A DNA stretch of 28,464 nt, from IMG/VR virus record IMGVR_UViG_3300017719_000136, positions 1-28,464 of that record; one strand, written 5' to 3'. Source of the stretch: a virus. The notes below the pieces were generated by a model. The model saw only the letters and a list, made by a program, of their open reading frames with translations, did no database searches and was not told the origin of the DNA. Shown here piece by piece: positions 1 to 28,464 of the stretch. The position numbers and the translations under genes are program-made. Numbering within the stretch: position 1 is the stretch's first letter; each line of letters starts with the position of its first letter.

Positions 1-123
1 AATAGATGAAAAAGATTTATTGCCTTCAATAATTCAAGCACAAGACAGTCAGATTCAACCAATTCTTGGAACTGATTTATTCAATGCTTTGAAAACAAAG
101 ATAAGTGCTGGAACAATTGCTGG
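1..123. repeat. Terminal direct repeat, left copy
   Basis: These 123 bases are identical to the last 123 bases of the window (28342-28464). The connector gene is open across the join. The repeat therefore marks circular closure of a 28,341-bp genome rather than a second gene copy. Such a short exact overlap is typical of an assembler's k-mer overlap on a circular or circularly permuted molecule. A true short packaged terminal repeat cannot be excluded from sequence alone. Confidence 0.95.
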
Positions 124-496
124 AGATTATGAAACACTTCTTCAAGACTATGTTCAGATGGCAACATTGAAATGGACATTAGTGAACTTTTATCCTTACT
201 TACAAGGAAAGATTCTGAATGGAACAATTGGTTCAAGGAATGTGGACAATATTACTGCACTTTCACAATCTGAAGTTTTAAGATTGGTTGACATTGAAAG
301 AAGCAATGCACAATTCTACACAGAAAGACTGATTGAATACTTGACAAACAATTCAACTTTGTTTCCAGAATACAATTCAAATAGTGGTGCAGATATGTAT
401 CCAGATTCACAGACTTATGCTGAAGCTGGTTTGACAATATCTGGTTCACAAAGGGGAAACAATAAACTTGCAAACTGGAATTGTTGTGGCAGGTAG
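1..496 (+). CDS. Head-tail connector/adaptor-like protein (3' part; gene starts at 28271)
   Basis: This is the rest of a 188-residue protein that starts at ATG 28271 and continues through the circular join; codons run from base 2 and stop at TAG 494-496. It is mostly helical, with an N-terminal stretch containing IIYIDANYLKAY and later QIQPILGTDLFNAL, which resembles the gp6/Ad1-type connector (DUF6712-like) proteins of Bacteroidota phages. These sit under the portal and link head to tail. The position directly after the portal fits that role. The family call is from memory of sequence style and gene order, not from a search. The C-terminus ends in an unusual Cys-Cys pair (NWNCCGR). Confidence 0.6.
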   Translation, partial: IDEKDLLPSIIQAQDSQIQPILGTDLFNALKTKISAGTIAGDYETLLQDYVQMATLKWTLVNFYPYLQGKILNGTIGSRNVDNITALSQSEVLRLVDIERSNAQFYTERLIEYLTNNSTLFPEYNSNSGADMYPDSQTYAEAGLTISGSQRGNNKLANWNCCGR

Positions 497-593
497 ACTA
501 AAGGGTTGCAAAAGCAATCAAGAAAAAAAGAAAATTAACAAGAAATTGTTGGACTTATACTTGAAGAAAATAAATGAAAAGCACAATAAATGA
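486..593 (+). CDS. Small lysine-rich protein, GTG start (tentative)
   Basis: An open frame of 35 residues fills the gap between the connector and the next membrane protein gene. It begins at GTG 486 (or TTG 468) inside the end of the connector gene and stops at TGA 591-593, overlapping the ATG at 574. The product is very basic (KGCKSNQEKKKINKK, LYLKKINEKHNK), has one cysteine and no hydrophobic segment. Support is only the tight fit between overlapping neighbours and the protein-like composition. It has no ATG start. The function is unknown and it may not be translated. Confidence 0.35.
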   Translation: MAGRLKGCKSNQEKKKINKKLLDLYLKKINEKHNK

Positions 594-729
594 ATTAGCA
601 AGTTTTAACACAGTCAATGTTTGTGCAATTTCAGTTCCTTTGATGGATGTTGAAAGCGTTCTGACAATACTTGTCTTGTGTTCTGTCTTAATATATAACA
701 TCAAAAAGATAATGTCTAAGAATGACTGA
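574..729 (+). CDS. Small single-span membrane protein, possible holin/lysis partner
   Basis: A 51-residue protein begins at an A-rich ATG and ends 8 nt inside the next gene. It has one predicted transmembrane segment at about residues 28-43 (VLTILVLCSVLIYNI), followed by a basic tail (KKIMSKND). The stop overlaps the start of the zinc peptidase, which suggests translational coupling and a lysis cassette, where small membrane proteins commonly release or assist an endolysin. I recognise no specific family; the holin assignment is from size, topology and neighbour. Confidence 0.6.
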   Translation: MKSTINELASFNTVNVCAISVPLMDVESVLTILVLCSVLIYNIKKIMSKND

Positions 730-1081
730 TTTGAAACATTTCATAAAAGAAGAATTCACTTGTGATGGTGTCAATTGTTTTGATAAAATGAATCCAAAGC
801 TATTGAAGATGTTAGATGATGCCAGAAGTATTGCTGACACACCATTCACAATCACATCTTCCTGGAGAAGTGAAGAACAAAATTTAAAAGCAAATGGAAA
901 ATCTAATTCAAGCCATTTGCGTGGATTAGCAGTTGACATTGCTTGTGATTCTTCTTCAAAAAGAATGTTCATATTGGATGCATTGATTGTTGCTGGATTC
1001 AATAGAATAGGAATAGCAAAAACATTCATTCATGCAGATTGTGACAAGGAATTGCCACAAGATGTGATGTGGTTATACTAA
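722..1081 (+). CDS. M15-type zinc peptidase endolysin
   Basis: This 119-residue protein matches the Peptidase_M15_3/VanY-like fold used by phage endolysins that cut peptide cross-bridges of peptidoglycan. Visible motifs are SSWRSEEQN (about 46-54), SHLRGLAVDIA with zinc ligands His65 and Asp72, and FIHADCD with the third ligand His104. The whole protein is the catalytic domain, with no separate cell-wall-binding domain and no signal peptide, so export would depend on a holin. Small membrane proteins lie on both sides (574-729, 1092-1253 and 1240-1473). The exact bond cleaved (L-Ala-D-Glu or D-Ala-linked) cannot be told from sequence. Confidence 0.85.
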   Translation: MTDLKHFIKEEFTCDGVNCFDKMNPKLLKMLDDARSIADTPFTITSSWRSEEQNLKANGKSNSSHLRGLAVDIACDSSSKRMFILDALIVAGFNRIGIAKTFIHADCDKELPQDVMWLY

Positions 1082-1091
1082 AAAAAAAGAA

Positions 1092-1253
1092 ATGGAAACA
1101 AACATGATACTTGAATTGGTAGTTGGATTGATGGCTTTTTTGAAAGTTGTATTCAATTATGTGGAATCTGACAAAGCAGTCAGAATCTTTGGAAGGATTG
1201 ATGACATCATTAACTTCTTTGTAACTGATAAATTGAAAGATGAAGAACTATAA
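1092..1253 (+). CDS. Small hydrophobic/amphipathic protein of the lysis block
   Basis: A 53-residue protein follows an A-run of nine bases. Its N-terminal half is hydrophobic (MILELVVGLMAFLKVVFNYV, residues 5-24), enough for one membrane segment, and its C-terminal half is charged (VTDKLKDEEL). It overlaps the next holin-like gene by 14 nt. I do not recognise a family. Placement between the peptidase and the holin-like protein suggests a role in lysis or its timing. Confidence 0.6.
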   Translation: METNMILELVVGLMAFLKVVFNYVESDKAVRIFGRIDDIINFFVTDKLKDEEL

Positions 1254-1473
1254 AATCATAAAAGATGCACTTGGTATTCTTCCTGAATTACTGAAAGACA
1301 AGAACAAAAAATGGTCTGCAAAAAGAACAATAAGTGGTGTCTTGGTTTATGTGGTTTCTAATTATCTGCAATCACATGACTTGTCATGGATGGTTGTTGT
1401 ATTCACATTGGTTGCAGTTCTTCCATTGTGTCTTTCATTCTTTGAAAATAAAACTAATTGCTGTAAAAAATAA
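1240..1473 (+). CDS. Holin-like two-span membrane protein
   Basis: The 77-residue product has a charged N-terminus (KDKNKKWSAKR) and then two hydrophobic segments at about residues 32-43 (SGVLVYVVSNYL) and 49-67 (SWMVVVFTLVAVLPLCLSF). It ends in a basic Cys-Cys-Lys-Lys tail. This topology and its place beside a phage peptidase fit a class II-like holin that opens the inner membrane for the endolysin. The start overlaps the previous gene by 14 nt. No named holin family is recognised. Confidence 0.6.
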   Translation: MKNYKIIKDALGILPELLKDKNKKWSAKRTISGVLVYVVSNYLQSHDLSWMVVVFTLVAVLPLCLSFFENKTNCCKK

Positions 1474-1479
1474 AATAAA

Positions 1480-1743
1480 ATGACTGAATCAGAAAAAAAG
1501 AAAGCACACAGAAACAAATCTGGAAGTATTGCATCAGTAGTATCAAAAAGTGATTCACAAGATTTGGATGTGAAAGATGCTAAATTGTTTGTTGGATCGG
1601 GTGGTGACTTAAAGATTGACACAATGGATGGTCAAACTGTGACTTTGAAAAACATTCCATCTGGAACTTTCCTTGATTGGATAAGAGTGAAAAGAGTTCA
1701 TTCAAGAGGAACAACTGCTGGTGACATTGTAGCGTTCTATTAA
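1480..1743 (+). CDS. Spike-base-like small structural protein
   Basis: This 87-residue protein has a charged N-terminus, then a beta-rich core: LFVGSGGDLKIDTMDGQTVT, FKNIP-like spacing (LKNIPSGTF) and a closing VKRVHSRGTTAGDIVAFY. That order (GGxGDLxV, VTxxNxPxG, VxRVxxxGTTAxDIVAxY) is what I associate with the 'spike base protein, RCAP_rcc01079' family of gene transfer agents and phages, small beta-structured virion parts. Its stop TAA shares bases with the next start (TAATG at 1741). It lies away from the other tail genes, beside lysis genes. The family call is by motif memory and is moderately secure. Confidence 0.55.
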   Translation: MTESEKKKAHRNKSGSIASVVSKSDSQDLDVKDAKLFVGSGGDLKIDTMDGQTVTLKNIPSGTFLDWIRVKRVHSRGTTAGDIVAFY

Positions 1744-2951
1744 TGACTTACAGACCAAGATGGTCTGAAAGCATCAGACCATACATTGAACAATTCAGAA
1801 GACTATCACAAGACCAGCAATTGCAATTGTTGAAAGTGATGATGTCAACAGACAAGATTGAAACTTCTGAAAACAAGAAACACTTGAATGTGGTTTCCAA
1901 TAGTAGTTCCAGGATTAAAACACTTGAACAACTTCTGGATGTTGCAAAGGTAGACTTGGAACAATTCTTTGTTGATAAATACAATATCAACAAATGGGAA
2001 GTTTCAGCACAGATTGATGGTCAGATGGTGACTGAAGAACTGTTTCAAGTGAAAGCATCACTTGTAAGAAACAAAGCCATACAGACACGAAAACGAATTC
2101 TTGATGAACTACATCATGACTTCATAAATCATTCACCAAAGCAAGTAAAACACAAGCCAATTGAAGGTGTTGGTCACATGCTTGAAGTGAACATCTTTGA
2201 TTTGCACTTTGGAAAACTTTGTTGGAATGGTGAAACTGGTGAAGACTATGATACAAAGATAGCATCAACAAGATTTCATTCAGCTATTGATGATATAATT
2301 CAGAAAGCATCTGGACACAATATTGAAAAGATTGTCTTTCCAGTTGGAAATGATTTCTTCAATTCTGATGGAAAAGAAAATCAAACTTCAAATCATACAC
2401 CACAAGATGAAGATTTGCGATGGATGAAGACTTTCAGAAATGGAAGAAGATTGATTGTTGAAGGTATTGAAAAACTCAAACAATTGGCAAATGTTGAAGT
2501 GATTATCATTCAAGGGAATCATGACTTTGAAAGGTCTTATTATTTAGGTGATTCTCTTATTGGATGGTTCAGAAATGACCATAATGTTTCAATCAATAAT
2601 GAAGCAACACCAAGAAAGTATTTGAAGTATGGTCAGAACTTGATTGGATTGACACATGGAAACAATGAAAAGATTGCTGACTTGCCTTTGCTGATGGCAT
2701 CAGAAAAGAAAGAATTGTGGTCAGATACAAAATTCCATGAATGGCACATTGGTCATTTTCACCATAAGAAACAAATCAAGTTTCAGACAATAGATGAACA
2801 GAAAGGTTGTGTGATTCGTTTCATGCGTTCACTATCTGGAACTGATGCTTGGCATAATTTGAAAGGATATGTTCAGAATGTACAATCAGCTGAAGCATTT
2901 ATCTGGCATCCACAAGAAGGAATGATTGCTCACCTATTCTTTAACTTATGA
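1743..2951 (+). CDS. Calcineurin-like metallophosphoesterase with N-terminal helical domain
   Basis: The 402-residue protein carries the full metal-binding set of calcineurin-type phosphoesterases: DLHFGK near residue 153, GNDFF near 202, GNHDFE near 259, THGNNEK near 305 and GHFHHK near 337. Residues 1-130 form a separate helical region that looks like a small HTH/winged-helix module (LEQLLDVAKVDLEQFF, then KWEVSAQIDGQ). Relatives include DNA exonuclease and phosphatase enzymes; the substrate here is unknown. A nuclease or nucleotide phosphatase role is the natural guess. The start overlaps the previous stop (TAATG) and the end overlaps the next start (ATGA). Confidence 0.85.
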   Translation: MTYRPRWSESIRPYIEQFRRLSQDQQLQLLKVMMSTDKIETSENKKHLNVVSNSSSRIKTLEQLLDVAKVDLEQFFVDKYNINKWEVSAQIDGQMVTEELFQVKASLVRNKAIQTRKRILDELHHDFINHSPKQVKHKPIEGVGHMLEVNIFDLHFGKLCWNGETGEDYDTKIASTRFHSAIDDIIQKASGHNIEKIVFPVGNDFFNSDGKENQTSNHTPQDEDLRWMKTFRNGRRLIVEGIEKLKQLANVEVIIIQGNHDFERSYYLGDSLIGWFRNDHNVSINNEATPRKYLKYGQNLIGLTHGNNEKIADLPLLMASEKKELWSDTKFHEWHIGHFHHKKQIKFQTIDEQKGCVIRFMRSLSGTDAWHNLKGYVQNVQSAEAFIWHPQEGMIAHLFFNL

Positions 2952-3100
2952 ATATAGCAGTAAACATGAATCTGTTAAAAGGTCTTATGATAGGGATCAG
3001 ACACTTTGATCCAGATGAATATCATCCCTATTTTGAGGTTCAAATATATATTCTTTTATTTTCAATCAACATTTTTTTCATTCCAGAATCTGAGGAATAG
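2948..3100 (+). CDS. Small conserved-looking protein (50 aa)
   Basis: The frame starts at an ATGA overlap with the metallophosphoesterase stop and encodes 50 residues. A charged middle (IRHFDPDEYHPYFEVQIY) is followed by a hydrophobic segment, LLFSINIFFI, so it may touch the membrane. The GIRHF...YFEVQIYILLFS pattern resembles tiny proteins seen in other Bacteroidota phages, but no function is known to me. It is the last gene before the main intergenic region, so it probably ends this operon. Confidence 0.6.
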   Translation: MNIAVNMNLLKGLMIGIRHFDPDEYHPYFEVQIYILLFSINIFFIPESEE

Positions 3101-3155
3101 CAAGTGATTCAAAGCAATTCAATAAAATACTTGTGAATTATATGGTAAAATGTAG

Positions 3156-3184
3156 TTTACTATTCAATAAGTTTTCTATCTTTG
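3156..3184 (+). promoter_or_regulatory. Putative Bacteroidota-type promoter
   Basis: TATCTTTG at 3177-3184 matches the Bacteroidota -7 element TAnnTTTG, and TTTA at 3156-3159 could serve as a weak -33 element (consensus TTTG/TTG) at a 17-nt spacing. It sits in the only long gene-free gap before the early block (3101-3208). Transcription would begin about 3190, giving a short leader to the ATG at 3209. Evidence is motif match and location only. Confidence 0.45.
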
Positions 3185-3208
3185 AATATCGAAAGCAATA
3201 AAGCTAAG

Positions 3209-3412
3209 ATGAAAAACAAGATTATGAAAACTTACTCAACAAAATCAGAAATTAACAAATTAACAAAAGAAGAATTAATTGATTTATCTTTAAAGTTAGA
3301 TTCAGATATGTCAAGAAAAGGAATAGATACTTATTTCATTGTATTGGATAAGTTAGAACTTATTATGGGAGTAGATAAATTTGAGGATTTTCAAGATAAA
3401 TACCTTTCTTAA
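3209..3412 (+). CDS. Small charged protein in its own promoter-terminator unit
   Basis: A 67-residue, Lys/Glu/Asp-rich, helical protein (STKSEINKLTKEELIDLSLK, then KLELIMGVDKFEDFQDKYL). I chose ATG 3209 because the upstream TTG at 3182 lies inside the promoter -7 element; ATG 3224 is also possible. It is preceded by a putative promoter and followed within 15 nt by a GC hairpin, so it may be transcribed alone. Six of its nine leucines are TTA, more than in most neighbours. I do not recognise a family. An immediate-early or accessory (moron-like) role is inference. Confidence 0.7.
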   Translation: MKNKIMKTYSTKSEINKLTKEELIDLSLKLDSDMSRKGIDTYFIVLDKLELIMGVDKFEDFQDKYLS

Positions 3413-3426
3413 TAAACTAATAAAAT

Positions 3427-3446
3427 AGGGGGCTTAATGCCCCTTT
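3427..3446 (+). terminator. Hairpin terminator after the 67-residue gene
   Basis: AGGGGGC, loop TTAAT, then GCCCCT form a short GC stem with one bulged G, followed by TTAACCTT. The G/C runs stand out in this AT-rich genome. The T-tract is weak, so it may be a partial terminator or an RNA processing/leader structure for the following gene at 3466. Confidence 0.45.
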
Positions 3447-3465
3447 AACCTTAAAGACAAAACAG

Positions 3466-3687
3466 ATGTACAATTTAGACCACATTTTCGGTGACATTAC
3501 TGAACAATTAAAATCACTTAAAGCAGACAAGATTTACAAGTATAAGATTGTAGCAAGTTTCAAAGGTGGCAAGTTCAAACAAATTGAACTTTGCAAAACT
3601 GAAGAAGAAGCAATCATGACAATTGAAAAGAATAGAAAAAAATATGGTCAAGACTGGGTTGTTACTTACTATAATATTGAAGACTAA
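3466..3687 (+). CDS. Hypothetical protein (73 aa)
   Basis: The product is small, charged and probably alpha/beta: KYKIVASFKGGKFKQIELCK reads as a beta hairpin, then TEEEAIMTIEKNRKKYG as a helix and WVVTYYNIED as a closing strand. No catalytic motif or family is recognised. The stop overlaps the next ATG (TAATG at 3685), so it is probably co-translated with the small basic protein and the methyltransferase after it. Confidence 0.7.
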   Translation: MYNLDHIFGDITEQLKSLKADKIYKYKIVASFKGGKFKQIELCKTEEEAIMTIEKNRKKYGQDWVVTYYNIED

Positions 3688-3854
3688 TGTTCAAGAAATC
3701 TATCATAAAAGAGGTGCTGAAATATGCACATAAAAGAAACAAGTCTTTGAATGTTGTTCAAAGGTATTTGTCAATGTATTACAACATCCATGCAACAATG
3801 AATGTGCTGAAGAAAAGAAACACATGGATTAAAATCAAGGATAAATTATGTTAA
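3687..3854 (+). CDS. Small basic protein (55 aa) before the methyltransferase
   Basis: The frame starts at a TAATG overlap with the previous stop and ends 7 nt inside the methyltransferase gene, so it is locked between both neighbours. The product is strongly basic and helical (MFKKSIIKEVLKYAHKRNKS, later NVLKKRNTWIKIKDKLC). Such charge could suit nucleic-acid binding, but no domain is recognised. Possible functions include a partner of the methyltransferase or simple translational coupling; neither is shown. Confidence 0.6.
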   Translation: MFKKSIIKEVLKYAHKRNKSLNVVQRYLSMYYNIHATMNVLKKRNTWIKIKDKLC

Positions 3855-5065
3855 GAATAGCAACTGATTTTAGTGGTGTTGGTTCACCAGAAACAGCATT
3901 GAAAAGACTTGGTATAAAACATGAAGTTGTATTTGCTTGTGATATTGACAAGTATGCAAGAAAATCATATCAAGCATTACACAAACCACAACAGATGTTT
4001 GAAGACATCACAACAAGACCAATGGACTTTCCACAGCTTGATTTATATGTTGCTGGATTTCCTTGTCAATCGTTTTCAGTTGCAGGAAAAAGAAAAGGAT
4101 TTGATTGTCCAACAAACGGAACATTGTTTCACACCTTATCTGAATTCATCAGAATCAATCAACCAAAGTGTTTCATCTTAGAAAATGTAAAAGGATTAAT
4201 CAATCATGACAATGGAAGAACATTTCAAATCATTAAAGACAAACTTTCTGGAAATGGTGGTTCAATCAATGAACAAATGTTTCTGACTGACATTGATGGT
4301 CTTGGTTATCATATACACTTCAAAGTATTAAACACAAAAGACTTTGGATTGCCACAGAATAGAGAAAGAATATTTATTGTTGGATTCAAAGATGCAAGAC
4401 AGTTTTCTTTTCCAAACAAAATCAAACTTGATAAAAGATTGAAAGATGTTCTTCAAGATGAAGTTGTTGACAAATACTATTTATCAGATAAAATTATCAA
4501 AGGGTTTCAAAACCACAAAGAAAGACACACAGAAAAAGGAACTGGATTTCAATGGATTCCAAAAACTGAAGAAGACATTGCAAATTGTTTAAGGGCAAAT
4601 GCATCACTATGTCCAACAGATAATTCAATCATTGTACATTCAACACACACAAGAAGTTCAGACAGACCATCAGTTCAAAAGAACAAAAATGCTGGTGGCT
4701 CTGGGCATCTTTCAAAAAGTGATGGATTGACTTATTGTCTTGACACACAAAATTCACAAGCAGTTGAATGGGTTGCAGACTACAGAAATGATGAAGGACT
4801 AAGAAAAAGAAAAGATAATATTTCACCATGTTTGACTACAAGAAGACATTCAGAAAATGACATCAGTTCAATGCCCCCATTAATAAAACAAAACAGAATC
4901 AGAAGATTGACACCATTGGAATGTTTTAGACTTCAAGGATTCACAGATGAAGAACATTCACTTTGTGAAGAAGTACAATCAGATACACAGCTTTATAAAC
5001 AGATGGGCAACACAATTTCAGTTCCAGTCATTCAAGCAATACTCAAAAACATTTATCATGCTTAG
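3848..5065 (+). CDS. DNA (cytosine-5) methyltransferase
   Basis: This 405-residue enzyme transfers a methyl group from S-adenosylmethionine to carbon 5 of cytosine in DNA. All main C5-MTase motifs are present in order: motif I DFSGVGSPETA (7-17), motif IV GFPCQSFS with catalytic Cys73, motif VI LENVKG (Glu112), motif VIII QNRERIF (170-176), and motif X QMGNTISVPV near the C-terminus. The target-recognition region lies at about 215-335, so the target sequence cannot be read by eye. No restriction partner is adjacent, so it looks like an orphan phage enzyme that protects phage DNA or alters its methylation state. Bases 4119-5234 contain no CpG at all. Confidence 0.95.
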   Translation: MLRIATDFSGVGSPETALKRLGIKHEVVFACDIDKYARKSYQALHKPQQMFEDITTRPMDFPQLDLYVAGFPCQSFSVAGKRKGFDCPTNGTLFHTLSEFIRINQPKCFILENVKGLINHDNGRTFQIIKDKLSGNGGSINEQMFLTDIDGLGYHIHFKVLNTKDFGLPQNRERIFIVGFKDARQFSFPNKIKLDKRLKDVLQDEVVDKYYLSDKIIKGFQNHKERHTEKGTGFQWIPKTEEDIANCLRANASLCPTDNSIIVHSTHTRSSDRPSVQKNKNAGGSGHLSKSDGLTYCLDTQNSQAVEWVADYRNDEGLRKRKDNISPCLTTRRHSENDISSMPPLIKQNRIRRLTPLECFRLQGFTDEEHSLCEEVQSDTQLYKQMGNTISVPVIQAILKNIYHA

Positions 5066-5402
5066 AAACTTTGAAGAAGAAACTTGCAATCTATCTGATG
5101 ATGAATTGAAGATTGCACAAGCAGTCATGAAAGGATTGAAGAAGTATGTTGGAAAGCCAAATGCAATTGCTGGTTCAAAGATTTGTTCTGGATTTCACAA
5201 CAACACCAAATTCAGATTGCAAGGTGTCAGACTGCGTAAAATCATCAACCATTTGAGAAATGAAGGTGAACCAATATGTTCAAGTTCAAAAGGATATTTT
5301 TATCCAGCAAACAATCAAGAACTTCAAGACACAATCACATCAATTGCACAAAGAATTGATTCACAACTTCAAATTCTTAACCAACTAAAAAAGCATTTAT
5401 GA
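5058..5402 (+). CDS. Winged-helix-like DNA-binding protein
   Basis: I set the start at ATG 5058, overlapping the methyltransferase stop by 8 nt; the frame is open further upstream but that would lie within the methyltransferase gene. The 114-residue protein has a helical N-terminus, then VRLRKIINHLRNEGEPICSS followed by KGYFYPANNQELQDT, a recognition helix and beta-wing pattern, and an amphipathic C-terminal helix (SIAQRIDSQLQILNQLKKHL) suited to dimer formation. Similar wHTH proteins are frequent in the early region of Bacteroidota phages. A role in transcription or replication control is likely but unproven. Confidence 0.7.
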   Translation: MLRNFEEETCNLSDDELKIAQAVMKGLKKYVGKPNAIAGSKICSGFHNNTKFRLQGVRLRKIINHLRNEGEPICSSSKGYFYPANNQELQDTITSIAQRIDSQLQILNQLKKHL

Positions 5403-5671
5403 AAATTAGACTAACAAAAGGTAACCGATACAAGATTCTGGACACACCAAAATCAATTGCTATTGGCTACACAAGAAAGAATCCACATTTCATATCAAGA
5501 AAGCATTCACTTTTGGTTGATGTTTCTGATGGTGTGTATGATATTATCATTCCAGATTGGATGATTCATGCCAATAAAGACTTGAAGTTGGACATGGAAC
5601 TTCTATGGAATCAAAACAAAATGAACAATAACACAACAGATTTCAAATGGAAGGAAGAAAAGAATTTATAA
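5399..5671 (+). CDS. Hypothetical protein (90 aa)
   Basis: The gene begins at an ATGA overlap with the previous stop and overlaps the next gene by 25 nt. The N-terminal two thirds look beta-rich (IRLTKGNRYKILDTPKSIAI, then LLVDVSDGVYDIIIPDWM) and the tail is Asn/Lys-rich. No family is recognised. It belongs to the early operon with the methyltransferase and the winged-helix protein. Confidence 0.65.
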   Translation: MKIRLTKGNRYKILDTPKSIAIGYTRKNPHFISRKHSLLVDVSDGVYDIIIPDWMIHANKDLKLDMELLWNQNKMNNNTTDFKWKEEKNL

Positions 5672-5898
5672 ACAGAATGCAATGGATGGTCATGGAAATC
5701 AAGCAAAGCAAACTTGATGATTCAAACATACTTTCAATGCTTGAATTTCAACTTAAGCAAAGAGAAAAGCTATTAATAAGGGATGTAAAAAGAAGGGTGA
5801 TTTGTGAACAAGAAATTAAAAACAACAAACACGTGTCTGCATCTTATGTGATAAGAAAAGGAAATGACAAATTTCTGGATATTATTGAAGACTTGTAA
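5647..5898 (+). CDS. Hypothetical helical protein (83 aa)
   Basis: The product is charged and mostly helical (SNILSMLEFQLKQREKLLIR, then DVKRRVICEQEIKNN), perhaps a coiled-coil. Two starts are possible: ATG 5647, which overlaps the previous gene by 25 nt, and ATG 5677, which overlaps nothing. A gap of 55 nt follows. I see no recognisable domain. Confidence 0.65.
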   Translation: MEGRKEFINRMQWMVMEIKQSKLDDSNILSMLEFQLKQREKLLIRDVKRRVICEQEIKNNKHVSASYVIRKGNDKFLDIIEDL

Positions 5899-5953
5899 AT
5901 GGTAAAGAAATATTTACTATATTGCAGCTATTAATCAACTAAATTAAAAAACA

Positions 5954-6160
5954 ATGTCAAGAGTATTTGAACAATTCTTCCAGGATATATTCGCTGGAAA
6001 TCCACATCTTCATGATGAAGCAAAACAACATCAAGCTGAAGCACAAGAACAACAATTTTTTCAAGCAAGAATTCAATGCAATCCAATTGATTCAACAATT
6101 CTTGAATGGGAACAACTGCACAAGCCAAATATCAACAACAATATATTGAAAAACAACTAA
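5954..6160 (+). CDS. Hypothetical Gln-rich protein (68 aa)
   Basis: The gene starts after a typical A-rich leader (ATTAAAAAACA). The product has a hydrophobic/aromatic N-terminus (SRVFEQFFQDIFAG), a Gln/His/Ala-rich helix (DEAKQHQAEAQEQQFFQARI), and an Asn-rich end. It ends one base before the start of the SSB-like gene, so the two are probably co-expressed. No family is recognised. Confidence 0.65.
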   Translation: MSRVFEQFFQDIFAGNPHLHDEAKQHQAEAQEQQFFQARIQCNPIDSTILEWEQLHKPNINNNILKNN

Positions 6161-6161
6161 G

Positions 6162-6641
6162 ATGGAAATCAAAAAAAGCAAAGTAAAAAGCAATCAAGCA
6201 AGTGGATCTTTAGATTTAACACATGGAACATTCTTCAAGTTTGAAATCAGTTTTGAAGATGGAACAGTTGGTGAATACTTATCCAAGACACAAGATGGTG
6301 GAAACAAGAACTTTCCAATTGGAGTTGAAAAGGAATTTGAAGTGACTGAAAATAAGTTTGGAAAGAAAATCAAACCACATTTTTCACAGAAGTCATTCAC
6401 ACCTTCACAAGCATATACAGAAAATCCAGACAGACAAAAAATGATTGTCAAGCAATCTTCATTGAAAGTTGCAGCAGATTTATGTATTGCAGATAAGAAG
6501 ACAGACTTGAATTCTGTTTTTCAAATGGCTGATAAAATTGTTTCATGGGTTATGGATGACAAAGCTGGTGAAAAAGTAGATGATGGATTCACATCAGTAA
6601 AGAAACAAGAACCATCAAAAGCTGATGACTTACCATTTTAG
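6162..6641 (+). CDS. SSB-like protein with acidic DDLPF tail
   Basis: The 159-residue protein ends in KADDLPF, which matches the C-terminal tip of bacterial single-stranded DNA-binding proteins (DDDIPF type) that docks host repair and replication proteins. The N-terminal region (about 15-75; FFKFEISFEDGTVGEYLS, then VEKEFEVTENKFGKKIKPHF) is beta-rich and basic, as in an OB fold, and a flexible charged linker precedes the tail. It lies just before the HTH and replisome organizer genes. The OB fold is inferred, not demonstrated, while the tail match is direct. A likely job is to coat phage ssDNA and recruit host proteins. Confidence 0.7.
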   Translation: MEIKKSKVKSNQASGSLDLTHGTFFKFEISFEDGTVGEYLSKTQDGGNKNFPIGVEKEFEVTENKFGKKIKPHFSQKSFTPSQAYTENPDRQKMIVKQSSLKVAADLCIADKKTDLNSVFQMADKIVSWVMDDKAGEKVDDGFTSVKKQEPSKADDLPF

Positions 6642-6643
6642 AC

Positions 6644-6850
6644 ATGAATTGGATCGTTAAAAATAAAGCAGAACAATTGTTCAAGGACTTGTTTAAGTCC
6701 AAGAGAAACATGGCAAAAGAATTGAATTTGTCAAGACCAACAATTGATATGTATCTTGCAAATCCTGGAATGATGAATTCACAAATCAAAAAAATTGCTA
6801 AATTGAAGAAAATTTCTGAACTGAAAATATTCAAAGCAATAAACGAATAA
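6644..6850 (+). CDS. Small helix-turn-helix DNA-binding protein
   Basis: Of 68 residues, the central part (KRNMAKELNLSRPTIDMYLA) is a clear HTH of the Cro/CI or Fis-like type: a helix ending in AKELNLS, a turn, then the recognition helix RPTIDMYL. It lies between the SSB-like protein and the replisome organizer, and its stop overlaps the next ATG (TAATG). It could be an early repressor or an origin-binding helper. No integrase is present, so a lysogeny repressor role is not supported. Confidence 0.7.
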   Translation: MNWIVKNKAEQLFKDLFKSKRNMAKELNLSRPTIDMYLANPGMMNSQIKKIAKLKKISELKIFKAINE

Positions 6851-7611
6851 TGGAATATTCATTCAACATAGAATATGCACAAGAATTTGGAGTGAGTGAA
6901 GCTATCATGATAAAGAACTTTCAATTCTGGATTAAAAAGAATTCAGCAAACAAAGATTCAAATCATGATGGTAGAACTTGGACATTCAATTCTGCAATTG
7001 CATTCAAGAAGTTGTTTCCTTTCTGGAGTATTGGACAAATTAACAGAACTTTGAATTCACTTGTGAAACAAGAAGTGTTGATGGTTGGTAATTATAACAA
7101 AGCAAAATACGACAGAACAAAATGGTTTGCATTCATTGATGAAGATTCATTTGTTGAAAACGATAAATGCAGTTCTCGAAAACAGAAAATGGATTTACCG
7201 AAAACGACAAATGCAATTGTTGAAATCAATCAACCTATACCAGATAGTAAACATAAGATAGAAAACAAAGATGATAAACACATATATAAAATGTCTATCG
7301 ACATTTACCACAAATTCTGTTTGTCACAATTAGATGCACCAGCAAAGATTGATGGAGTACAAGGGAAAGCAATGAAGACCATTTTAAGCTATCTGAAGAC
7401 ACTTTGCAAACAAAAAGGTGATGATAGTCAAGAACAAGTTTTAAATGCTTTAAAATACATCTTCAACAATTGGAACAAACTTGAACCATTCCTTCAGAAG
7501 CAAATCAAATTGTCCCAAATAAATTCTAACTTGGTGAACATTATTCAAGACTTAAAAAAAGAAACAAACACAAACAACATTGCTGATGACATCCTTGCAA
7601 AATATAGATAG
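6850..7611 (+). CDS. Phage replisome organizer / replication initiation protein
   Basis: The 253-residue protein has an N-terminal winged-helix region (about 1-100: EFGVSEAIMIKNFQFWIKKN, then FPFWSIGQINRTLNSLVKQE) typical of phage replisome organizers that bind the origin, a low-complexity linker (about 100-145), and a helical C-terminal part (about 146-253) that could load host helicase, as DnaD-like and lambda O-type proteins do. The linker DNA carries three 22-bp-spaced direct repeats (separate entry), as expected of an origin embedded in its initiator gene. No phage helicase or polymerase is seen, so it must recruit the host's. Confidence 0.75.
   Translation: MEYSFNIEYAQEFGVSEAIMIKNFQFWIKKNSANKDSNHDGRTWTFNSAIAFKKLFPFWSIGQINRTLNSLVKQEVLMVGNYNKAKYDRTKWFAFIDEDSFVENDKCSSRKQKMDLPKTTNAIVEINQPIPDSKHKIENKDDKHIYKMSIDIYHKFCLSQLDAPAKIDGVQGKAMKTILSYLKTLCKQKGDDSQEQVLNALKYIFNNWNKLEPFLQKQIKLSQINSNLVNIIQDLKKETNTNNIADDILAKYR
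7156..7221. repeat. Three 22-bp-period iterons, candidate replication origin
   Basis: Three direct repeats begin at 7156, 7178 and 7200. Their first 19 bases are GAAAACGATAAATGCAGTT, GAAAACAGAAAATGGATTT and GAAAACGACAAATGCAATT; the first and third match at 17 of 19. The period is exactly 22 bp, about two helical turns. It is not a multiple of three, so the encoded protein is not repeated and the constraint must be on DNA. An A/T-rich stretch follows (about 7240-7298), suitable for unwinding. The layout recalls the lambda origin inside gene O. Origin function is inference. Confidence 0.6.
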
Positions 7612-8092
7612 AAACATTCTATCACCAGTCAATCCAAAATTTAACAGACAGATTCTGAAAATGAAGATGAATGATGTGGTTGAATTACAATTGACAAATC
7701 CTCCAGTTTCATTGTACAAATCATACAAAGAAAATGAAGAAAAATCAATTGACATTCTGATGCTTATGATGTTGAAATTTCAAGACTTCTTCAATTGCAA
7801 ATCAAAAATGAATAGGGAACAAGTTGAAGAAACTGCTTACATAATTATTGAAAGGTTTAGAGGTTTGAATTATGTTGACATTGGAATGTGTTTGAAACTA
7901 TCCAAGATGAATGAAAAGATTTATGACAGAATTGATGGTGGAATGATTTTGGAATGGCTTGACAAGTATGATTCAACAAAGACAGACTTGATTGTTCTGG
8001 AAAGACAAAAGCAAAAGACAAAGCAAGATTCAGAATGGTCAGCACTTGGAGAAAGAACTTCAATTCAAAAATTAAAAGACTTTTTAAAATGA
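7586..8092 (+). CDS. Hypothetical protein, DUF6633-like
   Basis: The 168-residue product has a core MNREQVEETAYIIIERFRGL, followed by NYVDIGMCLKLSK, YDRIDGGMILEWLDKY and a charged C-terminus. This arrangement (MNxxQ...RIDGxxIxEWLxxY) is one I associate with a family found next to replication genes in Bacteroidota phages, with no known activity. The start is uncertain: ATG 7586 overlaps the replisome organizer by 26 nt, while ATG 7661 would leave a 49-nt gap. Position suggests a role in replication or as a helicase-loader partner, which is inference. Confidence 0.7.
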   Translation: MTSLQNIDRNILSPVNPKFNRQILKMKMNDVVELQLTNPPVSLYKSYKENEEKSIDILMLMMLKFQDFFNCKSKMNREQVEETAYIIIERFRGLNYVDIGMCLKLSKMNEKIYDRIDGGMILEWLDKYDSTKTDLIVLERQKQKTKQDSEWSALGERTSIQKLKDFLK

Positions 8093-8367
8093 CAAAAAAA
8101 GAACAAACAGAACATCTTCTGGATTTAGTTTCAAGAAATCATCCAGACTTTCATCAAGTTGAATCTTCAATAAATTTTGCACTTGAAGACTTTGTTGAAA
8201 TTGGAGAAATGGAAGAATTGGTTCACTCCGTAGCTGATTTAGAGGAATTGGTTCAAGCATACGCATCTGCATTTAAAATGCAACTTGCTGAAAATATAAA
8301 GCTAATTGATAGAGTGAAGCAGCTTGAAATACACAATCAAATTCAAGGATTTATCAATGGAGAATAA
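8089..8367 (+). CDS. Hypothetical acidic helical protein (92 aa)
   Basis: I chose ATG 8089 because it makes an ATGA overlap with the previous stop. The product is acidic and helical, with a heptad-like C-terminal half (EELVQAYASAFKMQLAENIK, then LIDRVKQLEIHNQI) that looks like a coiled-coil. No enzyme motif is visible. It overlaps the following small gene by 11 nt within the early operon. Confidence 0.65.
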   Translation: MTKKEQTEHLLDLVSRNHPDFHQVESSINFALEDFVEIGEMEELVHSVADLEELVQAYASAFKMQLAENIKLIDRVKQLEIHNQIQGFINGE

Positions 8368-8500
8368 AAAGAAAATAGTCACAAAATCACTTTGGGAATT
8401 GCAATTTGGTGATGAAATAGTAAAACAATCATATTCAAAGCCAAATGCATATGTGAAAACAAGAACTGCTGGTGCAAAACTAAATGGTGTGTCTATATGA
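8357..8500 (+). CDS. Small basic protein (47 aa)
   Basis: The frame opens at ATG 8357, 11 nt inside the previous gene, and its stop overlaps the start of the VRR-NUC gene as ATGA (8497-8500). The product (SLWELQFGDEIVKQSYSKPN, then AYVKTRTAGAKLNGVSI) reads like a folded little beta domain. No family is recognised. Coupling on both sides argues that it is real. Confidence 0.6.
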   Translation: MENKKKIVTKSLWELQFGDEIVKQSYSKPNAYVKTRTAGAKLNGVSI

Positions 8501-8895
8501 GAAAGCAGAAAGAACAACAACTTCAGAAAGCCATTGTCAGATATATGAAGTTGCAACACAAAGACATCTTCATGAATGGATCACTTGGTGGTATTTATAT
8601 TCAGAAGGCAAGACATAGAGATTTCAAAGCAAGGGGTTACAGAAGTGGATTTCCAGATTTGTTTTTCTATTCACCAAGAATCATTCATGGCAGAATCAGA
8701 CATGGACTTGCAATTGAATTGAAGGTCAAAGGAAACTATCCAACAGAAGCACAGAAAGTTGTTCTGAACAGACTTGATTCATCTGGATATGTATCAATGG
8801 TCTGCACTGGAATAGATGAAGCAATTGAAACAATAGAGTGGTATTTGAATTGTACTATTCCAGAAGTAGATGTGAACTATACAATCAAGGAATGA
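8497..8895 (+). CDS. VRR-NUC domain nuclease
   Basis: This 132-residue protein is a stand-alone VRR-NUC domain of the PD-(D/E)XK superfamily, acting on branched or flapped DNA. Visible elements are KEQQLQKAIVRYMK at the N-terminus (Glu-Gln helix), YRSGFPDLFFY with the catalytic Asp near residue 54, AIELKVKG with the catalytic E-x-K near 73-75, and YPTEAQKVVLNRL with the conserved Gln. Length fits phage single-domain VRR-NUC proteins. It likely resolves replication or recombination intermediates before packaging. Its end overlaps the next gene by 4 nt. Confidence 0.85.
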   Translation: MRKQKEQQLQKAIVRYMKLQHKDIFMNGSLGGIYIQKARHRDFKARGYRSGFPDLFFYSPRIIHGRIRHGLAIELKVKGNYPTEAQKVVLNRLDSSGYVSMVCTGIDEAIETIEWYLNCTIPEVDVNYTIKE

Positions 8896-9425
8896 AAAAT
8901 CAATGGCATCCAATTGAATGGATATACAAAGACTACAAATATTTCTTAGGCTTTGCAATAAAGAAAACCAAAGACAAGGACTTATCTGAAGACTTGGTGC
9001 AAGAAACATTCCTTCAGTTGATGACCATGAACCAACACAAGCTGCTTATCATCATAGATTCTGGAAAGATAAAGACATACATCTGCAAGATTATGATGGT
9101 GAAATACTTTTCAAACAAATCACAATTCAACAGAAAGATTGTTCAGTATAAAAAGAAGAAGATAGAAAGCAATGAATCATTCCTGGAACATCTGGTGAAT
9201 AAGAATGCAGAACTTGAAGATGATTCAAATGAACACTTGAACATCATGAACAAAAGAATTGATGATTGCTTAAACACCTTTGATGAATATGACAGAAAGT
9301 TGTTTTTATTATATTATGAAACTGGACTATCAATCAGAAGACTGTCTGAAGAAACTGGAATCACTTTCAAAAGTATTCAATACACAATTGACAAAGTAAA
9401 AAAGAACATAAAAGATTTGATATGA
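8892..9425 (+). CDS. Sigma-70-family (ECF-like) RNA polymerase sigma factor
   Basis: Start ATG 8892 makes the ATGA overlap with the nuclease stop. Of 177 residues, 17-47 contain a region 2-like helix pair (FAIKKTKDKDLSEDLVQETF) and the last 50 contain a region 4 HTH: FDEYDRKLFLLYYETGLSIR, then SEETGITFKSIQYTIDKVKK. The linker is short, as in ECF-type factors. A phage sigma would redirect host RNA polymerase, most simply to packaging and structural genes. The region 2 residues that meet the -10 element look divergent, so promoter recognition may differ from the host pattern. Confidence 0.75.
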   Translation: MKNQWHPIEWIYKDYKYFLGFAIKKTKDKDLSEDLVQETFLQLMTMNQHKLLIIIDSGKIKTYICKIMMVKYFSNKSQFNRKIVQYKKKKIESNESFLEHLVNKNAELEDDSNEHLNIMNKRIDDCLNTFDEYDRKLFLLYYETGLSIRRLSEETGITFKSIQYTIDKVKKNIKDLI

Positions 9426-9829
9426 TACCATTCAAAGCAGATAAAGAACTTGCAAAGAAAAGAATTGCCATTTGTGAATCTTGCACACACTTCAGAAAAA
9501 GAACAAGGACTTGTGGAACTGCAATCAAAGGAAACAAAGTTGGAAGCAAAAGAACTTGTGGTTGTTTCATGGATGCCAAAACAAAACTTTCATTCAGCAG
9601 ATGCCCATTTAATAAGTGGGAATTTCTTCAAGTCGCTGAAAATGATTATCTTGCAATCAAGAATTTATTGGATGAAGTTAAGAACACAATCAATCCAAAG
9701 CAAAAAGAAATCCTATACAATATGCAAAGAAAGTATATTGGAGGAAATACCAAGACCAGCAATTGTGTTCCTTGTTTGAAATCAGCATTGAAAGAACTTG
9801 AACAGATAGTTGAAGAATATGAAAAATAG
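9422..9829 (+). CDS. Cys-rich zinc-finger-like protein
   Basis: The 135-residue protein has a cysteine set consistent with one or two zinc sites: ICESCTHFRKRTRTCG, then KRTCGCFMDAKTKLSFSRCP followed by FNKW, and a later CVPC pair. The CxxC...C...CGC...KAKxxxSxxxCPxxKW pattern recurs in early or terminase-proximal genes of Bacteroidota phages (DUF6171-like, from memory) without assigned function. The C-terminal part is helical (KSALKELEQIVEEYEK). A nucleic-acid or transcription-related role beside a sigma factor is plausible but unproven. Confidence 0.65.
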   Translation: MIPFKADKELAKKRIAICESCTHFRKRTRTCGTAIKGNKVGSKRTCGCFMDAKTKLSFSRCPFNKWEFLQVAENDYLAIKNLLDEVKNTINPKQKEILYNMQRKYIGGNTKTSNCVPCLKSALKELEQIVEEYEK

Positions 9830-10040
9830 AATCAAACCTAAATACTACACAAACAAATCAATCAAGAAAAAGATTGACACAATGCTTGAACAGAATGCAA
9901 GGAATCAATCATCACTTGGAACTGGTTCTAAGTTTGACATAGGTGAAGAAGGAACAAAGAAAGCATGGAAACAATTTGAAACAGACATCAAAGAAATTGA
10001 TGTGGACTTCTTTAATATAATCAAAAAGCAAGATGACTAA
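9819..10040 (+). CDS. Hypothetical protein (73 aa)
   Basis: I chose ATG 9819, 11 nt inside the zinc-finger gene; an upstream TTG at 9810 is less likely. The product is basic at its N-terminus (MKNRIKPKYYTNKSIKKKID) and acidic after that (WKQFETDIKEIDVDFFNI). It overlaps the next gene by 8 nt. No family is recognised. Confidence 0.6.
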   Translation: MKNRIKPKYYTNKSIKKKIDTMLEQNARNQSSLGTGSKFDIGEEGTKKAWKQFETDIKEIDVDFFNIIKKQDD

Positions 10041-10395
10041 GTTAGTTCTTCCAGTAGGTGTTGAATCAATTGCCACAAGACAAGATTCATCAGTCAAGAT
10101 AGTTCTATCAACTTATGAACTGAACACACAATCAGCAGTCAAATTGTTTGATTTGAGAAAGACTGAATGTTTAATGTACTTATCAAGTGATAACATATCA
10201 CAAGAAGAATTGGATGCCTTAGATGGCTTCAAATTATCTTCAGACCATAACGATGGGAAAACACCTTCACAAAGATTGCGTGGTGTCTTGTATGTTTATT
10301 GGAAACAACACAAGCAGACAGAAATTGAATTTGATATATTCTATCTTAGGTATATGAACAATCTAATTGATAAGATAAAAGACAAACTTGAATGA
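10033..10395 (+). CDS. Hypothetical phage protein (120 aa)
   Basis: The N-terminus is beta-rich (TKLVLPVGVESIATRQDSSV, then KIVLSTYELNTQSAVKLFDL), followed by KTPSQRLRGVLYVYWKQHKQ and a helical end. The VLPVGVESIATR start and SQRLRxVLYxxWKQ segment recur in Bacteroidota phages between early genes and the terminase, as far as I recall, but no biochemical role is known. It overlaps its neighbours by 8 and 4 nt. Confidence 0.65.
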   Translation: MTKLVLPVGVESIATRQDSSVKIVLSTYELNTQSAVKLFDLRKTECLMYLSSDNISQEELDALDGFKLSSDHNDGKTPSQRLRGVLYVYWKQHKQTEIEFDIFYLRYMNNLIDKIKDKLE

Positions 10396-10649
10396 AAAAA
10401 CACACAAAGATATACATGGAATATTTTGATTACTTTGGTGATGAATTTATTCCTTGTGAAATGTGTGGAAAGAAAGCAGTTGACATTCACCACATTGAAC
10501 CAAGACAAGCTGGTGGATCAAAGGTGAAAGATACAATTGAAAATCTGATGGCAGTTTGCAGAAAGTGTCATATTAAATACGGCGATAAAGAACAGTATAA
10601 AAAACTATTACATGAAAGACACAAAGAAAGAATTCAATCCAGACAATGA
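10392..10649 (+). CDS. HNH endonuclease
   Basis: The 85-residue protein is a compact HNH nuclease. Zinc-binding pairs CEMC (near 22-25) and CRKC (near 56-59) flank the catalytic DIHHIEPR, and ENLMAVCRKCH supplies the Asn and the later His of the motif. It lies shortly upstream of the terminase genes, where HNH proteins often assist DNA packaging in HK97-like phages. It could instead be a free-standing homing-type nuclease. It overlaps the next gene by 38 nt. Confidence 0.85.
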   Translation: MKKHTKIYMEYFDYFGDEFIPCEMCGKKAVDIHHIEPRQAGGSKVKDTIENLMAVCRKCHIKYGDKEQYKKLLHERHKERIQSRQ

Positions 10650-10788
10650 AAAGCACATTGAAATTGTGAAAGAAACAGAACAAGCAATCAATGAATCTTT
10701 TGATGACTTCTTGAAAGACTTATCAGATAGGGAACAACCATCATGTGATATTGACAATCCAGAAGATTGTGATTCATGTGGTTCATAA
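10612..10788 (+). CDS. Small acidic protein (58 aa)
   Basis: An open frame begins at ATG 10612 inside the HNH gene and runs to TAA 10786-10788, filling what would otherwise be a 154-nt gap. The product is very acidic (HIEIVKETEQAINESFDDFL, then DNPEDCDSCGS) and has three cysteines near the end. The 38-nt overlap is longer than usual for this genome, but no better start is in frame. No family is recognised. Confidence 0.55.
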   Translation: MKDTKKEFNPDNEKHIEIVKETEQAINESFDDFLKDLSDREQPSCDIDNPEDCDSCGS

Positions 10789-10803
10789 ATAAACAAACTA
10801 ACA

Positions 10804-11103
10804 ATGGGAAAAATCAAAACAATGAATCAAGACAAGCAGCAAGAAGAAGAAGTTCCAAGACTTGAAGATGGTAGTGTTGACTTCATGCAAATGATTGTCA
10901 ATATGTTTCCAGGACAAATTGCAGTTGCTTCTTATGTCAAAGGAATATGCAAAGGATATGCACTTGATATGTCAATGAAGACTGCATTGAACTTTGTTGA
11001 AGAAATGAAAGAAGGAAATGAAAAAATAGAACTTCACAATCTTATTCCAGATGAAATCAATCCAGATAAACAAGTGAAAGTGACAGATAAAGACATAAAT
11101 TAA
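10804..11103 (+). CDS. Hypothetical protein before the small terminase (99 aa)
   Basis: The product has a Gln/Glu-rich N-terminus, then a hydrophobic helical middle (DFMQMIVNMFPGQIAVASYV, then KGICKGYALDMSMKTALNFV) and a charged end. The start is ATG 10804, after an A-rich leader; ATG 10822 is possible. It lies 10 nt before the small terminase gene, so it may be part of the packaging operon. No motif is recognised. Confidence 0.65.
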   Translation: MGKIKTMNQDKQQEEEVPRLEDGSVDFMQMIVNMFPGQIAVASYVKGICKGYALDMSMKTALNFVEEMKEGNEKIELHNLIPDEINPDKQVKVTDKDIN

Positions 11104-11113
11104 CAATTGACTT

Positions 11114-11401
11114 ATGCCATTTGAAAAAGGAAACAAGCTACAAGGAAGCAGAAAAGGTGTTCCAAATAAAACAACACAAGAAATAAGGGAAGCCTTTCAA
11201 CTGCTAATTGAAAACAATCAAGACAAGATGCAATTGTGGTTGACAGAAACTGCAATAGAAGAACCAGCAAGAGCATTGGAAATCATCTTGAAGATGTCTG
11301 AATATATTGTTCCTAAATTATCAAGAACAGAAGTCAAAGCAGAAGTGACTGATAAATCTATTGTGATAAACTTGAACAGATTGAATGCCAAAAACAATTG
11401 A
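11114..11401 (+). CDS. Terminase small subunit-like protein
   Basis: The 95-residue product begins with a basic MPFEKGNKLQGSRKGVPNKT stretch, the K-G-N-x-x...GxPNKTT form common in small terminases and DUF5681-like proteins. A helical region follows (REAFQLLIENNQDKMQLWLT, ARALEIILKMSEYIVPKLSR). It lies directly upstream of, and overlapping by 17 nt, the large terminase, which is the usual place. It would bind phage DNA and start packaging. The assignment rests on motif style plus position. Confidence 0.7.
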   Translation: MPFEKGNKLQGSRKGVPNKTTQEIREAFQLLIENNQDKMQLWLTETAIEEPARALEIILKMSEYIVPKLSRTEVKAEVTDKSIVINLNRLNAKNN

Positions 11402-12701
11402 CATAGATTTGTTTGATAAACAAGCAGACTGCTTTGGATTCCTTGAAGATAAGGTCACAACTGAAATTCTGTTTGGTGGTGGTGCTGGTGGTTCTAAAAC
11501 ATTCACTGGTTGTCTTTGGCAAATACACAGAAGACTTCAATATCCTGGAACAAGAAGTGTGATTGGAAGAAGTAAGCTGAAGAATCTGAAAGCAACAACA
11601 TTGAACACATTCTTTGAAGTTGCACAAGACTATGTTGGTTTAAAACCAAATGAAGATTTCACATACAATGCACAAGATTCAACCATCACTTTCTTCAATG
11701 ATTCAATTATATATCTGAAAGACTTGTTCTTATATCCATCTGATCCAGACTTCACATCACTTGGTGGTCTTGAAATCACAGATGCATTTGTTGATGAATG
11801 TGCTGAAGTAAGTCAGAAAGCAATCAACATCTTAAATTCAAGAATTAGATTTAAGCTGGACAAGTTTGGATTGATTCCTAAAACTTTAATGACTTGCAAT
11901 CCAACAAAGACTTGGTTGTATTCTGAATTCTATAAACCATCCAAAGAAAACAGACTTGCAGAACACAGACAATTCATTCAATCACTTGTGACAGACAATT
12001 CTGCAATATCTGAACACTACATCAAGCAACTTGAAAAACTTGACAAGGTGTCCAAACAAAGACTTCTTTTCGGTGATTGGGAATACAATGAAGATGATGC
12101 ACTTTTGTTTGACTATGATTCAATCCATGATATGTTTACCAACACAATTGAAGGTGGAACAAAATTCATCACTTGTGATGTTGCAAGATTTGGTGCTGAC
12201 AAGACAGTCATCATTCTTTGGAATGGAATGAATGTTGAAAAGATTACTTCTATGGACACATCTTCTGTTGTTGATACAATACAAGCACTTAAAACAATAG
12301 CACTTCAGAATAGCGTTCAAAGGTCGCACATCATAGTAGATGAAGATGGTGTTGGTGGTGGTGTTAAAGATGGACTTTCTGGTTGCAAAGGATTTGTCAA
12401 TGGATCAAAAGCATTGAAGTCTGAAAACTTTCAGAACTTAAAAACACAATGCTACTTCAAACTCGGTGAAATGGTGAATGCTGGAAAGATAGCCATCAAA
12501 GACACAAGACACAAACAAACCATCATTGAAGAACTTGAAATCATTAAAAGGGACAAATTAGATAAGGACACACAGAAACTTTCTATTGTACCAAAGGACA
12601 CAATGAAACAATTACTTGGAAGGTCACCAGATTATGCTGATGCATTGATGATGCGAATGTGGTATGAAGTTAAAGGAAACTATGGTGTTTATGCATTTTA
12701 A
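11385..12701 (+). CDS. terL: Terminase large subunit
   Basis: The 438-residue motor protein cuts concatemeric DNA and pumps it into the prohead. The ATPase domain shows Walker A GGGAGGSKT (31-39), Walker B with DAFVDECAEV (about 130-140) and the coupling motif MTCNPT (about 168-173). The RNase H-like nuclease domain shows TCDVARFGADKT, HIIVDEDGVGGG and SPDYADALMM, which carry the acidic residues that hold metal. Length is normal for a complete TerL. It overlaps the small terminase gene by 17 nt; tail genes rather than the portal follow. Confidence 0.95.
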   Translation: MPKTIDIDLFDKQADCFGFLEDKVTTEILFGGGAGGSKTFTGCLWQIHRRLQYPGTRSVIGRSKLKNLKATTLNTFFEVAQDYVGLKPNEDFTYNAQDSTITFFNDSIIYLKDLFLYPSDPDFTSLGGLEITDAFVDECAEVSQKAINILNSRIRFKLDKFGLIPKTLMTCNPTKTWLYSEFYKPSKENRLAEHRQFIQSLVTDNSAISEHYIKQLEKLDKVSKQRLLFGDWEYNEDDALLFDYDSIHDMFTNTIEGGTKFITCDVARFGADKTVIILWNGMNVEKITSMDTSSVVDTIQALKTIALQNSVQRSHIIVDEDGVGGGVKDGLSGCKGFVNGSKALKSENFQNLKTQCYFKLGEMVNAGKIAIKDTRHKQTIIEELEIIKRDKLDKDTQKLSIVPKDTMKQLLGRSPDYADALMMRMWYEVKGNYGVYAF

Positions 12702-12738
12702 AAGGAAATAAGCAAAAAATCAACTTTAAACTATTAGA

Positions 12739-13338
12739 ATGAAGAAGACAATTGAAATCAAAATACCAACTGATTGGTCTGATGTAAGCATTGAAAAATA
12801 TGTGAAGTACAATCATGCAATGAAAGAACTGGAAGATGAAAAAGAAATCATCATCAAGACCATTTCTATTCTTTGCAATATATCAGAACATATTGTTGAA
12901 GTGATGAAGTTGAAAGATTTGAAGAAGATTCAAGTGAATTTGCAAAAGCTAATTAGCAAACCAGTAAACAAGAACATCATAAATAAGATTGACATCAATG
13001 GTGTCAAATATGGATTCCATCCAAATCTTGATGAACTTACAATGGGTGAATTTGTAGACATTGAAACTTATGCAAAAGAAAATGACATTGCAAAGATGAT
13101 GTCTGTTCTATACAGACCAATAAACAAAGAAGAAGGAAACAGATACAATATTGATCCATACGATTTTGATAAGCATTCAGACAATGCAAATCACTTTCAA
13201 AAATTATCAATCAATATTGGAAATGCTATTGCAGTTTTTTTTTGGACTTTAGGAAAAGAACAACTGAAAACTTTCCATCTGTCTTCAAAGCTGGAGGAAA
13301 AAAAACAGTCAGTTCAAACTATGGATGGTTCGCAATAA
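12739..13338 (+). CDS. Tail assembly chaperone, zero-frame product (G-like)
   Basis: The 199-residue product resembles tail assembly chaperones of Bacteroidota siphophages: a short beta start (TIEIKIPTDWSDVSIEKYVK), then helical repeats and an AIAVFFWTLGKEQLKTF segment. After GAA AAA AAA at 13297-13305 the frame quickly stops (QSVQTMDGSQ), whereas the -1 frame continues with a well-formed NYGWFAIIDGLANGD segment. This is the G/GT arrangement, where a minority of ribosomes slip to make a longer form needed for tail tube assembly around the tape measure. A homopolymer indel would look the same. Confidence 0.7.
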   Translation: MKKTIEIKIPTDWSDVSIEKYVKYNHAMKELEDEKEIIIKTISILCNISEHIVEVMKLKDLKKIQVNLQKLISKPVNKNIINKIDINGVKYGFHPNLDELTMGEFVDIETYAKENDIAKMMSVLYRPINKEEGNRYNIDPYDFDKHSDNANHFQKLSINIGNAIAVFFWTLGKEQLKTFHLSSKLEEKKQSVQTMDGSQ

Positions 13339-13490
13339 TTGATGGATTGGCAAATGGTGACATATTAAAGATTGATGAAATCACAAAACTTCCATTGATG
13401 TTGTGTTTGACTAAACTTTCACTTGATGCAGATAAGAACATTGAAAGAGAAAAAGAAGCAAGGCAAAACCAAAACAAAGCAAAAAGATGA
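13242..13490 (+). CDS. Tail assembly chaperone, -1 frame extension (T-like)
   Basis: This frame lacks an ATG start and contains the expected C-terminal part of the chaperone: NYGWFAIIDGLANGDILKID, then EITKLPLMLCLTKLSLDADK and a charged tail. It is most simply reached by a -1 slip at AAAAAAA (13299-13305), giving a fusion of about 250 residues. A second possible slip site is the T9 run at 13235-13243. Independent translation from TTG 13242 is less likely. The stop overlaps the next ATG (ATGA). Confidence 0.65.
   Translation: MDFRKRTTENFPSVFKAGGKKTVSSNYGWFAIIDGLANGDILKIDEITKLPLMLCLTKLSLDADKNIEREKEARQNQNKAKR
13299..13306 (+). promoter_or_regulatory. Putative -1 ribosomal frameshift site (tail chaperone)
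   Basis: The reading frame is GAA AAA AAA CAG, so A AAA AAA C is a canonical X XXY YYZ slippery heptamer. Slipping back one base joins the 12739 frame to the 13242-13490 frame at codon ACA 13305. I did not find an obvious strong downstream stem. A homopolymer sequencing error cannot be excluded. Confidence 0.55.
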
Positions 13491-14689
13491 TTACTTATAA
13501 AGCTATAATACAATACTTTGATTCTATTGCTGACCAACATCAGCAAATCAATTCTTTCACTTATGGTGAAGTAAACTTCTTTGACAAAGATAAGTTCACA
13601 GAATATCCAGCACTTCACTTGACACCAACTGGAGTTTCAATAGATGACCAAGTTGTTGTTTATGGATTTGATGTGATAGTGTTTGACAGATACAATGTTG
13701 AATCTAACAAGATGCGAAATGAAGCAACTTGTCTTTCTGATTCGCTGCTTATATTTCAGGACTTATGCAAAGAATTAACAGAAGGAAAGTATTTCATCAA
13801 TGTTGACACTTTGATTTCTATGGAAATGCCAGTTGCAGCAACACCATTCATTGACACTGAACCAGACAATTGTTCTGGATGGGTAACTTCATTCAATGTC
13901 ATCACACCAAATGAAGCATCAGCTTGTCTAATTCCGTACTTCAATCCAGAAAGACAGAATGCATTGCAATTCACACTTCCAGATTCTGCACCTTCAATTC
14001 TTGCATGGTATTCAAGAGAAAGGATTCACTATAGTACAACATTCACTGGTCAAGAAATCAATCAACTTGCACCTTTAATTGATACAACACCAGGTGCAGA
14101 CCAATTGACAATGCTTGGTTCAAGTGCTACTTGGTCACCCAATAAGAATGCTTTTCATTTTTATGATGCATCAATTACAAATCAAATGAATTTGCAACAT
14201 CCTTTGACTACACAAACTGATGCAACTTTCTTTGTTAGAATAAAAGACTTTTCAAGATATTCACCAATATCACTTGAAAATAATATTTGTTATGTTGGTG
14301 ACTTGGTGAATACTAATGGTTTTGAAGTTTATATCACATCAGATGGATCACTTAGATTGTTTAATTATAGTGGTTTCACATACATCAACTCAGACTTTCC
14401 AGTTTGTCCAAGCAATGGAAATACTTTTGAAACTGCACACAGAAGACTTGAATCATTTACTTTCTGCGTTCAATTAACAACAACAGAAATCACATTGTGG
14501 TGGGGAAGTACATTTGAAGAAAAAGCAACTATTTCTACAACATTTGACTTCACCAACAAACACTTTGGAATTGGGAATCCAGATGTTTCAAAAACATCAG
14601 ATTTCTATCTTCAAGAATATATTTACACACCAACTGCAATGACAAATGCTGATATTGAAGCAACAATGTTATGGCTAAATTACAGATAA
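13487..14689 (+). CDS. Neck/tail-terminator-like protein with C-terminal lectin-like domain
   Basis: The 400-residue protein has two parts. Residues 1-145 (IIQYFDSIADQHQQINSFTY, DDQVVVYGFDVIVFDRY, later GWVTSFNVI) look like a tail terminator/neck subunit, which in related phages stands alone at about 150 residues. Residues 165-400 form a concanavalin A/LamG-like beta-sandwich (LAWYSRERIHY, GFEVYITSDGSLRLFNYSG, DFYLQEYIYTPTAMTNADIE), a fold often used to bind sugars. It would place a carbohydrate-binding domain on the tail or neck. A second LamG-like domain lies at the end of the 1317-residue protein. Start is an ATGA overlap. Confidence 0.65.
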   Translation: MITYKAIIQYFDSIADQHQQINSFTYGEVNFFDKDKFTEYPALHLTPTGVSIDDQVVVYGFDVIVFDRYNVESNKMRNEATCLSDSLLIFQDLCKELTEGKYFINVDTLISMEMPVAATPFIDTEPDNCSGWVTSFNVITPNEASACLIPYFNPERQNALQFTLPDSAPSILAWYSRERIHYSTTFTGQEINQLAPLIDTTPGADQLTMLGSSATWSPNKNAFHFYDASITNQMNLQHPLTTQTDATFFVRIKDFSRYSPISLENNICYVGDLVNTNGFEVYITSDGSLRLFNYSGFTYINSDFPVCPSNGNTFETAHRRLESFTFCVQLTTTEITLWWGSTFEEKATISTTFDFTNKHFGIGNPDVSKTSDFYLQEYIYTPTAMTNADIEATMLWLNYR

Positions 14690-15271
14690 ATGATTCCAAC
14701 TACTAAACAAGAACTTCAGAAGTTTGGAACAAGGGTTGTGAAACTTGCAAGAATCAATCTTGGTGCATCCAAAATGATTGATGGAAAAAAGCGAGTGACA
14801 AATTCATCTGGTGCTTTGTCTTCTTCTTTAGGGTTCAGCCTTAAACAGAAAAGAAGTAGTGGTGGAAAATATGCAAGTGGGTTTGATTTGGAATTTACAT
14901 CATCTGTTGATTATGCAGATTTCCTTGAACAAGGTGTGAAAGGTTCTGAAAGCACAAAACCATCAGCTAAAAATTCTCCATATAAATTCAAGTCTAAGAA
15001 TCTTCCAAAGGGTGTGATGATGAAATGGATTGAAACAAAGCCAATCAGACTGCGTGAACTTGGAACTGGTAAATTTAAGAAAAGTCCAAAAGAAGCAAAA
15101 GAAGAACTTGCATTTGTACTTGGTAGAGCAGTGGCAACAAAAGGAATTGGTGCAAGAAACTATTTCAAAGATGCAATTGAAAAAGCTATTCCAACAGATG
15201 GAAATGATGTTGCAGTTGCAATGGCAAATGATTTCATCAAGCAAATTATAAAAGAAATTAAACTGAATTAA
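14690..15271 (+). CDS. HK97 gp10-like head-tail/neck protein
   Basis: The 193-residue product resembles the HK97 gp10-like family of neck/tail completion proteins. It has a helical N-terminus (QKFGTRVVKLARINLGASKM), a beta core with VDYADFLEQGVKGSES (the Y-A-x-x-x-E-x-G signature of this family), and a helical C-terminus (GARNYFKDAIEKAIP). It abuts the previous stop with no gap and lies between the neck and distal tail genes. It probably caps the connector or tail end during joining. Confidence 0.7.
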   Translation: MIPTTKQELQKFGTRVVKLARINLGASKMIDGKKRVTNSSGALSSSLGFSLKQKRSSGGKYASGFDLEFTSSVDYADFLEQGVKGSESTKPSAKNSPYKFKSKNLPKGVMMKWIETKPIRLRELGTGKFKKSPKEAKEELAFVLGRAVATKGIGARNYFKDAIEKAIPTDGNDVAVAMANDFIKQIIKEIKLN

Positions 15272-15272
15272 G

Positions 15273-16733
15273 ATGGCACTTACAGTATTAATAAACGATT
15301 CAAACTTCAACATCTCAACTGGACAGAATATTGCCTATGTGACTACAGATACAACTGGTGTGTTCAAGTTTAGATTCTTGATGGAATTGACATACAAGAT
15401 TCAAGGAATAACAACACCAGTCACAAAAACAATATCATTCACACAACAACAGAATCAAGATGGTCAAGCAGTCTTCAATCTGTCTGAAATATACAAGTCA
15501 ATAGTTACTCCACAAATCTCACCATCATTAGATTCAGATGCACCAACAACAACAACTGCATCACAGAAGGGAAACATTCACACATTGCCAAATTTCTCGG
15601 ATGGTGATTGTCTTGCTTTTTCTGGTGGACTTCTTGAAAATTCAACTGGTTATGAAGCATTCAAAGGTGTTGCAAATGTGATGACTTTGAAGTTCTATGA
15701 AATGTATTCAACAACTGCTGATGGTATTCCAGTAAAAGATCCATTAGGAATTGGAGCAATTACAAGAACAATATTCATGTTTTGGGGTAGAGGTCAAGAA
15801 GATGAAGGTGTCATTGTAGACTTTGAACCTTACAAATTAGATGGTACATCAAAACAATACTTGTCATCAAATTACAACAATGTTTCATTGAATAAGTATG
15901 ATGTAAAAATTGGTGCAAACGAATATCACACCATTGCATTCTTGAATAGATGTTCCATAAATACGAATGCAGAAACTTACAGAATAAAGGTTCAGTATTT
16001 TGATGCAAATGCATCATCTTTAGGTTCATTATACATTAACAACAACAATGTTTCTGGTGGTCTTTATGATGATACTGCAACAGATGAATCATTCTTCTTG
16101 TTTGCTGGTGTTGGTCTTGAAAACTTGCAGAAAATTGACACAAGTGCATCACCATATTCTGGAACACTTCCAGATAGTGTTGCTGGAGGTAGGGATGCAA
16201 TATCTTACTATGTGGTAAAAATTCAAAATTCAAGTGGTACTGATATGTCAGCAAGGTATGATTTTAATGTGGTTCAATATTGTTCACAATATGACCAATC
16301 AAGACTTGCATACATGAACAGATTTGGTGCATGGGATTACATCACACTAAACAAAGAAAGAACAGATGAACTGAAAGTCAAAAAGGAATACATCACTAAG
16401 CCTATAATAAACCAAGCAACTGGACTTTCAACTTATGCAGCAGCACAAATCAATACTGCTTATCCTTTAGATGTAGCAAAGCAAGGAATGATGACCACAT
16501 CTGTTGCACCAACAATCACAACAAAAATGTTCACAGACTATCTTCCAGAAGATAAGATTGAACAGATAAAAGACTTGATGATGTCACCACAGATTCATTT
16601 GTTAGATGGTGACAATGCAAAAGCATTGATACTTGAAACAAGCACAATGAAATTAAAGCGTGAAAAGAATAGAGGGTTGTATCAATATGAATTGAAATTC
16701 AGCTTTGCAAATCCTAAATTTAGAACAACATAG
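15273..16733 (+). CDS. Tail structural protein, possibly distal-tail-like
   Basis: A 486-residue, beta-rich protein. Its C-terminal quarter has a tail-tip look: RLAYMNRFGAWDYITLNKER, then EDKIEQIKDLMMSPQIHLLD and a closing YQYELKFSFANPK. The order FGAWDYxxxNK...LKVKKEY followed by a terminal beta sandwich recurs in baseplate/Dit-type proteins of Bacteroidota phages, as far as I can judge. It lies directly before the large tip protein, which supports a role at the distal end of the tail. The exact identity is inferred. Confidence 0.6.
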   Translation: MALTVLINDSNFNISTGQNIAYVTTDTTGVFKFRFLMELTYKIQGITTPVTKTISFTQQQNQDGQAVFNLSEIYKSIVTPQISPSLDSDAPTTTTASQKGNIHTLPNFSDGDCLAFSGGLLENSTGYEAFKGVANVMTLKFYEMYSTTADGIPVKDPLGIGAITRTIFMFWGRGQEDEGVIVDFEPYKLDGTSKQYLSSNYNNVSLNKYDVKIGANEYHTIAFLNRCSINTNAETYRIKVQYFDANASSLGSLYINNNNVSGGLYDDTATDESFFLFAGVGLENLQKIDTSASPYSGTLPDSVAGGRDAISYYVVKIQNSSGTDMSARYDFNVVQYCSQYDQSRLAYMNRFGAWDYITLNKERTDELKVKKEYITKPIINQATGLSTYAAAQINTAYPLDVAKQGMMTTSVAPTITTKMFTDYLPEDKIEQIKDLMMSPQIHLLDGDNAKALILETSTMKLKREKNRGLYQYELKFSFANPKFRTT

Positions 16734-19700
16734 ATGGCTACACAGATACGAGTTACCACACAAGATGATTCCAGAGTAGTTTATTTAGACTTGTCTGACA
16801 GTCAACCAATGACTGCAAACTATCAGTTCAAGGACATCCAAGACTTCAAATCAAACAAAGGAAATCACACATTCAATTTCCGTATTCCTTCAACACCAAA
16901 CAATGATTTGTTCTTTGGTGACTATTTTGAAGTGACACAATTTGGAAACTACAATCCAAAGATAAAAGTTGAAGCAACTATTTCAAAAGATACAATAGAT
17001 GTATTTGAAGGCTATCTTCAATTGACAAATGTGTTTGTTTCAAACGATGTCACACATCACTACGAATGTGTGGTATTTAGTTCTGTTGCATCATTAGGAC
17101 AAGTATTGCAAGGCAAGTATCTTGCAGAATTTGATTGGACTTCTTATAATCACAATGTAAGTCTTAATACAATTACCACTTCAATGAATAGAGCATCAAC
17201 TCCATTGTTAAGTGGGGACATAGTTTATTCAATGTATGATTATACTGGTGGGATGTTTGGTGGTGGTTCTAATGGATCAATGGCAAATGAAGAAACTCCT
17301 TATTCTGTCTTAAATTTAAGACCACAAATCAGAGTCAATAAAGTGTTTAGTCAGATACTGAATGAATCTGGATATACATACGAATCAACATTCATAGATA
17401 CAGATTTGAATGATTTGTATATGGACTTAAATTCTGGTACTGAAGCAATTCAAACTGACTTAGATACATCAAATTACAATGTAAATATTGGTACAAGTGG
17501 AACTCAAACATTTCCTGCATCAATAGGGATGCACACTATTGTATACAACAATGCATCTGGAAACAATTACACAAATTCATCTGGAAACTATAATGAAACT
17601 ACTGGTCTTTACACACCATCAGATTTATGGACTTCTTATGGTCTAATAGAAATTAGTGCAACTTTAGACCAGCCAGTTGGATTGACTGCATATTTGCAAT
17701 TGATTTTATGGGATGTTACATCTGATGAAATTGCTATGCAAATGAATGGCACAACCAACATTGCTGATGGACAGACTATGTCAATTAGTACATTTGGTGA
17801 ATTTGGGTATCCCTTAAATGTAGAACATGAATATGAAATAAGGATAAGAGTATTATCATCATCTGATGAAACTGCAACAATTACAATTCAAAGTGGAAAT
17901 GTAGAATTTGCACCAACACCAAGTTTATTGTCAGTAAATGTTGAAGGTTTAGAATTACCTACAATTGGATTCTTAGTTTGTGATGTATCAAGAAACTTTG
18001 CAAAAATTAAAGCATTAGATTTCATCACTTCACTTGCAACAAAATTCAATTTAGTAATTATACCAGATGAACAAACACCTACACATTTACACATCCAGCC
18101 ATACAAGGATTGGATAGATGGTGGAAATGAAGTTGATTGGACAGAAAAACTTGATGTTTCAAAAGATGTTCAGTTAAAACCAACAGTTGATTTACAAGCT
18201 AAGTCATTAATATTTTCAGATGATAAGTCTGCTGATTTTATGAATGCTTTGTTTCAGCAACAATCTGGAAAGGTATATGGTTCACAATATGTAGATAATA
18301 CAGAAAACGATTTCGGAAAAGACAAAGAAGAAATCAAGACAATCTTCAAGCCTACAATTACAAGCTACATCAATGAAACTGGACTAAGGTCATGTGTCTG
18401 TACTGATGCAGATGGAAAAAATGAAAATGCAATTAGACTTTCATTCTATTGTGGGTATGGTGGATCAGATGTAGTTGGTCAATCTTTTTGGCTCACAGAT
18501 TCATTCTTGAGTACAACAACAACAGAATTTACATCTTTTTCAATATTTCAAAACTATGAAGATGCAGTTGTAACACCATCAACAAAATGTCTTTCTTTTA
18601 TGGGTGAAACAACTGGAGCATTAGGCTATCCAGTTCCATTGAATGGTGCTTATAGTGTTTATTGGAAAAGGTTCTTAGAAGAAACTTATTCAAGGGAAGC
18701 AAGAATATTGACTGGAACATTCTTTCTTTCTGCTTTAGATATTCAAACAATGAATTTCAATGATATTGTATTTGTTAAAAATGAATACTTTAGAATTAAT
18801 AAAATATCAAACTATCCACTTGTGGGTTCTGGAAGTTGCAATGTTGAATTAGTTAAAGTTGAAAGAGTTAATGTAATTGATGCAGTTGGTAATCAATGCT
18901 TAATGGAAGATTCAACAATTGGTGCAAATGGTGTAGTGAATTTCATCAGCACAACAAATGGTTCAGCAGTAACACCATCACAATCATGTTGTGAAGCATT
19001 TGGTTATACATATATTTCTGGGAAATGTATGAGTGAAATGGCAACACCAAACAATCCAACAGAACCGATGCCAGACACTAATGTTGGTAGCTTCAAAAGT
19101 ATAGGTTCAAACAATTCAAGTAGTGGATTTGGAAATATTATTCTTGGCAACAATAATCTTTCTACTGGATTCAATTTCATAAAAGGAAACAGAAACTTAG
19201 TAGAAACATCATCTGATTATTCAACCATAAGTGGAAACAATAATTCAGTTAAAGCTGGTGTTAGCAGCAATAAAATACTTGGTGATTCAAATATATTGAA
19301 TCCTTATTCTTTGAATTGGACTGGTGCATCTTATGAAGTCTATTCAAGACAAGTATTCAAGAACAATTCAATTATTGGTGACTATGGAATTGCACTTGGA
19401 AATGGTGATTCATTCATTTCTGGTGGTGCTGATGAATTATATAATACTGTAGGAAGAAGTGGTTCTGGACATTTTGTGAAGCATGGATTTACAGATGATG
19501 AAGAAGTGATATATATTGGTCAGAATGGAATGTTCACTTTTGGAACTGATTTCTACAATGACCAAGCAACAAATTGTTTCAGACTTGAATTTCCTTCAAT
19601 GATTTCTTTTGAAATAAATGTTGTTGGTCATGATAGAGGGACAACACAATCAAGAAGTCAAGAATATTCATTTCGAAAATATAGTGGTACAATAATAAAC

Positions 19701-20687
19701 ACAAATAATTCTGGAAGTGTTTCAATCAAGGACTTTACACTTGATACACAAAAAGAATCTGCAAACTTCAACAATTATACTTTTGATTTAACTCCAGCAT
19801 ATTCTGTCACAGACAGACCAGTTGGTGGTGGTGATTTGGTATATATTGATGATGGAATGTTTTATATGTACATCAGCACATTAGGTGCAATTAAACTTGA
19901 CACAGTAGATTGGACAATTGACTTCAGATATACACTTGTAGGTTTGCAAAACATTGGAAGAACAAGTGGTCAACCTATATTCACACCAACACAAATTTCT
20001 GGTTGTTTGTTGTGGGTTGATGCAGCTGATTCAACAACAATCACACATTCATCTGGTTCTGTTTCACAATGGGATGATAAGTCTGGAAATGACTATCATT
20101 TGACACAAAGCACAGCAGCCTATGAACCAACTTATTCATCTGTTGCACCTTATCCATACATTGAATTTGATGGAAACAATCAAGTTCTTGGAAACACAGA
20201 TGCTGGTTTAATTGGTGTGTCTGATGGTAGAAACACAATGTTTGTTGTATTTGAATCAGCAAACACCACAACATCATCACCTGGACAGACACTTGTAGCA
20301 GTAAATGAAAGAGGAAGACAATACTATGGAATGAACATCAATTCAACAACTGCTGGTGCTGGTGGAACTGCATTCATGAATAAATCTACACAAGACTATT
20401 CATGCAACAATTCAACCATTCCATCAACAACAAAACAAGTTGTGATTGGAACAAGAAATGCAACAGATAGAATCATATATGACCAAGATGGAGTGACAGA
20501 CACAAAGACCAATTCAACAAATACTTCACAAGATATGTTTTCAATTGGTGCTACATGGGAAACTGGAAGAACACCAACGGCTGACTATACTGGAAAGATA
20601 TATGAAGTGATTGTGTATGATGCAGTCTTAACAACAGAAGAAAGAAATCAAGTTCAAAATTATCTACAAACAAAATGGAACACATAA
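16734..20687 (+). CDS. Large tail tip / receptor-binding protein with adhesin-like repeats and LamG domain
   Basis: This 1317-residue protein is the longest in the genome. The N-terminal part (1-130; YLDLSDSQPMTANYQFKDIQ, FEGYLQLTNVFV) and the region to about 720 look like a tail hub/tip core. A Cys-rich link (SCCEAFGYTYISGKCM) sits near 750-765. Residues about 785-855 contain G-x-NN-type beta-roll repeats (NIILGNNNLSTGFNFIKGNR, STISGNNNSVKAG) like YadA-type trimeric adhesin heads. Residues about 1085-1317 are a LamG/concanavalin-like domain (WVDAADSTTITHSSGSVSQW, GKIYEVIVYDAVLTTEERNQ). It probably joins the tail tip to host receptor binding in one chain. Confidence 0.75.
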   Translation: MATQIRVTTQDDSRVVYLDLSDSQPMTANYQFKDIQDFKSNKGNHTFNFRIPSTPNNDLFFGDYFEVTQFGNYNPKIKVEATISKDTIDVFEGYLQLTNVFVSNDVTHHYECVVFSSVASLGQVLQGKYLAEFDWTSYNHNVSLNTITTSMNRASTPLLSGDIVYSMYDYTGGMFGGGSNGSMANEETPYSVLNLRPQIRVNKVFSQILNESGYTYESTFIDTDLNDLYMDLNSGTEAIQTDLDTSNYNVNIGTSGTQTFPASIGMHTIVYNNASGNNYTNSSGNYNETTGLYTPSDLWTSYGLIEISATLDQPVGLTAYLQLILWDVTSDEIAMQMNGTTNIADGQTMSISTFGEFGYPLNVEHEYEIRIRVLSSSDETATITIQSGNVEFAPTPSLLSVNVEGLELPTIGFLVCDVSRNFAKIKALDFITSLATKFNLVIIPDEQTPTHLHIQPYKDWIDGGNEVDWTEKLDVSKDVQLKPTVDLQAKSLIFSDDKSADFMNALFQQQSGKVYGSQYVDNTENDFGKDKEEIKTIFKPTITSYINETGLRSCVCTDADGKNENAIRLSFYCGYGGSDVVGQSFWLTDSFLSTTTTEFTSFSIFQNYEDAVVTPSTKCLSFMGETTGALGYPVPLNGAYSVYWKRFLEETYSREARILTGTFFLSALDIQTMNFNDIVFVKNEYFRINKISNYPLVGSGSCNVELVKVERVNVIDAVGNQCLMEDSTIGANGVVNFISTTNGSAVTPSQSCCEAFGYTYISGKCMSEMATPNNPTEPMPDTNVGSFKSIGSNNSSSGFGNIILGNNNLSTGFNFIKGNRNLVETSSDYSTISGNNNSVKAGVSSNKILGDSNILNPYSLNWTGASYEVYSRQVFKNNSIIGDYGIALGNGDSFISGGADELYNTVGRSGSGHFVKHGFTDDEEVIYIGQNGMFTFGTDFYNDQATNCFRLEFPSMISFEINVVGHDRGTTQSRSQEYSFRKYSGTIINTNNSGSVSIKDFTLDTQKESANFNNYTFDLTPAYSVTDRPVGGGDLVYIDDGMFYMYISTLGAIKLDTVDWTIDFRYTLVGLQNIGRTSGQPIFTPTQISGCLLWVDAADSTTITHSSGSVSQWDDKSGNDYHLTQSTAAYEPTYSSVAPYPYIEFDGNNQVLGNTDAGLIGVSDGRNTMFVVFESANTTTSSPGQTLVAVNERGRQYYGMNINSTTAGAGGTAFMNKSTQDYSCNNSTIPSTTKQVVIGTRNATDRIIYDQDGVTDTKTNSTNTSQDMFSIGATWETGRTPTADYTGKIYEVIVYDAVLTTEERNQVQNYLQTKWNT

Positions 20688-20935
20688 AAACAAACATTGA
20701 ACTGAATGGTTCAAAAGCAAAGACACAAAGTTTTGATGGCTTAAAAGTTTTAAACTTCACACCAATGTTTGAATATTGGCTTGGTGCGTTTCAGATTATT
20801 CCAGAAGCACTTCAGAACTTACCACATGAAGAATACAAGAATACAAAGTGTCTGACATGGTATGAAACACAAGTGTTGTATCATGATACAATTATGAATG
20901 AATTCAAAAGAATATTCGGATGGCAGAAAAAATAG
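20675..20935 (+). CDS. Hypothetical protein between tip and tape measure (86 aa)
   Basis: The gene starts 13 nt inside the tip gene and overlaps the tape measure gene by 16 nt. The product has aromatic-rich helices (FTPMFEYWLGAFQIIPEALQ, then WYETQVLYHDTIMNEFKRIF). No family is recognised. Its place between tip and tape measure suggests a virion or tail-assembly role. Confidence 0.65.
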   Translation: MEHIKTNIELNGSKAKTQSFDGLKVLNFTPMFEYWLGAFQIIPEALQNLPHEEYKNTKCLTWYETQVLYHDTIMNEFKRIFGWQKK

Positions 20936-22512
20936 TTGTTGACATAGAGTTCAAAACCAATGTTCAGAAGATTTCAAAAGACTTGGAGTCTGTTAAGGAT
21001 TCATTGGCTGAAACAAATGAAAACCTTGAAGACATAAAGAACACTTCAAAAGGAACTGAAAGTGCATTGAAGAAAGTTGGAAATGGTTTCAAGGGTGTTG
21101 GTCTTGCAATGAAGACACTTGGAATTGGGCTTGTCATTGAAGCATTTAATTTCTTAAAGGAAATAATGATGCAGAATCAGACTGTCATGGATGGTGTTGC
21201 AGTAGTGACAGAAACACTTGGTGTTCTATTCAATCAAGTCACAAGTGTTGTGACTGATGTGTTCAATGCAGTAAGCAAATCAACTGAAGGGTTTGAAGGG
21301 ATGAAAGCAGTCATTGGTGGATTGTTGACTATTGCAGTCACACCATTGAAGCTTGCATTCTATGGAATTACACTTGCAGTTCAAGAAGGTCAATTGGCAT
21401 GGGAACAATCATTTTTTGGTGATGGTGATCCAGAAACAATTAAACAACTAAATGAAAAGATAGTTGAAACTAAAGACAATCTGAAAGAAGTTGTTGTTGA
21501 TGTTGTTGATGCTGGAACTCAGATTGCCACAAATATTGCTGAAGCAGTCACAGAAATAGGTTCTATTGTCACAATAGCAACTGAAGTTGCAACAGAAGGA
21601 ATAAAAGAAATCTCAATTGAACAATCACTTGCAACTGGTAGAGCATTAGCAGATGCAAAAAAGAATGAAGAACTTCTTGAAGTCATAAGAGCAAAACAAC
21701 AATTGCAAAGTCAATTGGAAGCAGAGCAACAAAGACAAATTCGAGATGATGTTAGACTTACATTTGAAGAAAGGATTGCAGCAAATGAAGAACTTGGAAG
21801 AATACTTGATGAACAGATATTAAAAGAAAAAGCAGTTGCAGATGAAAAGGTGAGAATTGCAGCACTTGAACTATCAACACAACAAGATTCTATTGATTTA
21901 CAAATCAAATATCAACAAACACTTCTTGAACAAATTGACATTGATGAAAGAATTGCTGGTCAAAGGTCTGAACAACTAACAAATGAAGCATCACTTCAAC
22001 AAGAAGCATTTGATTTCCAAGTGGAACTTGCAGAGCAGCAAAAAGAACTTGCAGCACAACAACTTGATGTGATACAAAATTCAATCAAGATGGCTGGTGA
22101 CTTGTTTGAAGAAGGAACTGCTGCATCAAAAGTGTCTGGTGTGGCATCTGCAACAATCGACACATGGAAAGCAGTCAACATGGCTTTGGCATCTGCACCT
22201 CCTCCATTGTCTTATGTTAGTGCTGGTTTATCTTTAGCAACTGGATTGAAATCTATTAAAAACATACTTTCAGTTAAAACAAAAAAACCAACCCCAACAC
22301 CATCTCCAGGTGATGCAACACTTCCATCTGCTGCTGGTAGTGGTGGAGGTTCAGAAGCAATTGCAGACTTGTCTGGTATTCCATCAATAACAGAACAATT
22401 CAACAATCAGTTTGCACAAGAAACACCTCCAGTTCAAGCGTATGTAGTAGAACAACAAGTGACAGAAAGTCAACAAATAAACACAATGATTCAACAAAAA
22501 GCAACACTTTAA
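20920..22512 (+). CDS. Tape measure protein
   Basis: The 530-residue product shows the tape-measure plan: helical N-terminus (VQKISKDLESVKDSLAETNE), hydrophobic segments at about 60-80 and 128-150 (GLAMKTLGIGLVIEAF, then LTIAVTPLKLAFYGITLAV), a long Gln/Glu-rich coiled-coil at about 240-400, and a Pro/Gly-rich linker (TPTPSPGD) before the C-terminus. Tape measures set tail length at about 0.15 nm per residue, so a short tail of roughly 80 nm is expected. It lies after the tip genes, the reverse of the usual siphophage order. Confidence 0.8.
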   Translation: MAEKIVVDIEFKTNVQKISKDLESVKDSLAETNENLEDIKNTSKGTESALKKVGNGFKGVGLAMKTLGIGLVIEAFNFLKEIMMQNQTVMDGVAVVTETLGVLFNQVTSVVTDVFNAVSKSTEGFEGMKAVIGGLLTIAVTPLKLAFYGITLAVQEGQLAWEQSFFGDGDPETIKQLNEKIVETKDNLKEVVVDVVDAGTQIATNIAEAVTEIGSIVTIATEVATEGIKEISIEQSLATGRALADAKKNEELLEVIRAKQQLQSQLEAEQQRQIRDDVRLTFEERIAANEELGRILDEQILKEKAVADEKVRIAALELSTQQDSIDLQIKYQQTLLEQIDIDERIAGQRSEQLTNEASLQQEAFDFQVELAEQQKELAAQQLDVIQNSIKMAGDLFEEGTAASKVSGVASATIDTWKAVNMALASAPPPLSYVSAGLSLATGLKSIKNILSVKTKKPTPTPSPGDATLPSAAGSGGGSEAIADLSGIPSITEQFNNQFAQETPPVQAYVVEQQVTESQQINTMIQQKATL

Positions 22513-22524
22513 AAACAAGAACAA

Positions 22525-23304
22525 ATGACAAAAATTGTAGAACTGATAATTTCAGAAGAAGAAAAAGAAGACCAAGATGGAGTCTTTGCTATTTCATTAG
22601 TTGAAGATCCAGCAATTGATGAATATTGGATTGCATTAAACAAGCAACAAAAGGAATTGAAATTTGCAAAAGTAGATGAAGACAAAAGACTTCTGATTGC
22701 ACCAGCACTTGTTCCAAACAAACAAATATTTAGACTGGCTGATGATGGTTCTGATTACTATGTGTATTTCTCAAAGGACACAATCAAGAAGTGTTCTGAA
22801 CTTTACATGAAAAGAAATCATCTTCAATCAGCAACACTTGAACATGAATCAGAAATTGAAGGTTTGTGTGTGGTTGAATCCTGGGTGAAGGATTTTGCAA
22901 TTGATAAGTCTGTCAAATATGGATTTGAACATTGTCCAGTTGGGACTTGGTTTGTGACAATGCGTGTTGATAATGATGAAATCTGGAACAAAGTCAAAGA
23001 AGGTGAAATTCTTGGATTCAGTATTGAAGGATTCTTCACAGATAAACTTCAAGGATTGTCAAGTCAGTCATTGACAGAAAATGAAGGAAAACTTCAGATG
23101 GTGAAAGACTTAATCATTGAAGAAGAATCAACTTATCTTGCTGCTTATCCATGGGATGAATGCATTGCAGACCAGATGGCTGAATATGGTGATAAAGAAA
23201 CTGCTGAAAAAGTATGTGCAGCCATAAAAAACAGAACAATTGCATCTTCTGTCATTCCAAAAGCAAAGGCAATCTTGAATGGTGAAAGGAAAAAAAGCAA
23301 ATAA
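22525..23304 (+). CDS. XkdF-type prohead serine protease
   Basis: The 259-residue protein fits the 'putative phage serine protease XkdF' family. Key segments are FAISLVEDPAIDEYWIAL (about 21-38), LLIAPALVPNKQIFRL, SATLEHESEIEGLCVVESWV, TWFVTMRVDNDEIWNKVKEG and GFSIEGFF. The C-terminus has a short helical domain (YPWDECIADQMAEYGDKETA). It would mature the prohead by cutting scaffold and capsid. Placement just before the scaffold and capsid genes is standard. The catalytic residues cannot be fixed by eye, although the His in LEHE and the Ser in GFSIEG are good candidates. Confidence 0.8.
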   Translation: MTKIVELIISEEEKEDQDGVFAISLVEDPAIDEYWIALNKQQKELKFAKVDEDKRLLIAPALVPNKQIFRLADDGSDYYVYFSKDTIKKCSELYMKRNHLQSATLEHESEIEGLCVVESWVKDFAIDKSVKYGFEHCPVGTWFVTMRVDNDEIWNKVKEGEILGFSIEGFFTDKLQGLSSQSLTENEGKLQMVKDLIIEEESTYLAAYPWDECIADQMAEYGDKETAEKVCAAIKNRTIASSVIPKAKAILNGERKKSK

Positions 23305-23344
23305 CATCTATTAACTAACGGAATTACTATTCAAAAAACTAAAA

Positions 23345-23914
23345 ATGGAAAACATTTACAAACAAATGAAAGACTTACTTGGATTCAAGGAAGAACTTTC
23401 TGAAGAAACAAGCATGATGGCTGAAGCATATCTTGTCGATGGCACAACAATCAAAACTGATGCAGACAGATTCGAAGAAGGATCAATGGTGTTTGTTGTA
23501 GGTGAAGATGATGAAAGAATGGCATTGCCTTCTGGAACTTATGAATTGCAAGATGGTGCAGTCATAGAAGTTGTTGATGGAGAAATCACAACACTTCGTT
23601 CACCAGAAGCATCAGAAGATGCAGTTGAAGAAGATATGTCATCAGAAGAAGTTGAAAAGACAGAAGTTGATTTGTCAAACTATATGACAAAGGCTGATGG
23701 TTTTGAACTTGGCAAAATGATAACTGAAGCAATTGAATTGAAAGTTTCAGAATTAATGGAAGCACACAACACAGAACTTGAAAAGGTGAAGAAGTTATCT
23801 GCTGCCAAAACATTTAAATCAACACCAAAGTCTGTTGCAAAGACTGAAGTGAAAACGAATCTTTCACAAGATGAAAGAATATTTGCAATCTTTAACAAAA
23901 TAAAAAACAAATAA
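23345..23914 (+). CDS. Capsid scaffold-like protein
   Basis: The 189-residue protein is acidic and low in hydrophobic core. A small beta section (MVFVVGEDDERMALPSGTYE, then LQDGAVIEVVDGEIT) is followed by a very acidic stretch (SEDAVEEDMSSEEVEKTEVD) and a coiled-coil (LKVSELMEAHNTELEKVKKL), with a basic end. That layout and its place between the protease and the major capsid protein fit a scaffold that is digested on maturation. The start follows an A-rich leader. Confidence 0.75.
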   Translation: MENIYKQMKDLLGFKEELSEETSMMAEAYLVDGTTIKTDADRFEEGSMVFVVGEDDERMALPSGTYELQDGAVIEVVDGEITTLRSPEASEDAVEEDMSSEEVEKTEVDLSNYMTKADGFELGKMITEAIELKVSELMEAHNTELEKVKKLSAAKTFKSTPKSVAKTEVKTNLSQDERIFAIFNKIKNK

Positions 23915-23915
23915 A

Positions 23916-24833
23916 ATGGCAAATCCTGTTTTAAACGCACCAACTTATGCTGGTGAATTAGCTCTACCATATATTCATGCAGCAGTCGTTTCTGCACCAA
24001 CATTGCATGGTGGTAACATTACATTATTAGATGGCATTAGATACAAAGCAATCATCCCAAAAATGTCTTTTGGTGCTGGTGCAGCTGCACTTTTAAAAGG
24101 TGGTGCTTGTGACTTTGATACTACTGCAACAACTGACTTGGATGAAGCAGTCTTGACTGTTACAGACCAAATGGTTAATCTTCAGTTATGTAAAAAGAAT
24201 TTCAATACATGGTGGCAAGGTGATGCTTATTCAATCAATTCTGGTGTGCCAGATGATTATGCAGATGCTATCCTTTTATATGTTGCAAAATATGTACAAG
24301 CAGATATTGAACACACAATCTGGAATGGTGAAGTAGGTGGTGCAACTGGATATGCAGCATTTGATGGTTTTAAGCACTTATCTGCAAACATTGGAGCTGC
24401 AACTGCTTTAGCAAATCCAATTGATGCAAGTGCAACCGTTCTTGCTGGACTTCAAGAAATAATCACAGCAATGCCAGCTGGACTTGTAGGTGATTTTGAA
24501 AACACAAACATCTATGTGAATCCTTCAGTTATTTCTGCATACAATCTTGCAGTTGGACAAACTGGTGATGGTTATAATTCAGCAGTAGTAAATGCACCAC
24601 AAACTAAATTCTTAGGTTATAAATTAGTTTCTTGCCCAGGAATCCCAACTGGTGATGCAATGTGTTCAAGCAAAAACAATCTATTTGTTGGTATTGGAAC
24701 AGAAGATTCTGATTCATTAGCACAAGCAATTGACATGACCCCCCTTGATGGATCTGATAACTACAGAATCACAATGCGATTTGCAGTTGGATGTGCAATT
24801 GGTGAAGGTGCTGACCAAGTATACTTCGTATAA
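23916..24833 (+). CDS. Major capsid protein
   Basis: The 305-residue product is Ala/Gly-rich, without Lys-rich ends, and lies after scaffold and before a terminator, the usual capsid position. Recognisable parts are YAGELALPYIHAAVVSAPTL, TDLDEAVLTVTDQMVNLQLC, the spine-helix-like DYADAILLYVAKYVQADIEH, and NIYVNPSVISAYNLAVGQTG, consistent with an HK97-like fold of compact size. Codon use favours C- and T-ending codons more than in early genes, as for a highly expressed protein. A terminator hairpin follows at 24846-24869. The HK97 fold is inferred. Confidence 0.8.
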   Translation: MANPVLNAPTYAGELALPYIHAAVVSAPTLHGGNITLLDGIRYKAIIPKMSFGAGAAALLKGGACDFDTTATTDLDEAVLTVTDQMVNLQLCKKNFNTWWQGDAYSINSGVPDDYADAILLYVAKYVQADIEHTIWNGEVGGATGYAAFDGFKHLSANIGAATALANPIDASATVLAGLQEIITAMPAGLVGDFENTNIYVNPSVISAYNLAVGQTGDGYNSAVVNAPQTKFLGYKLVSCPGIPTGDAMCSSKNNLFVGIGTEDSDSLAQAIDMTPLDGSDNYRITMRFAVGCAIGEGADQVYFV

Positions 24834-24845
24834 TATCGGAATATG

Positions 24846-24869
24846 AAGGTGGTCTTGATTGACCATCTT
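24846..24869 (+). terminator. Hairpin terminator after the capsid gene
   Basis: AAGGTGGTC (24846-24854), loop TTGATT, GACCATCTT (24861-24869): a 9-bp stem with one G-T pair, followed by a pyrimidine-rich CCATTCCTTAATTCTT tract. It occupies the 65-nt gap between the capsid and the next gene and probably reduces read-through to set a high capsid level. Confidence 0.65.
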
Positions 24870-24898
24870 CCATTCCTTAATTCTTAAATATAAAAAAA

Positions 24899-25477
24899 AT
24901 GGCTAATTGTTTTATTAGTTCTGGTAGAGGGCATTTCTGTCAAGGACAAGTTGGTGGAATCAAAACCATCTTTCTTGCAAACTGGTATCATGCTAACAAA
25001 ATCACAGATGTGACTGTTGATGCAGACACTGGTATTGTTTCAGCAGTAACAACTGCATCAGCATTAGACTTCTATCAGTTTGATTTGGACAGACAGACAA
25101 GTTCTTTCAACCAAACAATCACAACTGGTGGTGGTGGTGCTATAAACTATGAACAAGGACTTGATGTTCACATGAGTCATGATTCACAAGAATCATGGGC
25201 AAGAATGCAGAATGTGACTGAAGGTGTATTTCAAGTGATTATACTTGACAATAATGGTGTGTATTATTTAGCTGGTCTTGATAATGGAATCAGCGTGACT
25301 GGTGGTACTTATGCACATGGTGGTGATGTAGCTTTCACAGACTATGTTGGATATGTTATGCAGTTAATTGGTTCTGAACCATTTCCAGCATTCAACCTAT
25401 CTACTACAAGTCCATTCACAGCATTTTCATCTGACTTGACTTTGTCTGCTACTCAATATAATACTGCACAAATATAA
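24899..25477 (+). CDS. Major tail tube-like protein
   Basis: A 192-residue, beta-rich protein after the A-rich leader TAAATATAAAAAAA. Motifs: GQVGGIKTIFLANWYHANKI, then INYEQGLDVHMSHDSQESWA, FQVIILDNNGVYYLAGLDNG and ISVTGGTYAHGGDVAFTDYV. The order GGxKxxxxxxY...YEQxLxxxL...xDNxGxxxLAGLxxGxxVTGGT...DxxGYxxxxxGxE is one I associate with tail tube or tube-like subunits of Bacteroidota phages. It is flanked by terminators on both sides, as expected for a highly expressed virion gene. A capsid decoration role is the alternative. Confidence 0.65.
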   Translation: MANCFISSGRGHFCQGQVGGIKTIFLANWYHANKITDVTVDADTGIVSAVTTASALDFYQFDLDRQTSSFNQTITTGGGGAINYEQGLDVHMSHDSQESWARMQNVTEGVFQVIILDNNGVYYLAGLDNGISVTGGTYAHGGDVAFTDYVGYVMQLIGSEPFPAFNLSTTSPFTAFSSDLTLSATQYNTAQI

Positions 25478-25504
25478 GTGCAAAAAACTTAGTTGGTTGA
25501 TAGA

Positions 25505-25538
25505 AAGGGTGGTGGTTGATTCCATCACCTTTTTTTTT
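25505..25538 (+). terminator. Strong intrinsic terminator after the tail-tube-like gene
   Basis: GGTGGTGG (25508-25515), loop TTGATT (25516-25521), CCATCACC (25522-25529) form an 8-bp stem with one G-T pair, followed at once by nine T. Flanking AAA can extend the stem against the T-run. The loop sequence is the same as in the terminator at 24846. Confidence 0.85.
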
Positions 25539-25551
25539 ATATCTTTAGATT

Positions 25552-25725
25552 ATGAAAATAAAAAAAGAATTTATTGGACATACTATCTACAAAGGTAGAG
25601 TGAAGATTCATCTTGGTGAAGTGGTGACAGAAGCAACAATGAAAAGATTGATTCTTGAATTTCCTCAATTCCTGGAAGAAGACAAACCAAAAAAGAAGAA
25701 GAAAGATGTTGCATCTGAGAAGTAG
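25552..25725 (+). CDS. Small basic head/neck-associated protein (57 aa)
   Basis: The gene begins 14 nt after the terminator T-run. The product starts with a small beta segment (KIKKEFIGHTIYKGRVKIHL), then GEVVTEATMKRLILEFPQFL, and ends in a poly-lysine tail (KPKKKKKDVASEK). Small proteins of this design (beta-strand, 'VTEExxxxLI', Lys tail) are common near capsid or tube genes in Bacteroidota phages; no function is assigned. It overlaps the next gene by 20 nt. Confidence 0.6.
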   Translation: MKIKKEFIGHTIYKGRVKIHLGEVVTEATMKRLILEFPQFLEEDKPKKKKKDVASEK

Positions 25726-26206
25726 TAATGGGTATCAAAATGTGTTTTCTTTGGATGTATTTTCAAGGGTATACGCAAACACCGTTTCAAATTTCGGTGA
25801 AATAGTACCAAACACAAGACAATACACACCAAACTTCAATTCAGATTATACTGGTTTCACATATTACATAAAACTAATTGACCAACTTTCACAAGAAGTT
25901 TATTGGTCAAAATTGTATAGTGATTATCCTGGAAAGAACTATCCAAGAGCAATGCAATTTAAAATATATCTTGATGACTTTGTTGGTGATTATCATATCA
26001 ACATCAAAACAAATGGATTGTTTGATTATGAAATTTATCTTGGTCAAGATAATGCAACACATTCTGATGATTCATTGATTAATGGAATGGTCACAAATGG
26101 AATGGCACTTGTTCACAATGAAAACTTCAAAAATGACTATTTCCAGAATTCTCAAAATGGAGTAGAACCAACAATAATTCCAAATTCAATTTCGTACAAT
26201 GGCTAA
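25706..26206 (+). CDS. Structural protein upstream of the portal (166 aa)
   Basis: I chose ATG 25706, overlapping the previous gene by 20 nt; the frame is open further upstream without ATG. The product is a beta-rich domain (FSLDVFSRVYANTVSNFGEI, SDYTGFTYYIKLIDQLSQEV, FKIYLDDFVGDYHINIKTNG, LFDYEIYLGQDN) with an Asn-rich tail. It lies between the tail-tube-like and portal genes and overlaps the portal start by 8 nt. I do not recognise the family; a virion component is likely from position and composition. Confidence 0.65.
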   Translation: MLHLRSSNGYQNVFSLDVFSRVYANTVSNFGEIVPNTRQYTPNFNSDYTGFTYYIKLIDQLSQEVYWSKLYSDYPGKNYPRAMQFKIYLDDFVGDYHINIKTNGLFDYEIYLGQDNATHSDDSLINGMVTNGMALVHNENFKNDYFQNSQNGVEPTIIPNSISYNG

Positions 26207-27665
26207 AAAGAAAACACCATCAAATGAATATATGTTTGGATCAATGGGTTCAAGTTATTCATTGACAGATTCACAAGAAGTAGAAAAGCGTGGTTCAGAC
26301 TTCATTTGGTATGGACTTGACAATCTATTCCCACAACATACAATTGAATTATATCAAAATTCTGCAACACAGAATGCATTGGTGAATTCAATTTCAGCTT
26401 GGATTTATGGTGGTGGTATTGATGCAGATAACAAAGAACAACATCCAGAAGAATGGGTTCAGTTTAATAAACTAATAAACCACAAGATTGGAAAGAATGA
26501 CATCCAATTGATGTGCATGGACTTGAAACTTCATGGTGGTTTTTATATTTCTGTTTCATATTCAGTTGATAGAACACAGATTGTAGAAATGGAAGTATTG
26601 CCATTTGAAACAATGCGAAGTGGAACAACAGATAAAGATGGTGAAGTTGAATGGTACTATCATTCACATGATTGGAGAGCTGGTTCAAGGGCTAAATACA
26701 CACAACATAGAGCATTCAATCCACATGAAAAAGCAACTTATCCAAATCAAGTTCTTTGTGTGAAAATGAATTCTGTTGGTTCATACTATTATCCAAAACC
26801 AGATTGGATTGGTGCTTGGAATTATGTTGAATTAGATGTCAATGTTGCACAATTTCATTTATCACAAATTGAAAATGGACTTGCACCTTCATTCATTATC
26901 AACTTTGCAAATGGTATTCCAGCAAGAGAAAAAAGAGAAGATATAAAAAGAACAATTGAAGCAGAACTTTCTGGTTCAAGAAATGCTGGAAAGTTTCTTT
27001 GCACCTTTTCAGATGGTAGAGATACAACACCAGAAATTCAAGCAGTTCCATTGTCTGATGCAGACAAACAATTCCAATTCTTATCAACTGAAATCACTAA
27101 TAAAATAATGGTAGGGAACAGAGTTGTTTCTCCAAGATTGTTTGGTGTGAATGCTGATGGTGGTGGTCTTGGAAACAATGCTGAAGAACTACAAGTGGCA
27201 TCTGCTTTGTTTGAACAGACAGTTGTTGATCCATTTAGAGATGTAGTAATTGATGCATTGAAAATGTTAATGGCTGAATCTGGTGTGAATCTTCAGTTAT
27301 TCTTCAAGCCATTTGATATGTTCAAGACTGAATTTGCAGATACTGAAGCAGAAACAATCAATGAAGAAGTTGCAGTTGATGTGATACCAAATGCAGATGC
27401 AACAATTTCTGATGAAGTTGGTGGAATGGTTGATGAAGCAGAAACAGAAAAAGTTGATGCATCTTATAATGGTGCACAAATTAGTTCTGCAATTGATATT
27501 GTTGCAAAGGTTCAAGAAGGTGTTTTAACAAAAGAACAAGCAGTTGTTTTCTTGGTTCAGTTCCTACAACTACCAGAAGAAGTTGCAAAAGGTTTCTTTA
27601 ATGATGATGGGTCACAATTGCTTGAAGCAATGTCATCAAAAAAAAAGATGACAGACCAAATCTAA
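26199..27665 (+). CDS. Portal protein, zero-frame product
   Basis: The 488-residue protein fits the portal family found with XkdF-type heads, which forms the ring through which DNA enters. Segments include FIWYGLDNLFPQHTIELYQN, NALVNSISAWIYGGGIDADN, GSYYYPKPDWIGAWNYVELD, NIMVGNRV-like KIMVGNRVVSPRLFGVNADG, and EELQVASALFEQTVVDPFRD. The C-terminal linker (SSAIDIVAKVQEGVLTKEQA, VVFLVQFLQLPEEVAKGFF) normally leads into another domain, but this frame ends at TAA 27663-27665, just after an A9 run. That domain is present in the -1 frame (next entry). Confidence 0.85.
   Translation: MAKKKTPSNEYMFGSMGSSYSLTDSQEVEKRGSDFIWYGLDNLFPQHTIELYQNSATQNALVNSISAWIYGGGIDADNKEQHPEEWVQFNKLINHKIGKNDIQLMCMDLKLHGGFYISVSYSVDRTQIVEMEVLPFETMRSGTTDKDGEVEWYYHSHDWRAGSRAKYTQHRAFNPHEKATYPNQVLCVKMNSVGSYYYPKPDWIGAWNYVELDVNVAQFHLSQIENGLAPSFIINFANGIPAREKREDIKRTIEAELSGSRNAGKFLCTFSDGRDTTPEIQAVPLSDADKQFQFLSTEITNKIMVGNRVVSPRLFGVNADGGGLGNNAEELQVASALFEQTVVDPFRDVVIDALKMLMAESGVNLQLFFKPFDMFKTEFADTEAETINEEVAVDVIPNADATISDEVGGMVDEAETEKVDASYNGAQISSAIDIVAKVQEGVLTKEQAVVFLVQFLQLPEEVAKGFFNDDGSQLLEAMSSKKKMTDQI
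27638..27646 (+). promoter_or_regulatory. Putative -1 frameshift site or indel in the portal gene (A9)
   Basis: The portal frame reads TCA AAA AAA AAG ATG. A slip of -1 on A AAA AAA leads into AAA GAT GAC AGA CCA, giving SSKKKDDRPNLSDEQAEFF, a natural continuation. The alternative is a one-base homopolymer error or mutation in the A9 run. Confidence 0.55.
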
Positions 27666-28267
27666 GTGATGAACAAGCAGAATTCTTCTTGTCTAAACTT
27701 GAAGAATGTTCTGAAGAAAATGATGGTGAAGTTTGGGGATTGATTTCAGAAGATAAGGTCAATTCAAAAGAAGAACTTCACAAGTTTGCAAATAAGATGC
27801 CTACAAAATCAATGGCTGATGCAGATGCAAAGTCAACAAATGATGTTGGTCTATACAAAGTTAGATACGCATATCAAAAGACAAGCAACACACCAAACAA
27901 ACCTGGAAACAAATCAAGAAAGTTTTGTGACAAGATGATGGAGTGGTCAAGGGCTGGTCTTGAATGGAGGCTTGAAGACATTAATGCAATGTCTGATTCT
28001 GGGGTGAATGGTTCATTTGCTGAAAAAGGGCAATCAAATTATCAGATTTTCGAATGGGCTGGAGGTTGCTATTGTAGACATGGCTGGTTGCGAAGAATCT
28101 ATTTCAGAAAGTCAAATCCAGATGGTACATTCATGCCAAACAAAGGAATGACAAATGAAACAAGGGTTGGAAATAATCCATTCATTGTTCAGAAAGGAAC
28201 AGAAGCAATTGCCCCTTATGACAAACCAAATCACGGAAAAGTTAATCCACCATTCATGAAATCCTAA
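27644..28267 (+). CDS. C-terminal portal domain in the -1 frame
   Basis: This frame is open from 27626 to TAA 28265-28267 and has no ATG before its conserved part; TTG 27689 is the first alternative start. It encodes YKVRYAYQKTSNTPNKPGNK followed by SRKFCDKMMEWSRAGLEWRL, EDINAMSDSGVNGSF, and WAGGCYCRHGWLRRIYFRKS. The RYxY...SRxFCxxM...EDI order is the C-terminal domain that I recall fused to portal proteins of related phages. With a -1 slip the fused protein would be about 689 residues. If translated alone it is a separate small head protein. Confidence 0.65.
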   Translation, partial: KDDRPNLSDEQAEFFLSKLEECSEENDGEVWGLISEDKVNSKEELHKFANKMPTKSMADADAKSTNDVGLYKVRYAYQKTSNTPNKPGNKSRKFCDKMMEWSRAGLEWRLEDINAMSDSGVNGSFAEKGQSNYQIFEWAGGCYCRHGWLRRIYFRKSNPDGTFMPNKGMTNETRVGNNPFIVQKGTEAIAPYDKPNHGKVNPPFMKS

Positions 28268-28270
28268 ACT

Positions 28271-28464
28271 ATGGCTCTACCTTCACAAATCATTTATATA
28301 GATGCAAACTATCTCAAAGCATATTCACATCTCGATGGATCAATAGATGAAAAAGATTTATTGCCTTCAATAATTCAAGCACAAGACAGTCAGATTCAAC
28401 CAATTCTTGGAACTGATTTATTCAATGCTTTGAAAACAAAGATAAGTGCTGGAACAATTGCTGG
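28271..28464 (+). CDS. Head-tail connector/adaptor-like protein (5' part; continues at base 1)
   Basis: ATG 28271 opens the connector gene, 3 nt after the portal-domain stop. The first residues (MALPSQIIYIDANYLKAYSH, then LDGSIDEKDLLPS) are missing from the copy at the start of the window. The frame continues through 28341/1 to the stop at 494-496, giving 188 residues in the circular genome. The window ends inside the gene, so this part is truncated only by linearisation. Confidence 0.7.
   Translation, partial: MALPSQIIYIDANYLKAYSHLDGSIDEKDLLPSIIQAQDSQIQPILGTDLFNALKTKISAGTIA
28342..28464. repeat. Terminal direct repeat, right copy
   Basis: Exact 123-base repeat of positions 1-123, inside the connector gene. 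See the left copy. Confidence 0.95.

Follow-up and report, generated by a model that had tools for sequence, protein, structure and literature searches.

The window, by which we mean the whole stretch of 28,464 nucleotides analysed here, carries a replisome organizer, or replication initiator, gene at 6850–7611 on the plus strand. It is assigned by its PHROG matches and encodes 253 amino acids from an ATG start. The protein matches PHROG 11233 (replication initiation protein) with an E value of 7.3e-33 over residues 3–126, that is, over the N-domain. It also matches PHROG 6493 (DnaD-like helicase loader) at 5e-22 and PHROG 678 (O-like) at 2.5e-6. A Pfam search of the protein returned no family and detected no DnaD (DnaB_2) domain in its C-terminal part. 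The first 104 residues (6850–7161, plus strand) are predicted from an AlphaFold2 model and PDB fold matches to form a winged-helix DNA-binding domain. Modelled alone, this domain has a pLDDT of 92.8 and a pTM of 0.85. Its closest PDB folds are the N-domains of RepA_N initiators (4pql, 4pt7 and 5kbj, including a Rep–DNA complex), with TM scores of 0.65–0.67 on the query, E values of 0.01–0.07 and 8% identity. MarR and PerR regulator folds are also among the PDB matches, and the family profile found no match when searched against the sequences of solved structures. The modelling supports assignment of the N-domain to the winged-helix class, with membership in RepA_N left without support. Residues 106–140 form a disordered linker in the AlphaFold2 model, followed by a helical C-terminal domain of residues 142–253 (7273–7608, plus strand), in which the modelled helices span 142–236. 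The C-domain falls in no recognized helicase-loading family. Judging from lambda O, gp38 and RepA, we presume that it would recruit a helicase loader, helicase or primase.

The next gene (7580–8092, plus strand, 170 aa) matches PHROG 35728, whose function is not known. It is a candidate helicase loader by position, since it occupies the place of lambda P. Upstream of the replication genes is a C-5 cytosine DNA methyltransferase gene (3848–5065; PF00145, E 1e-72). Further downstream, a gene at 8838–9425 resembles an RNA polymerase sigma factor (PHROG 1740, E 3e-12) and is possibly a late-gene regulator, to judge by that similarity.

Inside the initiator gene, GAAAAC occurs at 7156, 7178 and 7200, with AAATG at an equal offset in each copy, and copies 1 and 3 are identical at 17 of 19 bases. 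An earlier note, made from the DNA letters, described three direct 22-bp repeats here. Its positions, AAATG offset and 17/19 match stand, but the array is better described as four palindromic units starting 8 bases earlier. The repeat unit is an imperfect 22-bp palindrome made of 9 bases, a 4-base A-rich center and 9 inverted bases; it is centered on AAAA, so each unit starts 8 bases before its GAAAAC. Iteron 1 (7148–7169) is CATTTGTTG-AAAA-CGATAAATG, with 7 of 9 arm positions paired. Iteron 2 (7170–7191) is CAGTTCTCG-AAAA-CAGAAAATG, with 5 of 9, and iteron 3 (7192–7213) is GATTTACCG-AAAA-CGACAAATG, with 6 of 9. Iteron 4 (7214–7235) is degenerate, reading CAATTGTTG-AAAT-CAATCAACC with 4 of 9 arm pairs; it is clearer in relatives L004–L006, where it reads GAAAACGATCAACC. 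The units abut without gaps, and the last one ends exactly at TATACCAGATA, which begins at 7236. The next two 22-mers upstream of the array show no dyad (1/9 and 3/9 arm pairs).

The array spans codons 100–129, and array and adjoining A/T tract together encode residues 100 to about 150. The array codes for the disordered linker that joins two folded regions, which bears out its earlier placement between the DNA-binding and C-terminal domains. Each of the three GAAAAC copies falls in a different codon phase (0, 1 and 2), so the encoded peptides differ and the protein is not repeated, again as first proposed. Since 22 is not a multiple of 3, a protein repeat cannot cause the array. A protein-level cause is ruled out by the 22-nt period and by the codon choices described below.

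One could suppose that the repeats arose by chance or by slippage, in a linker that tolerates them and a gene rich in A/T, and the disorder of the linker and the skewed base composition do speak for that. However, two 22-bp duplications would break the frame, and the array stands out from its surroundings. Tandem Repeats Finder, run on the 28-kb window, gives it the top score (69, period 22), with the next unrelated array at 59. A scan for three-unit arrays at periods of 15–35 ranks period 22 at 7148–7150 first, with a z of 7.6 against 5.9 for the runner-up. When synonymous codons were resampled 20,000 times under an unchanged protein sequence, the direct identity had a P of 0.00035 and the dyad identity one of 0.0011. 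The period is moreover kept in a family whose N-domains are less than 50% identical. Chance or slippage is, in our judgment, extremely improbable.

The junction element TATACCAGATA (7236–7246, plus strand) abuts the last iteron, and the dyads are in phase with it. It also begins an A/T-rich tract (7236–7300, plus strand), which is 75% A+T, of low stability, and a candidate unwinding element. Within the tract is a row of tandem repeats at 7242–7280. Of all 60-bp stretches in the window, 99.5% are more stable than the one starting at 7236, which puts the A/T-rich stretch previously noticed beside the repeats among the weakest 0.5%. The junction encodes Pro-Ile-Pro, with ATA as the Ile codon in every one of 58 genes; in the N-domains of those same genes, ATA accounts for only 170 of 441 Ile codons. 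This holds even in genes of 58–60% GC (L069 and L105). Past the junction, the tract codons are similarly constrained: Asp is GAT in 116/118, Ile is ATA in 68/76 and Thr is ACA in 91/118, all well above the rest of the genes. Read from these sequences, the codon choice at the junction and in the tract shows selection on the DNA, as the earlier note had proposed for the array.

Relatives were collected in a viral-contig scan (22 loci) and an alignment-based scan (80 viral and 80 genome loci), to which annotated phages were added. For 79 dereplicated genes, the best self-match offset was scored over 13–36 nt. The earlier note had made its case depend on the spacing being conserved in relatives, and it is: 22 bp is the best repeat offset in 59 of the 79, in every case at nt 276–403 of the gene. 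The same offset is best in 16 of 395 codon-shuffled genes (4%) and in 13 of 445 windows of flanking DNA. A score of at least 27 at offset 22 was reached by 47/79 organizer genes versus 1/445 flanking windows. When the set is thinned until N-domains are pairwise less than 60% identical, 38 genes are left and 28 of them keep offset 22; at less than 50% identity, 5 of 7 do. The records with 22-bp loci include Phycisphaerae, Spirochaetes, Desulfobacterales, Campylobacteraceae, Clostridium, Acetobacterium, Chromobacterium, Janthinobacterium and Parapedobacter, as well as phages of Bacteroides, Flavobacterium, Burkholderia and Staphylococcus. In L101 (Nitrospirae) and L183 (a Vibrio phage), the best offset is other than 22, yet dyads are visible. 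Direct repetition is weak in L012, L042, L043 and L055, where the half-sites alone are recognizable, and a clear array was not seen in L064, L090 and L158.

The phase of the array was examined separately, using TATACC as the anchor and ignoring the repeats. The DNA was cut backwards from the anchor in units of p with a shift of s, and the left and right arms of each unit were compared. Over 59 dereplicated loci, arm identity is 57% at p = 22 and s = 0 versus about 25% at other settings. In 26 strictly dereplicated loci, it is 0.575 at p = 22 and s = 0 versus 0.248 (sd 0.034) elsewhere. There is a secondary identity peak at half a period, as expected of abutting palindromes. Both the spacing and its register to the junction are thus fixed in distant relatives.

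The array might instead serve copy-number or exclusion control, through handcuffing or initiator titration, or serve as a packaging mark, with replication opening elsewhere. Iterons of plasmids serve such roles too. The lack of a GC-skew turn at the array can be counted on the same side; cumulative GC skew, a check suggested in the earlier note, has no turning point near 7.2 kb, but nearly all the genes lie on one strand and the curve supports neither side. Against these roles, a phase-locked weak tract and a conserved junction are what an opening site needs, and the window has no second comparable array. We regard control or packaging as an unlikely function for these repeats.

The array is, with high probability, the phage's replication origin, lying within the very gene that encodes its initiator; from the sequence arrangement we infer that the protein binds there, opens the DNA and starts replication. 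The mechanism we propose is by analogy with lambda O (PMC7466680), SPP1 gp38 (PMC6316719) and pSK41 RepA (PMC5703833). Each of the four 22-bp palindromic iterons would be bound at its A-tract center by the N-terminal winged-helix domain, which probably acts as a dimer. The protein–DNA complex would then strain or open the A/T tract starting exactly at the array end (TATACCAGATA), after which the C-domain would bring in the helicase machinery.

Winged-helix proteins also bind palindromic operators, and the MarR and PerR folds among the PDB matches are a reminder of this. The palindromes could accordingly be operators for the initiator gene, used by its own product or by a different regulator to repress or time transcription, rather than the place where replication starts. 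The sites, however, lie some 300 bp into the gene, in a fixed position relative to the A/T tract. A search for an operator copy upstream found one chance-level match (6725–6746), which is not conserved in the relatives. The layout seen here also occurs at established origins, those of lambda O and pSK41 repA. An operator function is therefore improbable to us, and we return to the array as an origin.

The nearest parallel in layout is the lambda origin, which lies in gene O (as in the O genes of Stx phages) and has four dyad iterons with A-rich centers followed by an A/T-rich tract (PMC7466680). The early comparison of this locus to lambda O holds up, in that the four lambda iterons occupy the matching part of gene O. 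In both systems, the initiator gene holds about four dyad iterons in the segment that separates its DNA-binding and partner-binding domains, with an A/T tract beside them. They differ in geometry. The lambda O iterons (ATCCCTCAAAACGAGGGA) are 18 bp long, with starts 20, 24 and 23 bp apart and gaps between them, whereas the units in the window are 22 bp, abut exactly and leave no gap before TATACC. An hhalign comparison of the window initiator with lambda O is not significant; the two have a PHROG 678 match in common, at E 2.5e-6 for the window protein versus 1.7e-35 for lambda O.

A second parallel is with the RepA_N initiators (pSK41 and pTZ2162) and PLE RepA, which supply the best PDB matches (E 0.01–0.07) to the N-terminal winged helix and have A-tract palindromes inside rep. 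RepA_N iterons are described as inverted repeats that meet at a poly-A tract (PMC7145576), and the Rep boxes of pSK41 lie inside rep (PMC5703833). In staphylococcal pSK41 repA, we find four A-tract palindromes of 23 bp each. Here, the period is 22 rather than 23, and the carriers are phages and prophages rather than plasmids. The RepA_N domain PF06970 has no sequence match in the window initiator at E values up to 1, and hhalign of that protein with pSK41 RepA is not significant.

The location of the proposed origin in the initiator's own gene is also shared with the replisome organizers SPP1 gp38 and staphylococcal 80alpha ORF20. In SPP1, the origin within gene 38 is oriL, with direct repeats and an A/T-rich unwinding element (PMC6316719); for 80alpha ORF20, an intragenic origin has been proposed (PMC5499656). 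Gp17 of Staphylococcus phage phiIPLA88 (L185) carries a 22-bp array, and a DnaD domain is present in that protein while undetected in the window protein. PF07261 is matched by 2 of 30 relatives in one alignment. SPP1 has a second origin, oriR, unlike the window, where no second array was seen. Taken by analogy, the best explanation is that the window system works like the lambda O and RepA_N origins, although it is not RepA_N by sequence. Our literature search turned up lambda, SPP1, 80alpha, RepA_N and PLE as precedents and no description of a family-wide 22-bp abutting array; its reach into subscription journals was limited, and a prior description is possible. We have found no earlier account of this variant, in which 22-bp units abut strictly and keep a fixed phase to an invariant TATACC junction.

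The relatives also provide a natural domain swap. In L011, the C-domain is 97% identical to that of the window protein and the N-domain 54%; in L034–L037 and L039, the corresponding figures are 83–86% and 52–56%. The iterons of all six differ from those of the window in the inner half-site bases and track the N-domain type. By their sequences, these are recombinant initiators, in which the N-domain and iterons were exchanged together and the C-domain was kept. A plasmid offers a precedent: the chimeric Rep of pPR9 swapped its N-domain and origin together for a phage-type pair and kept the pSK41 C-domain (PMC5703833). The logic is the same as in the L011 swap, pPR9 being a plasmid that we liken by its description. 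Over 59 loci, half-site similarity tracks N-domain identity weakly, mostly from close pairs (r 0.16, P 0.007), and does not track C-domain identity (P 0.23). We considered a strong specificity code linking the N-domain to the inner half-site bases and rejected it, the correlation being too weak, and we claim no residue–base rule. Even so, the collection offers many naturally matched pairs of initiator domain and site from which to work out the recognition code.

A broader reading, toward which we are tentative and lean slightly to the skeptical side, is that three to four abutting 22-bp A-tract dyads, a zero-gap TATACCAGATA, A/T repeats and a winged-helix domain constitute a general origin code. 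TATACCAGATA would then act as a specific single-strand or melting element that must keep its register to the last iteron if the DNA is to open, in a role comparable to that of the DnaA-trio beside DnaA boxes. The code would be common to phages, prophages and one mobilizable element of many bacterial phyla. To our knowledge, the origins of most phages are not known. If the general code is true, sequence alone could suffice to locate the origins of hundreds of phages to the exact base. A non-triplet DNA period kept in coding sequence across relatives with N-domains less than 50% identical would permit base-exact origin calls in uncultured phages, and TATACCAGATA, as one invariant junction sequence, is a testable candidate opening element.

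Two findings among the relatives deserve separate mention. In L054 (3297–3362), the iterons are a perfect 22-bp direct repeat, with 40 of 40 matches, which suggests that the array was homogenized recently. The Rhodobacteraceae genome contigs (L134–L177) contain near-identical 282-aa homologues in many roseobacter chromosomes, for example at L147 (2908–3849). Their linker DNA has GCCC...GGGC dyads with TATAAGAACAGATATAAACC after them. The genes that come next in L147 match NikA/MobC and a relaxase, which suggests that the same initiator-plus-origin module is carried by an integrative mobilizable element.
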